Source: Pyrodictiaceae archaeon
Lineage (GTDB): Archaea > Thermoproteota > Thermoprotei_A > Sulfolobales > WANQ01
Assembly: GCA_015521735.1 (NCBI GenBank)
Contig: WANQ01000011.1
Coordinates: 46,231 to 110,230, forward strand
Direction of reading: 5' to 3'
Length of the DNA stretch: 64,000 bases
Shown: positions 1 through 64,000 of the stretch, piece by piece
How the letters are laid out: each line of letters starts with the position of its first letter
Position numbering within the stretch: position 1 is the stretch's first letter
Made by a program: the position numbers and the translations under genes
Notes under the pieces: generated by a model
What the model was told of the DNA's origin: nothing
Database searches by the model: none
The model's input: only the letters and a program-made list of their open reading frames with translations

Positions 1-2
1 TT

Positions 3-926
3 TGTTACTCATCTTATTTAGAGGTTAAAGAAATATACAATGTTGCCAAAGAAGGAATACGAATCAGAAATCATTGTATGTATATTAATGGTCAAGCATT
101 AGAAGTAAATGGATATATCGGCCTTGTCCTAAAGTCAAAGATCCTTGCTGATCCTTATGTAATAGTTCCAATGAGTATCGAAATCACTTGGAGTTCAGGA
201 GACAATGAAAAAATCGAACAAAGGATAGTACTCTTTAGACCCCATATAGTGGTTCATCATATTCCGTCTACAATAAATGTTAAGGTTAAAGATCATAGAT
301 TGGAGATTAGTAATAGAATAGTTATTAAAAACGAGGGTTATGCCACAGCTATAGTAAAGTTTGAGGTTGACCCAAGTAGTGACGTTAAGTTAACAAAACC
401 AGAAGAAATTGAGGAATATGTTAAAAGCTTTTGCGAGCATCTATCTCAAAAACTAAATAGAGTCAAGAAGGAGTTTCCACAATACTCCAATATCGTAAGT
501 AGTTTTGAAGAATTGATGATAAAATTTGCAAAAGGAACATTTACCTTAACTGAGGATTTTCTGTCACATACCAGAGAGGTGTTTAATGCATTACTAGATG
601 CTATGGAGAAAGATGAAGTATTTGCACGTGCACTTATTTCAGCTATAGTAGGAGCATATATTGCTGCTATAAACATATTGACAGAATTTAGAGCTTTACT
701 TGAATACCTTAGATCTATAGCTAAAAATAGAGTATTATTGGTAAATGCTATGCACATGCTTGAACTTCAACCCGGATCAAATCTCTTGAAAGGCTATATT
801 CGAGTGCACGACCTTGCAGGAAACGTTTATAGTCCTATACACGTTGAGCTTCAAATAAACGTTAACAATCCCGAAAGCATTAAGGTGCCAGTATATGAAC
901 TATTTCAGTGGGGTGAGCAACCATAG
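3..926 (+). CDS. hypothetical protein, probably truncated by the left window edge
   Basis: The reading frame stays open upstream of the Met at 78 to the window start (CYSSYLEVKEIYNVAKEG...). No family recognised. Confidence 0.6.
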   Translation, partial: CYSSYLEVKEIYNVAKEGIRIRNHCMYINGQALEVNGYIGLVLKSKILADPYVIVPMSIEITWSSGDNEKIEQRIVLFRPHIVVHHIPSTINVKVKDHRLEISNRIVIKNEGYATAIVKFEVDPSSDVKLTKPEEIEEYVKSFCEHLSQKLNRVKKEFPQYSNIVSSFEELMIKFAKGTFTLTEDFLSHTREVFNALLDAMEKDEVFARALISAIVGAYIAAINILTEFRALLEYLRSIAKNRVLLVNAMHMLELQPGSNLLKGYIRVHDLAGNVYSPIHVELQINVNNPESIKVPVYELFQWGEQP

Positions 927-1916
927 CAACTGAACTGTTAACTAGTGTTATTTATCGTCAACTTGCTGAGAAGACTCTTAATCTGACCGCCAAAATATTA
1001 ACGAATGTACTTAAAGAAATCAAAAGCGATATAGAAATTCTTGATCAAGAACTTGTATTTCAATGTCCACAAAACACAGGCAGGCTTGACCTCATTTTTC
1101 AATTAAAGAAAGGGATTATCTCTATAAGAAAGAAGAGAAAATTCAATATACCAGCACTACGCAATGTCTACGTCAAACCTGTAATATCATTTAGAGATGT
1201 GACAAACGAGAGTATCCGCTTTATTTCTCGTGAGAGCTTTGAACTTATTTATGGGAAGCTAAGTGAGGATGTTCCCTACATTCTTGGAATAGAATTTGAT
1301 ATTGAGAATCCTAATTTTATAGATCGCTTAGTACATCGAAAGGTACTAGAAGACTCCATTGAGGATCAAAGAAGATACTGGCTCCACGCTCAGTTAAGGT
1401 TTGTGAAAGGATTAGAAAAAGTGTTTTCGAATATTAGAATAAATGACCTTAATTTTGATGTTACAGTTGCAGTTCATGAAGATGTACGGGTATCGATACC
1501 GTCAACATTTAAAAAAGAACTTGAACTCGTTGTACAATGGCTTAGGGAGACACATAGAGAGAAAACAACGGTTATCCTTAGAACATTTAAAGCTTCTTAG
1601 GAGGAGGGACTCAACTAAGAGAGATGTTTTAGAGCTACTGAAAAGATTACAAGATTTATTCCTTCCTATAGTCTTCAAGAAATTTATTGAAGTAAGAGAT
1701 GATTTCCGATACCATGATTGTAAAAGAGGTACAGATTACTATTCAGCACCATTTCCTACATGGCCTAAATTCATGATAATAACCACAAGAACTGATCTAT
1801 CTATAGATAAACCAGCAGCCGTAGGCTATTTAGACTTCCACTATAAGCAGTTTAGATCAGAAATAGAACGATTATTTAGTAAATATTATGGTCGAAGATT
1901 TAGTAAGCAATTATAA
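917..1916 (+). pseudogene. hypothetical protein split by a frameshift near 1560-1600 and lacking a canonical start
   Basis: Frame 2 is open from 917 to 1600 with no ATG/GTG/TTG before 1199. Coding continues in frame 3 (ERKQRLSLEHLKLLRRRDSTKRDVLELLKRL...) to 1916. Confidence 0.5.
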
Positions 1917-2099
1917 TTATTTCATCATAATATATATATCGGAGTAATTGAACCTCTCCTTATTGCCGACTTAACTCTTAAGCTAGGCTTTTAACCATTA
2001 GCTTTACGACAACTTAGTACACCCAGTACTGTTACGACCACAGCTATAAGATCTTATCAAATGAATGGTATAATATCATGCAAACTACAGGTCTACACT

Positions 2100-2125
2100 A
2101 TCTACTGTCTACGTAGATAGTAGAT
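2100..2125. promoter_or_regulatory. 26-bp near-perfect palindrome upstream of a wHTH gene, candidate operator
   Basis: ATCTACTGTCTACGTAGATAGTAGAT is self-complementary except for one mismatched pair, and lies ~37 bp upstream of 2162. Confidence 0.6.
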
Positions 2126-2161
2126 TCTAGCTAATTAGTCTAGGTTATAGATACGGTATTC

Positions 2162-2443
2162 GTGTTTCGTATGCCGAAGAGGGCTTTCAACGGTGTATTG
2201 AAGGTCTTAGCATATTTTGCTGATAAGGTAGGCGAAGAGGTAACAATGTATCAGATACAAAGAGAACTAGGTATGAGATACGATACACTTGCAAGAGCAG
2301 TCGAAGTACTAAAGAACGTAGGATTCCTAGAAGAAAGAATAGACCCTGGACCTCCTGCTCGTAGATTAGTTAGGCTAACGGAGAAAGGTCGGCAAGCAGC
2401 ACAATATGCGAGGGAACTACTTAGGCTAGCTGGAATATTATAG
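2162..2443 (+). CDS. small winged-helix transcriptional regulator
   Basis: 93 aa; wHTH pattern with C-terminal RRLVRLTEKGRQAAQYARELL. A paralog lies at 7816-8089. Confidence 0.75.
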   Translation: MFRMPKRAFNGVLKVLAYFADKVGEEVTMYQIQRELGMRYDTLARAVEVLKNVGFLEERIDPGPPARRLVRLTEKGRQAAQYARELLRLAGIL

Positions 2444-2483
2444 GGTAAGCACACTTCAATGATGCCATGAGGGCTTAGAATTC

Positions 2484-3152
2484 ATGGTTATTGATAAAGG
2501 TGCTGTATGCATACTTACAATGATATTCACTATAACCATTATGAATGCCTTAGCTTACTGTGATCGGGAGAAGTGCTGTACATACTTTAATAACTATATA
2601 CGCGTATGTATTGGCTGTGCGTCTAAAATACTTTACCAAGGTCTAAGAATTACATTTTATGCACTCGTAAAACAATACATATCATTTCTATTAATGTTTA
2701 ACGCAACATATATATTTATTAGCGCTTTAGCTAGCCTGGTTTTCAATGCATCAGAGAGTGAAGTAAAAGTTGTTTCATTACTTTTAAGCGCTTTATGTAG
2801 CTCGATTTACGTGTCCCGTGATGTTATACTTAATAAGCTCAAAGGTCTTAGGAAGGGTAGGATTCGCTGGATCTCCTGGTTTACATTACTACATTTTTCT
2901 TGGCTATTACCTGTAGTCTTAATTGCCTATAGAATCTCAACGGATCCTAGTTTAGGTTCTCTAGCAATGTCTTTTCTAATATTACTGATATTAGTATACA
3001 TGTTCCTAGCCGTTGAACACTATCGTAATTTGTATAAGACTAGAGCACTGACATGCTATTACATAGGGAAATCACAAATTAAACGTAAACCTATAATAGT
3101 CTTATACCTTGTATTAGGCGCTATCTCTATTCTTGCGGCAATCTGTCGCTAA
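2484..3152 (+). CDS. integral membrane protein, unknown function
   Basis: 222 aa with several hydrophobic segments, immediately downstream of the wHTH gene. Confidence 0.6.
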   Translation: MVIDKGAVCILTMIFTITIMNALAYCDREKCCTYFNNYIRVCIGCASKILYQGLRITFYALVKQYISFLLMFNATYIFISALASLVFNASESEVKVVSLLLSALCSSIYVSRDVILNKLKGLRKGRIRWISWFTLLHFSWLLPVVLIAYRISTDPSLGSLAMSFLILLILVYMFLAVEHYRNLYKTRALTCYYIGKSQIKRKPIIVLYLVLGAISILAAICR

Positions 3153-3856
3153 TAGATATTGTTAGTTTAGTAAAGGGTCTCACCTTAATAGTTACCTTGT
3201 TGAATAGGAATATGAAGTATTTGAGCTATAATATTTTAGCCTCTAAGTGCCTGCTGGATTAGCTATAACTGAGATCATGTAGCTTTATAATTAATTTCAA
3301 ACATTCTTCAATCCAGACTGTGTTCGGACTCCTCTTGGGTTGTCATTAAGGGGTGCTTGGGGGTAACTTTCCTACCTTAGCTTATGCAGGGTAAACATCT
3401 ACTCCAACGCAAAATGGGTATAGGTAATCAACTACGCTGGGAACTACTATTCACCCATGGGAAACTAGTGGGTTCACGGCATGTAGTTGACGGCTACGCA
3501 TAGTTTCCTGTTAAAAGCACCCTATCTCTATTAGGGGCACGGAATTGAAGTGTACGGATGCCTCAATCATGGGCTTACTTGAGTACATAGAGCTGAGGAT
3601 ACAGGAGAAGGCCAGAGAACTCAGAATACCCGAGGAGAAGATAAGACAACTAGTAATGGAAATAGAGAAGATCAGGATAAGGATAAGAGACCAAGGATTC
3701 CACGAACTAGAAGAGAGCTTAGGACTTTAACCTAAGTAATTCATAGCTCATTTTCTTCAAATCTTTTGTTTTGTAATAACTATGTTCTTATACCATAGTG
3801 AATAATGAATCATAAATGGTTAAAGGCACTTTTGTCTGACCATATGAGTAATTGTG

Positions 3857-3889
3857 GTAGTAGGTATGTAACATTTATATACCTACTAC
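3857..3889. promoter_or_regulatory. 33-bp inverted repeat spanning a TATA-like element
   Basis: GTAGTAGGTAT-11 nt-ATACCTACTAC, perfect 11-bp arms; TTTATATA at the spacer/right-arm junction; 32 bp upstream of the GTG start at 3922. Confidence 0.7.
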
Positions 3890-3921
3890 TGTAATCACTT
3901 ACACAGACAGAGAGTGGGAGC

Positions 3922-5697
3922 GTGAACCCACACAAAGCACCGCGTCAGTCGGAAACCCTTATGGTACTCGAATACTACCGACGATTAGGATTGTATCCAT
4001 TAAAGTTAGAGGAAATACAACTACATACAGGATTAAATCCTGATAGAACTCGTAGGCTTCTTAAGGATCTAGAAAAGAAAGGTTTAGTTATAATCAAAAA
4101 TAACGATACAGTAGAACTCACAGTAAAGGGTATAAGAAGTGCAAATGAAGTATTTATTAGAGTCTTTGGCAGAACAATAGCTAAAGACGATTTAAATAAA
4201 CCGGTTGATGAGCTATTAAAAGAATTCAGAAAACGTCTAATACTTAGATCTAACAAACCAGTAAGATCTCTCGATTCATGGTTAAACATACCTAATATTA
4301 TTACTACATTTAAACCAACTAGCCTGAGTGTCAGTGAAGCAATAATAAGAATGTTTAGTAGCGAAGGAAAACTACTAATAGGTGACTCGTGGGCCCTAGG
4401 GGCAGATCTAGAACATGCTGTCGTACGTCTTGAGAGGCAAGAGGCGGGCGTCTACGCGCACTACGCTAAGGATTTATCATGGGTTATAAGAAACCACCGG
4501 CTCCTCGCAGTAACATTACCACTATGGTATACTGGAAAACCAGTAAGCTATAACGCACTACGGGAGGCAATAGGTGCTAGCTGGTATTGGCCCAACTTGA
4601 AGAGAACCTCTAAGGATCTAGGATTCTACATAGATGAGGCGGCAAGTCACAACCTATTACTTAAACAATCATTAGGCTATGAGATAATATTAACACCAGT
4701 AGATACTGGTGTAGTGAAGCTTATAGAGAAAATATTAAACGTGCTGGAAAGCCCAACAATGTACATAGCACAACGCTGGCCTACGAGAGTACTAGAAGCA
4801 GCAGTGTATAGTTGCATAATAAGAAATCTAGTATCATTGGATGAATTACTCAATAATCCACCAGGAAATAGTACCCTTGCAGAAATATATAGCTACATGA
4901 GTCCTCAAGACTATAGGAGGTACGTGGAAAGAGCTGTTAAAACACTCAGGGAGATAGGCATAGTCGAAGAAATAAATGGATACCTAATCCCTACACGTGT
5001 ACTACGATACGAGCCAGCACTAAAAGATGTATTAAGAAAATATGAAGAAAACATAGTACTACAATTACTTAGAGCCCTTGTAGCAATAAGACCTTATCCA
5101 ACAATAGACGATATAGCTAGGACTATGAAGGTAAACAAGTACTCTCTGCAAAACACCTTACGTATGCTTCATGAGCGCGGAATAATAATAATGACCGTAA
5201 ATGGGGTTCTCACTCCATATCACGTAGCATATTACACTATGGATCCTCTCCCAAGAGACCAGAAGAAGAACTATGGAAATGAAGCGTTGATAAGAGTATC
5301 ATCACCGATACTCGCATTATACTTTTCAGAGATAAAGAAAACTATAAGTGAAGGCGATTGGGAAACCATAGTCAACTTGCTCGAGGAACTAGCTAAGAAC
5401 CGTAGAGTAGATGTAAATGATCTTCCATCACGCATAGTACTAAAACTGTCAAGACTATTTAACTTAATGGAGGACTTCAAGATAGTAAGAATACATGATA
5501 GCGAAATAGAATTGAATGATGATAAATCCCTTAACAATATCCTATTAGTCTTAAGGGACATACCCATAAGGGAATACGTGGACATCGCAAAAAACATTGA
5601 GAAATACCAAGTAAGGCGAAAGATAAACGAAGAAATATCAACGCTCAAGCAATTAATAGTTGAAAGTTACAAGAGGGGAGTACGGCCTCAAGCCTAG
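3922..5697 (+). CDS. multi-winged-helix protein, unknown function
   Basis: 591 aa; wHTH-like segments at the N-terminus (LEEIQLHTGLNPDRTRRLLKDLEKKGLVII) and around residue 395 (IDDIARTMKVNKYSLQNTLRMLHERGII). Confidence 0.7.
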   Translation: MNPHKAPRQSETLMVLEYYRRLGLYPLKLEEIQLHTGLNPDRTRRLLKDLEKKGLVIIKNNDTVELTVKGIRSANEVFIRVFGRTIAKDDLNKPVDELLKEFRKRLILRSNKPVRSLDSWLNIPNIITTFKPTSLSVSEAIIRMFSSEGKLLIGDSWALGADLEHAVVRLERQEAGVYAHYAKDLSWVIRNHRLLAVTLPLWYTGKPVSYNALREAIGASWYWPNLKRTSKDLGFYIDEAASHNLLLKQSLGYEIILTPVDTGVVKLIEKILNVLESPTMYIAQRWPTRVLEAAVYSCIIRNLVSLDELLNNPPGNSTLAEIYSYMSPQDYRRYVERAVKTLREIGIVEEINGYLIPTRVLRYEPALKDVLRKYEENIVLQLLRALVAIRPYPTIDDIARTMKVNKYSLQNTLRMLHERGIIIMTVNGVLTPYHVAYYTMDPLPRDQKKNYGNEALIRVSSPILALYFSEIKKTISEGDWETIVNLLEELAKNRRVDVNDLPSRIVLKLSRLFNLMEDFKIVRIHDSEIELNDDKSLNNILLVLRDIPIREYVDIAKNIEKYQVRRKINEEISTLKQLIVESYKRGVRPQA

Positions 5698-5719
5698 GAG
5701 ACCTTGGAGGTGGCTAGTA

Positions 5720-6493
5720 ATGTCGAATAACATACTCTTCGCATTCATCGACGAAAGCGGTCAACCATATCAGTTAGATGAAGGACCTTATGTTTTAGCG
5801 GCTGCAACAGTAGCCCCATATAATCTTGTTAGAGTTGAGGGCAACATACGTAGCTACCTAACTCGGTGGAGTCATAGACTTGGCAGGGATATACCAGAGA
5901 TACATGCTAGAGAGATTATTCAAGGAGAATCACCTCCGCCTAGAACTCTTCAGCAGAATCCTAGAAGGATAAACTGGAGAAGAGTAGATCCAAGAATAAG
6001 GCAAGAAGTTATAGATAGGTTCTCAGAGCTAATAGCTTCTCAACCTATTCTTCTAAACATAGTGGTTGTTGAAAAACGTCCTGGTGTAAGAATTCATTCA
6101 CAGTATGGTGTGAGAACACGAGCTTTAACGTATCTAATTGAGAGAGTACTTATGTCTGGAAGGACTCCCAGGATCCTATTATTATCTATTGATAGTGCTG
6201 CATTACGCCAAGATACACAGCTTCAAATAGAGGTATTGAACGCATTAAGTAGAGTTAGAGTAAAACATCAAGCCAGGGTTTTCATAAGCTTTGAGGACTC
6301 CGAGAACAGCCCCATAATCCAAATAGCTGATGTCGTAGCCTATATTATAAGGAATGTAAGGATGCACCGATACACCATAGGCAGAATAAATATTGAGAAC
6401 GCTTTTCTCAATATTGAGCGTCGTATAAGAAGATGTCCTGGCACCAACAGGTATGAAAGATGTGGACTAAAAGTGTGGACAATAACACAATGA
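5720..6493 (+). CDS. DUF3800 domain protein (RNase H-like fold family)
   Basis: N-terminal FAFIDESG, HAREI, and C-terminal IQIADVVAYIIRN match the DUF3800 pattern. ATG at 5720 follows GGAGG; the ORF track start at 5660 is probably too long. Confidence 0.75.
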   Translation: MSNNILFAFIDESGQPYQLDEGPYVLAAATVAPYNLVRVEGNIRSYLTRWSHRLGRDIPEIHAREIIQGESPPPRTLQQNPRRINWRRVDPRIRQEVIDRFSELIASQPILLNIVVVEKRPGVRIHSQYGVRTRALTYLIERVLMSGRTPRILLLSIDSAALRQDTQLQIEVLNALSRVRVKHQARVFISFEDSENSPIIQIADVVAYIIRNVRMHRYTIGRINIENAFLNIERRIRRCPGTNRYERCGLKVWTITQ

Positions 6494-6508
6494 TGTACAA
6501 ACATGAAA

Positions 6509-6586
6509 CCCTCGGAGTCCGCCCCCAGAAGGGGGCTACCTCCGAGGGCGCCTCGGGTCCGCCCCTCTAGGGGGCTACCCCGAGGC
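6509..6586. repeat. two tandem GC-rich stem-loops with the same internal-loop motif (candidate structured RNA)
   Basis: 6509-6548: CCCTCGGAG-TCC-GCCCCC-AGAA-GGGGGC-TAC-CTCCGAGGG. 6550-6586: GCCTCGGG-TCC-GCCCCT-CTA-GGGGGC-TAC-CCCGAGGC. Confidence 0.85.
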
Positions 6587-6919
6587 TTAAGGACAGTGTT
6601 TCCCGTATATAATATGGAGACTCAGGTATTTAAGTGCTGTGCGCACAGCTGTGATAACATTCAATTGTACAGTACAGTTTTATTTCTTTCATAGTGTTTC
6701 ATGATTCCATATAAAACACTTAGGTATAATGTAGACCTCCATATCATTTAACATATGCTTCAAAGAGCCCAAGTGCAAGAGAGCGGCTTAGAAACTATAT
6801 CAAACACCTTGTGAAGAATGCGCCAAAGAATTACAAGACACCAAAGAAGCTTTGGTTCAAGTCAACAAGAGTTATAGCAGGACCTGAATCCTTCTTTAAA
6901 AGAACATCATAGCCTTAGA

Positions 6920-7819
6920 TCACAACCTACATATGTCATGTACGTGACGCTCTATTTCGCGTATCAGATTTTCTTCTATTATCTTAACGTATTGTTTAAG
7001 CTCTTTAAGGAAAGATTCAGCTCTTCCATAGAATATTGGAAGTAGTGCTGGAAACAGGCAACGGCTCCATATTTCATCCATAGTCTTCTCGTCTAAATAG
7101 ACATATATGAAAATAAATGTATAATTCTCTATCCTTGGAAATACTATAATGACATCAGTAATTAGACGTGAATCCTGATGCTTCTTAATATAGGGTAATC
7201 TCCATAACGGTGTTATTGATTTAAAATGTAATGATTCTATAGCTTTTTCCCCTCCAAAAGCCTGTATTTTAGATGTGTCTTCTAACTTTCTTAATAGATA
7301 CTTATTTTCATCGATGTCGAGAGCTATAGGAGAACCAATTATATTAATATTACGTAGATATTCACGGGAAAGGCCTACAGCTATACATTGATCTACAGCT
7401 TTACTAAGACTGAAATCAACTATCTCTTTAAACTCGTAAAGCTTCTCTTTTATCTTACATGGTAAGATAATTGTGACAAAGGGGCGTAAGTATACTGGTT
7501 TTAGCGATACCTTAATTTCAACGTTATGTCTACCCCTTATTGGAACTATCTTAGCCTCATACTTTACTGACAACATAACAGGTACTATTGATTCTAGTAT
7601 CAAAATGTACAAGAAGAATAATATTGATGAAGCCATCACTATTATGAGTAGGGAAAGAGGGTATCGTACTTGAAACCATACTAATATTAGGCCTATTAGC
7701 GAAGCTGTAAATACCGAGTACCATGCATAGTACATGGTTCTACCATGATTTAATATGTCTTCGATCTCGTCTATTACTATAATTTTATCTTGCATTATGA
7801 TTACCTTACTTTGAATCAC
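6920..7819 (-). CDS. membrane protein with two N-terminal TM helices, unknown function
   Basis: 299 aa; hydrophobic hairpin near residues 30-85. GTG start overlaps the TGA of the upstream wHTH reading frame (GTGA). Confidence 0.6.
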   Translation of the reverse strand: MIQSKVIIMQDKIIVIDEIEDILNHGRTMYYAWYSVFTASLIGLILVWFQVRYPLSLLIIVMASSILFFLYILILESIVPVMLSVKYEAKIVPIRGRHNVEIKVSLKPVYLRPFVTIILPCKIKEKLYEFKEIVDFSLSKAVDQCIAVGLSREYLRNINIIGSPIALDIDENKYLLRKLEDTSKIQAFGGEKAIESLHFKSITPLWRLPYIKKHQDSRLITDVIIVFPRIENYTFIFIYVYLDEKTMDEIWSRCLFPALLPIFYGRAESFLKELKQYVKIIEENLIREIERHVHDICRL

Positions 7820-8089
7820 AATAAACCAGCTAGCTTTAGGAGCTCTCTTGCGTGTTGTGCTGCTTGTCTACCCTTCTCGGTCAACTTTATCAGCCGGCGA
7901 GCTGGTGGCCCGGGATCATAGTTTTCTTCAACGAAGCCGTTTTTTCAGTATGTCTACGGCTCTCATTACAGTTCTGTAATTGAGGTTTGTTCCTCTACTT
8001 ATTGATAGTAGTGTTGATTCACCAGCTTCCAGTAAGTATGCTAGAACTCTTAGAGGCCCGTTGAGTCCTCTTGCATTTTCTCTAGACAA
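7816..8089 (-). pseudogene. frameshifted paralog of the 2162-2443 wHTH regulator
   Basis: Minus strand: TTG start at 8089, (M)SRENARGLNGPLRVLAYLLEAGE...RAVDILK, then after a 1-nt shift at the T6/A6 run (7940-7945) ...NGFVEENYDPGPPARRLIKLTEKGRQAAQHARELLKLAGLL*. Close match to the intact copy; length 274 nt = 3x91+1. Confidence 0.8.
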
Positions 8090-8143
8090 GCAATACACCA
8101 CTGTACTCTATACAATGTACTCTTAATAGTGTAGTCGGTACTA

Positions 8144-8156
8144 TGTACACAGTACA
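8144..8156. promoter_or_regulatory. inverted repeat TGTAC-ACA-GTACA upstream of the frameshifted wHTH gene, candidate operator
   Basis: Perfect 5-bp arms. Minus-strand TACTGTGTACATAGTA resembles TACTGTCTACGTAGATAGTA upstream of the paralog. Confidence 0.45.
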
Positions 8157-8458
8157 CAAAGCTTAAAGCACTATAATAGTAGTATAAGGTCTAAATAGCT
8201 TCTTCTGATTAAGTTGACGTAATGACGTAAATACAATAATAGATGCCTAATGACGTTATACTGTATTATTAGTAGTGAGAGAGTTACTGGAATAACGATG
8301 GCCTCCACGTGACCCTTGCTTAGCATCTAAAGATTATCTCTTAGCGTTGTTATGAGTCTTGCTTTTCTAATACTTGTATACTTGCTGTGCTTTATCTAGG
8401 ATTAAGTCTCTCCGCTTAACTATAGTGTGTGCTAGTGAGATGGAGTGTAGGAGTGTTT

Positions 8459-9745
8459 TCACGGTGTTTTCGTGTTTTCCAGCTGTTTTTCTAGTGTTTT
8501 AAGGTATTTGGGGTAGGCTTCGTCGGCTTCTCCTAGTAGGTCTTCGTATCTTGCTTCGCTTACGCGTAGTTCTCCGAGCCTTGACTGTATGAATCTTGCC
8601 ACTTCTCTGCTCACGGCTTTGATCATTAGCCTCCAGGCCGTCTTCCTCATGTATTTGGGTAGTACTAAGCCGTGCCTCTTAGCGTACTTTGTTACCTGGT
8701 TACGGTTAATGTGCCGTGGCGCTGTTTTCTCAATAAGCTCTAGTGTTTCGTTTGAGAAGTATATCCATTCGCAGGGCTTACTACCCTCCCTCAAACCCAT
8801 GTAGTATCTGCAGAACCCTTGGTCCTCGAAGCATACCAGCCTCCTGGTAACTATGCCTACTCCTGGTATCTCAACAACCTCGTTCGGGCTCCAGGTCTCC
8901 GCCATCTTTAAAACATGTTCGAACCTGGCACCTGACTCCAGCATAACCCTGTATATCGTGTAGTAGATACTGTGTCTCTGCTCTAGGAACTCTAGTGTCT
9001 TCTTAACATCCTCTAAGCTTATCTGGTAGGGCCTAACATCCAACCTATAACTTCTGCTGGGCACGACCTCCATTATCCAGCCAAAGGTCTCTGGGCTGAT
9101 TCTACGCTTGTAGTATAGGTACTGGATGTAGTGTCTGAAGATGTTTCTTAGCCACTTGTTGGGGTGATTCACCACGTAGTCTATGAGCTCCTCGCTAAGC
9201 TCCTTGCCTTCGAGGTATTTCTTGAATAGTGATTTATAGTACTTTAGTGTCTCGGGGCCTCTTACTTTTCTACGCTTCTTACGCTCTCGTAGAAATATCT
9301 CGAAGTCCTGGGTCCACTTCATCTTTACTCCGGTGAGGCTGATCCCGAGTATTCTGCGTAGGTCTTCCCTGAAGTTCTCGACCGTGAACCTGAGTATTAG
9401 TTGTCTGAGGTAGGGGTCTCGTGCTGCTACTCCCAGTATTTCCAGTACTATCGCATAGTCTATTGCACCGTTATTGTCTAGTACTCCCAGCGCTCTGAGC
9501 TTCTCCTCGGTGCCTGCTATCTTCTCGAACTCTTCTGGCTCTAGGGCCTCGAGTATCCTCTTGAGATTATCATCTGTTAGCCTTACCTGTCTTTTAAGCA
9601 GTCTATAGAGCGTCGAGGATGAGACACCTAGTATTTTCCTGGCTTCTTTCTCCCCGCGCGTTGATACGAGGTACCTGAGTAGCCTGTACCGTAGCTCATC
9701 TCCTATCCTAGAGGGATCGATGGCCTCATACCACTTCTTCAGCAC
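8459..9745 (-). CDS. archaeal SSV-type tyrosine recombinase/integrase
   Basis: 428 aa; N-terminal HTH (ARKILGVSSSTLYRLLKR), SGARFEHVLKM (Arg), RKTAWRLM, C-terminal SEARYEDLLGEADEAYPKYL (Tyr candidate). Adjacent to a tRNA 3' end. Confidence 0.85.
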   Translation of the reverse strand: MLKKWYEAIDPSRIGDELRYRLLRYLVSTRGEKEARKILGVSSSTLYRLLKRQVRLTDDNLKRILEALEPEEFEKIAGTEEKLRALGVLDNNGAIDYAIVLEILGVAARDPYLRQLILRFTVENFREDLRRILGISLTGVKMKWTQDFEIFLRERKKRRKVRGPETLKYYKSLFKKYLEGKELSEELIDYVVNHPNKWLRNIFRHYIQYLYYKRRISPETFGWIMEVVPSRSYRLDVRPYQISLEDVKKTLEFLEQRHSIYYTIYRVMLESGARFEHVLKMAETWSPNEVVEIPGVGIVTRRLVCFEDQGFCRYYMGLREGSKPCEWIYFSNETLELIEKTAPRHINRNQVTKYAKRHGLVLPKYMRKTAWRLMIKAVSREVARFIQSRLGELRVSEARYEDLLGEADEAYPKYLKTLEKQLENTKTP

Positions 9746-9914
9746 TGGCCACCCCTCTCGTGGAGAACAGTGTTATAAAACGTGTAATCACTTGAATAGA
9801 ACAATAACCACGGAACAGTGCATCGCAGACCTGATATACAGGGGTATATTGCATGGAAGCAATATGAACCATGCAATGAGGACTTCAGGACAAGTAGAAG
9901 TCTCAATTGTTTAG

Positions 9915-9989
9915 CGGGCCCGCGGGGATTTGAACCCCGGACCTCCGGCTCCGCAGGCCGGCGTCCTATCCGGGCTAGACGACGGGCCC
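9915..9989 (-). tRNA. tRNA-Arg (anticodon GCG)
   Basis: Full cloverleaf on the minus strand: GGGCCCG/CGGGCCC acceptor, CCGGC-CTGCGGA-GCCGG anticodon arm, CGGGG-TTCAAAT-CCCCG T arm, G discriminator. Confidence 0.95.
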
Positions 9990-10179
9990 GTGTTTGACTT
10001 AGTGTTCTTGGGATTTATAAGCTCTAATATTATTGTCTGGTACTATCTTTGTTTGCTTGGTTTGGTATTACGTATGGTGTGTTGTGAGATTAACTTTATG
10101 GGGGTTGTGTACGTATATCTATGTAACGGTGGTGTTGCGGGAATAGTGTGTTAGTGTCTATGGGTTATGGTGTTAGTAT

Positions 10180-13035
10180 TTGCCTAGGAAGGCTAGGGTT
10201 AGGGATGCTAAGCAGTTATCGTTGTTTAGCTTTATAGGTAAGAAGGTTGATGAGCAAGGTAGTAGTGTTTCAAAGAGTAGTAGTGTTAAGGTATTGAGTA
10301 AACCTGGTAGTGAAGGGGTTAAACAAGGTGCTGTTAGCGGGGTTTCTTATAGTGGTTCTTTTGATGCTATTACTAAGATTGTTGGTGAGGAAGTCAAGTC
10401 ATCTGAGAGTAGGGCTAGTGGGATAAGCGAGATAGATGTTTACGGGTTTAATGGTGAAGTACGTGTTGAGCCTATTGGAGATCCTGTAGAAGACTTAACT
10501 AGTAGGCCACTAGTTGTTAAGGACTATGATAGACCTGTGTACTTGTTAAATGTACAATATGATGGGGATAAGGGTAAGGCTCTCCTAAAATTCCTTGATG
10601 AAGATAAGGGGATAATCGTACAATACTATGATGGGTATGGGCATAAACCCTACTTCTTAGTTGATATCCCCCCGGATAAGGTAAAGGAGATTAGTAAGAT
10701 AGTATCACATCCATCATTTGATCATACAGAGGTTGTAGAGAAAATAGACTTGCTCTTTAACCGCAAGGTTACTATGACTAAGATTGTAACTAAGGATCCA
10801 CTAGCTGTACGTACTCTTAGAAACTATGTACCTAAGGCTTGGGAAGCAAACATAAAATACCATGACAACTACATATATGACCTACAGTTAATACCTGGTA
10901 TGAAGTATTATATAAGGAATGGTAAATTAGAATTAGTTAAGCCTGCTATAACTGGTGATTTCAAGAAGTTATTAGAAGAAGCATTTAAGGATGAACATGA
11001 AGATACACGTAAACTTGCTATTGAATGGGCACCGTTATTCGAGACACCAGCTCCAAAAGCTAGGAGACTTGCAGTAGACATAGAAGTTTATACACCATTT
11101 AAGGGTAGAATGCCTGATCCAAATAGAGCTGACTATCCTGTTATTAGTGTAGCCTTAGTGGGTAGTGATGGTTATAATAGAGTTCTTGTACTAGCTCGTG
11201 AAGGAATAGTATTTGGAGAAGTACCAGAGGATTATCCTGCTGGAGCAGTAATAGAAATTTTTGATGATGAAAGAGCACTTATACTTGAAGCTCTTAGAGT
11301 AATAGATAATTACCCCATAGTCTTAACATTTAATGGTGATAACTTTGACTTAAACTACCTATATAATAGGGCGCTTAAGCTAGGAATACCTAGGGAACTC
11401 ATACCCATTAAATGGTTTAGAGATTATCCTTCACTAAAGAAAGGTGTACACATAGACTTATACAAGTTCTTTGAGAATAAGTCAATTCAAGCATATGCTT
11501 TCAGCGGTAAGTATAAGGACTTTACACTAGATGCCATTGCAAGCGCACTACTTGGTGTATCGAAAATAAAGCTTGAGGAACACATAGGCGTCCTCAATAT
11601 AGGTAGACTGGTAACATATAATTACCGTGATTCATGGCTTACATTACAGCTAACACTATTTGACAACGAGCTTGTGTGGAGGCTAATAGTACTATTAATG
11701 CGTATTAGTAAGAATAGCTTAGAAGACGTAGTTAGGAGGAAGGTATCTAAGTGGATTCAAGGATTATTCTACTGGGAGCATCGTAGAAGAAACTATTTAA
11801 TACCATTATCTGAAGACATACAAATGCTGAAGAACAAGGTGGTTACTGAAGCAATAATTAAGGGTAAGAAGTATGCAGGAGCTATAGTAATAGATCCGCC
11901 TACGGGAGTATTCTTTGATGTAGTAGTATTAGACTTTGCATCACTATATCCAAGCATAATTAAGAGATGGAACTTAAGCTATGAAACCATAGATCCGCCA
12001 GATGAAGCGTGTCCTAAGGATAAGAGAATATATGTACGAGATGAAAACGGTAACATAATACATGAGGTATGCGTTGAGAAACCAGGTATTACAGCACAAA
12101 TAACTGGATTGCTAAGGGACTTTAGAGTTAAAGTGTACAAGAAGAAAGCTAAAGACAAGAACTTATCACCAGAAGAACGTAGCTGGTATGATGTAGTACA
12201 AAAAGCTATGAAAGTATATATTAATGCAAGCTACGGTGTATTTGGTGCCTCAAGCTTCCCACTCTATGCTCCACCAGTAGCTGAAAGTGTAACAGCCATA
12301 GGTAGATACACTATCAAGAACACCATTAAGAAAGCTAGAGAACTAGGATTAAAGGTGCTATACGGTGATACAGACTCATTATTCCTATGGCATCCAAGTG
12401 AGGAGCTACTAGAGAAGCTTAGAGAATGGGTGTATAGGAATTTTGAACTAGAACTAGATGTTGATAAAGGCTATAAGTATGTAGCGTTCTCAGGGCTTAA
12501 GAAGAACTATATTGGTGTATACCCTGACGGTACAGTAGACGTTAAAGGACTTGTAGGTAAAAAGAAGAATACACCAGAATTCCTTAAGGACGCCTTTAAC
12601 GAGGTATTACAAGCACTTGGTAGTGTAAATACACCAGAAGAATTCGAGGAAGTAAAGGAATATATTAGATCTAAGATCAAGACCATATATTTGAGGCTAA
12701 GAAACCTTCAATTCACATTAGATGAGCTAGCTATTCGTATGACATTATCCAAGAACTTGGACGAGTATAAGAAGAACATGCCTCAACACGTAAAAGCAGC
12801 ACTTCAACTAAGTGCTTTAGGCTATAGGGTATTTGCAGGAGACGTGGTATTCTTTGTTAAAGTGAAGGGTAAGGATGGAGTAAAGCCTATTCAACTAGCT
12901 AAACTACATGATATAGATGTTGAAAAGTACTTAAAAGCAGTTGAATCAACATTTGAGCAAATACTTAATGCCATTAATGTTGACTGGAAAGAAATAGCAG
13001 GTATATCAAAGTTAGAAGCATTCTTTGGATTCTAG
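10180..13035 (+). CDS. polB1: family B DNA polymerase (PolB1-like)
   Basis: DFASLYPSIIKRWNL, YGDTDSLF and exonuclease motif AVDIEVYTP; TTG start; PIP-box-like QLSLFSFI near the N-terminus. Confidence 0.95.
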   Translation: MPRKARVRDAKQLSLFSFIGKKVDEQGSSVSKSSSVKVLSKPGSEGVKQGAVSGVSYSGSFDAITKIVGEEVKSSESRASGISEIDVYGFNGEVRVEPIGDPVEDLTSRPLVVKDYDRPVYLLNVQYDGDKGKALLKFLDEDKGIIVQYYDGYGHKPYFLVDIPPDKVKEISKIVSHPSFDHTEVVEKIDLLFNRKVTMTKIVTKDPLAVRTLRNYVPKAWEANIKYHDNYIYDLQLIPGMKYYIRNGKLELVKPAITGDFKKLLEEAFKDEHEDTRKLAIEWAPLFETPAPKARRLAVDIEVYTPFKGRMPDPNRADYPVISVALVGSDGYNRVLVLAREGIVFGEVPEDYPAGAVIEIFDDERALILEALRVIDNYPIVLTFNGDNFDLNYLYNRALKLGIPRELIPIKWFRDYPSLKKGVHIDLYKFFENKSIQAYAFSGKYKDFTLDAIASALLGVSKIKLEEHIGVLNIGRLVTYNYRDSWLTLQLTLFDNELVWRLIVLLMRISKNSLEDVVRRKVSKWIQGLFYWEHRRRNYLIPLSEDIQMLKNKVVTEAIIKGKKYAGAIVIDPPTGVFFDVVVLDFASLYPSIIKRWNLSYETIDPPDEACPKDKRIYVRDENGNIIHEVCVEKPGITAQITGLLRDFRVKVYKKKAKDKNLSPEERSWYDVVQKAMKVYINASYGVFGASSFPLYAPPVAESVTAIGRYTIKNTIKKARELGLKVLYGDTDSLFLWHPSEELLEKLREWVYRNFELELDVDKGYKYVAFSGLKKNYIGVYPDGTVDVKGLVGKKKNTPEFLKDAFNEVLQALGSVNTPEEFEEVKEYIRSKIKTIYLRLRNLQFTLDELAIRMTLSKNLDEYKKNMPQHVKAALQLSALGYRVFAGDVVFFVKVKGKDGVKPIQLAKLHDIDVEKYLKAVESTFEQILNAINVDWKEIAGISKLEAFFGF

Positions 13036-13583
13036 GATTTACGCTTCCTTCTTCCTCCTCTCTTACGCTTCCTCTCCTCTTCTTCACTATACTTCTTTTC
13101 TAGTTCTTCAGCTTCCTTCATCATTTCAGCTAATTCTTCATCACTTAGACTAAGCTCTCCCGTAGGAATAGATTCTTGCTTCATAATATTAGTGCTATCA
13201 GCAGCAGCTTGTTCTAGTTCCTCCTTAACTGATTCATCTATGTATGGTGCTATTAAATACATTTTTCTATCCTTATATGTCCCCTGATCCCAGAAGTTAT
13301 CAAAACTTATAGTGTATATAGGTATATTGAATACAGCGTAACCATCAGGAGATCTCTCTGGTCTATACTTTGCTATTAATTCGTACTGACCAGGCTTTAA
13401 GGGGAGTTTAAGTCTTACCTCATACTTGTCCCTTAATACTATGAAGTCTGAGTATATGGGCTCCCATTCCCTCATAGCATTCATGGCATATTTCTTTACA
13501 ACGTCTTCTATAGTACCCGTCTCTACAACAGTCTTTACCACCTTACCGTCTTCAGCTCTTATTACAAGGATTTTATCAGCCAA
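13032..13583 (-). CDS. conserved archaeal protein with charged C-terminal tail; possible PolB1-binding protein
   Basis: 183 aa; globular N-terminal part, then an acidic stretch and a KRKRGGRRKRKS tail. Convergent with polB1, stop codons overlapping at CTAG. Confidence 0.6.
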   Translation of the reverse strand: MADKILVIRAEDGKVVKTVVETGTIEDVVKKYAMNAMREWEPIYSDFIVLRDKYEVRLKLPLKPGQYELIAKYRPERSPDGYAVFNIPIYTISFDNFWDQGTYKDRKMYLIAPYIDESVKEELEQAAADSTNIMKQESIPTGELSLSDEELAEMMKEAEELEKKYSEEEERKRKRGGRRKRKS

Positions 13584-13620
13584 AGACCTACCCCTCGTTT
13601 AAGGCTATCTTGTTTTCCTA

Positions 13621-14133
13621 CTACTTGTGCTCACCTATAACGTATAAGTATATTGTGTGGGAAACCCTTCCATCATGTATAGTAGCTATTATCTTAGGCT
13701 TCCACCCAGGCATTTGGAATTCGTGGGAGACAACTCTTGTACCAGGCTTTAGCTCTGATTCAAGCTTAGGCTTAAGTTTCTCGTTGACACTTGTTAGCAA
13801 GAATAGTGTTACTATAGTTGCTTCACTTATATCAGCCTTAAACATATCCTCTTGTCTTATCTCAGCTCTTCCCTCTATATTCAACTCTTTTATTTTCCTT
13901 CTAGCTTCTCTCACAAGATCACTTCTTATTTCTATACCTATAGCTTTCTTGACATTAAACTCTCTTACAGCAATTATTACTATCCTTCCATCACCAGCTC
14001 CAAGATCATAAACTATGTCGTTGGGCCCTGCACCAGCTAGCTCTAACATTTTCCTTACAACATGTTCTGGTGTAGGAACATATGGTACGTGTGGATAAGT
14101 CATTACAGAGCTACCTTCCACCAGGATTTTCAA
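13621..14133 (-). CDS. class I SAM-dependent methyltransferase, archaeal protein-lysine methyltransferase (aKMT)-like
   Basis: TPEHVVRKMLELAGAGPNDIVYDLGAGDGRIVI: SAM-binding motif I in an aKMT-like context. Confidence 0.75.
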   Translation of the reverse strand: MKILVEGSSVMTYPHVPYVPTPEHVVRKMLELAGAGPNDIVYDLGAGDGRIVIIAVREFNVKKAIGIEIRSDLVREARRKIKELNIEGRAEIRQEDMFKADISEATIVTLFLLTSVNEKLKPKLESELKPGTRVVSHEFQMPGWKPKIIATIHDGRVSHTIYLYVIGEHK

Positions 14134-14183
14134 AAATAAGGTTTACATAAACTTTACTTCATGCTATACCTATTTCCCCTACC

Positions 14184-14531
14184 TTACTCTGTTAACTCCT
14201 TTATCTTTGACAATATCATTTCTCTAGCTTTATCTAAGTCTGGTTTCAATGCATCAGTTAGGGGCATGGATTTCTGAGTTAACACGGGCATTATTCTCCC
14301 ATCATCTAGTTCTACAAGTAGTTGAGGTGTACCCGCCATGCCGAATTCATCTGTTTCACCGTACTTTATCAAGAACACGTAATCTTCGTGTTTAACCTCT
14401 TTTTCTACGCCTAATTTTTCAGCCATTTCGTCAAGTAGCTTGTTGAAGACTTTATGTAGTGGGTGATGTGTAGCTGTTACAAGTATTAATTTCTTAACCT
14501 TTGCCACCATTAACCGCCTACCCATACACAC
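14184..14531 (-). CDS. hypothetical conserved protein
   Basis: 115 aa; internal Met at 14508 (MVAKVKKLILVTATHHP) is the likelier start. Confidence 0.6.
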   Translation of the reverse strand: MCMGRRLMVAKVKKLILVTATHHPLHKVFNKLLDEMAEKLGVEKEVKHEDYVFLIKYGETDEFGMAGTPQLLVELDDGRIMPVLTQKSMPLTDALKPDLDKAREMILSKIKELTE

Positions 14532-14567
14532 GTAGGTAGGGTTTTTAAATAGTATACTTAATCAGCT

Positions 14568-14640
14568 ATGCTCAGAAAGGCCAGGTAGCATCATCTAATA
14601 TGGAGAAGTAATCATTAGGTAGCCAAATTCATCATCGCAT
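14568..14640 (-). ncRNA. C/D box sRNA candidate
   Basis: Minus strand: ATGC-GATGATGA-ATTTGGCTACCT...GATGATG-CTACCTGGCCTTT-CTGA-GCAT; C, C' and D boxes with an ATGC/GCAT terminal stem. Confidence 0.75.
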
Positions 14641-14647
14641 TGAAAAC

Positions 14648-14797
14648 CTATGACTCTTGTTTAATCACAATACTCTTCCCACGCCATTCATAGTTTCCTT
14701 TTCTTAATGCTTCTAGGATTCTCCGAGCATTCTTATCGTTAGGATGACGTCTTAGATGTCTCTCTAATCTTCGAATCCACCTAATCTTTCTAGACAT
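14648..14797 (-). CDS. small basic protein (49 aa), unknown function
   Basis: MSRKIRWIRRLERHLRRHPNDKNARRILEALRKGNYEWRGKSIVIKQES*, preceded by GGAGGAGATC. Below the 60-aa ORF cut-off. Confidence 0.7.
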   Translation of the reverse strand: MSRKIRWIRRLERHLRRHPNDKNARRILEALRKGNYEWRGKSIVIKQES

Positions 14798-15028
14798 GAT
14801 CTCCTCCCACCAATACCTAAACATAAAGGATTTTAAGCGTTATCTCATAGTTTGTTTAGAACTAGTTGAGGGCTCGGTACGCGAACCTCTTCACCATCCC
14901 ACTTATTTAAATAGCGTATGGTCTGATCCCGGATTCCTCCTCATAGCCCAGTTACTAGTTATGCTTAAACCCTATATATACTAGTAGCGGATAGTGATAA
15001 AAGCCCTCTAAAACAAAAACTATTATTC

Positions 15029-15898
15029 ATGGTGAACCCGTTGCCAAGGAAACTACGTTTTGGGCCAGCAGGTAAGCCAGTTGACTTTAAAGGAGATATG
15101 GTAAAAGTTCCAGAATACCTGCATAAGATAGGATTGGATGCACTAGAATATGAGGCTGTTAGAGGAGTTAGAATATCTGAAGCAAAAGCAAGACTTCTAG
15201 GCGAGGAAGCAAGGAAATACGATATAGCATTGAGCCTCCATGCACCATACTTTATAAACCTAGCATCTCCAGAACCTAAAACAGTTGAAAACAGTATTAA
15301 GAGGATAATAGATTCTGTTCAAGCAGCATACTGGATGGGAGCATACATAGTAGTATTCCATGTAGGATACTATAAAGGTAATGAATCTAAGAAAGCCGCC
15401 TTAGAGAAAGCACTTAATGCTCTAAGAAGAGTAGTAGATGAAGTTAAATCCAAGAATATAAAAGGAGTATGGCTTGGCCCAGAAACAACAGGTAAGAAAA
15501 CCCAAATAGGGAGCTTAGAAGAAGTAGTAGAAATATGTACATCTATAGATAATTGTAGACCAGTAGTCGATTGGGCACATCTACATGCAAGAGCACTAGG
15601 TATGCACATAGTTAAATTAGATGATGTATTAAAGGTTGTAGACTACATAGAGAAAAACCTGGGCACAGAAACAATTAAGCATTTACACATGCATTTCTCA
15701 AAAATAGAGTATGGTAGTGGTGGTGAGAGAGAACACCATACATTACATGAGGAGAACTATGGGCCAGACTTTAAAATAGTATGTAAAGGATTAAAGGAGA
15801 CAGGTGTAGAAGGAGTAATAATAAGTGAAAGCCCTATACTTGACAAGGACGCATTAGTAATGAAGAATATATGTTGTGGTGAAATAGGGTATTGTTGA
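15029..15898 (+). CDS. nfo: endonuclease IV (AP endonuclease)
   Basis: TIM-barrel pattern: LSLHAPYFINLASP, GPETTGK, PVVDWAHLHAR, LHMHFSKIEYG. Confidence 0.85.
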   Translation: MVNPLPRKLRFGPAGKPVDFKGDMVKVPEYLHKIGLDALEYEAVRGVRISEAKARLLGEEARKYDIALSLHAPYFINLASPEPKTVENSIKRIIDSVQAAYWMGAYIVVFHVGYYKGNESKKAALEKALNALRRVVDEVKSKNIKGVWLGPETTGKKTQIGSLEEVVEICTSIDNCRPVVDWAHLHARALGMHIVKLDDVLKVVDYIEKNLGTETIKHLHMHFSKIEYGSGGEREHHTLHEENYGPDFKIVCKGLKETGVEGVIISESPILDKDALVMKNICCGEIGYC

Positions 15899-16464
15899 CA
15901 AGAATAAGGCCGTTGGTGAAAAAACTCGTCCATAGCCAAGTAAAAGTCTTCGTAAAAATAGGTGTTTCACCAAATACACTAACCCTGACGGGGCTAGTAA
16001 TAGCTTTTCTTGTACCACTAACCACTTATTATGTAGGCCCATTCTTTGGAGCCTTAGTCATATTACTTAGTGCTTACTTTGATGTAATAGACGGTGAAGT
16101 TGCTAGAATTAGTGGTAAGAAGACGCTATTTGGAGCATTCCTTGATTCAACAATAGATAGAATAGAGGACTCCCTATACCTGTTATCACTAGTCATAGCA
16201 GGTGTAAACTCTGTATTAGTACTTGTGCTCCTAGTTGCCTCGTTTTTAATAAGCTATACACGTGCAAGAGCAGAGGCATTGCATTTAAAAATGGAGGGTA
16301 TAGGTTTAATAGAAAGAGCTGAACGCATATTACTGATTACCATAGCTTTAGCTTTAGCTGAAGTAAGTCTCACTACAACGTATATCATAGTCATAGCACT
16401 AATTGTTCTGTCCATTATAACAGTTTTACAAAGAATACTATACGTCTATAATTCTATGAAATAG
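15892..16464 (+). CDS. CDP-alcohol phosphatidyltransferase family protein (archaetidyl lipid synthesis)
   Basis: DVIDGEVAR...GAFLDSTIDR signature and several TM helices. Confidence 0.9.
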   Translation: MLTRIRPLVKKLVHSQVKVFVKIGVSPNTLTLTGLVIAFLVPLTTYYVGPFFGALVILLSAYFDVIDGEVARISGKKTLFGAFLDSTIDRIEDSLYLLSLVIAGVNSVLVLVLLVASFLISYTRARAEALHLKMEGIGLIERAERILLITIALALAEVSLTTTYIIVIALIVLSIITVLQRILYVYNSMK

Positions 16465-17049
16465 GGGCTTAGAGAAAACATCTAGTAGCCAATTAACTAT
16501 GATAATACATTGGCTAGTCAAGTAGCTAACATTACCTAAACTAACACGTTTTATTCCATATTGATCAATTATCCTCTCATACACTGCTGGTATATCAACA
16601 TGGCTACCGAGTATGAATGCTATTGTAGCTGATGGCCGTATAGTCTTAAAACTATCTCCTTTTTCATGAAGATAGTATACATTCTTGTTTACGTCTACTA
16701 ACTCGCTTAAAACATGTTTAAAACTAATACGTTCAATGTAGAATCCATTAACTCTTTCACCCATCATAGCTTTTCTAATATCACTAATTACCTCAACTTC
16801 ATTATCATATACACGGTTAACTTGAGGTATGTGTACTTCTAGCAATAGTGGTGGTTTGGGTGGTCCAAGAAGTAGTGCTTTAACTATGATATACGCATTT
16901 GTTTTCAGAGTTTTAGCAACTAGTATTGCTCTAGCTATGACATCTAGTCTGCCAGTTGCACCTGCTATGCCTTTTAATGGGAAATTAGGTGAAGTTGTAG
17001 CAGTTGGTGATACTATTAAGAATTCTCTACGTTTAAAATACTTAGACAT
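16438..17049 (-). CDS. trmY: tRNA (pseudouridine54-N1)-methyltransferase
   Basis: SPDUT-like C-terminus: FILGSHVDIP...VSLGNVSYLTSQCIIIVNW. Confidence 0.85.
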   Translation of the reverse strand: MSKYFKRREFLIVSPTATTSPNFPLKGIAGATGRLDVIARAILVAKTLKTNAYIIVKALLLGPPKPPLLLEVHIPQVNRVYDNEVEVISDIRKAMMGERVNGFYIERISFKHVLSELVDVNKNVYYLHEKGDSFKTIRPSATIAFILGSHVDIPAVYERIIDQYGIKRVSLGNVSYLTSQCIIIVNWLLDVFSKPLFHRIIDV

Positions 17050-17329
17050 AGGATGGTCTTCTCTTTCTCTCAGCTTCTGGTCTAACCTTTATTATTCCAA
17101 AGTGTATTGCACAACTAATACAATAGCACTTGGTTACCGGGTACCTCATTATAATAGCTCCTTTCTTCTCTAATTCACGTGCTAGCTGTGGATCTACTGG
17201 TGAGTACATACGTGTTACACATACTGCTTTATCTCTTGGTACTAGTCTACCACAGTTATCGCATTGAACGTGGCCTACATATCCTTTATCTCCTTTACGT
17301 CTACCTCTATTCTCCCTCTTCTTAGGCAT
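17042..17329 (-). CDS. rps26e: 30S ribosomal protein S26e
   Basis: MPKKRENRGRRKGDKGYVGHVQCDNCGRLVPRDKAV...CYCISCAIHFGI; start moved to the internal MPKKRENR. Confidence 0.92.
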   Translation of the reverse strand: MPKKRENRGRRKGDKGYVGHVQCDNCGRLVPRDKAVCVTRMYSPVDPQLARELEKKGAIIMRYPVTKCYCISCAIHFGIIKVRPEAERKRRPSYV

Positions 17330-17368
17330 AATAGTAACCCCTGGCATGAATGCTTAGTGTTTCTTAGC

Positions 17369-18838
17369 TTAATAAGTTTTAGCTAAACGTAGAATTGTTT
17401 TTGCAGGCTTACCGCATACCGGGCATTTATGACCAGATATGCGTTCCTTTATGTATTTTTCTTCATCCTTAATTGGCCTACCAAGTACTCTTAACCCTGT
17501 ACGAGCTTCTATTTCTAATCCACAATCCAGGTTACCACACCATGGTACTTCAACTATACCTCCCTGAGTATTAATGATGTCTATAGCTTCCTCTAGGGTT
17601 TTAGTAAATCTAAGCTTTGAGTTGAAGAATTCTCTTGCTCTACTCTTTAAGTACTTCTCTATTTCATTGAAGAGTTCACGTACCTTTTCTACTAGTTCAT
17701 TGAAGTTAACAGTAGTTCTTATGAGCAAGTCTCTTCTAACAAGTGTAACCTTTTCTTCACTTAACTCTCTTTCACCTACCTCTATTCTTACTGGGACACC
17801 GCGCATTTCCCAGTCATAGTACTTGTATCCTGGCGTTACTTCTTCTCTCTCGTCAACGTAGACTCTAATACCGTTATCCTCTAATACTTTTCTCACTTTC
17901 CGGGCATAATCTATTATCTTCTTGGTCTTCTCTTCATCTTTTGATGGTATAGGTATTATTACTACTTGTATGGGAGCAATTTTAGGTAATAATACTAGTC
18001 CTCTATCATCACCGTGAACTGATATTAGTGTTGCTATTATCCTATCAGATATACCATAGCTTGTTGACCACATATAGTCTATGGTGCCATCCTCTTGCTG
18101 TATACGTGCTTCAAATGCTTTAGTAAAGTTTTGTCCTAGGTGATGTACTGTTCCTATTTGTAGGACTTTCCCATCAGGCATTATTGTGTCAAAGGCAATT
18201 GTATAGAGTGCTCCAGCAAATTTATCCCATTCAGGTCTTTGGGATATAACATATGGTATGCCGAGGGCATCAAAAATTCTCCTATAGATTCCTATTGCCT
18301 CTTTCACCTGTCTTTCAGCGTCCTCGAAGCTATCATGAAATGTATGTGCTTCTTTAAAGGTTGTAACCTCTCTTAACCTAATCATAGGTCTTGTAGCTTT
18401 GGTTTCATATCTAAATATGCTACCTATTTGATAGAATTTTCTTGGAAGCTGCTTATAGCTTTGATACCAGTAGGCGACCATAGGAGTTATTATGGTCTCA
18501 CTTGTAGGCCTTAGAGCTAGCTTAACATCAAGTTCTTCGACACCGCCATGTGTTACCCAGTAAACTTGTGCTTCAAAGCCGCGTATGTGTTCTGACTCTT
18601 TCCTTAAATAGTGTTCAGGTATTAGTAGTGGTAGGAGTACTTCTTCGTGTCCAGTGGTATCGTGTTCCCTTCTAATCAATTCAAGTACTAGTTTTCTAAG
18701 CTTGAATCCATAAGGTCTCCATATACCCATACCCTTAATAGGGTATCTACCATAGTCGTATAGCTCAGCTTTTTCAAGGACTTCATCAAACCATTTACTA
18801 AACTCTTTAGACCAACGTTCACGTTTAATCTTCTTCAA
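17369..18838 (-). CDS. proS: prolyl-tRNA synthetase
   Basis: 489 aa; class II motifs ([40 protein letters not shown]). Confidence 0.95.
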
Positions 18839-18918
18839 GCACGTTCACCACGTTATTACCACACGTTAAGTACACTAGTTGTACTATAGTTTCCGCATAA
18901 TGGCATAGTATTTAAACC

Positions 18919-19731
18919 CTATTCTCTACAAACTTTACGAGCAAAGACTATGTAGCCTGTATGTCCTATCATATAGCTTTTAGGCCTTGTAGCCCCCTCC
19001 TTTACCTGGTACTCTCTAAGCATTAGCTCGTAGGCGTGTATATCTATGAAGCCTCCATGGTTTCTGAGCGCTATCACGGTTTTCTCTACCTGGTTTACAG
19101 TAGGTATGAAGACTATTAATGGCTTTGAAGGCTTTAAAACACTATGTGTGAGCTCAACATACTTCCATGGATCCGGTAAATCAAGGAATACTGCATCAAG
19201 ATTAGAGAGTTCTCCTTGAGCTTGAGCTACATCACCTAGCCTTAAGTCAACATAATCTATTAATCCGCTTAACTCTAAGTTCTTTTTAGCGGCTTCATAG
19301 AATTCTCTGCGTATCTCATAAGCATATACTTTACCGTGGGGTTTCACTATGTTTGCAAGTGTTGTAGTTAGAAAGCCTGTACCCACACCTGCTTCTAATA
19401 CCCTAGAACCAGACCCTATACCAGACAGGAACACTATGTAGCCTAGGTCTTTCGGGTATATTACTTGTGTAAGTCTCTTATACTTAAGGAAGAAGTCGTA
19501 AAATAAGGGTTTAAGCACATATGCTGTGGTACCAGTTGAAAGCGTTACCTTTGATCCAAACCTAACCCCCACTATGTCATCATGTGCTATAACACCTTTA
19601 TCTGATTCAAACCTTTTACCACGTTTTACACGGAATAGAAATATTCTTCGCTCATCAATATAGAGTAGCACCCAATCTCCTTCCCTTACCACCTCCACGC
19701 CTACGTCACCATAAACCATAGTCGCCGGCAA
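18919..19731 (-). CDS. trmI: tRNA (adenine-N1)-methyltransferase TrmI-like
   Basis: YPKDLGYIVFLSGIGSGSRVLEAGVGTGFLT..., DAVFLDLPDPWKYV. Confidence 0.9.
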   Translation of the reverse strand: MPATMVYGDVGVEVVREGDWVLLYIDERRIFLFRVKRGKRFESDKGVIAHDDIVGVRFGSKVTLSTGTTAYVLKPLFYDFFLKYKRLTQVIYPKDLGYIVFLSGIGSGSRVLEAGVGTGFLTTTLANIVKPHGKVYAYEIRREFYEAAKKNLELSGLIDYVDLRLGDVAQAQGELSNLDAVFLDLPDPWKYVELTHSVLKPSKPLIVFIPTVNQVEKTVIALRNHGGFIDIHAYELMLREYQVKEGATRPKSYMIGHTGYIVFARKVCRE

Positions 19732-19768
19732 AATAGTAGTCTTTGAATCCTTAAAACTTGTGTTTAAA

Positions 19769-19831
19769 GCTCAGTACTGGTGTCCTTCAGCACCAAAGTT
19801 TTCTCAGCAATACCAGCCTTCTTCATCGCCT
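19769..19831 (-). ncRNA. C/D box sRNA candidate
   Basis: Minus strand: GGCGATGA-AGAAGGCTGGTATTG-CTGA-GAAAACTTTG-GTGCTGA-AGGACACCAGTA-CTGA-GC; C/D'/C'/D order with one mismatch each in C and C'. Confidence 0.6.
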
Positions 19832-19928
19832 ATTAGTGAGTATATGATCATAAGTATATTAGTGTTAGTGGTACATAATGCTCAACTAGATGAGTAGTCT
19901 ATAGTGGAGCTAGGAGAGGTTAAGACTC

Positions 19929-20429
19929 GTGAATAAAACTGAAAAACCAAGAAGAACATATCTAATGAGCATTAGACCTAAATTTGCATACCAAATATTT
20001 GCTGGGCAGAAAAAATTTGAGCTTAGGAGATGGATAGGCGTACCAATAGAATCGGGGTCCACTATAGTAGTGTATGTATCAGGCAACGTAAAGGCTATTG
20101 TAGGTGAATTCAAGGTAGGTAGAGTCATTGTTGGACCACCTAGAAAGGTATGGGATGAAGTAATGAAGTATCCTAAGCCAGGTATAGATGAAGATGATTG
20201 GCCCTACATAGCAGGCTCAAAAAAGGCTATGGCTATAGAAGTATTAGACCCAATAATATTTGCTAGACCAGTTAAACTAGAAGAGTTAAGAAACATTATA
20301 CCGGGCTTTATGCCTCCTCTAAGCTATAGAGTATTATATGAAGGCGAACCCCTATCTAGAATGCTAATAGAATATCTGCGGAGACAAACAAAGACTAAAC
20401 CAAATAAATACGTTAGAGAAAGAGACTAA
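19929..20429 (+). CDS. ASCH/PUA-like domain protein
   Basis: MSIRPKFAYQIFAGQKKFELRRW...VVYVSGNVKAIVGEFKVG. Confidence 0.8.
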   Translation: MNKTEKPRRTYLMSIRPKFAYQIFAGQKKFELRRWIGVPIESGSTIVVYVSGNVKAIVGEFKVGRVIVGPPRKVWDEVMKYPKPGIDEDDWPYIAGSKKAMAIEVLDPIIFARPVKLEELRNIIPGFMPPLSYRVLYEGEPLSRMLIEYLRRQTKTKPNKYVRERD

Positions 20430-20465
20430 GGATTAATCAATTGGAACTAAAATAATCTTGTAGGG

Positions 20466-20675
20466 TTATATCAATACACGTTTCTCAACAAAAGCTCTCA
20501 TTGGCTGAAGTTCTAGTTCTTCTTCTCTAATCCATAGCTCCCTCTTAAGTAGTTCTCTTACAGCTATTCTGATTACTTCACTCCTAGATGAGTATCTTCC
20601 AATTCTTACTAACTCATCTAATCCCTCAACATATGATTCTGGCATCTTAACTGTTATTAGCTTCATGTGTAACAC
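20466..20675 (-). CDS. ribbon-helix-helix transcriptional regulator
   Basis: [43 protein letters not shown], CopG/NikR-like RHH. Confidence 0.85.
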
Positions 20676-20734
20676 CCCAATAAGATTGCTTATATGATTA
20701 TTGAGATTTATAAAGCACTAGGTCTAATAATACG

Positions 20735-21484
20735 TTAATTGAATGTCAATTCTCTAGACTTGTTCCACAAGTGCTCAAAGTACACTTTAGCTATTTCAAC
20801 AAAGAATTCATGATCACTCCACATACCAATTAAGCCTCCATCCTTTGTTTTAACTACCAATAACACACTATTGCCTATAGCACCGCTACCGAACATTCCA
20901 TCAGTAATACGTATACTTACTCCTCTTCTAGATAAGGCTATTATGTTATTGCTAACTATGCTTTTATCAACTAGTAATCGTACCTTGACTTTGTTTACTG
21001 CTTCAAGTAATATGTCAATTGTTTCTGTGGACAAGAGTTCTTTGTGTGCGAAAGCCAAGTCTATAGATTTATCGCTTGTTAGTACAACATCAGACAACCT
21101 ACTAACAATGTCGCTACTTGGCACAATTATTATTCTATATAAGCTACTACTACCCTTATACATAGCCTCTATTTGGGGTAATACTTTTTCCTCAAATGAC
21201 TTAATATTAGCTTCTATAAGGTTTTTAAGCCTATGCCATGCTATACGTGGCTCTATAGCAATAAATTTAGCAGGTCTGTCATTAGTTTTAGCTATAAGTC
21301 CTAACGATACAAGTTTGTTTAATGGCTCATATACCTTGGTAGGACTGGTATTCAATTGTAATGCTATATCTCTAGCAGTTATAGGTCCCTTAGTTAATAC
21401 GATGAAGTATACCTTAGCTTCTCGCCTACCTATTCCTAGAACCCTAAATAGATTCATAAGCTTCTCTGGAACACCTACCTCCAT
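20735..21484 (-). CDS. TrmB family transcriptional regulator
   Basis: N-terminal LGIGRREAKVYFIVLTKGPITARDIALQLNTSPTKVYEPLNKLVSLGLI. Confidence 0.85.
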   Translation of the reverse strand: MEVGVPEKLMNLFRVLGIGRREAKVYFIVLTKGPITARDIALQLNTSPTKVYEPLNKLVSLGLIAKTNDRPAKFIAIEPRIAWHRLKNLIEANIKSFEEKVLPQIEAMYKGSSSLYRIIIVPSSDIVSRLSDVVLTSDKSIDLAFAHKELLSTETIDILLEAVNKVKVRLLVDKSIVSNNIIALSRRGVSIRITDGMFGSGAIGNSVLLVVKTKDGGLIGMWSDHEFFVEIAKVYFEHLWNKSRELTFN

Positions 21485-21570
21485 AGTAAAGTAAACCTCA
21501 CCGTATATTCTTTAAGTCCGCGTAAATGGTTAAAAGCTCTTAATAACTAGAATACTTATTTGGGGGTTCT

Positions 21571-21894
21571 ATGGGTACAAAAGGTGGTAAACCAATTACA
21601 GCTATTGAGAAAAGGCAAAGAAGAGAACTTGAAAGAAAAATGAAGGCACGTGTACAACAAGAATCTGAGAGTAGTGAAGGTAGAATGGTTTTCTTCGATG
21701 AGGGTATGCTAAATCAAGCTCTTAGAGAAGCAAGAAGCCAAGGCTATATAACTCCTTACATTGTTATGAATAAGCTCAACGTCACCTATGGTGTTGCAAA
21801 GGACATATTAATGGAGCTTGAAAAAAGAGGTCAACTAAAACTATATAGTAGGAATCGACGTGTACTAATATATGTTCCAGTAGCTGCTAAATAA
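21571..21894 (+). CDS. rps25e: 30S ribosomal protein S25e
   Basis: Basic N-terminus plus wHTH-like ITPYIVMNKLNVTYGVAKDILMELEKRGQLKLYSRNRRVLIY. Confidence 0.85.
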   Translation: MGTKGGKPITAIEKRQRRELERKMKARVQQESESSEGRMVFFDEGMLNQALREARSQGYITPYIVMNKLNVTYGVAKDILMELEKRGQLKLYSRNRRVLIYVPVAAK

Positions 21895-21896
21895 TA

Positions 21897-22259
21897 TTAC
21901 TTGAATCTTGGTAGAAATGCTGGTTTTTCTTTCAATTCAACTACTGGTATTGAAACCCATCCAGGCCTACTACCTTTGGCGGCTTCAACTCTTTCACCAG
22001 ACTCATCAGCCTTAAGTAGTAGGTACTTAGCATTAGCGTACTTATTGTCTTCGTCTACGTAGTAGTAGAACATAGGTACACCATAGTAGTTATAGTAGTC
22101 TCTGAAAACAGCTAAGATACCATAAATGTACTTGTTATCGTGTTTGAATCTTATAATGTACATTGGTTGTCCAAGAGTCATTACTGAAGCAGCCATTCTA
22201 GCAATATCGCTTATATCGCTTACACGTACTGCAACAACTTTACGTAGTTCTTCACTCAT
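21897..22259 (-). CDS. conserved hypothetical protein
   Basis: 120-aa ORF convergent with S25e. No family recognised. Confidence 0.65.
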   Translation of the reverse strand: MSEELRKVVAVRVSDISDIARMAASVMTLGQPMYIIRFKHDNKYIYGILAVFRDYYNYYGVPMFYYYVDEDNKYANAKYLLLKADESGERVEAAKGSRPGWVSIPVVELKEKPAFLPRFK

Positions 22260-22427
22260 ACCTTATACCCAGTGATAAGGGCTTACTACGTGTTGAAAAA
22301 TTTTAATGGATTCTAGGATTATAGTTAAGCACTTTTATATAGTTAAATATGGTAGAATAGTATTCAACCCTTATATACGAGCAACTACATGTTCTAGACT
22401 TGAATCTTAGTCTAAGTATTCTTCTAG

Positions 22428-22997
22428 GTGGCTCCCGTGATTATAGAGATACGTTGGCATGGTCGTGGAGGCCAAGGTGTATGGACTGCTTCAAACATAC
22501 TAGCTATGGCTGCACTTTATGACGGTAAACATGTCCAGAGTTTTCCAGCATTTGGTCCAGAACGTTCAGGCGCTCCAGTACTAGCATTTACTAGGATTAG
22601 CGATGAACCTATAGAAATACACAGCATGATATATAATCCAGACATAATAGTAGTACTCGATCCAACACTCCTAGCAACAGAGAAGGTAGTTGAAGGCCTT
22701 AAGAAGAATGGTAAAATAGTAGTAAACTATGATGGTGACGCTGATAAGTTATACGAGCAACTAGGTATAAGTAAAGGTGAATACAAAGTATACAAGACAC
22801 CTGCTACAAAACTAGCACTTGAAATACTGAAGAGACCTATAACAAATACCGCTATGATAGGAGCATTAATTAAAGCTGAACCACTTGTATCATTAAATAG
22901 TATTGAGAAGGCCTTAAAACATAGATTCTCTAGTGATTTAGCTAAACTAAATCTTGAACTAATAAAAAGAGCTTATGAGTTAACCCAGGAGGTGTAA
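22428..22997 (+). CDS. porG: 2-oxoacid:ferredoxin oxidoreductase gamma subunit
   Basis: IIEIRWHGRGGQGVWTASNILAMAA..., first gene of a gamma-delta-alpha-beta operon. Confidence 0.93.
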   Translation: MAPVIIEIRWHGRGGQGVWTASNILAMAALYDGKHVQSFPAFGPERSGAPVLAFTRISDEPIEIHSMIYNPDIIVVLDPTLLATEKVVEGLKKNGKIVVNYDGDADKLYEQLGISKGEYKVYKTPATKLALEILKRPITNTAMIGALIKAEPLVSLNSIEKALKHRFSSDLAKLNLELIKRAYELTQEV

Positions 22998-23003
22998 TAT
23001 GAT

Positions 23004-23306
23004 TTGACTAGTAAAGTTGAGTTAAAAGAACCAAGAAGTTGGAAAAATCTACCATTAGCAGCACTACCTTACAAGCTATCTACCGAATACAAGACTGGAG
23101 GTTGGAGGGCCCTTAAACCAGTAATAGACTATAATAAATGTGTTAAATGTCTATTATGTTGGCTCTTCTGCCCCGAAATGACTATTCATTGGACAGGAGA
23201 AAAAGTAGTCATAGACTATGATTACTGTAAAGGCTGTGGTATTTGTGCTCATGAATGTCCTGTTAAAGCTATATCCATGGTACCTGAGTCCTCGGAGGTG
23301 AAGTAA
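23004..23306 (+). CDS. porD: 2-oxoacid:ferredoxin oxidoreductase delta subunit
   Basis: Two 4Fe-4S motifs: CVKCLLCWLFCPE and CKGCGICAHECP. Confidence 0.93.
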   Translation: MTSKVELKEPRSWKNLPLAALPYKLSTEYKTGGWRALKPVIDYNKCVKCLLCWLFCPEMTIHWTGEKVVIDYDYCKGCGICAHECPVKAISMVPESSEVK

Positions 23307-23309
23307 GTC

Positions 23310-24551
23310 GTGCCCAAGATACCATTAGAAAAACAAGTAAAGATAGGAGTAAATGGTGATGAAGCAGTAGCATACGCGGTTAAGCAAAGCTATGTAGATG
23401 TTGTTGCAGCTTACCCAATAACTCCTCAGACAATAATTGTTGAAAAATATAGTGAGTTTGTAGCTAACGGAGAAGTTCATACTGAGTTTATTCCAGTAGA
23501 AAGTGAGCATTCCGCGTTAAGCGCAGTTGTAGGTGCGGCAGCTGCTGGTGCACGTGCATTTACAGCTACAGCTTCACAAGGACTAGCATTAATGTGGGAG
23601 ATTCTCCACATAGCGTCATCTCTACGTCTACCTATAGTATTAGCCGTTGCTAATAGAGCATTATCAGCACCAATAAACATACATTGCGACCACAGTGATG
23701 CAATGGGTATGCGTGATGCTGGATGGGTACAACTATTTGTTGAGAACTCACAGGAGGCGTATGATACAACAATACAAGCATTCAAGATAGCTGAGGATCC
23801 AAGAATACTACTGCCAGTAGCAGTAAACCTCGATGGATTCGTGCTAAGCCATACACTTGAGGACATCTACATGTTACCAGATGAAGCAGTACTAGAATTC
23901 CTTGGAGGACCTAGGAAAGTTGCAAAAACATACGTAGATTACCTCGGTAAGGAAGTAGAGCTTAAACTTGACCCTGCAAACCCCATTACCTTTGGACCAC
24001 TAGACCTATACGACTACTACTTTGAACACAAGATGCATCAAGTTAAAGCCATGTCTAAGGTAAAAGAAGTTGTAAAAGAAGTAAATGAGCAATGGTATGA
24101 GCTTACTGGTAGAAAGTATGGCGATGGAATAATAGATACCTATGGAGTAGACGATGCAGAAATCATAGTAACAGTACTAGGAAGTACAGCTGGAACTGTT
24201 AGACATGTAGCTAAAAGGCTAAGACAGAAGGGATTGAAGGTAGGAGTTGTAAGGATAAGACTATTTAGACCATTCCCATTTGATGAAATAAGAAGCGTGT
24301 TAAGACATGCAAAGGTAGTAGGAGTAATGGATAGGGCTATTAGTTTTGGTAGCTATGGTCCAAGCTACCTAGAAATATCAACAGCTCTGTATAATGAGAG
24401 GAATAAACCAATACTAGTAAACTACATCTATGGTCTAGGTGGAAGAGATGTACCGCCAAGTCTTGTTGAAAAAATGTTTTATGAACTAGTAGACATAGCG
24501 AAGAAAGGCGAACCCATCTTCAAACCCAGATTCCTAGGTGTAAGAGAGTAG
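23310..24551 (+). CDS. porA: 2-oxoacid:ferredoxin oxidoreductase alpha subunit
   Basis: AYPITPQTIIVEKYSEFV, ATASQGLALMWEIL. Confidence 0.95.
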   Translation: MPKIPLEKQVKIGVNGDEAVAYAVKQSYVDVVAAYPITPQTIIVEKYSEFVANGEVHTEFIPVESEHSALSAVVGAAAAGARAFTATASQGLALMWEILHIASSLRLPIVLAVANRALSAPINIHCDHSDAMGMRDAGWVQLFVENSQEAYDTTIQAFKIAEDPRILLPVAVNLDGFVLSHTLEDIYMLPDEAVLEFLGGPRKVAKTYVDYLGKEVELKLDPANPITFGPLDLYDYYFEHKMHQVKAMSKVKEVVKEVNEQWYELTGRKYGDGIIDTYGVDDAEIIVTVLGSTAGTVRHVAKRLRQKGLKVGVVRIRLFRPFPFDEIRSVLRHAKVVGVMDRAISFGSYGPSYLEISTALYNERNKPILVNYIYGLGGRDVPPSLVEKMFYELVDIAKKGEPIFKPRFLGVRE

Positions 24552-24565
24552 GGAGGTGTATACTT

Positions 24566-25588
24566 ATGAGCTCCTTTAAGTATGGAGTTGTAACATTTAA
24601 GCCTGAAGAAAAGAAGGAGCTACCATTAGAATTCAATCTTAGGAAACTAGCTGAAACACGTAAACCAATACTACTACCTGGACATAGAATGTGTGCTGGT
24701 TGTTCTGTCCCAATAATAGTTAAACTACTAGGTTTTGCTCTCCGTGGTCCAACGATAATAGTTAATGCAACTGGGTGCCTAGAGGTAGCAACCACTATAT
24801 TCCCCTATACAAGTTGGGCAGTACCATGGATACATGTCGCCTTTGAGAATGCTGCAGCGGTTGCAAGTGGTGTAGAAGCAGCCATAAAAGCATTTAAGAA
24901 GACTGGAAGACTACCATATGATAACGTTGACGTTATAGCTATAGCAGGAGATGGAGGTACCTTTGATATAGGATTCCAAGCATTAAGCGGTATGGCTGAG
25001 CGTGGACACAACGTAATGTACGTACTATATGATAATGAGGCGTACATGAATACGGGTATTCAGAGAAGTGGAGGAACACCAGCTTTTGCATGGACTACAA
25101 CTACTCCAGTAGGCAAAGTACTACCTGGTAAAACACAGCATAAGAAGCCTATAGCTGATATAATGGTAGCTCATAAAATACCCTATGTTGCTACAGCAAC
25201 ACCAGCACACTGGATAGATGCTGTAAAGAAGTTTAGGAAAGGACTTGAAATACAAGGACCAACATTCATACACGTGTTCGCATCATGTAATAGAGGATGG
25301 AGGCATGGCACTGAAATAGCAATAGAGATATCGAGAAGAGCTGTAGATACATGCTACTTCCCGCTATGGGAGTATGTAAGAGGAAAGGGATACATATTAA
25401 CGGATAGATCACTACAAATAGCAAGGAATCCCAAACTAAAGCAACCAATAGAGAAATTCCTAGAAGTACAGGGAAGATTTAGGCATCTACTTAAGCCAGA
25501 AAACAGAGAACTAGTAAGACAACTACAAGAGTACGTCGACGCGGTATGGGAGGATCTATTAGAAAGAGCAATAAATGCTCCAAGATAA
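24566..25588 (+). CDS. porB: 2-oxoacid:ferredoxin oxidoreductase beta subunit
   Basis: TPP-binding AIAGDGGTFDIGFQALSG...YDNEAYMNTGIQRSGGTP. Confidence 0.95.
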   Translation: MSSFKYGVVTFKPEEKKELPLEFNLRKLAETRKPILLPGHRMCAGCSVPIIVKLLGFALRGPTIIVNATGCLEVATTIFPYTSWAVPWIHVAFENAAAVASGVEAAIKAFKKTGRLPYDNVDVIAIAGDGGTFDIGFQALSGMAERGHNVMYVLYDNEAYMNTGIQRSGGTPAFAWTTTTPVGKVLPGKTQHKKPIADIMVAHKIPYVATATPAHWIDAVKKFRKGLEIQGPTFIHVFASCNRGWRHGTEIAIEISRRAVDTCYFPLWEYVRGKGYILTDRSLQIARNPKLKQPIEKFLEVQGRFRHLLKPENRELVRQLQEYVDAVWEDLLERAINAPR

Positions 25589-25623
25589 ATAGTGAAGAAT
25601 CATTTAAAATTAACTATTTTCTT

Positions 25624-26451
25624 CTAAATAATATCTCTATTCTTAGCAACCTTACATAAACTCATAACAGCTATCTTAAGACTACCTGGAGATATTGATT
25701 GTTGAGGCTTAACGTTAGGTACATCTGCTATAACGAGTTGTTCTTCATCACCTTCAGCGTAGCCTAACATGCCTTCTCTAGGATCAAATATTAAGCTCAT
25801 AACCTCTCCTGCTATTTCTCCCTGATTTTCAGTAATGCCTCCAGCTGCAATTATAGGTATATTGTTCTCTAAAGCCCTAGTAATCAAAATGTAATGTATT
25901 ATACGGTTTTCAGGCTTAACTCTAATGCTAGCTATTAACGTGTTTGAACCAGTAATTGAGAGGCTTCTAGGTATCTCAGGTGTTAGTAAGTCGTCTTCAG
26001 CTAGTATACCATACTTTCTATCTAGGTTAAAGTATACGAGTTCTCTACCTGAAGAAATACCTGCTTCCTCATCTTTAGCTGATAAAACTATCTTCCTATA
26101 CTTGCCTAGAATAGAGCCATCTGGACCAACTATAACAGTTGTCAAGAATAGTTTCGGCCCAGCTCTTTCTATTATCGGTCCACCTACTATGTACATGGAT
26201 GAATCTATTGCATAAGCTGATAATTGATCAGTTGTAGGACCAGGTATTCTTTCGGCTTGACTCCTCATAGCATATTTTAGTCTAGGTTGCGGTAGATAGT
26301 CTATTATTGGTCCGCTATTAAACATTGATGGTAGAACTATTATTCTAGCACCCTTGTTTCTAGCTTCTTTTATCATTCGTTTAACGTGATCCATATTTGT
26401 ACGTTTAGCACCTAAACGTGTTTTAAGGTGTGCAACCGCTATTAGGGTCAC
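25624..26451 (-). CDS. carbon-nitrogen hydrolase (nitrilase superfamily)-like protein
   Basis: KGARIIVLPSMFNSG, ILGKYRKIVLS, YGILAEDDLLTPEIPR. The usual catalytic Cys context is not obvious. Confidence 0.7.
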   Translation of the reverse strand: MTLIAVAHLKTRLGAKRTNMDHVKRMIKEARNKGARIIVLPSMFNSGPIIDYLPQPRLKYAMRSQAERIPGPTTDQLSAYAIDSSMYIVGGPIIERAGPKLFLTTVIVGPDGSILGKYRKIVLSAKDEEAGISSGRELVYFNLDRKYGILAEDDLLTPEIPRSLSITGSNTLIASIRVKPENRIIHYILITRALENNIPIIAAGGITENQGEIAGEVMSLIFDPREGMLGYAEGDEEQLVIADVPNVKPQQSISPGSLKIAVMSLCKVAKNRDII

Positions 26452-26479
26452 TTTGAATCACACCTCTTAATTAGATAAA

Positions 26480-29400
26480 CTATCTCTTATTACTGTTAAT
26501 GCTTTTAGTTTTCTCTTCAAATGATTGAATAATATATGATATTTCTCTGACCTCATTGTATAGCTCTTTAAGTACATCTTGATAATCCCTTTTGCCTTCT
26601 TCTACCTGGTCCATGTACTGTTCTAATATTCTAGTACGCTCCTCTGATACGAGTTTCCTAACTCTCTCGCTTAGTAAATGTATTGTTTTCTCTGATATAT
26701 GTTTCTTAAGCTCCTTAAACTCATTGTATAGGTCTAGCGCTGTAGTCATTCCTTCTTCAGCAGCCTTCTTAGCTATCTCTTCAACTATTAGGCTTGTTAG
26801 AAAGGCGTAGACTCCGCGTCCAAGTTGTGTTGCTATTAATTTCTTTTGTTTAGGTGTCTCTGACACATAGCCTCTTTGCATTATTGTTTGTATTATCTTA
26901 GCATAAGTGCTAGGTCTTCCTATCTTACGCTTCTTCATTAAGGCTACGACATCTCCTTGACTGTAGAGAGGCTTAGTGGATCTTTTACTAACTCTTACAT
27001 CAATTATCTTGTATTTACCACTAGGTATTTCTTTAACAATGTCTACTATTGGATATATTTCTAGGAAGCCAGGTTCTATTACATCTATTGTTAACTCTAG
27101 TTGCTTAATAGCTTTACCTAGCTTAACATTTAATACTTCTTTCTTAATCTTAGCAGGCTTCATTTGGCTTGCAATGAATCTCCTAAATATTAGGTCATAG
27201 ATTAAGTAGTGGTTTCGTGTAAGTCTCCTAACAGGTTGTATTACGCCTTCAGCTATTAGCTCTCTTAACCTTTCTACATCAATAGGTCTTGTAGGTCTTA
27301 TAGCTTCATGTGCTCCACCAGTACCCCATGTTCTAGGCGCAAAGTATTCTTTATACTTGTCACCATATTTTTCTCTAAGATACTCTCTAGCAACATTAAT
27401 ACCAGTATCAGATACTCTTGTACTATCAGTTCTATGATATGTTATGAAGCCCATTTCAAATAGTTCTTGCGCTATATTCATTACTTCAGTTGCACTAAGT
27501 CTATACTTTATCGAAGCCTCTGATAGAAGGGTATCTGTTGTAAATGGTGGAAGAGGTTTAAGTTCTTCTACTTTTTCAGTAATCTTCCTTACTTCTACTT
27601 CTTGCTTCCTTATCTCTTCAACTTCTAAGCTGGGTAATGCTCCTATAAGTTCATCTTCAATGAATTCAATAGTTAGCTTACTATCATTGTATGCTATGTC
27701 TATTGAGTAGTGTTTCTTTAAGTTCTTCTTGTATTCTATAAACCTGTCTATTACCCAGCCAAGTACTGGAGTTTGTACTCTACCAGCACTAAGTGTTTGC
27801 TTTTCACCTGGAGTACACTTGTAATCTCTTTTCTTCCTCTTTTTACTACCCATGATAAATGTTAGACAATACGCAGGCCAAAACTCATACCATAGGAGGG
27901 GGGATAGAGTGAATCCTATCCATCTATCTTCTACTCTTCTAACTATTTGTGCTTCAACGAGTTTTAAGTTGAATTCCCTAATACTTCTAAGTGCTTCATT
28001 GATTGCTTTACGAGTTACTTCGTGGAACTCTATTCTCTGGATGTTAGAGGTATAGGGTGATAGGAGTACTGCTATGTCCCATCCTATTTTTTCTCCCTCA
28101 GTATCAGGGTCTGTTCCAATAAGTACTAGGTCTACTTCGCTGGAAAGCTCTCGTAGTGCTTTAACGACATCTTTTGAATCCTTTATGTAAGTTGAATCAC
28201 ATCTTGGACAAGTATTTCGTTCATCGACAAATTGGTGACCACACACAAGACACTTCTTTATGGAGGTATAAACTGGTATAAACCTAAGGTACCCTGGCTT
28301 TTCTTCAACTTCTACGCCAAGGAATCCTCTAGGCTCCTTAACTAAATCATATACGTGTCCACCACTAGCAGTTATCATTAGTATGTAGTCACCACTTGTA
28401 ACCTCATACACCTTTAGCACATCATTTATTGTTCTAATACTAGGTTTGCCGAAGAAGTTTGCTATAGTTCTTGCTTTATTAGGTGATTCAACAACCATTA
28501 ACGCTGTTTTTACTAGATCCTTTACTTCAGCCTTAATTTCACCGCTTAGAACTTTCCTAACCTTCTCTCTATCCTCGTCAATTCTTTTTAATACTTCATT
28601 TAGGTTTAGTTCTTTAAAGTTAACCCATTCACTATCCTCAATAACCCATTTCATTCTTTTCACTAGTCCCTTGAAGAGTCGTGGATCATCTACTATTACT
28701 ACTGATAACCCATATGTTAGTCCTCCAGCAAACATTCTACTCGTTCTACCACTAGCTTGTATATAGGTCATTACATCTGGTACTAAGATATATGTCTTAC
28801 CCTCAACTTCAATAATGGATAGCTCAGGACTCTCATATAGCTTTCTTCTTACATCCTCTCTACTCATCAAATCTCTAACAAGCTTTAACGCATCATAGAA
28901 GTCTCTATCAATTCTTGTTTGAGGCTCGACACCACTTCTAAGCATTTCAGCTAGCTTAGAAAGTGATGCAGTAGATAGCTTTTGTAAATGCCTTCTAAGT
29001 CTCGCTATAAGTGTCTCAACTTTCTTCCTTTCATCTCCTTCAAGTATATCACGTAAGATGGTTAAAGCCCTAAAGATATTTACTGGATGCGGATCATCTA
29101 GTTGTGTACTAAACTTTAACCTTGGCACACCAGCAAAGACAGCATATCTAACTCTAGCAGGTAAGTCTATGCCACGTACCATTACACCATAATATGTGGC
29201 TACACCTACAAGGATGTTAACCTTGCCTTCAATGAATTCTTCTAATGCTTTTATCTCTTTAGAATAAAACGGTTTCGCGTTCAACGGGGTATGCTCTGAT
29301 ATATATTCTGCTAGTTTTACAGCATAATCTACCCCCTTATCTATGGGAACAAATACTAGTCCTCCATCACCCAATTTCTCAACGAGGTATTTTACAGTGT

Positions 29401-30433
29401 ACTCTATATCATTGTTTAACGGGTCTATGTATGAATCAGTTATGTTTCTTAGAAACTCGGATCTAGATCCTACTTCAAAGCCTAATAGTTCTCTAAATAG
29501 CTTAACTCTTGTTCCTCTAGGTCTACCCGTAGCGGTTGAAACTATGAGTACGGTATCTAGCTTACTTACCTTGGCCTTTAGCCTACGTTCTAAGGACTCT
29601 ATCTTCTCAGATATTTCTTTTACTAACTTGCTGTCTCCTCTACTCATAGCGGATGCGAATTCACGTCTAGCTTTAACGAGTTCTAATCCTATCTCCAAGT
29701 CGTTTTCATCAAAACCCATGAGCATGAGTAATAGGTCAATGCTTTTACTACTCTTGAGGACCGCGTCAACGTCGTCAACAAATAGGAATTTAAATCTATT
29801 GCCTTTTATGTAGTTAAAGTTTTGTTGCAGGAAACGGCTAGTCGTAACTAGGATGTCGAAATCACCTGTTTGTAGCTTAGCAAGTCTTTCACCACGTTCC
29901 TTTCTGGATATGCGTGAATGAATTGCCAAAACTCTGACATTGACTCCTGCTTTAGAAGCTAAGTCATTTAGTCTATCTTCGGCTTGAATTACTAGAGGTG
30001 TTGTAGGGACAATTATGTATGATTTAGCTTTCTCGTAAACTGCAAAGTATAATGCCATGGCTAATCCGAATAGGGTCTTGCCAACCCCTGTTGGAGCAAC
30101 TATAGCGAAGCTCTTTCCTCGTAGAACTCTTCTAGCCCACATTCGCTGAGAACTCCAGAATTTACTACCCGTTGCCTTCTTAAAGAACTCCTCAAGTGTT
30201 CTCAGCTTCTTTTCTACGTCATAGAGCCACTTGTACTCTTTTAAATTACCTAAGCTTGCTAGTAGCTTCCCTATAGTGATTACATTAAGTCTTCTAAGCT
30301 CTTGTAATGGTAGTTTGTTTCGTGGTAGACATTTATTGCATGGTAGGCCATGGTATAGTCTTAGGTCATCTATTTCTCCACCACAATTAGGGCATGCGTG
30401 CTTGTAGATGCCATGTACATGTAGATTATCCAT
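26480..30433 (-). CDS. rgy: reverse gyrase
   Basis: 1317 aa; helicase domain (APTGVGKTLFGLAMAL, VDDVDAVL) fused to a type IA topoisomerase (GFITYHRTDSTRVSD, GRPSTYAKIIQTI). Confidence 0.98.
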   Translation of the reverse strand: MDNLHVHGIYKHACPNCGGEIDDLRLYHGLPCNKCLPRNKLPLQELRRLNVITIGKLLASLGNLKEYKWLYDVEKKLRTLEEFFKKATGSKFWSSQRMWARRVLRGKSFAIVAPTGVGKTLFGLAMALYFAVYEKAKSYIIVPTTPLVIQAEDRLNDLASKAGVNVRVLAIHSRISRKERGERLAKLQTGDFDILVTTSRFLQQNFNYIKGNRFKFLFVDDVDAVLKSSKSIDLLLMLMGFDENDLEIGLELVKARREFASAMSRGDSKLVKEISEKIESLERRLKAKVSKLDTVLIVSTATGRPRGTRVKLFRELLGFEVGSRSEFLRNITDSYIDPLNNDIEYTVKYLVEKLGDGGLVFVPIDKGVDYAVKLAEYISEHTPLNAKPFYSKEIKALEEFIEGKVNILVGVATYYGVMVRGIDLPARVRYAVFAGVPRLKFSTQLDDPHPVNIFRALTILRDILEGDERKKVETLIARLRRHLQKLSTASLSKLAEMLRSGVEPQTRIDRDFYDALKLVRDLMSREDVRRKLYESPELSIIEVEGKTYILVPDVMTYIQASGRTSRMFAGGLTYGLSVVIVDDPRLFKGLVKRMKWVIEDSEWVNFKELNLNEVLKRIDEDREKVRKVLSGEIKAEVKDLVKTALMVVESPNKARTIANFFGKPSIRTINDVLKVYEVTSGDYILMITASGGHVYDLVKEPRGFLGVEVEEKPGYLRFIPVYTSIKKCLVCGHQFVDERNTCPRCDSTYIKDSKDVVKALRELSSEVDLVLIGTDPDTEGEKIGWDIAVLLSPYTSNIQRIEFHEVTRKAINEALRSIREFNLKLVEAQIVRRVEDRWIGFTLSPLLWYEFWPAYCLTFIMGSKKRKKRDYKCTPGEKQTLSAGRVQTPVLGWVIDRFIEYKKNLKKHYSIDIAYNDSKLTIEFIEDELIGALPSLEVEEIRKQEVEVRKITEKVEELKPLPPFTTDTLLSEASIKYRLSATEVMNIAQELFEMGFITYHRTDSTRVSDTGINVAREYLREKYGDKYKEYFAPRTWGTGGAHEAIRPTRPIDVERLRELIAEGVIQPVRRLTRNHYLIYDLIFRRFIASQMKPAKIKKEVLNVKLGKAIKQLELTIDVIEPGFLEIYPIVDIVKEIPSGKYKIIDVRVSKRSTKPLYSQGDVVALMKKRKIGRPSTYAKIIQTIMQRGYVSETPKQKKLIATQLGRGVYAFLTSLIVEEIAKKAAEEGMTTALDLYNEFKELKKHISEKTIHLLSERVRKLVSEERTRILEQYMDQVEEGKRDYQDVLKELYNEVREISYIIQSFEEKTKSINSNKR

Positions 30434-30616
30434 TCATGCACCCATTGCACTTATATTACTGTGAATAATAAGTTATAGTTAAGGGATTTAAAGGTTATTA
30501 GCAGGATAAGCTATCCCAATCTCTGTAATGTACTGTTTGTTTTAGTTTTACTGAAAAAGTATTAGTTAACTAAAGTAGAGATAATAGTACTATTTCAATT
30601 CCCAGATAATTATTGC

Positions 30617-31381
30617 TTAACCTTCTCCTACAGGTACTTCAACGAATCCTGTTCTGGTTACTCTTAACACCTTATCGTGATGTACTATGATGCCTTTATC
30701 TGTTATCTCAAATGGGTGTCTTCTCATTGAATGCTTTGTTCCCCTCATTTTCCATACTATAAGGCTTCTCTTTAATTCACCATTTATTTCGTCAAGGTCT
30801 AATCTTATAATTCCATCAGCAGCATGTTCTACTCCGGGTCCTCCAAAGCCTCTCTCGGTAACTGAGACTTGGCTTACAAGTATACTTGTTACGCCTAAGC
30901 CGCTTAACACTCTCTTTAACATCATTACTATGCTTCTAGCTACAGATGGCTTTGTTAGATAAAGTGTTGATACAGAGTCTATTACGCCTCGTTGTGCACC
31001 AGTATCTCTAATAGCTTCTTTTAGCACGTCGATAAATAATCCTACATCTGTTGGATCCTTTACTACGTATCTCTCTCTTTTAGCGGCTTCACCTATACCA
31101 CTTGTAAATGCATCAACTATAGCGAAGATTCCTTCTTGCTCATACTTCCTAACATCCCATCCAAATTGCCTCATATTTATTCTAACTTGTACGGGATGTT
31201 CTTCTAGTGCTACATATATTCCTGGTTCACCCATTTGCAGACCATTCCAAAGGTATTGTTGTCCAAATATTGTTTTTCCTGTTCCTGGCCCACCAGATAA
31301 TAGTACTATGTTTCTTCTTGGTATACCTCCATTCAATATTTCATCCATTCCAGGTATACCTGTTTTAACTCGTTCAACCAT
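30617..31381 (-). CDS. KaiC/RadA-like ATPase
   Basis: [38 protein letters not shown]. Confidence 0.9.
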
Positions 31382-31471
31382 TATAACTCACCTATCTTAT
31401 AGTTACCTAGAATCTATAGTTATACTGGGAGTATTTAAAGAATTGTAATTATTATAGTAGTAATTTATTAA

Positions 31472-33691
<2,220 letters not shown>

Positions 33692-33827
33692 TCAAGTGTA
33701 AGATAATTCTTTAGCACCAACAATAACTATTTTAATCAGAAACAAGTTTTTCTAATACCAGCAGAATTCTATTAGCTAAAACTATGATAGGCTTAAGCAA
33801 CTAGTTCCATGTGGCTTCAAGAGTGCT

Positions 33828-36305
33828 ATGGGGTCTGCTATGGGTAACGATGATGTCGTAACCTTAAGGGAAGTGGTAAGGAATTATACAAAATATGTTC
33901 CAACAAGTTTCAATAGATTATTAAAGAAGTTGTTTAAAGACATGGAGAATGCTGTAAAAGCACGTCATCGTAGAATGCTAGTTGTATCTGGAGAAGACCC
34001 CTACATCGTGGGAGCTCTCGTAGCAAAAACTCTAGTAATCTTTGACAAATTCTACCGTATAAAGTTAAAGATCAAAGACGAGCTACCAGTACTCTATGTT
34101 TTCCACCACGAATTCGGTGACGCAAGAATAAGAAAAGACATAGTCAAAGAAGTAGTAAAAGAGAAAACAAGAAGTGTTAAACTAAAGATAATAATGTATG
34201 AAGAAAGCGAAGCATACCTAGGTACAACATTTAAAGCACTAGTACTAGACTTAACCAACGATCTCAAACCCAATGATTTAGGTAGACTAGTAGGAACAGT
34301 TGAAGGCGGAGGACTAGTAGTACTAATGGTTCCTAGCTGGAGTAAATGGGATATGATGCTAACATTGTTTAAAAAGACTCTTACAATTCCCCAAAAACCT
34401 GAACCTAGACATATATTCATAACATGGGTTAAAAGAAAAATCATGGAACACGAAGGAATATACGTATACGATGCAGATCAGAAAAAGATACTAAAAGCAA
34501 CACCTTACGAGGGCAGGGAATACATTAAGCGTGAACTCAAGTTCCCAGAGAAAAGAGTGTTTCCCATCGAAGTATATAGTATGGCTTTAACTCAGGATCA
34601 AGTAAACGTTATACACTTACTAGAGGAACTCGTAGAAAAACCACGTAAACGTGTAGCAGTAGTGATTACAGCTGATAGAGGACGAGGAAAGTCGTGTGCT
34701 ACTGGTATAGGTGTTGTCGGCTTAATAAATGAGTTATCTAAGGTTAAGCATAGAGTAAGAGTACTAGTTACAGCTCCAAGTGCTTCAAACGTTCAATCAT
34801 TAATGGAGCTTGCCTCAAGAACACTGGATAAACTAGGCTACAAGTACAAGGTTATAAAACGTGGTGGCAAAATAATAGAATTGAATGGCGATAAGTTTAG
34901 TATAGAGTACTGGGAGCCAATAAATATTCCCAGAATGAGTGCAGACATAGTAGTAGTAGACGAAGCTGCAGGCATTCATGTACCACTGCTACACGCTATA
35001 TGGCTTAACCATAAGAGAACAATATTTGCTACAACAATTCATGGCTATGAAGGAGCGGGTAGAGGCTTTTCAGTTAGATTCCTAAAAAGATTAAAAGAAG
35101 ACCCTAATACAAGGCTAATACAATATGAAATGGAGGAACCAATTAGATACGCTAAGAACGATCCAATAGAAGAATGGCAGTTCAAAACCTTACTACTAGA
35201 TGCTGAACCAGCAGAATTAGATGAAAAAGACCTAGAAGCAATAAGTAAAGGAGAATTTAGGTACATAAAACCAGACCCAGAATGGCTGTTTAGCAAGGAA
35301 GGTGAAGAAACACTAAGACAATTATTCGGTATATACGTGCTAGCACACTACCGGAATGAGCCAGACGATCTAGGAATGATGGCCGATGCACCTCATCACA
35401 TGGTGAGAGCACTAGTTCTTCCTTCAGGAAAAGTTGTATGCTCAGTACAATTAGCAGAGGAAGGACCCATACCAGAAGATATGATAGACGACCTGCTCAA
35501 GGGCGGGCGTATACCGGGAAACATAATACCCGATAGATTTCTCAAGCACGTTAGGATAAGAGACTTTGCACGAACAAGAGGACTTAGAATAGTACGAATA
35601 GCAACTCATCCCATGGTGCAGGGTAGAGGTATTGGTAGTAGGATGTTGGACGAGATATACAGGGAAGCAATAGATAAGGGATATGACTGGATAGGAAGTG
35701 GCTTTGGTGTAAACGAGCCCCTACTAAGATTCTGGTTAAAGAATGGATTCCTACCAGTACACCTATCACCAGATAGACACCCTGTTAGCGGCGAGTACAC
35801 GATATTGGTATTGAAGCCTATAAGCGAGGATGTAAAAAAGATGGTTGAAATAGCTAATAGAGAATTTAGGTGGAAGCTTCTAAACAGCTTACACGATACT
35901 TACCGTGATCTAGAAACAGAAGTAGCATTAATGATACTACGACGACGTGATCCCATAATTCCAGGCTATAAGCCAAGGTTAACAAAGATACAGCAGGATA
36001 GGTTATGGATATACTCGTTTGGACCCATGACCTATGAAGCAGCTTGTGACATTATGTATGAGCTAGCTAAAGCCTACTGGATTATGAGTGAAGATGAAAG
36101 ACCGGAGCTTAGCGATAGAAAAGAATACATACTAGTGGCAAAAATTCTACAAGGCAAGAGTTGGGATAAGGTAGCAGATGAACTAAGAACTAGGAGGGTA
36201 AAGGTGATGGAAGAAGTAAAAGAAATAGCACGTATAATGCTTAAACACTTCTACAACAGAACAGAAGATAGTATACCTGGTGTAGATCTTCAGAGCATTA
36301 GCTAA
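33828..36305 (+). CDS. tmcA: tRNA(Met) cytidine acetyltransferase TmcA/NAT10-like
   Basis: RNA helicase-like VITADRGRGKSCATGIGVVGL plus GNAT segment THPMVQGRGIGSRML. Confidence 0.93.
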   Translation: MGSAMGNDDVVTLREVVRNYTKYVPTSFNRLLKKLFKDMENAVKARHRRMLVVSGEDPYIVGALVAKTLVIFDKFYRIKLKIKDELPVLYVFHHEFGDARIRKDIVKEVVKEKTRSVKLKIIMYEESEAYLGTTFKALVLDLTNDLKPNDLGRLVGTVEGGGLVVLMVPSWSKWDMMLTLFKKTLTIPQKPEPRHIFITWVKRKIMEHEGIYVYDADQKKILKATPYEGREYIKRELKFPEKRVFPIEVYSMALTQDQVNVIHLLEELVEKPRKRVAVVITADRGRGKSCATGIGVVGLINELSKVKHRVRVLVTAPSASNVQSLMELASRTLDKLGYKYKVIKRGGKIIELNGDKFSIEYWEPINIPRMSADIVVVDEAAGIHVPLLHAIWLNHKRTIFATTIHGYEGAGRGFSVRFLKRLKEDPNTRLIQYEMEEPIRYAKNDPIEEWQFKTLLLDAEPAELDEKDLEAISKGEFRYIKPDPEWLFSKEGEETLRQLFGIYVLAHYRNEPDDLGMMADAPHHMVRALVLPSGKVVCSVQLAEEGPIPEDMIDDLLKGGRIPGNIIPDRFLKHVRIRDFARTRGLRIVRIATHPMVQGRGIGSRMLDEIYREAIDKGYDWIGSGFGVNEPLLRFWLKNGFLPVHLSPDRHPVSGEYTILVLKPISEDVKKMVEIANREFRWKLLNSLHDTYRDLETEVALMILRRRDPIIPGYKPRLTKIQQDRLWIYSFGPMTYEAACDIMYELAKAYWIMSEDERPELSDRKEYILVAKILQGKSWDKVADELRTRRVKVMEEVKEIARIMLKHFYNRTEDSIPGVDLQSIS

Positions 36306-36322
36306 TACAAAGTAGTACTTCA

Positions 36323-36826
36323 CTAATGTCTCAACTCCCAAATTAAGTGACGTATTACTGGTAGAATAAGACGTTTTAAAGCTAGTTCTACTGCACTCGG
36401 CGAGCCTGGGAGGGCAAATACTATTCTATCATTTATTATTCTCGCCTTAGCTCTACTAAGCCAAGCCCTTGCTCCAACATCATTCCACGATAAGTATCTA
36501 AACAATTCACCAAACCCAGGTAAATCGTATCCCTTAAACGAATCCACTACATCTACTATAAGATCCTTAGAACTAACCCCTGTACCTCCTGTTACGATAA
36601 CTGCATCAGATACCTCGAGTGCTTTACCAACAGTACTCCTTATTACCTCGTAATCATTAGGGACTAGACTAGTAAACACTAGTTTATGTCCTTCACTAAT
36701 TACTAGGGTTTTAACCATAGGTGTTATCTTGTCTTCAGCTTCACCTCTATATATTCTATCACTTGTAACCACTAAGCCAAAGTTAACTCTATCTACAACT
36801 CTATGTTCATGACTCATGCTCTTCAC
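36323..36826 (-). CDS. moaB: molybdenum cofactor biosynthesis protein MoaB/MogA family
   Basis: VVTSDRIYRGEAED...DAVIVTGGTGVSSKDLIVDVV...FALPGSPSAVELALKRLI. Confidence 0.88.
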   Translation of the reverse strand: MKSMSHEHRVVDRVNFGLVVTSDRIYRGEAEDKITPMVKTLVISEGHKLVFTSLVPNDYEVIRSTVGKALEVSDAVIVTGGTGVSSKDLIVDVVDSFKGYDLPGFGELFRYLSWNDVGARAWLSRAKARIINDRIVFALPGSPSAVELALKRLILPVIRHLIWELRH

Positions 36827-37640
36827 CTGAAACCTCCAATTCCTTCATTAACTCGCTTTCAAGCATTTTAAGCCAAACCTTACGTGGTAGTGCAAAGTCT
36901 TCCTTCCGAGCTCTAATGGGTCCTTCTAACACCATTCCCTTCCCTTTAATAATTTTAACCTCGTACATGCGTAGATCGTGATCGGTTTGCCTCATCTTCT
37001 CAACTATAACGTATCTTCTAAGCATGCCACCTACTACTATACGTCTAAACCTAACTATACCATCAGCTACATGTTCAATACCAAACCCGAACCCAAGACT
37101 AGTTGTAACAGCATACTGGGATACTAGTAATGCTGTAAAATCCCATCTAGTTAAAACTCTTTTAACAAAGTAGCTATACTTCCTAGCCATAGCAGGTTTG
37201 TCAAGCCAGAAAGCACTCATACTGTCAACTACTAGGCGTGCTCTACCATAGCCAAGATACTTCTTAGCCTCTATAATCTTATTAACAAGTTCTTCAACAT
37301 CAAGACTACTAAGACTCCACGGCTCATCGTGACGTCCCATTAAAGCATCAATTATGACTAGTTTACCTTCATCAATAGCTTTACGGAAATCCCATCCAAA
37401 CTGTTTTGCCTGCCTAATAATGCTTTCCCTAGACTCCTCAGTAGTAACATAGATGTTCTTATCACCAACACGTATACCCTCAGCTATAAAGTGTTGACAG
37501 AAAATACTTTTACCAGTACCAGGCTCACCTACAACAGCTACAAAGAAGCCTCTAGGTATACCTCCTTCAATCAATCGGTCAAAACCTGGAATACCAGTGC
37601 TCAGTCTCTCAACATCTTCACTACTAAAGCTGTTTACCAC
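36807..37640 (-). CDS. KaiC-like ATPase (second paralog)
   Basis: RLSTGIPGFDRLIEGGIPRGFFVAVVGEPGTGKSIFCQHFI. Confidence 0.9.
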   Translation of the reverse strand: MVNSFSSEDVERLSTGIPGFDRLIEGGIPRGFFVAVVGEPGTGKSIFCQHFIAEGIRVGDKNIYVTTEESRESIIRQAKQFGWDFRKAIDEGKLVIIDALMGRHDEPWSLSSLDVEELVNKIIEAKKYLGYGRARLVVDSMSAFWLDKPAMARKYSYFVKRVLTRWDFTALLVSQYAVTTSLGFGFGIEHVADGIVRFRRIVVGGMLRRYVIVEKMRQTDHDLRMYEVKIIKGKGMVLEGPIRARKEDFALPRKVWLKMLESELMKELEVSGEEHES

Positions 37641-37738
37641 TTCCTAGTTCCCCTAAAGATAACTTGACTCTAGCTAGACTTATAACATTAAGTACCTCAA
37701 TGTAGGTAATACCTAAATAACACTTAGTATTCAATAAA

Positions 37739-37808
37739 ATTAGCCGATGAGGAGATCCACCGGGTCGACATCTTAGATGAAGCTGGGTCGGCGTCGCCGA
37801 GGCCTAAC
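37739..37808 (+). ncRNA. GC-rich C/D-box-like sRNA candidate
   Basis: TTAGCC-GATGA-GGAGATCCACCGGG-TCGA-CATCTT-AGATGA-AGCTGGGTCGGCGTCG-CCGA-GGCCTAA: C and C' cores with D-like TCGA/CCGA and a flanking stem; GC-rich against an AT-rich background. Confidence 0.5.
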
Positions 37809-37838
37809 AAAATAGCTGTTTTGATAAGAGGATAGAAG

Positions 37839-39179
37839 ATGGCATTAGAGACTCTAAGTAGTATAGAGCAAGTACAGGCTACTAGTATTCAGTGGAGAGA
37901 GCTATACGAGAAAATATTAGAGTACATTGAAGTAGATGATAGAGGGAGAGTTAAACCCAAAAACATAGGTAAAAAGGAGTTCCTCGAACTAGAGGATAAG
38001 CTTAAGGAATCCTTCATATACGATGTATTAGGTATTGATTTAATAAAGGTAGGGTATGAATGGGTAAAGATATTCCTTAACACTATTAGTGAGCTTAAAG
38101 AAAAAGCAGGATTAATGCAAGTTCTATTATCTCGAGAACTATCTAGTTTCGTAGAAGACGTAGTTAGCCATTTAAAGAAGAAGATATTCATCTACACACA
38201 CGATCTTCTAAGAGGGAGACTTAGCCTAGAAGAATATCAACGTAAAGCTAGTGCAGCAATAAGGACTTCTTTTAGAACAAATCTTAGAACAATATATCAG
38301 GACTGGGTATTACTAAGTATATTGACCCATATAGTAGAGGATGGAGGCCTAATAGCATATCCTGAAAACAACTACATATCATTGGAGAGGATGGGTAAGC
38401 AGAAAATAGGAGTAATTCCACCAAACACAATAACATATACCTTAGGTAAAGGATACTTAAGCTTCTTCTTAGAAGCACCAAGACCTATTGGATGGGAGGA
38501 TACAAGTGACTTATCAAGGGCGTGGAAGCTCTACACGGCTCTCAGACCAGATATAATGGTTTATGGCGGTAGAGTACTGAACATACTAACACTATCCAGT
38601 AATCCACCAATAAAAAGACCTAATGTGATTCTTGAGTGCAAAGAGCTAGAAGACTGGTATTTAAGGGTACGAGACATTAAAGGACCACTAGCAAAACCAC
38701 TTACAGCTGAAGAATGGAGGAATAAATGGATAGAAGGATTATGGACTGGACTAGCAGACATCCTAGGTGTTGAAAAAGAGAATCTACAAGAGAAGATAGA
38801 AGAGAGAAGAGGCGTAAGGCTTAAGGAATACCATATTGTAACCCTATATAGAGCATTATATAAGCCAGATAAGATGATCCTTATTTCTAGAGCTAGAATC
38901 CCCTATAACATAAGAAAAGAGTTGGAAGAAGATCATAATATAATTGTTTACGATGACATAGGCTTCAGTAAATATAAGCTTAAAGAAGTTGTTGAAGAAA
39001 TTCTAGCATACGCTAAAGAAGATTCAGAAATGATATTAAAACTAAGCAATCACGTAAGAGTAAAGCTAACACAAGCATACCGTTACGCTGTTGGCAAAGA
39101 GTTCAAGGGATCTATAAGTGATTTCATAGGATATTTAGCTGAATTCTACCTCAAATCCCGGAGGACAAGTGATACTTAG
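37839..39179 (+). CDS. uncharacterised protein with a candidate PD-(D/E)XK nuclease motif
   Basis: 446 aa; RPDIMVYGG...RPNVILECKELEDWY resembles a PD...(D/E)xK core. Confidence 0.6.
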   Translation: MALETLSSIEQVQATSIQWRELYEKILEYIEVDDRGRVKPKNIGKKEFLELEDKLKESFIYDVLGIDLIKVGYEWVKIFLNTISELKEKAGLMQVLLSRELSSFVEDVVSHLKKKIFIYTHDLLRGRLSLEEYQRKASAAIRTSFRTNLRTIYQDWVLLSILTHIVEDGGLIAYPENNYISLERMGKQKIGVIPPNTITYTLGKGYLSFFLEAPRPIGWEDTSDLSRAWKLYTALRPDIMVYGGRVLNILTLSSNPPIKRPNVILECKELEDWYLRVRDIKGPLAKPLTAEEWRNKWIEGLWTGLADILGVEKENLQEKIEERRGVRLKEYHIVTLYRALYKPDKMILISRARIPYNIRKELEEDHNIIVYDDIGFSKYKLKEVVEEILAYAKEDSEMILKLSNHVRVKLTQAYRYAVGKEFKGSISDFIGYLAEFYLKSRRTSDT

Positions 39180-40168
39180 TAACCAGTTTTAGATAGGTCT
39201 TTCACGACGTTGACTACTAATTTCAGTTTCTTCAAAGCTATATCATATGCCTGCCATGGATCGTTTAGTGCGCCTTTAAGTCCCCCAAACCCACAATCAC
39301 CAGAAACATAGTCTACTCTACCCTTAGCTAAGCCAACTATCTTTCTAAGCAAATTCCTTGTCTCATCTAGTCCCTCAACTATAGGCTTCTTAGAACTAAC
39401 AATACCTGGAGCGAGAATCTTATCGTACTCTTCAAGTAGTTTCCATTGGATTACCTTAATATTATCTGGTGAATCCTTGAACTCAAAGTTTAATACATTT
39501 AGTCTATTAACCCTGGATAATAAGTCAAATAATTTATCGGATATACGTCCACAAACATGTATACCTTTAACACTAGATCCCGTAAACTTGTAGAGGTAGT
39601 CGAGTAGGCTAATAATAGAGTCCTCAGTATGCCCATAAAGTATTCTACGTTTACCAACTATTACTCCTAGTATTGGTTCATCAAGTACTATGAAGGTGTA
39701 TCCTAGGTTCTTCATGAACTCTACTGCATTTCTAACATATTCTTTAAAGAAGGAGTATACTACGTCACCTATACTCAGCATTGTGGCTCTAAGCCCCTTG
39801 TTAGGGTCATCAAAGTATATACGTGAGGATAAAGTAAATGCGCCAGTTACTGGTGCACGTATACCTTTAAACTTTAAGCCCAGAGACTTAATGACTTCCA
39901 TGGTTTTTCTAGCTTCAGGTATGTCTATGCTTGGCGGTTTAGCATTAATGAGTACTTCTCTATCTGCAAAGTAGAAACCGCCCTTCTTCTCAACTAAGCC
40001 TCTTTCAACTAAAGGCTCTATGTATATATCAATAAAGCTACGTAGCTGTGGGTAAGGTGGTACATCTAATCCTATGTCGTAGAGATCTCTTAGTATTCTT
40101 TCCTCAGCATCCTTAAAGGGGTCAAGAGGAAAGCTTCCAACATGACTTGTAAGCACTCCTAATACCAC
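39176..40168 (-). CDS. core-MetE-like (C-terminal domain only) methionine synthase
   Basis: LTSHVGSFP, GIHVCGRIS (His-x-Cys), YVSGDCGFGGL (Cys). Beside corrinoid-protein genes. Confidence 0.8.
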   Translation of the reverse strand: MVLGVLTSHVGSFPLDPFKDAEERILRDLYDIGLDVPPYPQLRSFIDIYIEPLVERGLVEKKGGFYFADREVLINAKPPSIDIPEARKTMEVIKSLGLKFKGIRAPVTGAFTLSSRIYFDDPNKGLRATMLSIGDVVYSFFKEYVRNAVEFMKNLGYTFIVLDEPILGVIVGKRRILYGHTEDSIISLLDYLYKFTGSSVKGIHVCGRISDKLFDLLSRVNRLNVLNFEFKDSPDNIKVIQWKLLEEYDKILAPGIVSSKKPIVEGLDETRNLLRKIVGLAKGRVDYVSGDCGFGGLKGALNDPWQAYDIALKKLKLVVNVVKDLSKTGY

Positions 40169-40280
40169 CCTGTGCTGGTTTTCTTTGCCTTATAGGTAAG
40201 CTATAATGGTTTAAAAACGATTAGGTGATGCTACAATTAGTGAGTGATTAGTTAGACTTGGTGGTAAGAGGGGCTATGCA

Positions 40281-40931
40281 ATGGACGTATTGGAGAAGAT
40301 AAAGCAATGCCTAGTAGAACTAGATGGTGACTGCGTTATTGATGGTGTAAACGAGGCTTTACGTAAAGGTATACCTGCAACAAAAATAATCTTAGATGCT
40401 ATGAGTAATGCTATGAAGGAAATAGGTAAACTGTATGAGGAAGGAGAGTACTTTATAGCAGAATTAATTGAAGCAGCAGAAATATTCAAGAATGCAATGA
40501 AAATACTTGAACCAAAACTAAGAGAAGAAGCAAAAAAGATAGGTAAGGGTAAGAAAAGACTACGGATAATCATAGGCACTGTTAAAGGAGATGTCCATGA
40601 TATAGGTAAAACTCTAGTTAAGGTAATGCTTCAAGCAGTAGGACACGAGGTTATTGATTTAGGAGTTGACGTATCAGCTGAAAAATTCGTAGAAGCAGTA
40701 AGAAAATACAAGCCACAAGTCTTAGGAATGAGTGCACTACTCACTACTACCATGACATACATGGAGGAGGTAATTAAGGCGCTAAAACGTGAAGGACTAC
40801 GTGACAAAGTATTCATTATAATTGGCGGTGCTCCAACAACTAAGGAGTTTGCTGAAAAAATAGGAGCTGATGCATGGGCTAGAAACGCGTTTGAAGCAGT
40901 AAAAATCATTGAAGATAAACTCAGTAGCTAA
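40281..40931 (+). CDS. corrinoid (B12-binding) methyl-carrier protein, MtbC/MttC-like
   Basis: GTVKGDVHDIGKTLVKVMLQAVGHEVIDLGVDVSAEKFVEAV: B12-binding DxHxxG motif. Confidence 0.95.
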   Translation: MDVLEKIKQCLVELDGDCVIDGVNEALRKGIPATKIILDAMSNAMKEIGKLYEEGEYFIAELIEAAEIFKNAMKILEPKLREEAKKIGKGKKRLRIIIGTVKGDVHDIGKTLVKVMLQAVGHEVIDLGVDVSAEKFVEAVRKYKPQVLGMSALLTTTMTYMEEVIKALKREGLRDKVFIIIGGAPTTKEFAEKIGADAWARNAFEAVKIIEDKLSS

Positions 40932-40943
40932 GCGTGAATAGAA

Positions 40944-42641
40944 TTGAGCGAAGAGGAAGTATACCTAAAGGTAAAAACATTTAATGGAGAAGTAGTAGAA
41001 CTTAAAGCTAAAGTAGGAGATAATCTAGGAGAAATACTATCCAAACATAACCTAATAGCACTTCCCTGTAATGGCAGAGGACTATGTGGTCAATGCCTTA
41101 TAAGAGTTAAGGGTAAGGTTTCAAATCCAACGGGTAATGAGGTAATTCGAGGATACACGCGTGATTTAAGACTAGCTTGTCAAACAAGATTACTAGGCAA
41201 CGTATTTGTTGAAGTACTACAAAGAATGTATTACCCTTATACCTCAAAGCTATCTATGAATGTAATAGTTCATCGTATTTCACCTATATTCGATGTAATC
41301 AGAGTAACTGAGAGCAAGCCCATAGATGAAGGTGGATCATATATAGTAATTAATGCGTTTAAGCAGGTTAACCTAGCTCAGTGCAAGTATTTAGTCAAAA
41401 TACGTGAGTTCATAGTAGGATGCCTGAATAGGGAGGTAAGTAAACCTAGAGTTCTCTTAGTAGATTTAGGTACTACGAAGATAGCATATAATGTAATAGA
41501 GGATAATAAGGTGTTAAAGGAGGATGTTATACTTAACCCACTGATTAAGTATGGTTTAGACATAATAACTAGGTTAAGTAGAATAATTGAAAACAATAAA
41601 GTAGCCCTAGAAATGCAGAAGGAACTCATATACACGCTGAAAGGGCTAGTCCAAGATGATAGTATTGTAGTAATAGGTGTTGCTGGTAATTCTGTTATGG
41701 AGAGTATACTATTAGGCTTACCAGTAAAACAGTTAGCAGTTAAACCCTTCCAACCATTCATGAAAGGCCCATTTATCTATGTTGTAGAAGGAGTATCATT
41801 GTATATAGCTCCAATGCTTGGTGGATTTGTTGGTGGAGATGCTTTTGCAAATCTAGCTTTAGCTGAATACATGAAGCTAAATAAACCATACATGATAGTA
41901 GACTTAGGAACAAATACTGAGGTAATACTAGCTTTAGAAGACAAGTATATTGCAACAAGTACTCCAGCAGGCCCTGCATTTGAGGGCCATATAACTCGTG
42001 GAGTAGGCATACAATACGTTGGTGTAGAAAAGGTAAAGATGATAGGGTTTAAGGGTAATGGTGAGCCACTCTTTGAATACACGGTCGTAGGTGAAGGCAA
42101 GCCTGCTGGTTTACTAGGTTCAGGTATAATTAGTCTTGTAGCTGAACTTCTCCGCAATAACCTAATTGATAGGAGTGGTAGAATAATTAAAGGATACAAG
42201 TATATTAGTGGTGTTAAGGCTATAACAATAGTTAATGCTGAAGAAACAAGTGCTGGTGAGCCAATAATATTTACTCAAAAAGATGTAAGGGAATTCCAGA
42301 AAGCAATGTCAGCTATTAGGACTGCTTGGAAAATTCTCATGATGAGAGCAGGCATAAATGCAGACGAGCTTAAACACATACTCGTTACAGGTAGCTTTGG
42401 CTCAAGCCTAGATGTAAGAGATATGCTTGACTTAGAACTAATACCTAGAGTTGATAATAGTAAAATAGTAATCTTAGGCAATGGAGTTATAGCTGGCCTA
42501 AAAACCATAATAATGGATAGTAAACACGAAGAATACATGTACAAGTTAATCAAAAATGTAAGAATCATAGAACTAGCCGAGGACCCTGAATTCAATAGAC
42601 TATGGATAAATAATCTATCCTTCCCACACATAGATAAGTAA
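40944..42641 (+). CDS. 2Fe-2S ferredoxin/ASKHA-domain corrinoid reductive activator
   Basis: CNGRGLCGQCLIRVKG cluster motif, then VDLGTTKIAYNV and VDLGTNTEVIL. Confidence 0.9.
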   Translation: MSEEEVYLKVKTFNGEVVELKAKVGDNLGEILSKHNLIALPCNGRGLCGQCLIRVKGKVSNPTGNEVIRGYTRDLRLACQTRLLGNVFVEVLQRMYYPYTSKLSMNVIVHRISPIFDVIRVTESKPIDEGGSYIVINAFKQVNLAQCKYLVKIREFIVGCLNREVSKPRVLLVDLGTTKIAYNVIEDNKVLKEDVILNPLIKYGLDIITRLSRIIENNKVALEMQKELIYTLKGLVQDDSIVVIGVAGNSVMESILLGLPVKQLAVKPFQPFMKGPFIYVVEGVSLYIAPMLGGFVGGDAFANLALAEYMKLNKPYMIVDLGTNTEVILALEDKYIATSTPAGPAFEGHITRGVGIQYVGVEKVKMIGFKGNGEPLFEYTVVGEGKPAGLLGSGIISLVAELLRNNLIDRSGRIIKGYKYISGVKAITIVNAEETSAGEPIIFTQKDVREFQKAMSAIRTAWKILMMRAGINADELKHILVTGSFGSSLDVRDMLDLELIPRVDNSKIVILGNGVIAGLKTIIMDSKHEEYMYKLIKNVRIIELAEDPEFNRLWINNLSFPHIDK

Positions 42642-42643
42642 TA

Positions 42644-43759
42644 CTACAATATTCTCTCTCTAATAATCTTACCTAAAGTTAAAGCTACTTCAACATTACC
42701 CATGGTTAATACATGTATACCACTAGCACCATTAACTACGAGTTCTTCAGCTAAGTTAACTATAAAGTTAGTTAACTTGTCTTCTCCCCTACTTAATGCT
42801 TCAACGTAATCTTCTGATACTCTAACTCTAGCAAAATCTTCTAAAAGCTTAAGTGTCTTCTTATCCTTCAAGAATATTACTGAGGCTATTACGGGTATAT
42901 TGATATTGTTTTCTCTTAAAGCGTTAATGAAGTTTCTAAATATATTAGCGTGAAATAATGGCTGTGTTACAAGGAATTCTGCTCCAGCAAGATACTTCTT
43001 CCTAACCCTAAGTACTTCAAGCTCAAATGGATCGAAATAAGGATTAGTAGCAGCACCAACATGTATTACTCTATGTCCCTCAATACGTCTACCTCTATAG
43101 TCGATGCCGAGATCACTCATTAGTCTAGCTAAGTATATTAACCTAATTGAGTCTAGGTCAAAAACAGGTCTAGGACTCTTATCGCCACCTAAATGTATCC
43201 AGTCACCAGTTATAGCAAGCATGTTAGGTATCTCATGTAGCATTAATGCTAGAATATATGATACAAGATAGTTACGGCTCTTATCCTTACAGGAAAGCTG
43301 AACTACAGGTTCTATACCATAGTTTTTAGCTAGAATAGCTAGAGCTAGAGGATCAGTATGCGGTAAGCCTAGAGGAGTATCTATGAAGTTTACAGCATCA
43401 TAGATAGTAGATAACCTATGTAGGCTATCACCTAACGAGTTTTGCGAAGCCTTTATACCAAATACAAACTCGTACGTTAACACGTTTTTTCCATCACTAA
43501 GCTTCTTTAATAGTTTTGATTGAGGCTTCCTTGGTCTTGGGGAATAATCTTGAATCTTGAATCCTTTATCTAATACTATGTGTGTAAACAAGTTATTTCC
43601 ACTGTCCCTACGAAATAACTCTATCCATGGACATTTACTCCTAGTTACCTCACATACATTACCACTACCACCACCACATGGTCCATTAAACATTAGTTTA
43701 GGGCAACCTTTCACTGGTACAATGTTTAGTCTTAGTATACTTCTATTAGAGGGCATCAT
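42644..43759 (-). CDS. methylenetetrahydrofolate/pterin reductase-like protein with MetV-type Cys-rich N-terminus
   Basis: GCPKLMFNGPCGGGSGNVCEVTRSKCPW followed by a MetF-like TIM barrel (ITGDWIHLGG, GAEFLVTQPLFHANIFRNF). Confidence 0.85.
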   Translation of the reverse strand: MMPSNRSILRLNIVPVKGCPKLMFNGPCGGGSGNVCEVTRSKCPWIELFRRDSGNNLFTHIVLDKGFKIQDYSPRPRKPQSKLLKKLSDGKNVLTYEFVFGIKASQNSLGDSLHRLSTIYDAVNFIDTPLGLPHTDPLALAILAKNYGIEPVVQLSCKDKSRNYLVSYILALMLHEIPNMLAITGDWIHLGGDKSPRPVFDLDSIRLIYLARLMSDLGIDYRGRRIEGHRVIHVGAATNPYFDPFELEVLRVRKKYLAGAEFLVTQPLFHANIFRNFINALRENNINIPVIASVIFLKDKKTLKLLEDFARVRVSEDYVEALSRGEDKLTNFIVNLAEELVVNGASGIHVLTMGNVEVALTLGKIIRERIL

Positions 43760-43780
43760 ACATCATCTACGGGGATCTAA

Positions 43781-44761
43781 TTAGCTAGATTGTGTAAATA
43801 GTTGTTGTAGAGTCTTCAAAATGGTCTTTATAGGGTGTCTTCCCTTAACTCTAATGCCTTGGTGTCTAGCAAGATATCCTAGAAGCCCGTCTACTACTGC
43901 TATAGGTTTTGCTACATATTTTATTCTCTTAACTGGACCATACATTATGAAGTCTGCTCCCATAACTCTAAGATATACTGCTATTGAGCCATGAATAGCT
44001 ACTAGTTCTTCTGGTGAAAACCTAGACTTAGATACAGGGCCTAGCGCATTAGCTGGTGCACATCCACTAGGTAAGCCTAGCTCTTTTTTAACCAAATATA
44101 TTGTTGATGCACTAATACTAATACTACCTGGATCAAGTACTACTGCATCAACAAGTATGTTTTCTACACCTAGCTTTCTAGCCTTACCTACTAGCTCCTT
44201 AACTAGTTTCAACCTATCAGTAGGATACATAGACTTATAGGGATTCGAGGGATCAAATGCTAATACTACGGCACTCCTTATACCTGAATTCTTCAATGCT
44301 TCTAGCTCGCTTTGAGGAGTATCAATGTAGATTCCATTAGCTACAACTCTATCTACTATGCCTAGCTCCTTAGACATTAAGTAGGCTTTACTACGTGCTT
44401 CACTACTTGGTGAATCCAAAAACAAGATGACATCGTCGAACTCCGACATAAATGGAAGTATTCTATCAACGCTTTCAGTTGTAGGAAATACAACATCTAA
44501 TCCAAAGTTTAATCCAAGAGTTCTAGCATGGTCTAGAGCATAGAGTATAATGCTCTTAGCAGCTTCTTTATCAAATTCCCCTGACTTCTCGTTTATGAGT
44601 AGCTTATCTCCGTGATAGAATATGCTTCCAATAAGTAGTGTAGGGTTTTCACCAAGTGCTCCGCCAATTCTAATTCCACCTATGCTAGCTACTCTCTGAT
44701 TCTCTACTGGAACATGGTATATTACCTCACGTCCACCCATGACATAGCTTCCTCTATGCAT
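43781..44761 (-). CDS. mtrH: tetrahydropterin S-methyltransferase subunit H (MtrH)-like methyltransferase
   Basis: GGALGENPTLLIGSIFYHGDKLL..., LDSPSSEARSKA, PSGCAPANAL. Confidence 0.9.
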   Translation of the reverse strand: MHRGSYVMGGREVIYHVPVENQRVASIGGIRIGGALGENPTLLIGSIFYHGDKLLINEKSGEFDKEAAKSIILYALDHARTLGLNFGLDVVFPTTESVDRILPFMSEFDDVILFLDSPSSEARSKAYLMSKELGIVDRVVANGIYIDTPQSELEALKNSGIRSAVVLAFDPSNPYKSMYPTDRLKLVKELVGKARKLGVENILVDAVVLDPGSISISASTIYLVKKELGLPSGCAPANALGPVSKSRFSPEELVAIHGSIAVYLRVMGADFIMYGPVKRIKYVAKPIAVVDGLLGYLARHQGIRVKGRHPIKTILKTLQQLFTQSS

Positions 44762-44882
44762 GTATTCTATTGAGCTAAGCTAGAAATCTAAGAGATATTT
44801 TAACATAACTTTAATTGAATACTATGGAATCAGAAATATTACTCAAACTAGTAGGATTAACGAAATACCTCCATATCCGTGC

Positions 44883-45245
44883 TCAGCCGCTTAAATACTC
44901 CTTTAAGCTAACCTCTTTCCCTCCACGTTTAACAAATCTAATTCTTATCTCTGGTCTAACAGGTACACCTAGGCGATTAAGAAGCACTAGCATAGTTTCT
45001 CCATCAATTTCAGTTATTACACCTTGCTTCACGAGCTCAGCTATAATTGAGATAGCATAGTTAGTGGCTTCTGGGTACTGTTCTTCTGCTAACTTTAGTA
45101 TCTCTAAGGCTTTATCGTCGACTATCTTCTCTAAGACAATGTCTTTAGGTGACTTAGGTTGTTTCTCCTCTTCTTTCTTCTTAGCCATTCTAAGATACTT
45201 TGCATATAGCTTCATTCTCAGTGAAGGCGGTAATTCCTCGGTCAA
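44883..45245 (-). CDS. PDCD5/TFAR19-like putative DNA-binding protein
   Basis: Basic N-terminal helix, then KALEILKLAEEQYPEATNYAISIIAELVKQG...IDGETMLVLLNRL...RIRFVKR. Confidence 0.5.
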   Translation of the reverse strand: MTEELPPSLRMKLYAKYLRMAKKKEEEKQPKSPKDIVLEKIVDDKALEILKLAEEQYPEATNYAISIIAELVKQGVITEIDGETMLVLLNRLGVPVRPEIRIRFVKRGGKEVSLKEYLSG

Positions 45246-45292
45246 TGCTATGACCCCTAAACTACATATTATGTCAGCCCTAATAATCTTAA

Positions 45293-46177
45293 TTACACGG
45301 TATATTCGTAGCGGAATAGTTCTTCTAAGAAACTCTTTGCTAGTGTATAGTCTACTACTCTTGAAAGACTCTTTAACGCCTGCTTCCTCACATAACTAAT
45401 TGGCTTAACACCTATATCCTTAGAGATAAGCCATATAAGACTATCAATATTCAATGGCGGTATAGAAGACATAGCTGAAACCCTACGCCATACAGATACT
45501 ATTAGATCACTATTACGCAGTAATATATGTTCAAGCTCTCTTGCCCTACTTATATGTGGGTCGAGTTTTATTAAACCAGAAGTATATGATACAATAGCTA
45601 TTCTCCTATCAACAGGTATGTCTATCTCAAATGGTGGTAAAACATCTTGTCCAATCGCCCTTAAGAAGTAATATGACATTTTACAAGCAAAAACTATAGT
45701 CTTAGAACTCTTCTTAGAATTCAAGCCATTGGCCAATATGTTTACTACCTCCATTAAATTAATTCTATTACTACGACATAGGTTTAGTAATTGATTAAGG
45801 CTTCCTGATATTAGAAGCCTATTTAGTCTACGGATTTTTTGGCTACGTAACAGCCTATTACCTTTACTAATGCTTAAAAACGTCTTCAAGACGTCAATGA
45901 CTTCGCTCACATCACGTATTCTTGTCTTTGAGACGTACTCAGCAAATTCAAGCCAATACTCTTCGCCACGAGAACTAAGCCTATAGCTAATAATAGCATT
46001 TGATACTATGAGTAAAAAAGCAATGCACTTATCACGAATATTATCAACTATTTTCAAAACAGCTTTAAACTGAGGATCACTTTCCTCAATTAAAAGTATG
46101 GGCTTTAAACCTACTAGGTGTAGTTTTTCAGCAATAACATGTACTCTATCATCATCTACGTAAATCTTAGTTATCAA
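45293..46177 (-). CDS. hypothetical protein
   Basis: 294-aa ORF collinear with the upstream pcp gene. Confidence 0.6.
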   Translation of the reverse strand: MITKIYVDDDRVHVIAEKLHLVGLKPILLIEESDPQFKAVLKIVDNIRDKCIAFLLIVSNAIISYRLSSRGEEYWLEFAEYVSKTRIRDVSEVIDVLKTFLSISKGNRLLRSQKIRRLNRLLISGSLNQLLNLCRSNRINLMEVVNILANGLNSKKSSKTIVFACKMSYYFLRAIGQDVLPPFEIDIPVDRRIAIVSYTSGLIKLDPHISRARELEHILLRNSDLIVSVWRRVSAMSSIPPLNIDSLIWLISKDIGVKPISYVRKQALKSLSRVVDYTLAKSFLEELFRYEYTV

Positions 46178-46183
46178 GACATT

Positions 46184-46813
46184 TTATCCTCCATTAAACA
46201 CCAGGTATTCTAGTACACGTTTAACCATATTAACTAGTAGATCGTACTCCATGAAATGGGTAATCTTAGAAGACTTTAATAGCGTTAATGCTTCATTACG
46301 TGTTCTAGGAACATGTATGAATAACACTTTAGTATTTCTTGAAAGACCCTTATACAGTAACAAGTAATACAGGTAGTTGCATAGATATGTGCCAGCATGG
46401 TAAGAGATAGTGATGGGAATTCCTTGATCTATAAGGTATTTTACCAGTGATTTAACATTAACATTAGTTTCCAACGCTAACGGGCCATCACTAACTATGC
46501 GCTCACCTCGCAATATAATCCCATCAGCATCTGGTATTCTCGCATCAACATAGTTCAATGCAATTCTCTCAACAGCTGGTATAGGGCGTGTAGGAGATAA
46601 ACCTAGGGATAGAATTATACTTGGATTAAAGTAATTATATATCATTTCTACAGCTCTCCTAACACTTGTATATGATACAGGTAGCCTTAGACCATGCACA
46701 ATGTAATTACCAATAACCACACCATTCAACTCTAACGCTATTTTACCAGTAGGATTACCAACCTCACTCCCATATACATCAAAACCCGTTACAACGATGC
46801 TAGGTGCACTCAT
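46184..46813 (-). CDS. pcp: pyroglutamyl peptidase I
   Basis: VTGFDVYGSEVGNPT, ...ISYHAGTYLCNYLYYLLL (catalytic Cys context). Confidence 0.9.
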   Translation of the reverse strand: MSAPSIVVTGFDVYGSEVGNPTGKIALELNGVVIGNYIVHGLRLPVSYTSVRRAVEMIYNYFNPSIILSLGLSPTRPIPAVERIALNYVDARIPDADGIILRGERIVSDGPLALETNVNVKSLVKYLIDQGIPITISYHAGTYLCNYLYYLLLYKGLSRNTKVLFIHVPRTRNEALTLLKSSKITHFMEYDLLVNMVKRVLEYLVFNGG

Positions 46814-47007
46814 ACAGTAACACCTCTAGTACATTAAGCTACTGTATATGGTGGTTAATAAGAGGTCACATATACTATTCAATTACTATGTTAATAATAC
46901 TCCAGTGATATTGTTTTAGTGTTCTACAGAAATAATATTTACAATCAAAGCCTTACATTACATTATATTTATTAGGATCCAAATACTTCTTCTATACATT
47001 AGGAGTC

Positions 47008-47766
47008 GTGAAAGGTTATAGAGAAATGTTCAACAATAACTACCGTAACCATTACAACAACTACATGGGCTATAGACAGCAAAAAGATAGAAAATACAGA
47101 TCCGAAATAAACATAATAGAAGACATATTATCTGTGTTCAAGAAAACTCAGGGAAAACCAGTAGGTAAAACTAGAATTATGTATGCAGCAAACCTTAACA
47201 CACATATGTTGTCTATGTACTTAGAGAAACTAGTACGACAAGGACTACTACGTGAAGAAGAACGCAATGGCAGAAAATACTATACAATAACGCCTAAAGG
47301 TATGCTAGCACTGCTATTCATTTCAAGACTCAACATACTGTTAGAGTACTCAAGTAAGTCTACCGATGAACTAGTAAGTCAAGTACATGAATCCATAGAG
47401 AAAACAATTAAAAATTATGGTTTTAAAACATCAGTTATACGTGACTTCAATTTAACTGGTAGTACGGGCCTTCTGCATCGCTTCGACTTTTTAGTAAAGA
47501 TTAAAGGTAAAAACATAGGCATTTACGTTTCAACTTCTAGTGAAGATGTACAACAATTAGAATATTTATGGCTACTCCTAGGATTACTTGACTCCAACAT
47601 CAATATAGGTTTATACATCAGACTTGGTAGAACCTTATCCATTGAGAAAAAAGACTATAGTAACGTACAGATGTATAGAATAGAAATACCGGAAAACAAT
47701 ACCACAACCCTCAATAGAGTACTTAGCCAAGTATTCGAAAACATAATCGAAACCAAGAACTTGTAA
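47008..47766 (+). CDS. wHTH regulator with a C-terminal sensor/nuclease-like domain
   Basis: LNTHMLSMYLEKLVRQGLLREEERNGRKYYTITPKG; GTG start after AGGAG. Confidence 0.75.
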   Translation: MKGYREMFNNNYRNHYNNYMGYRQQKDRKYRSEINIIEDILSVFKKTQGKPVGKTRIMYAANLNTHMLSMYLEKLVRQGLLREEERNGRKYYTITPKGMLALLFISRLNILLEYSSKSTDELVSQVHESIEKTIKNYGFKTSVIRDFNLTGSTGLLHRFDFLVKIKGKNIGIYVSTSSEDVQQLEYLWLLLGLLDSNINIGLYIRLGRTLSIEKKDYSNVQMYRIEIPENNTTTLNRVLSQVFENIIETKNL

Positions 47767-47779
47767 ACTAGTGTATTTG

Positions 47780-47796
47780 TGTAGAAGTTTTCTACA
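47780..47796. promoter_or_regulatory. inverted repeat TGTAGAA-GTT-TTCTACA; TTCTACA recurs at 46922 and 47892
   Basis: Perfect 7-bp arms between the wHTH gene and the pilin-like gene; half-sites precede both genes. Confidence 0.6.
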
Positions 47797-47918
47797 GCAA
47801 CATTTTTCCAAATTCTTTTCCAAAAGATACAGTTGTATAATGCCAATACACCATTCTTACGCTATGTTTTTTAAATATTATTGCATATGTGTTCTACACT
47901 AGGACAGGTGTATATGGT

Positions 47919-48482
47919 ATGAGGAATCCAACTCTATATGGAATACTAGCTATAGTACTCTTAGTAGCATCAATAACAGCAGCATACGCAATGTGGAGTG
48001 AAACACTAAAGGTAAACGTAGAAGTGAGCACCGGAGAAGTAGATGTAAAGTGGAGTGACTGGTCATGTAATGACAATGGAGCTGATCCACAAGCACCACG
48101 CTTTAATAACTCAGAAGGTAAAGATGTAGCATCATGTAATGTATCAGTCGAAAGAATGGATGATGAGGGTAATGCGATAAAGCTTCTAGTAGTATTAAAC
48201 AATACTTATCCAGGATATGCAGTGGACATAGACTTAGTCGTAGACAACATAGGTACAATTCCAGTAAAACTATACAACTACTCTATAAACGGTACACAAT
48301 CATCATCACTAACAACAAATGCTATTAAAGCAGTTTTAGACATACCCGAGGATACACAAATACATCCAGGCGGTAACTCAACATACACGTTACGTATAGC
48401 TATATTGCAGGGAGCAGAAGAAAACGAGACGTACACCTTTGAAATAGTATTAACATTTGCACAGTGGAACGAAGTACCTTAA
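47919..48482 (+). CDS. TasA/camelysin-like secreted fibre subunit (candidate archaeal bundling pilin)
   Basis: MRNPTLYGILAIVLLVASITAAYAMWSETLKVNVEVSTGEVDVKW...; ATG at 47919 likelier than GTG 47889. Confidence 0.75.
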   Translation: MRNPTLYGILAIVLLVASITAAYAMWSETLKVNVEVSTGEVDVKWSDWSCNDNGADPQAPRFNNSEGKDVASCNVSVERMDDEGNAIKLLVVLNNTYPGYAVDIDLVVDNIGTIPVKLYNYSINGTQSSSLTTNAIKAVLDIPEDTQIHPGGNSTYTLRIAILQGAEENETYTFEIVLTFAQWNEVP

Positions 48483-48523
48483 TGACGAATAAAAGAATAG
48501 AATGAATACATAGGAGGTAGTAA

Positions 48524-49198
48524 ATGATGAATACAAAAACAATAGGACTGCTAGCAATCTTTTTGCTAGCAGCATCTATACTAGCAGCATATGCGATGTG
48601 GAGTGAAACGCTAAAAGTGAATGCAACAGTTAGAACAGGAGAACTGGACTGGGAAATAGTAAGCGGTCCAACTATATGGCTTGATGCATGCGGTCTTCCT
48701 CCAGGCTATGGAGTGTATGCAGGTAATGACTGGAATGCAAGCCACTTTCCAAGTCCAGGTGCTGTGCAATTAGATAAGGATGTTGGATGTACGAATGTAG
48801 AGTTGGTGGATACTGATGGTGATGGAGACTACGATGCTTTAAACATAACACTAGATAACGTGTATCCATGGTACTATACACATATAGCAATAAAGGTACA
48901 TAACGATGGTACAATACCATTAAGGATCTGGCGTGTAATCATAGATGGCAATGAATACTATGAATTAAATGAACAAGAACTTCAAGAAGGAGTATACATA
49001 GATGTTGATGGTGATGGCTACGATGACTTAGTAATATGGTGGGGCGACAACTTCGGTGCACAACTACATCCATGCCAGTCAGCAGACATAAGCCTAGATA
49101 TAACAGTACTACAAGAAGCTGGAGAGGATACCACATATAACCTGCTAATCCAATTCGACGCTATACAGTGGAACGAATACGAATCAGCTACGCCATAA
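48524..49198 (+). CDS. TasA/camelysin-like secreted fibre subunit, second paralog with DxDGDG motifs
   Basis: MNTKTIGLLAIFLLAASILAAYAMWSETLKVNATVRTGELDW; contains DTDGDGDYD and DVDGDGYDD. Confidence 0.75.
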   Translation: MMNTKTIGLLAIFLLAASILAAYAMWSETLKVNATVRTGELDWEIVSGPTIWLDACGLPPGYGVYAGNDWNASHFPSPGAVQLDKDVGCTNVELVDTDGDGDYDALNITLDNVYPWYYTHIAIKVHNDGTIPLRIWRVIIDGNEYYELNEQELQEGVYIDVDGDGYDDLVIWWGDNFGAQLHPCQSADISLDITVLQEAGEDTTYNLLIQFDAIQWNEYESATP

Positions 49199-49317
49199 AT
49201 ACAAAAGCTAAGATAAATAATAGTCATGTAAGAGTACTAGGTAACAATAGTACACAACATTTTTTACCAATCATCTTTCTCAAAGAGAGATAATAGCTAG
49301 CATAGTGTTGAGAAGTT

Positions 49318-50547
49318 ATGCCTGTTACAGAAAAAATACAAGTAATATTAGCATTAATACTGCTTCTATCAGGATTATACATACAGTACTCTGGCCTAGT
49401 TACTGGTATGACAGTATACTTCATTTTAGGCGTGTTATGGCTTCTAGGATACATGTTAATGTATAGAACAACTGTAATCATTAGTAATGTAAGAATCTAT
49501 TCAATAGTACTACTAGCATCCATAGTATATGTATCAGTCACTATTATCGAGGGCACGGTATTCGGATGGGGTTTAAACACAATAGATACGAGACCCATAG
49601 GCATACTAGTTAATTTATCAAGATTCATACCCTACGTACTATTCGTGGAATCTCTAAGATCATACATAGTTCACATAGTTGGGTTTAAGTTTAAGAAAAA
49701 CAGTTTAATAATACTATTAATTGCAGCCATATTCACCATACTATACATACCATTAGGTAAACTAGTTAACCCTCCTACAACAACCTTAAGCCTAATTAAA
49801 CTTATTGCTAGGACTATAATGCCTACATATGCACTGAGTATACTATTAACTTATTTATCATATATTGGTGGATCACTTGCGTCAACAATACTCTTGGTCA
49901 TGGTAAATCTGCCTCAGTTTATCTCACCAATTTTGCCTGCAACACCATGGTTTCTTGAGGGTTTCACTAATACGGTCTTATTCCTATTGTTTACGTTAAT
50001 GATAGTAAATACTAGAATGGAGTTAACTAAACCACTAAGACTTAGAGGAATAAGTAAAAGAGAAGTTATGGGAATACTTGCCTACATGCTATCACTAACA
50101 ATAATATTATCCTTCATAGCTACAGAAACTAGACCATACGTCATAGTATCAGGTAGTATGGAGCCTACAATAAGTTTAGGTGACATAGCAATAGTCAAAA
50201 AGATAAGAAATGTAAGTCAGGTAGGCCTAGGCGATATAATAGCATTCAAATTCGGTGACGAAGTGGTAATGCACAGAATAGTTGCAATAGAACAAGAATC
50301 AAATATACCTGTGTTCGTAACGAAGGGTGATGCCAATAGAGATATTGATCCATGGGTAGTAGAGCCAGACAAAATTATAGGTAAAGTCGTATATGTTATC
50401 CCTAAACTAGGAATACCCCTAATCTATGCTTTAATGTACCTAAACAACCCCTTCACCATACTAGGTATTGTAGCAGTAGTTTTGTTGTACACATATATAC
50501 CTCGGATAAAAAGTTATAGATTGAGGCGTAGAGGTAGTGTCTCATAA
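49318..50547 (+). CDS. SipW-like signal peptidase I with N-terminal multi-TM domain
   Basis: VIVSGSMEPTISLGDIAIVKK...GDIIAFKFGDEVVMHRIVAIEQ...TKGDANRDID. Confidence 0.92.
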   Translation: MPVTEKIQVILALILLLSGLYIQYSGLVTGMTVYFILGVLWLLGYMLMYRTTVIISNVRIYSIVLLASIVYVSVTIIEGTVFGWGLNTIDTRPIGILVNLSRFIPYVLFVESLRSYIVHIVGFKFKKNSLIILLIAAIFTILYIPLGKLVNPPTTTLSLIKLIARTIMPTYALSILLTYLSYIGGSLASTILLVMVNLPQFISPILPATPWFLEGFTNTVLFLLFTLMIVNTRMELTKPLRLRGISKREVMGILAYMLSLTIILSFIATETRPYVIVSGSMEPTISLGDIAIVKKIRNVSQVGLGDIIAFKFGDEVVMHRIVAIEQESNIPVFVTKGDANRDIDPWVVEPDKIIGKVVYVIPKLGIPLIYALMYLNNPFTILGIVAVVLLYTYIPRIKSYRLRRRGSVS

Positions 50548-51562
50548 TACTAATAGAAAAATGAAGAAAGCAGTATATGTAATTGTAATAGCATTAATAA
50601 TCATAACCATACCTATCACAATATTATCACATGCAAAGCCAGCAATAATTAGAGTAGAGCAGACTAGAAATCATGTACTATATACTGTAAGATATGACTA
50701 CCTAGCGAGAGTGACACCATCCATAATATATGGTTACAAAGATGTAGTTGGTACAGGTTATCCACTATATATGCCATTAGTAAGGGACATAACATTTAAC
50801 TTAACCATTAATGTGAAATCAAAGTATGGTATAGAAAGAATTAATGGTAAAGCAGATGTTGTCGTTAAGCTCGGAGAAGAAAACGGATGGAATATAACCC
50901 TAGATAACACTTCAGCAACAATAAATAGTTCTCATACAACAATACCCATAGAAATCAATATGACTAGAATAAAGAGTATACTGAATAGTGTTAAAGAGGA
51001 ATTAAACATTCCAACAGGAAACTACTATGTAGCAATAGAGCCAAGAATAAAAATTGAAACATGGTCCAAGAGCCAAGCTCATGTGAGCAAGATACTACAG
51101 CCAACACTAACATTAAAGATTGGCTCAAGTAGAGGGAAAATATTAATCGATGAACTAGCATACAAAGACGAATACGTAGATAAATATGAAGAGCAAAGTA
51201 TTCAATACATATCATTACTAGGGCTAACCGTGCCAGTACTTACACTGAGGTACATTAGCTACATCCTAGTAGTTACAAGCATTGGTGCAGCAATAGCCTA
51301 CACCTTAATCTTTAGAGGCAAAAGAGAACTCAATGTAGCTGAAGTTCTATCAAAGTATGGTAGCTACATATTAAAAGCCAAGGACGTAAAATTAGGGACA
51401 CAAATCATAAAATTAAAGGACTTCGAGGAACTTCTTAGACTGTCACGTATACTCAACAAGCCAATAATGTACGTAGAAGCGAACAACAATCATAGATTCC
51501 TCGTAATAGACTACAATACAGTGTATGTCTACGAGTATTCACAGCAAATAAGTAAGTCCTAA
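50537..51562 (+). CDS. DUF5305-like membrane-anchored protein
   Basis: N-terminal TM, extracytoplasmic beta-rich region, C-terminal TM then cytoplasmic domain; overlaps the signal peptidase gene by 11 bp. Confidence 0.7.
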   Translation: MSHNTNRKMKKAVYVIVIALIIITIPITILSHAKPAIIRVEQTRNHVLYTVRYDYLARVTPSIIYGYKDVVGTGYPLYMPLVRDITFNLTINVKSKYGIERINGKADVVVKLGEENGWNITLDNTSATINSSHTTIPIEINMTRIKSILNSVKEELNIPTGNYYVAIEPRIKIETWSKSQAHVSKILQPTLTLKIGSSRGKILIDELAYKDEYVDKYEEQSIQYISLLGLTVPVLTLRYISYILVVTSIGAAIAYTLIFRGKRELNVAEVLSKYGSYILKAKDVKLGTQIIKLKDFEELLRLSRILNKPIMYVEANNNHRFLVIDYNTVYVYEYSQQISKS

Positions 51563-51688
51563 TACAACTATTACTCATGGATCTGAAACCTTAATAAAAC
51601 GATTTTTATAGCACATAGAGTAGATTGTAATGACGGAAAGGTACTTTATCTGAGTACTAGCATGTACGGAAACCTTTAATTTTTAAGG

Positions 51689-52621
51689 GTGGAGTTTAAC
51701 TCTAAGGGGTTTGTGTTGGAACCCTATAACATGTTTTTAAGAAACCAAGTATTTGATATAGGATCACTTATAGGCTTGTTGTTCTGGATAATACTATTCC
51801 TAGTATTGTTCTCGCCATCAATACAGTTTCATTCACTAAAATCAGCGAGGCTTAAGCTAATAAGCTTGATTGAGAGAAAATATGGTTTTAGGCTAATAAC
51901 ATTAATTCATAGACAAGAAAAAGTAGGGTTCTTCGGTATACCAGTATACAGGTTCATAGACATTGATGACTCAGAAGCAGTTATAAGAGCTATAAGGACA
52001 ACACCACCCGACAGACCAATAGCATTGGTTCTTCATACACCTGGTGGTTTAGTATTAGCAGCAGCACAGATAGCTATGGCGTTAAAGAAGCATCCAGCTA
52101 AGAAAATAGTCATAGTACCTCACTACGCTATGAGTGGTGGTACGCTGATAGCACTTGCAGCCGACGAGATATGGATGAGTCCAGAAGCAGTACTAGGGCC
52201 ACTTGACCCACAATTAAATATAGGGCAGGGAATAATGGCTCCAGCACCCTCAATACTAAGAGCTGCTAGAATAAAAGGTGATAAAGCATCAGATCAATTG
52301 CTGATAATGGCTGATGTAGCTGAGAAAGCCATATCAGAAGTACAGGACTTCATAGTACGGTTACTAGAAGATAAGATGCCTAGAGAAAAAGCAGTAGAAC
52401 TAGCAAAGCTACTAACAGAAGGAAAATGGACTCACGATTACCCGATAACAGCTGAGGATGCAAAGAAACTTGGACTACCGGTTAAAACAGAAATACCACC
52501 AGAAATATACGAGTTAATGGAACTATACCCTCAAGCACCAGTAAATAGGCCAGGAGTAGAGTATCTACCATACCCTGTAATACCTCATCCTCCTAGAAGA
52601 GCTAGCAGGACCCAGCAATAG
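51689..52621 (+). CDS. membrane-bound ClpP-class serine protease (SDH/DUF114-like)
   Basis: IALVLHTPGGLVLAAAQIAMAL, VPHYAMSGGTLIALAADEIWMSPEAVLGPLDPQL. Confidence 0.88.
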   Translation: MEFNSKGFVLEPYNMFLRNQVFDIGSLIGLLFWIILFLVLFSPSIQFHSLKSARLKLISLIERKYGFRLITLIHRQEKVGFFGIPVYRFIDIDDSEAVIRAIRTTPPDRPIALVLHTPGGLVLAAAQIAMALKKHPAKKIVIVPHYAMSGGTLIALAADEIWMSPEAVLGPLDPQLNIGQGIMAPAPSILRAARIKGDKASDQLLIMADVAEKAISEVQDFIVRLLEDKMPREKAVELAKLLTEGKWTHDYPITAEDAKKLGLPVKTEIPPEIYELMELYPQAPVNRPGVEYLPYPVIPHPPRRASRTQQ

Positions 52622-52631
52622 TTTGCCATAG

Positions 52632-54074
52632 TTAGTCAGCAATAATTTTATCCATTATCCTCCAATACATGTTCTTTAACCTATAAGGTACTAAAGCCTT
52701 CTCAAGAACCTCGGCATCGCTACGTTTAAGGAAACCTAGCCGAATCAATACAATATAGCTTAAAGGTAATAGTATTATGGAAGCTATTGTCCAGGCTATA
52801 CCCAAGTATCTAATAACGTATACTACTGGGAGGGTTAGCCCTAAAGGATATACAAGGTTTTCTAAAGGTATACTTAGTTTAAGCTTAACATAAGAGTAAT
52901 ACAGCAATATTACATAGGCTAGCGAGTCTCCTAGAAGGTATGCTAAAGCTACGCCGCTACCTGCTAAAATAATTGATAATGGATAGTAGAGTACTACCTT
53001 GGCAACATTTTGTATAATACCAATTAACATTACTTTAACATACATTCCTTTAGCATACATGTAGTTATTTACGATATTATTGAACATCAACAATATAGTA
53101 TCAAGTAATAGTATTCTAGTAGCAGAGGTACTTGCGAGATACTCTTGTCTAAGTAGTAAGAGCAATTGGTCTATGTATACTATTATGAATGATATTATTG
53201 GTATTGAGATGAGACAGTATATTCTGAAAATTATTCTTAAGGATTCAACATCATTGCTACTAGCCAAGTAGGGTAGGAGTAAGAGATTAAATGATCTATA
53301 AATCGCCTGTACTATTCCAGCTAGTACAAACGCTATGTAATAATAGCTTACATCACTTGTAGATGCACTAATATATAGTATTATTACGCCTAGCCAGTTA
53401 CCTAGGTTGTACACCATTCCTGGAAGCCATTGGGAAATAGATGCCATGAACAATTCCTTAAACATGTTGTCATTACTGTTGTCACTCCATTGTGTTTTTG
53501 TAGAATATTTTATGGCAAAGAATAGTATTATTGGAATAGTAATCCATAGTCTTGAGGCATATCCTAGGTATACTCCAAGAGATCCGAGTCCCTTTATTAC
53601 TAAGAGTATGCCTATGGGGATTCTAATTATATGTCCTAGTATGTTAGCTATTGCGGGTATCTTTGGCTTCATTAGCCCGTAAAGTAGCATGGTTAACGGT
53701 TTTTCTACTATTAGTAGGGTTGTAGTAATCCCAATGAGTAATCTAAACACTGTGTCGTTAGTTATGGTTATTGATATTATTGATGCAATAGCACCACCAG
53801 TTAGTGCTGCAACTATGTTAACTAGAAATAGTGCTTTAACGTGTTTTCTTGACCTAGTACCAGTGTATCTAAGTACAGCTCTTTGTACTCCTAAATCTAG
53901 TATGCTTTGTAGTGTAAATGATATGCCTAAGGCAACACTAGCAAAACCTAAAACACTAGGAGTAGTTATCTTGGTAAGTACTATCCAGTAGATGAATCCT
54001 GCTATTGAGAAAAGTATTAGTGAAGCATATACCCATATGGCTCCACGTACTATTTGTTCTGCCAAGAAAGTCAA
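52632..54074 (-). CDS. polysaccharide flippase (Wzx/MOP superfamily)
   Basis: 480 aa, many TM segments; N-terminal GAIWVYASLILFSIAGFIYWIVLTKITTPSVLGFASVALG. Confidence 0.85.
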   Translation of the reverse strand: MTFLAEQIVRGAIWVYASLILFSIAGFIYWIVLTKITTPSVLGFASVALGISFTLQSILDLGVQRAVLRYTGTRSRKHVKALFLVNIVAALTGGAIASIISITITNDTVFRLLIGITTTLLIVEKPLTMLLYGLMKPKIPAIANILGHIIRIPIGILLVIKGLGSLGVYLGYASRLWITIPIILFFAIKYSTKTQWSDNSNDNMFKELFMASISQWLPGMVYNLGNWLGVIILYISASTSDVSYYYIAFVLAGIVQAIYRSFNLLLLPYLASSNDVESLRIIFRIYCLISIPIISFIIVYIDQLLLLLRQEYLASTSATRILLLDTILLMFNNIVNNYMYAKGMYVKVMLIGIIQNVAKVVLYYPLSIILAGSGVALAYLLGDSLAYVILLYYSYVKLKLSIPLENLVYPLGLTLPVVYVIRYLGIAWTIASIILLPLSYIVLIRLGFLKRSDAEVLEKALVPYRLKNMYWRIMDKIIAD

Positions 54075-54099
54075 CCCAATGTGGGCTAGGTTTCTATGA

Positions 54100-54603
54100 T
54101 TATTTGTGTGGTGGATAGAACCAATCCCAAGGCTTGCCTACTCGAGGATCATTACTTCTTCCATTAATTTTTAGTGGGACTATTGATGGATCATTCCAAG
54201 GCCTGCGTTCCTCGTCGGGATTCTTATAGTCATATAGCTTGGTGACAAAGTATACAAGCCATACTGGTTCTACTCCAACTGCTTTAAAACCATGCCAATA
54301 GTGTCCTGGAATTCTAACCACTTGGGGATTCTCACCACACGAAATTATTTCATCCAGCTCTCGTGTTTCCTCGTCATAGGCGCATATTTTAGCACAACCT
54401 CTTATGACTATGAAGTAGTCTACTTGACCTCTAAGATGTCTATGCCAAGCCCTAACTATGCCGGGATAGGTGATTGAGAGATTTGCTTGAACAAATACAT
54501 CTTCCCCTAAGAGATCCTTCCAATCACTACGCATGAGTTCCATGAAGAAGCCTCTCTCATCAGCAAACCTCTTTAAAGGTTTAATCTTTACTCCAGGTAA
54601 CAT
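54100..54603 (-). CDS. rfbC: dTDP-4-dehydrorhamnose 3,5-epimerase-like cupin
   Basis: IKPLKRFADERGFFMELMRSDW...GIVRAWHRHLRGQVDYFIVIRG. Confidence 0.9.
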   Translation of the reverse strand: MLPGVKIKPLKRFADERGFFMELMRSDWKDLLGEDVFVQANLSITYPGIVRAWHRHLRGQVDYFIVIRGCAKICAYDEETRELDEIISCGENPQVVRIPGHYWHGFKAVGVEPVWLVYFVTKLYDYKNPDEERRPWNDPSIVPLKINGRSNDPRVGKPWDWFYPPHK

Positions 54604-55505
54604 TATCTAGCCCTCCACTCAGACCATTCCCTAGCAAACATCTTTAATGCTAGCTCATTATCGTAGAAGCGAGTCCTAATTAGTCTACGAGCCTTACTAG
54701 TATCTAGACTAGAATCTCTAGGTCTCTTAGCTTTCCACTTAAATTCACTTAGTCTAGCTTTCTCGATATTTTCTACTGGCAAGTTAAGGATACGTGCTAT
54801 TTTTACTGCGAAATCATATCTAGACATTCTCTCACCAGCTACATGTAATGTACCCATGGGCCTCAACTCAATTATCTCTAGTAGAGACATAGCTAATAGA
54901 GTGTTCAAGGTTGGTGACACATATTGGTCTACTAGTGCTTTCACTCTACCTCCTTTAGCTAATGTTTCAGCAACAAATACTGCAAAGTTCTTTTTACCCA
55001 CACCAACACCATAGATAGCGCTAGGCCTAACAATAGTGTACAGTAAATCGCTTGCTCTAACAAGTTCTTCTGCTACAAGCTTTGTAAGCCCATAGTAGTT
55101 TACTGGTGCTGGCACATCGTCTTCTCTATAAGAACCCTTCTCACCATCAAATACGTAGTCAGTTGAAATGTATAGGAGATAAGATTTCGTTATCCTTGCA
55201 GCACGTACAATACTTCTCGTAGCTTCAACGTTAATAGTCCAAGCATCTAATCTATTAACTTCACAGCCATCTACATCAGTATATGCTGCAGCATGAACTA
55301 TTACGTCGGGTTTGGTCTTTAGTATTAGGTCTTCAAGCTTAACTCTATCTCTTAAATCCACTCTCACTTTGATAAGATTATTGGAATTCAATGGTATCTC
55401 ATGCGAATAATATAAGCCTATTACCCTATACCCTTTCTCCAATAGCATGTTGGTTAGTTTGTGTCCTAATAACCCACTAGCACCTGTTACAAGTACTGTT
55501 TCCAT
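54603..55505 (-). CDS. rfbD: dTDP-4-dehydrorhamnose reductase
   Basis: VLVTGASGLLGHKLTNMLLEKG...VHAAAYTDVDGCE...YISTDYVFDGEKG. Confidence 0.92.
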   Translation of the reverse strand: METVLVTGASGLLGHKLTNMLLEKGYRVIGLYYSHEIPLNSNNLIKVRVDLRDRVKLEDLILKTKPDVIVHAAAYTDVDGCEVNRLDAWTINVEATRSIVRAARITKSYLLYISTDYVFDGEKGSYREDDVPAPVNYYGLTKLVAEELVRASDLLYTIVRPSAIYGVGVGKKNFAVFVAETLAKGGRVKALVDQYVSPTLNTLLAMSLLEIIELRPMGTLHVAGERMSRYDFAVKIARILNLPVENIEKARLSEFKWKAKRPRDSSLDTSKARRLIRTRFYDNELALKMFAREWSEWRAR

Positions 55506-55506
55506 G

Positions 55507-56517
55507 CTATCTCCCCTTAGACCAAGGGGTATCTAGTTCAAAGTACTTATCTGAGATTAGGGGTTTCCACCACCATTTATTGGTAATATACCATTCAATG
55601 GTTTTCCTTAGACCTTGCTCCCAGCTAGTTTTAGGCTTCCATCCTAGACTTAGAATTTTGTCTCCACGCATTGAGTATCGATAGTCGTGTCCTGGCCTAT
55701 CAGCTACGTGCTTTATAAGTGTTTCAGGCTTACCTAGTAATCTCAAGATATCTTTGACTACATCTATGTTTCTCTTCTCATTAAAGCCTGGTATATTGTA
55801 GGCTTCACCTTTAGCTCCACGTCTTACTACTACCTCTAGTGCTTCAGCAAAATCTTCAACGAATAACCAGTCTCTTACCTGTTCACCACTACCATAGATA
55901 GGTATGGGCTTATCATGTAATGCTCTTATTATTGTTTTAGGTATAAGTTTTTCAGGATACTGGTATGGCCCATAGTTATTTGATGGCCTTACAACTATTG
56001 CATCTAAACCATATGTTTTATAATATGCACGTACTAGTAGATCTCCCGAGGCCTTACTAGCTGAGTAAGGACTACTTGGATTAAAGGGACTTTCCTCTCC
56101 TACACTTCCCTCACTAATACTTCCATAGACTTCATCTGTTGATATATGTATTAGTCTTGGGGAGAAGCTACTTCTCCTAAGTACCTCCAATATACTGTAA
56201 ACACCAAGTATATTCGTTTTAATAAAAGCAGCTGGCTCATTAATACTCCTATCAACATGGGTTTCTGCGGCAAAATTCACTATAACATCTGGCTCATACT
56301 CCTTAACTATGTATTCAAAGAATTCCTCATTGCATATGTCGCCTTTAACAAACTTTATCCTCTTATCTCTCTCAAGTAGATCTTTTATATTCTCAATTCT
56401 TCCAGCATAAGACAGCTTATCGTAAACTAGTACTTCAACGTCTTCATAGGTTTTTAGTAAGTATCGTACATAGTTAGAGCCCATGAAACCTGCTCCACCG
56501 GTTACGAGGTATCTCAT
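55507..56517 (-). CDS. rfbB: dTDP-glucose 4,6-dehydratase
   Basis: VTGGAGFMGSNYVRYLL...FAAETHVDRSI...HISTDEVYG. Confidence 0.95.
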   Translation of the reverse strand: MRYLVTGGAGFMGSNYVRYLLKTYEDVEVLVYDKLSYAGRIENIKDLLERDKRIKFVKGDICNEEFFEYIVKEYEPDVIVNFAAETHVDRSINEPAAFIKTNILGVYSILEVLRRSSFSPRLIHISTDEVYGSISEGSVGEESPFNPSSPYSASKASGDLLVRAYYKTYGLDAIVVRPSNNYGPYQYPEKLIPKTIIRALHDKPIPIYGSGEQVRDWLFVEDFAEALEVVVRRGAKGEAYNIPGFNEKRNIDVVKDILRLLGKPETLIKHVADRPGHDYRYSMRGDKILSLGWKPKTSWEQGLRKTIEWYITNKWWWKPLISDKYFELDTPWSKGR

Positions 56518-56548
56518 CTACTACACCTATTCAACTAGTTCGCGTCCA

Positions 56549-57631
56549 TTATAGTATTATTGAGGTGTTCTCGCCGACAATAAATCTCAATCCACGTGGC
56601 CTTAAATCACTGTGAACTATCCTAGCATTAGAGCCTATAATCGAGTCAACTATTCTCTCACCTAAACCTCTTATTTCAACATTATCCATTATCACGCTAT
56701 TCTCTACCTCTATATTATCTAATACCACGTTATCACCAATACTAGTAAATGGCCCTACATATGCCTTAGGCCCTATCACGCTATTCCTTCCAATATATGC
56801 TGGCCCTCTTACTACACTACCATTTTTAACTATAGCTCCTTCATCAACAAATACTCTACCTTCAATTATAGCTCCTTTCTCTACCTCTCCCTTTATAATG
56901 GTGTTAGTATACTTGTTGTCTAATAAGAGCCTATTTGCCTCGAGTATATCTTCAGGTGTACCAGTGTCCTTCCACCACCCCTTAACAATACTATATTCAA
57001 CTCTATATCCAAGATCTATTAGTCTCTGTAATGCATCGGTTATCTCTAATTCTTTACGCCAACTAGGCTTTAGCCCCTCTATCACGTTAAATATTGCTGG
57101 AGGTCTAAAGAAATAGACACCTACCAAGGCATAATCGCTAGGAGGTTTCCTAGGCTTCTCAACTAGTCTCTTAAGCCTACCTTTTTCATCAAACTCTGCT
57201 ACTCCAAACTTAGTAGGATCTGGAACCTTCGTAAGCAAGACCATAGCGTCAGCATCTGATTCTTTGAACTTCCTAACAAACTCTGATATGCCTTCAACTA
57301 ATATGTTGTCCCCCAAGTATACCACAAATTCCTCATCACCGACAAAGTCCTTCGCTATGAATACTGCATGGGCTAAACCATAAGGATAGCCTTGGTAAAC
57401 ATAAGTTATGTTAACATTAAGCCATCTACCATCACCATAATACTCAATAACTCTTTCAGGTGCAAGTTCACCAAGTATTATTGCTATGTCTCTTACACCA
57501 CTATCACGTAAATCCTCAATACACCATTGAGAAACAGGCTTACCTGCAACCTTAATCAATTGCTTGGGTCCGGTGTGTGTAAGCGGTCTAAGCCTAGTAC
57601 CAAAACCTCCATGTAAAAGAACTCCCTTCAA
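56549..57631 (-). CDS. rfbA: glucose-1-phosphate thymidylyltransferase
   Basis: LHGGFGTRLRPLTHTGPKQLIKVAGKPV, plus left-handed beta-helix C-terminus. Confidence 0.93.
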   Translation of the reverse strand: MKGVLLHGGFGTRLRPLTHTGPKQLIKVAGKPVSQWCIEDLRDSGVRDIAIILGELAPERVIEYYGDGRWLNVNITYVYQGYPYGLAHAVFIAKDFVGDEEFVVYLGDNILVEGISEFVRKFKESDADAMVLLTKVPDPTKFGVAEFDEKGRLKRLVEKPRKPPSDYALVGVYFFRPPAIFNVIEGLKPSWRKELEITDALQRLIDLGYRVEYSIVKGWWKDTGTPEDILEANRLLLDNKYTNTIIKGEVEKGAIIEGRVFVDEGAIVKNGSVVRGPAYIGRNSVIGPKAYVGPFTSIGDNVVLDNIEVENSVIMDNVEIRGLGERIVDSIIGSNARIVHSDLRPRGLRFIVGENTSIIL

Positions 57632-57720
57632 CGATCTAGCACCCAGAAGCTATAATTAAATTCATAGGCTATTAGCTTAAATTGTTTTAGTATGGTTAAC
57701 ATTAAAATAAGAGCTAAGCA

Positions 57721-58743
57721 TTAACCTAGTAGATAACTTATTGCACCTTTAAGCTTCATAGATACCAACTTCTTTTTGAAGAGATATGAGTCATCTATAA
57801 TTTTCTTCAACGTAGCTACTTGTTTTCTTCTAATGGATATTGAATTAATGTTTCTATAAAACCATCTAAGTGCGTTAATGAATGATAATGTATCCTCTTT
57901 GTTGTGCTTTATTAACCCTATAAATGATCCTAGCAGGTAAAATATGCTTAAAATAATTGTAGCAGTTAGAGCATTCCTTAGACTTAGATAATTTGTGAAT
58001 ATGGTTTCAAGTCTATTTTTCCTAGTATTAAATAATGTTAGGTATTTTAATTTCCTAGTTGAATGTCCTCCCATGTGGTAAACTAGTGCATAAGGATAGT
58101 ATACTACGCGGTAGCCACTAATCCATACACGCCACGAGAAATCCAGGTCTTCTCCATAAACGAAATATTCAGGTCTAAGACCACCTAACTTTAAATAGAG
58201 TTCACGCCTTACCATTGCTGCTGCAAAAGACGCGTACATTATGTCTGTAATCTCATTATACTGTCCTTGATAGGGTTCGTTGAATCCTCTATGATATCCG
58301 TGTCCTAAGAAGTCCATAAATCCTCCTGCTGAATCAATACGTGTTCCATCATAACTTAGTATTTTAGGTTGAACTACTCCTACATCAGTATTGTTATCTA
58401 GAAACTCTACGAGTAGTCTTATGGTACTATTGCTTAACACTACATCGGGGTTTAGGAAGAATAAGTATTTCCCTTTAGAAGCTAATGCTCCTATATTACA
58501 AGCTTTTGCAAAACCCACGTTTTTTCTAAGCCTAATGGTGACAACGTCGGTTTTGTAGGTCTTCTTAGCTTTCTCTAAGACTTCAAGGGTATTATCACTA
58601 CTATTATTGTCTACTACTATTACTTCTACACTACTAGTATAGTAGTAGTCATTACTAGCTATGGATCTTAAAGTAGCATTAAGGAATTTCCCAGAATTAT
58701 ACGTAACTATTATTATCGTAACACTAGGATTAGATGACGGCAT
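57721..58743 (-). CDS. glycosyltransferase family 2
   Basis: VTIIIVTYNSGKFLNATLRSI...FFLNPDVVL...YGEDLDFSWRVWISGYRVVYYP. Confidence 0.93.
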   Translation of the reverse strand: MPSSNPSVTIIIVTYNSGKFLNATLRSIASNDYYYTSSVEVIVVDNNSSDNTLEVLEKAKKTYKTDVVTIRLRKNVGFAKACNIGALASKGKYLFFLNPDVVLSNSTIRLLVEFLDNNTDVGVVQPKILSYDGTRIDSAGGFMDFLGHGYHRGFNEPYQGQYNEITDIMYASFAAAMVRRELYLKLGGLRPEYFVYGEDLDFSWRVWISGYRVVYYPYALVYHMGGHSTRKLKYLTLFNTRKNRLETIFTNYLSLRNALTATIILSIFYLLGSFIGLIKHNKEDTLSFINALRWFYRNINSISIRRKQVATLKKIIDDSYLFKKKLVSMKLKGAISYLLG

Positions 58744-58753
58744 TTGGCTAACC

Positions 58754-59992
58754 CTATCGTGAAGCCGTTATCTCATCTACGATTTTCTTAAACGTGCTTA
58801 CGTGTCTTCTAATATCCAGTAATTTCTCATAGTACAACTTGGATTTAAGTGAGAGGTTTTCACGCAATCTTCTATCCTCAAATATTTTCTTTACAATACT
58901 GGGCCATAACGTATACCTATCCTCAACTATTACTCCAGATCCCTTGGCTCTAAGCGGTAAAGTATTTGCATTCACTGTGTCAGTTAATACGGGTAGTCCA
59001 TGATATAAGGCTTGCAATGTGCTAGTACTAATACCTAGACCATAGCTACCCAACCTGGATATTAAGAGCATTAAAGCATTACGGTATAGTTGGTGAATTA
59101 CCCTTGGATTACGTATAAATCCCAGTATTTTAACTCTACTTAAACCCGATATAATGGGTAAGAACTCTTTTCTACTACCAACAATTACAAAGGATACATC
59201 TTCTGTCCTGAGAACCGTATAGGTGCATATCAAGGCAGATATATAGTGTAGCAATTTATTATAACGTGGTAGCTTTCTACCACCTATTCTTTCTTCAAGC
59301 TGCGGAAAACCCCACTGGAATGTCAAGACATAATTAGATCCAACATCAAGTAAGGTTGCTGGCTCATTAGCATTAACTAGAGGTTCAACTATAGTTGGAT
59401 ACCATACAAATATCTTGGAGCCCACGAACTTAGCCCACTTCTCTAATACACTATATATGCTCCTTGAAATAGTGTATAGAGCATCACTATATCGAAGCAT
59501 AGGAACTCTATAATATGATGCTAGAACCCTAAAACCCGATACTACGTCTTTTGCAAAAGCTATAAAGTGTTTTAGTGCACCAACTCTAAAGTTATCTATA
59601 CGTGTAATTACATGTACTCTCTTATCGTTAATCTTCTTATCAAAGCCTATGGACCTTATCAGCAATGGTAGTAGCCTATAGTCTTCTAAAATAATTACCT
59701 CTGGCTCAATTCTTGAAAGAACATATCTCAACACATTTTTATTTAAAGGTATTTTAACCACATGATACTTTATGGTAAGGTCCTTACTCCTTACAGTATG
59801 TGTTTCAAATACTATGTTATCTAGGTTTCCCAATATTATTGCTGTTGAAGCAGGATCTATAAGAGATATCGAGGCTATGTTTCCCAATGATATTATTGCA
59901 TCACCGTATAGTGGTCTGGTTATATCGTCTCTTGTGATCATAACATACCTTGAATGCACCATAAATATATGCCCTAACCTCCCTAACAGCAT
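58754..59992 (-). CDS. glycosyltransferase (GT4-like)
   Basis: LGISTSTLQALYHGLPVLTDTVNANTLPLRAKGSGVIVED. Confidence 0.75.
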   Translation of the reverse strand: MLLGRLGHIFMVHSRYVMITRDDITRPLYGDAIISLGNIASISLIDPASTAIILGNLDNIVFETHTVRSKDLTIKYHVVKIPLNKNVLRYVLSRIEPEVIILEDYRLLPLLIRSIGFDKKINDKRVHVITRIDNFRVGALKHFIAFAKDVVSGFRVLASYYRVPMLRYSDALYTISRSIYSVLEKWAKFVGSKIFVWYPTIVEPLVNANEPATLLDVGSNYVLTFQWGFPQLEERIGGRKLPRYNKLLHYISALICTYTVLRTEDVSFVIVGSRKEFLPIISGLSRVKILGFIRNPRVIHQLYRNALMLLISRLGSYGLGISTSTLQALYHGLPVLTDTVNANTLPLRAKGSGVIVEDRYTLWPSIVKKIFEDRRLRENLSLKSKLYYEKLLDIRRHVSTFKKIVDEITASR

Positions 59993-60034
59993 ACACCGTT
60001 TTAATACTTATAATACAATTATGTAATTCTGGGA

Positions 60035-61882
60035 TTACTTGGTTTTAGGTATTATGAATGCTATGAATTTTCCGTTACCATATACTATGTTATAGTTAAG
60101 GTAGCCTTTTTCTTCATATAAACTTGTATATTTAGATCCTAGCTGCCTCTTAGCAATTTCAGCTCCTGTAGAGTCAAGACCTATCATCACTAACATACGA
60201 TCCTTGAATTCTAGAGTACTATTAAGAGTACTCACGTATCCACGTAGATATAATCCAATAGATAAGCCTGGTCCTAACCTCATATCCATTCTAATGGGCA
60301 GGTCAAGATATCTTAAAAGTTTGCCTAGGTTTACGCCGGTTAGGTAGTCGTAATCGCTTGGAATAGCAAGGGAACCTGTTCTCTCGAAAACTACTTGGGG
60401 ATCATAGGTTGCAATTAATGCGGCTGAGATGATTATGGCAGATAGTAGTGTAAAGGTTTTCAAACTAGATTTTCTTACCATGACATAGAATACGTAGGAT
60501 GAAGGTATTATTAGTAAGGGGTAGACCCATCTATAAGCGTATCTAGGGCTAAAACCGCTTAAAGATAATATGAATATTAAGATTAAGTAAATGATACTAA
60601 TTATGTTTAAACTATGTACTAGGTAGGGAACCTTAGAATACAGAGTCTTCACTCCTAATATTCTCCTTATAATATTCTTAACAATTGGTAAGAGGTTACC
60701 AACTCTCACTATAATGTACGCGATATAATATGCGGCGATAATCGCAGGTAGTATAGTCCAAGAATACGAGATAATTACGGGTACTCTTGCGTAAACAGCT
60801 AATGTTATTGATGGAGCTGCTGCTTCAAAGTATCTCAGTATTCTCTCGTATATACTCAAAGATACGTGTATTATTATGTCTTCTAAAATCATTGTAAAGA
60901 ACCAGTAAGTTAGGCTAACAGTTAGTGTCACTACGGTTAAAGTTCTTAGAATTTTAGTGTAGCCAGTTATCTTACCACGTGTATACATGGTTATGCCGAA
61001 GGCAATCGATAATATTATTAATGGGCCAATAATATGAGATAGAGTTGACACAATAATTAGTAGCGTCATAGGTATGATCATAGCTGTTAAAGGCAATTGC
61101 TGTTTCCTATAAGCTACTATTAATAGAATAGTAGTTAATGCTAATGCTATTGAAATTGCTTGTCCAGAATACGTTATAGGTATTATTAGTAGTGGAGGTG
61201 TTATAAGAAGCAATAGTAGTGTAGAACTACTTGCCAACTCCTTTCTAACTATATTCAACGATAAAGCTAATAACACCATCACCATGGATGTAAACACGGC
61301 TATAGATGCTATGAAGTAGCCTATTCTCACATCCCCAATACCAATTGTTGATAAGATATAATATGGTAAATATGATTGTATATTAAGTATCTGGTAGTAT
61401 GGGTTTTCCGCATAATAGTATGGCCTCCATACACCTTCCTTGAGCATTAAATTGGTTTGAACAATATATCTTCCAGTATCTGGAAGTAGAGGAGTAAATA
61501 ACTCAGTGTAGTTAATCAACATGAACATTAAGGATGATGCTAAGACAGTTAATGCAGTTACCCTAAGTATTGATTGAAATAGACTTTTCCCAGGATATTT
61601 AAGAGAAAGAAATACTAATGCTATTAAAATAACGTAAGAGAAATTCCAAATATCACTTCTAAACCTATTGCTTAGAGATACACTATAAACTACTAGATAG
61701 GCTACTAGAGATCCAGTTAATAGCACTGTAATCGCTTTTTCTAGTCTCCCATTATATCTACTAATATGTTTCGACAATAACAACATTATTATAGTGAATA
61801 CAATGGTGTTTACTAAGCTAAAGAAAATTAATCCCTGTATGAAGCTCTTCAGTTCTGGTAGCAAGTTAATTAAAGTCATCAA
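60035..61882 (-). CDS. polytopic membrane protein, possible glycosyltransferase/oligosaccharide-processing
   Basis: 615 aa with more than 10 TM segments, in the glycosylation cluster. Confidence 0.6.
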   Translation of the reverse strand: MMTLINLLPELKSFIQGLIFFSLVNTIVFTIIMLLLSKHISRYNGRLEKAITVLLTGSLVAYLVVYSVSLSNRFRSDIWNFSYVILIALVFLSLKYPGKSLFQSILRVTALTVLASSLMFMLINYTELFTPLLPDTGRYIVQTNLMLKEGVWRPYYYAENPYYQILNIQSYLPYYILSTIGIGDVRIGYFIASIAVFTSMVMVLLALSLNIVRKELASSSTLLLLLITPPLLIIPITYSGQAISIALALTTILLIVAYRKQQLPLTAMIIPMTLLIIVSTLSHIIGPLIILSIAFGITMYTRGKITGYTKILRTLTVVTLTVSLTYWFFTMILEDIIIHVSLSIYERILRYFEAAAPSITLAVYARVPVIISYSWTILPAIIAAYYIAYIIVRVGNLLPIVKNIIRRILGVKTLYSKVPYLVHSLNIISIIYLILIFILSLSGFSPRYAYRWVYPLLIIPSSYVFYVMVRKSSLKTFTLLSAIIISAALIATYDPQVVFERTGSLAIPSDYDYLTGVNLGKLLRYLDLPIRMDMRLGPGLSIGLYLRGYVSTLNSTLEFKDRMLVMIGLDSTGAEIAKRQLGSKYTSLYEEKGYLNYNIVYGNGKFIAFIIPKTK

Positions 61883-61956
61883 GTCTGATTACGGCCTCAT
61901 TGCTCAGTAACTACTGGTATAGGTTAAAAGTATTTAGGTGACATAATTGAGGCTAG

Positions 61957-62889
61957 TTACCGGCTAGGTATAATTGGTCTAGATAACACCAATATCTGTA
62001 CAAACGCATTAGTGTACGTATATTCATTAAGACTGGTATTGTAGGCATATAACTTTACTATAACTTTGTGTAAACCCTCACTTTCTATGGGTATACTAAC
62101 ATTTAATATAGTACTCTCATGTGGTGCTAGAAGCGTGTAGTAGTTATCATATTCTTTAAGGCGGGATTTACTGGTATTGAATTGGTATTCAACTAGAGTT
62201 TTAATCATGTATAGTCGTGGTATATCCCTCATATTACCTAAATAAACATTTAATGATAGCTTGTCTCCACTTATTATTTCCAATGGCTCCTTTATAGTTA
62301 GTAGTCTCCCGTTTTCATCTACTAATGCTAGTTCATCAAAACCCTGGAATCTAGGAGGATAGAATACTTGTACGATAATGAATATTGACAAGATTATAGT
62401 AGCGCCAATGATTAATCCTAATACAACGCTATATTCTTCTCCATGATGAGTCTTATTTGATGTTTTTAATTTAACTATCTTATTTTTATTCAATTTTAAC
62501 CATACGTGTGGAAACAAGTAGTATGTTGCAGGAATGGCTAGTACGATAACTGCTAATACTATTAATTTATATTGTTCATTGCTTTCTTGTTTTCTTATAT
62601 TATTTGCTTCGTTATATATTTCGTTTAATACATTGTTAAGGTCATTAGCGTCTCCATGTTTAAGTAGGTATAATGCTTCCTTAAGCTTCTCTATTAAATG
62701 TTTATCACGATAATGTTCTACTATTTTAAAAGCTTCAATAAAATTTGATGGTGGTGGAGTAGTTACCACTACTATTTTTGTACTCTCGGCATTAACCAAA
62801 ACTAAATTAGCTGAAATAAGACTAACTAGTACTAGCGATAGAGCTATAAGCAAGTACATTGTTGATTTGCTAGCACCGGGGTTTAACAT
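61957..62889 (-). CDS. membrane-anchored secreted protein, unknown
   Basis: 310 aa; signal-like N-terminus, two further TM segments, C-terminal beta-rich domain. Confidence 0.55.
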   Translation of the reverse strand: MLNPGASKSTMYLLIALSLVLVSLISANLVLVNAESTKIVVVTTPPPSNFIEAFKIVEHYRDKHLIEKLKEALYLLKHGDANDLNNVLNEIYNEANNIRKQESNEQYKLIVLAVIVLAIPATYYLFPHVWLKLNKNKIVKLKTSNKTHHGEEYSVVLGLIIGATIILSIFIIVQVFYPPRFQGFDELALVDENGRLLTIKEPLEIISGDKLSLNVYLGNMRDIPRLYMIKTLVEYQFNTSKSRLKEYDNYYTLLAPHESTILNVSIPIESEGLHKVIVKLYAYNTSLNEYTYTNAFVQILVLSRPIIPSR

Positions 62890-62890
62890 C

Positions 62891-63454
62891 GTGTTACTGC
62901 CTCAAAACAAAAATGTAGATAAGGATATTTTAAGGATACTTGAGAGAGAACGTGAAGCAACAGTAGAATACATAGTAGATACATTGAAAGCTAAAGGGTA
63001 TAGTACCAGAGAGATAGTGTTTGCTCTCTTGAAACTCATGTTGTTGTCCCGTGTAGAGATATTAAAAGTAAAAGTATCGGAATTCAATAGTTTTACATCA
63101 TATATAATTAGTGTAAGGCCTCTATGGTTTATACTGTCGTTAATCTTACCTTTATTGACTTTAATACCTGCAATAGGATTATTACTGTACTTAAAAACTA
63201 TAACGGGTTTCTTCGTGTCAATGTTCTTACCAGGATACTTGATTTTAAGAGTTATTAGGATACATTCAGCTTTGAGCTTATTGCTTCGCTTAACCTTATC
63301 GGTAACATTAAGTATATCGTTAGGAGTAATCATAGGTTTGCTATTAAATTATACAGTAGGTATACGTGCCTTTTTGCTTCACTACCTTAATATATTATTG
63401 ATATATGTACTAGCAATAATCGCATTATATAATGAATATAGGATGAGGAGATAA
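62891..63454 (+). CDS. membrane protein with N-terminal wHTH-like segment
   Basis: DKDILRILEREREATVEYIVDTLKAKGYSTREIVFALLKLMLLSRVEI, then 4-5 TM. GTG at 62891 likelier than ATG 62867. Confidence 0.6.
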   Translation: MLLPQNKNVDKDILRILEREREATVEYIVDTLKAKGYSTREIVFALLKLMLLSRVEILKVKVSEFNSFTSYIISVRPLWFILSLILPLLTLIPAIGLLLYLKTITGFFVSMFLPGYLILRVIRIHSALSLLLRLTLSVTLSISLGVIIGLLLNYTVGIRAFLLHYLNILLIYVLAIIALYNEYRMRR

Positions 63455-63547
63455 TAAACTAGTACACCATCCTACATGCAATATTAAATCCCCAAGATTT
63501 AAAACTTATTAACTAACCCATAATGTCTAGATAGATGTTGGTAGTCT

Positions 63548-64000
63548 ATGATGACGTTGCAAACCAATGTAAGGGAAGTAAGCGAACGAATAAATAAAAT
63601 AGTAGAGTCCATATCAAGAGTCATAATAGGTAAAAGGAGTTTAATCGAAGATTTAGTTGTAGCATTCTTTAGTGAAGGACATGTACTAATAGAGGGGTAT
63701 CCTGGAACAGCTAAAACTATGTTAGCAAAAGCGTTTGCCAAAACCATTAAAGCAAGTTTTAGGAGAATACAGTTTATGCCAGATACATTACCTACTGATG
63801 TCACGGGATTTCACATATATACTCTTAACGGTAAACAAATTTTCCGTGAAGGCCCTGTTTTTACTAATGTTTTGCTTGCTGATGAGTTGAATCGTACTCC
63901 TCCTCGTACTCAGGCAGCGTTACTAGAAGCTATGCAGGAAAAACAAGTAACAGTAGACGGAATAACATACAAACTACCAAAACCATTCATAGTAATAGCA
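63548..64000 (+). CDS. MoxR-family AAA+ ATPase (truncated at window end)
   Basis: VLIEGYPGTAKTMLAKAFAKTI...LLADELNRTPPRTQAALLEAMQEKQVTVDG; frame open to position 64000. Confidence 0.93.
   Translation, partial: MMTLQTNVREVSERINKIVESISRVIIGKRSLIEDLVVAFFSEGHVLIEGYPGTAKTMLAKAFAKTIKASFRRIQFMPDTLPTDVTGFHIYTLNGKQIFREGPVFTNVLLADELNRTPPRTQAALLEAMQEKQVTVDGITYKLPKPFIVIA

What the first reader, a model, noticed from the sequence alone, without database searches (positions are those of the whole stretch)
3857..6586. Candidate undescribed module: palindromic promoter, multi-wHTH protein, DUF3800 protein, tandem structured hairpins
Four elements are tightly packed in the accessory region next to the integrase: a 33-bp perfect-arm inverted repeat around a TATA-like box, a 591-aa multi-wHTH protein, a DUF3800 protein 22 bp later, and two GC-rich hairpins 15 bp after its stop. 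DUF3800 (FIDESG...IQIADVVAY) has an RNase H-like fold and is often found in phage and defence loci. The layout could be a protein-RNA defence or addiction system in which the RNA is substrate, guide or antitoxin. The layout is seen directly; the function is inference.
Basis: partly seen in the sequence, partly recalled or inferred. Interest (0 to 1): 0.78.

Follow-up and report, generated by a model that had tools for sequence, protein, structure and literature searches.

The report
Archaeal nuclease gene with hairpin RNA
On a piece of mobile DNA in a heat-loving archaeon, a nuclease-like gene is paired with a small double-hairpin RNA that is probably made from the opposite DNA strand, and the same pairing recurs across archaea and bacteria, so it looks like a self-contained protein-RNA unit, perhaps a toxin with an RNA antidote, whose function has not been tested.

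Summary
The layout is confirmed. The conserved unit is smaller than proposed: the DUF3800 gene plus the double hairpin. The wHTH protein and its palindromic promoter are a separate, probably autoregulated gene, rarely found and not kept beside DUF3800.

All ten fully assayed DUF3800 loci of the archaeal class, the window included, carry two GC-rich hairpins just downstream. Four Vulcanisaeta-type contigs carry them upstream instead. Distant archaeal and bacterial DUF3800 genes mostly have downstream structure too (p=3e-7 against other gene ends, GC-corrected, deduplicated). The window's hairpins occur nowhere else in the genome.

G-U pairs, folding energy, TATA-box positions and the strand of Rfam's DUF3800-IX matches all indicate that the RNA is transcribed from the strand opposite DUF3800, from its own promoter. 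Paired stem changes (16 compensatory, none breaking) show that the fold is selected.

The protein is predicted with high confidence to have an RNase H2-like fold. The pair sits on a 51.8-kb tRNA-integrated conjugative-type element; four related loci adjoin homologous secretion genes.

DUF3800-associated RNAs are already known (Rfam), so this is a new archaeal variant. Best guess: a nuclease restrained by its RNA (type III-like toxin-antitoxin or defence), untested.

The parts
3857..3889 (.). Inverted repeat around a TATA-like box; probable operator/promoter of the wHTH gene (not part of the conserved DUF3800-RNA unit)
   Evidence: unique in 110 kb; the only full-length homolog of the wHTH protein also has a palindrome between its TATA box and its start (L018:7231-7260)
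3922..5697 (+). 591-aa multi-wHTH protein, probable autoregulator; not conserved next to DUF3800
   Evidence: HTH_36, MarR_2, DnaD_N; one full-length homolog elsewhere, not beside DUF3800
5720..6493 (+). DUF3800 protein, 257 aa, RNase H2-like predicted nuclease; ATG preceded by GGAGGTG
   Evidence: PF12686 E=1.4e-11; AF2 pLDDT 93.3, pTM 0.91; best solved matches RNase H2/HII, E 1.5e-4
6509..6548 (-). Hairpin b (3' hairpin of the minus-strand RNA), 9-bp outer stem, GUA/GGA internal loop, 6-bp inner stem
   Evidence: covariation with L047/L048 hairpins
6550..6586 (-). Hairpin a (5' hairpin of the minus-strand RNA), same internal loop
6509..6605 (-). Proposed ncRNA gene, transcribed towards the DUF3800 3' end; both ends inferred
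   Evidence: strand tests; Rfam DUF3800-IX lies in the same place and strand at L066 and L072
6627..6634 (-). Candidate TATA box (CTTAAATA) for the minus-strand RNA, 48 nt before hairpin a; inferred, further away than in most homologs
   Evidence: this locus does not itself show the 29-44 nt spacing of the group
8459..9745 (-). Tyrosine integrase of the mobile element (context)
   Evidence: PF16795 E=9e-25; phrog_5127
9903..9959 (-). 57-bp repeat (3' part of tRNA-Arg) shared with C11:4403-4459: element end (context)

Best explanation
The unit is a two-gene protein-RNA module carried by an integrated conjugative-type element. One gene encodes a DUF3800 protein with an RNase H2-like nuclease fold. 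The other is a short RNA of two tandem hairpins, encoded on the opposite strand beside the DUF3800 gene, with its own promoter, usually converging on the end of the DUF3800 gene. Shown by computation: the pairing, the conserved RNA fold, the strand preference and the predicted protein fold. Inferred: the RNA binds the nuclease, through its conserved loops, and holds it inactive, as in a type III toxin-antitoxin pair. Loss of the element, or a virus or plasmid that disturbs the host, would deplete the RNA and free the nuclease to cut RNA, stabilising the element or blocking the invader. In this element the nuclease gene also lies in an apparent operon behind an autoregulated wHTH gene.
For: Association: double hairpins downstream in all seven first-found homologs and in distant archaea and bacteria. 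Structure of 36 DUF3800 gene ends against 128 control ends in the same loci, p=6e-11; deduplicated and GC-corrected p=3e-7. Apparent exceptions in the Vulcanisaeta clade carry the element upstream. No scattered copies of the window's hairpins. RNA under selection: 16 compensatory, 13 one-sided and 0 breaking changes in ten locus pairs; 6 of 13 pairs with double changes, 0 of 500 shuffles. Strand: G-U pairs 57 against 13, antisense folds better in 23 of 27 against 65 of 128 controls, TATA enrichment 29-44 nt before the RNA, p=0.0016, Rfam DUF3800-IX on the opposite strand at the same place. Nuclease fold. Mobile context. Precedent: the AbiF toxin is neutralised by a neighbouring RNA with two motif copies (PMC12373285). 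No conserved third gene.
Against: No expression, toxicity, binding or cleavage data. The RNA could be cofactor, substrate or regulator rather than inhibitor. The TATA window was set after seeing sequences, and the window's own TATA candidate does not show the group spacing. A minority of loci fold better on the sense strand (6 of 31; 4 of 27). The statistics treat related loci as independent within clades. Some divergent or partial DUF3800 genes (L035-L037, L040, L042, L056, L065) show no downstream structure.
Confidence: 0.45

Rival explanations
1. The RNA is a working cofactor or guide of the nuclease: the DUF3800 protein is active as a ribonucleoprotein and uses the hairpin RNA to recognise a target.
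For: DUF3800 is described as an RNase H-fold nuclease accessory to RNA-guided CRISPR systems V-A2 and VI-F (PMC10910872, PMC12669027), and another protein-associated RNA, RAGATH-18, proved to be a guide (PMC11061315 abstract). Loops are conserved within each RNA.
Against: No variable guide-like segment is evident; the two hairpins account for nearly all of the conserved region.
Confidence: 0.22
2. The hairpins regulate the DUF3800 gene only: a cis structure or antisense RNA controls the 3' end, stability or translation of the mRNA, possibly by autogenous cleavage.
For: Immediate 3' position in most loci; a convergent RNA would be complementary to the mRNA 3' end.
Against: In the Vulcanisaeta clade the element is upstream, so overlap with the mRNA 3' end is not needed; structure and loops, not mere complementarity, are conserved.
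Confidence: 0.2
3. The hairpins are ordinary transcription terminators or mRNA-stabilising stems with no special tie to DUF3800.
For: GC-rich stems just after a stop codon are the usual place for such elements.
Against: Only 11-12% of control gene ends in the same loci have comparable structure, against 64-69% for DUF3800; conserved internal and terminal loops, antisense strand preference and upstream placement in Vulcanisaeta.
Confidence: 0.06
4. One reading: wHTH protein, DUF3800 protein, palindrome and hairpins work together.
For: Tight packing and a probable operon in this window.
Against: No other DUF3800 locus examined has the wHTH gene; its one full-length homolog lies elsewhere in its genome.
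Confidence: 0.04

Closest known systems
Rfam DUF3800-associated RNA motifs (e.g. RF02969 DUF3800-I, RF02968 DUF3800-IX)
   Same: Structured RNA immediately next to a DUF3800 gene; DUF3800-IX matches at L066 and L072 lie 1-5 nt after the stop on the opposite strand, the arrangement proposed here.
   Different: No Rfam DUF3800 model matches the window or any archaeal locus scanned; the archaeal RNAs have their own two-hairpin forms. Names I and IX are from PMC11701678; the full range I-XI and the 2017 survey that defined them are recalled, as that paper is not held.
AbiF/RCd22 (C. difficile prophage) protein-RNA system
   Same: Mobile-element-borne toxic protein with a neighbouring RNA of two repeated motifs that neutralises it (PMC12373285).
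   Different: AbiF is Cas13-related, not RNase H2-like; RCd22 lies upstream on the same strand and is partly co-transcribed with abiF.
Type III toxin-antitoxin systems (ToxIN, CptIN)
   Same: Ribonuclease beside a structured, repeated RNA; used here as the model of mechanism.
   Different: Different toxin fold; in type III the RNA repeats lie upstream in the same orientation (general knowledge); inhibition not shown here.
Ribonuclease HII / H2
   Same: Best solved-structure matches (3puf, 1eke; E 1.5e-4); DESG motif resembles the DEAG of RNase HII (from memory).
   Different: TM-score at most 0.50 and 11-12% identity; gene context and RNA partner differ.
CRISPR-associated DUF3800 (V-A2, VI-F) and a retron-type DUF3800
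   Same: DUF3800 domain recurring with RNA-based systems (PMC10910872, PMC12669027). PADLOC holds a model called DUF3800_VII; its link to type VII retrons is recalled, not checked.
   Different: No CRISPR, Cas or reverse transcriptase gene was seen near this locus.

Membership tests
Pfam DUF3800 (PF12686) | Score above Pfam gathering cut-off | tested here: met
   45.8 bits against 21, residues 7-212
Pfam DUF3800 (PF12686) | Conserved acidic residues of an RNase H-like active site | tested here: met
   D11, E12, Q201, D204 invariant in 15 sequences; D158 is D or E in nearly all
Rfam DUF3800-associated RNAs | Structured RNA adjacent to a DUF3800 gene | tested here: met
Rfam DUF3800-associated RNAs | Match to one of the curated covariance models | tested here: not met
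   No DUF3800 family at or below E=10 on 5700-6750; none at gathering score on other archaeal loci
Type III toxin-antitoxin | Ribonuclease toxin neutralised by direct RNA binding | not testable with these tools
   needs binding and toxicity assays
Type III toxin-antitoxin | RNA repeats upstream of and co-oriented with the toxin gene | tested here: not met
   Elements are downstream, and antisense by the strand tests; in Vulcanisaeta upstream and apparently divergent
Four-part wHTH-DUF3800-RNA module | wHTH and DUF3800 genes co-occur | tested here: not met
RNase H2/HII fold | Overall fold similarity | tested here: inconclusive
   Foldseek E 1.5e-4, probability 1.00 but query TM-score 0.44-0.47
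Known anti-phage defence system | Match to a PADLOC model with system partners | tested here: inconclusive
   Weak candidate-level hit PDC-S51, E 5e-4; PDC-M04A, E 9e-10, for a clostridial relative; no conserved partner

The most novel reading that the evidence does not exclude
DUF3800 genes in both archaea and bacteria form one large, ancient class of RNA-controlled RNase H2-like nucleases, each encoded head-on against its own small hairpin RNA with a separate promoter: a toxin-antitoxin or defence type unlike type III in fold, orientation and RNA, here carried by conjugative elements of hyperthermophiles.
Probability: 0.35. Interest if true: 0.82.

Novelty: new variant of a known kind. Interest (0 to 1): 0.6.

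Why it matters
DUF3800-associated RNAs have been catalogued without a function in any paper I could read. These results extend the pairing to hyperthermophilic archaea, give the likely strand and promoter of the RNA, show that the pair has no fixed third gene, and point to an RNase H2-like nuclease. Together these make a direct test possible: does the RNA silence the nuclease?

Tried and rejected
Single-sequence AF2 of the 591-aa protein gave pLDDT 39 and was not used. Searches of viral contigs and phage records with DUF3800 found nothing; later viral-contig scans got no answer from the server. A first hairpin alignment used the wrong strand and coordinates for L047 and L048 (A6) and was replaced by A7. 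The weak Rfam match PyrR201 on the minus strand (24.5 bits against a cut-off of 49) was rejected as a composition effect. By-eye TATA boxes were replaced by a scored test with permutation. No sequence match of DUF3800 to a solved structure. The DNA-element reading (transposon ends, replication hairpins) was rejected because G-U pairing is strand-biased.

Full report
OBSERVATION. All four elements are present where described. The inverted repeat at 3857-3889 has 15-bp arms with one mismatch and is the only one of its kind in the 110-kb contig. The 591-aa ORF has HTH-type matches near both residues 26-73 and 380-430. The DUF3800 match is strong. The double hairpin is the most stable fold of the contig, with the tRNA second, and its core motif is found nowhere else in the genome.

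WHAT BELONGS TOGETHER. The 591-aa protein was sought in 199 relatives and, as a two-sequence profile, in 400 genomes of the phylum. One full-length homolog was found (G028, 24% identity over 452 residues by BLASTP), far from that genome's DUF3800 gene. A comparison of the window's and element's ORFs with all ORFs of the fetched loci found no wHTH relative beside any DUF3800 gene. That lone homolog also has a palindrome between its TATA box and its start (L018:7231-7260), so the palindrome probably belongs to the wHTH gene as its own operator. The wHTH gene is therefore not part of the module.

THE HAIRPINS GO WITH DUF3800. All seven first-found DUF3800 homologs, the window included, have tandem GC-rich hairpins just after the stop codon. 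Adding L026/L051, L047 and L055 makes ten of ten assayed loci of the archaeal class; L029 of the same order has a weaker, more distant fold. More distant DUF3800 genes, in other Thermoproteota families, Asgard archaea, Psychrobacter and Clostridia, mostly show structure there too. Against 128 other gene ends in the same loci the difference is p=6e-11; after removing near-duplicates and correcting for GC it is p=3e-7. The Vulcanisaeta clade (L025, L027, L049, L050), which lacks a downstream element, has a strong hairpin element upstream of the gene instead. Divergent or partial members without downstream structure are L035-L037, L040, L042, L056 and L065. A covariance model of the window's hairpins finds only DUF3800-adjacent copies in 149 genomes.

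WHICH STRAND. In 25 of 31 regions the strand opposite DUF3800 folds better, with 114 G-U pairs against 48. Deduplicated it is 23 of 27, against 65 of 128 control ends. In ten alignable locus pairs the antisense strand shows 57 G-U pairs against 13. Archaeal TATA-like boxes are enriched 29-44 nt before the first antisense hairpin (permutation p=0.0016); the range was set after looking at the sequences, although it agrees with the usual archaeal spacing. Rfam's DUF3800-IX matches in L066 and L072 lie 1-5 nt after the DUF3800 stop on the opposite strand. In the window the nearest good TATA box (6627-6634, minus strand) is 48 nt before hairpin a, so its start site is uncertain.

RNA STRUCTURE. Read on the minus strand, the RNA is a hairpin a followed by a usually longer hairpin b with an internal loop. 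The window's two hairpins and hairpin b of L047/L048 share a GUA/GGA internal loop while their stems differ: 6 of 13 pairs have double changes and all cells are paired. Ten locus pairs give 16 compensatory, 13 one-sided and 0 breaking changes; the consensus folding used to choose the pairs disfavours breaks. Several other loci share GGU...GCC loops.

THE PROTEIN. AlphaFold2 with 15 sequences gives pLDDT 93.3 and pTM 0.91. The best solved matches are RNase H2 and RNase HII (E about 1.5e-4, query TM below 0.5). D11, E12 and D204 are invariant. This agrees with the published statement that DUF3800 is an RNase H-fold nuclease linked to putative ncRNAs (PMC10910872). Activity is not shown.

SETTING. 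A 57-bp repeat of the tRNA-Arg 3' part at C11:4403-4459 and window 9903-9959 bounds a 51.8-kb element with an integrase. It carries VirB4/TraG-like, type II/IV secretion and HerA-type ATPases. Homologs of its secretion and pilus genes adjoin the DUF3800-RNA pair in L013/L046, L014/L048, L047 and L055. Bacterial and Asgard copies sit between unrelated housekeeping genes, so the pair seems self-sufficient.

MECHANISM. Most likely (0.45) the RNA inhibits the nuclease, as RCd22 does for AbiF (PMC12373285) and as in type III toxin-antitoxin systems. Rivals are an RNA cofactor (0.22), cis or antisense control of the gene (0.20) and ordinary terminators (0.06). The pairing, RNA fold, strand preference and predicted protein fold are computed results; inhibition, toxicity and defence are inference.

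NOVELTY. RNAs beside DUF3800 genes are an established Rfam group (PMC11701678). The archaeal forms match none of the models. New here, to my knowledge, are the archaeal two-hairpin variants, the evidence for an opposite-strand promoter, the upstream relocation in Vulcanisaeta, and the carriage by conjugative-type elements. The original 2017 survey could not be read, so some of this may already be in it.

Noticed in passing
C11:4403 to window ~9959: 51.8-kb tRNA-Arg-integrated element with conjugation/pilus-type ATPases, pilin-like genes, a resolvase fragment and an integrase.
   Followed up: partly
C11 ~13372 and ~44621 (window about -32859 and -1609): A ~52-bp GTAGTAGTGGTAGTAG... sequence occurs twice in the element, once inside an ORF with a Ser/Thr-rich linker and once between ORFs.
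   Followed up: no
C11:16980-17603 (-) and C11:24925-25380 (+): Two element ORFs begin with AIDSS / AVDYS-like strands that might be RNase H-like; no significant Pfam match.
   Followed up: partly
L018:7231-7260: Perfect 14-bp-arm palindrome between TATA box and start of the only full-length homolog of the 591-aa wHTH protein.
   Followed up: partly
L050:6001-6733: Vulcanisaeta JCM 14467 DUF3800 reads as frameshifted in the assembly while the upstream hairpin element is intact.
   Followed up: no
L045:1731-1870: A DUF3800 fragment followed by three rather than two hairpins.
   Followed up: no

Follow-up and report, generated by a model that had tools for sequence, protein, structure and literature searches.

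A pair of similar RNA hairpins beside archaeal DUF3800 genes, a candidate ligand of an RNase HII-like nuclease

Genes encoding DUF3800 proteins are widespread on plasmids, on phages, and in some CRISPR loci, and some are known to adjoin structured RNAs. Such RNAs were reportedly described in a motif survey of 2017 that PMC10910872 cites, and the Rfam families DUF3800-I (RF02969) and DUF3800-IX (RF02968) are, by name, further members of the group. What the Rfam families have in common with the locus described here is a small structured RNA adjoining a DUF3800 gene. DUF3800-VI (RF02915) also has two hairpins, but these are held within an outer stem and lie 5′ of the gene, whose strand they share; the RNA of our locus, in contrast, lies downstream, is probably on the opposite strand, and belongs to a set in which an outer stem is not general. 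DUF3800 proteins have been linked with noncoding RNAs (ncRNAs) and described as having an RNase H fold (PMC10910872). Those of Cas12a2 and VI-F CRISPR loci are ncRNA-linked nucleases of this fold with a rearranged active site (PMC10910872, PMC12669027); they are fused with TPR or lie beside Cas effectors, whereas the DUF3800 protein at our locus stands alone with a hairpin pair.

Type III toxin-antitoxin systems pair a nuclease gene with a neighboring RNA built of repeated structural units, and they travel on mobile DNA (PMC5086642). Our locus resembles ToxIN, CptIN, and TenpIN in its mobile setting and in having a predicted nuclease gene beside a candidate RNA, the units of which number only two. 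However, the type III toxins are of the ToxN/CptN/TenpN type, whereas the protein here is a DUF3800 member with an RNase HII-like fold; the antitoxin RNAs are described as pseudoknot repeats, whereas ours are hairpins, two similar units per locus; and our RNA lies downstream of the gene with no terminator between. Because toxin fold, RNA position, and terminator all differ, we do not claim membership of type III.

The locus lies in a 64,000-nt stretch of a Pyrodictiaceae archaeon (contig WANQ01000011.1, assembly GCA_015521735.1, positions 46,231 to 110,230), here called the window. A first-pass annotation of this DNA had proposed two consecutive hairpins at positions 6509 to 6586, and we confirmed both, with outer stems of 9 and 8 bp, a TCC/TAC internal loop, and an inner GC stem. 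Hairpin H1 (6509 to 6548) has the 9-bp outer stem, a 3×3 internal loop, a 6-bp inner stem, and the tetraloop UUCU (AGAA on the plus strand); H2 (6550 to 6586) has the 8-bp outer stem, a 3×3 internal loop, a 5-bp inner GC stem, and the pentaloop CUAGA. Both are provisionally assigned to the minus strand from evidence at the level of the family, and H2 is the first hairpin of the RNA when that strand is read. Their common internal loop is GUA/GGA on the minus strand, where it could form G·A, U·G, and A·G contacts. The double hairpin has a minimum free energy z score of −5.8 (−5.9 on the plus and −6.15 on the minus strand in a separate run), which none of 200 shuffled sequences equaled, and the region is the lowest-energy 80-nt segment among 6,392 in the 64 kb, below tRNA. 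GC content is 77% at the hairpins versus 38% across the window. The genome carries one copy of the double hairpin according to a copy search, and an exact-loop pattern scan of 59 genomes matched the window alone. Rfam searches of the site up to an E value of 10 returned only matches below cutoff, to unrelated families, and none of the Rfam DUF3800 models matched above its gathering cutoff in the window or in the archaeal tandem loci described below.

H1 begins 16 nt past the end of a DUF3800 gene (5720 to 6493, plus strand), which encodes 257 amino acids from an ATG at 5720; a TTG at 5660 is a possible upstream start. The protein matches PF12686 with 45.4 bits (cutoff, 21), and a Pfam search listed DUF3800 alone, with no RNase_HII match. 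Its AlphaFold2 model is confident (pLDDT, 94.5), and Foldseek ranked human RNase H2 and archaeal RNase HII first among Protein Data Bank (PDB) entries (probability, 1.00; E value, ∼1e−4). Profile comparison with archaeal RNase HII gave a P value of 4.7e−5; in the alignment the DESG motif (D11-E12-S13-G14) faces DEAG, and D158 faces the next conserved catalytic-type Asp. Residues D11, S13, G14, E60, H62, E141, R142, and D158, as well as S194, Q201, D204, G249, and K251, are common to 21 DUF3800 homologues. From the model and these alignments we predict that the protein is an RNase HII-like nuclease with its conserved acidic residues intact. RNase HII/RNase H2A is the best fold match and has a similar first motif, but identity is ∼10 to 12% and the TM score 0.41 to 0.47, as for a separate family; the host genome also encodes its own RNase HII. 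RNase HII proper is marked by a DEAGRG motif and four acidic residues, the fourth of which has no assigned counterpart here. Sequence searches with the protein found nothing relevant among solved structures and no match among viral contigs, plasmids, and phages, and PADLOC returned weak matches only, to the candidate families PDC-S51 and PDC-M04A, which we set aside.

Profile searches recovered DUF3800 proteins of this kind from 19 of 398 genomes searched in the phylum and from 11 of 214 in the order, with one and rarely two copies per genome, and on 14 further named contigs, including those of Pyrodictiaceae, Vulcanisaeta, Thorarchaeota, and Heimdallarchaeota. When we read the flanks and removed duplicates, about 16 archaeal loci had two adjacent hairpins 3′ of the DUF3800 stop codon; these span Thermoproteota to Asgard, and their proteins are 19 to 41% identical to that of the window. 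The 3′ flank had a z score below −3 for 11 of 21 DUF3800 genes (52%) versus 2.8% of 144 control open reading frames (ORFs) drawn from the same sequences (P = 3.8e−7). The 3′ pair is absent from the flanks that we read in L013, L032, L023, L040, and L044; L013 and L032 have an upstream hairpin instead, and L040 and L044 have an upstream DUF3800-VI RNA. Hairpin pairs of distant loci differ so much that some of the RNAs may not share a common origin. A covariance model searched against 211 genomes of the order, a kind of search that the first-pass annotation had suggested for archaeal genomes, detected DUF3800 loci only, and no hairpin away from DUF3800, at an E value of <0.01; weaker matches start at 0.018.

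That annotation had also read the two stems as compensatory and the internal loop as invariant, and each point held in part. The two copies by themselves display little covariation, since their outer stems have CCTCGG in common and differ only in an end pair that is swapped (C-G/G-C) and an A-T pair that one of them has in addition; strong covariation came instead from other genomes, where, in an alignment of seven hairpins from the nearest relatives, two-sided pair changes exceeded those in nearly all shuffles. The TCC/TAC loop is the same in H1 and H2 and recurs with different stems in H1 of L031 and L060, but its conservation is confined to the nearest relatives; other loci have other loops, and we rejected it as a family-wide signature. 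The apical loop is mostly specific to the locus and used in both of its hairpins: CTCTGAGA occurs twice in L002, CGAGCCA in L016, CCTATAGGA in L031, and GTGCAG in L006. Loops of H1 and H2 are more similar within than between loci (P ∼ 1e−5), a comparison in which we selected the apical segments from the folds, with possible bias, and recent duplication could account for part of the similarity. We also considered an outer stem enclosing both hairpins; it is good in L002, L006, L031, and L035 and was rejected as a general feature (P, 0.04 to 0.06), being found in few archaeal loci only.

The module is carried by an element of ∼52 kb integrated in tRNA-Arg(gcg), which extends from position 4393 of contig C11 to position 9959 of the window, positions 1 to 9959 of the window being its right end. 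The right attachment repeat (9894 to 9959) lies over the 3′ half of the tRNA-Arg gene (9914 to 9989, minus strand), and the left repeat (contig C11, 4393 to 4459; outside the window) is a copy of that half; the two are 99% identical across 66 bp. Since an archaeal integrase gene (8459 to 9745, minus strand; PF16795, E value of 9e−25) adjoins the tRNA and HerA/TraG-like and T2SSE-like ATPases are encoded inside, the element's content suggests an archaeal conjugative element. Other archaeal modules also have mobile neighbors, namely, a PF16795-family integrase in L006, L015, and L020 and a resolvase in L016.

The hairpins might instead act on the plus strand as a 3′ untranslated region (UTR) element of the DUF3800 mRNA, serving as a stabilizer, a processing site, or an autoregulatory site bound by DUF3800, an explanation that we consider unlikely. 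They lie 16 nt past the stop codon, this adjacency is kept across archaea, and they are probably cotranscribed with the DUF3800 gene, whose start codon is 22 nt past the preceding ORF. However, across 17 hairpin units there are 36 G·U pairs on the minus strand versus 4 on the plus strand, and the minus strand folds more stably in 15 of the 17 (mean difference, 5.3 kcal/mol; P = 8e−4). The strand bias survives a composition control in which unpaired letters were shuffled (P = 0.003), a test in which the window taken by itself favors neither strand and L021 shows the opposite bias. The bulged A of GG-C...A-CC on the plus strand becomes a U·G pair on the minus strand, which changes to U-A between L031 and L060, and the inner helix is 100% paired in the minus-strand alignment and fully paired on that strand only. 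In addition, some homologues have their RNA upstream of the gene. Because stability and U·G pairs favor the minus strand across the 17 units, the RNA is probably read from that strand, toward the DUF3800 gene and convergent with it. A TATA-like sequence, ATTATATA (6606 to 6613, minus strand), which precedes the base of H2 by ∼26 nt, is a possible, if speculative, promoter of this RNA; TATA-like sequences are weakly enriched 20 to 28 nt before the hairpins in relatives (post hoc, P ∼ 0.01), the signal being nearly palindromic and the enrichment almost equal on the opposite strand.

The next gene (6920 to 7819) is on the minus strand, which places the hairpins between convergent genes here and, likewise, at several other loci, as would suit a bidirectional terminator or insulator. 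This role seems to us improbable: an intrinsic terminator test at the site found no stem with a T-run, no U-tract follows H2 in the loci read, the next gene is codirectional in L017, L021, and L058, twin loops are kept within loci, and the covariance model (211 genomes, E < 0.01) did not find the hairpins at non-DUF3800 genes. Least credible of all, and very improbable in our judgment, is that they are subterminal DNA hairpins at the ends of a mobile element that uses DUF3800 as transposase or recombinase. The RNase H-type fold of DUF3800 and the location of modules on mobile DNA beside integrases or a resolvase would fit such a role, but the hairpins are single copy, genomes have one and rarely two DUF3800 genes, no matching hairpin lacks a DUF3800 gene (same search and cutoff), the strand bias points to RNA, and the carrier element has an integrase and attachment repeats of its own. 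The first-pass annotation's view of a conserved structured RNA, and not of a terminator or a mobile-element end, is supported by homologous structures tied to the DUF3800 family, and the protein binding that it expected is a plausible extension; what its ncRNA reading missed is the link to the DUF3800 gene, the known class of DUF3800 RNAs, and the probable minus strand.

We therefore prefer, with rather better than even confidence, to regard the hairpins and the adjacent DUF3800 protein as the RNA and protein components of a single module. Most plausibly, the RNase HII-like nuclease has the two-hairpin RNA as its cognate ligand, be it an antitoxin, a substrate, or a cofactor. A small RNA would fold into two similar hairpins, each a putative docking site for the cognate DUF3800 protein, and might restrain the nuclease as type III antitoxin RNA does; alternatively, the RNA may be cut by the DUF3800 nuclease or serve as its cofactor or guide. 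By analogy, the module may operate in the manner of type III toxin-antitoxin systems, and a toxin or guide role is likewise suggested by analogy. Carriage on an integrated element would fit maintenance, competition, or defense cargo. A broader proposal, which we advance only tentatively, is that these loci represent an undescribed archaeal and bacterial ribonucleoprotein class, in which an RNase HII-like nuclease and a coevolving, separately transcribed control or guide RNA form a mobile defense or addiction module. The archaeal set is a compact, testable unit, with an RNase HII-like fold, a twin-hairpin RNA, and a predicted strand, and its loci supply natural cognate and noncognate protein/RNA pairs for specificity tests.

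Because it has no Rfam match, lies downstream, and is probably on the other strand, the archaeal hairpin pair is best read as a so far undescribed variant of the DUF3800-linked RNAs. A search for DUF3800-I in 21 relatives gave no match and is uninformative, since the control genomes gave none either. DUF3800-VI occurs upstream of several other DUF3800 homologues in our set, from bacteria, phages, and archaea: it lies directly 5′ of the gene in two Pseudomonas phages (L052 and L054), two rhizobial plasmids (L050 and L051), and two archaea (L040 and L044). At these loci a second GC hairpin often lies between it and the start codon. In L048, L049, and L055, the DUF3800 gene is on enterobacterial plasmids of 3.6 to 5.7 kb with a conserved structured region upstream, for which Rfam returned no family above cutoff. 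Vulcanisaeta-type DUF3800 genes have a GC-rich hairpin upstream (∼2780 to 2885 in L013 and ∼1265 to 1375 in L032); an Rfam search gave no match to either, and their outer stems differ yet remain paired, while the inner GGCGGC/GCCGCC is kept. Another Vulcanisaeta DUF3800 gene (L014/L036) has a stop codon after 50 residues and looks broken.
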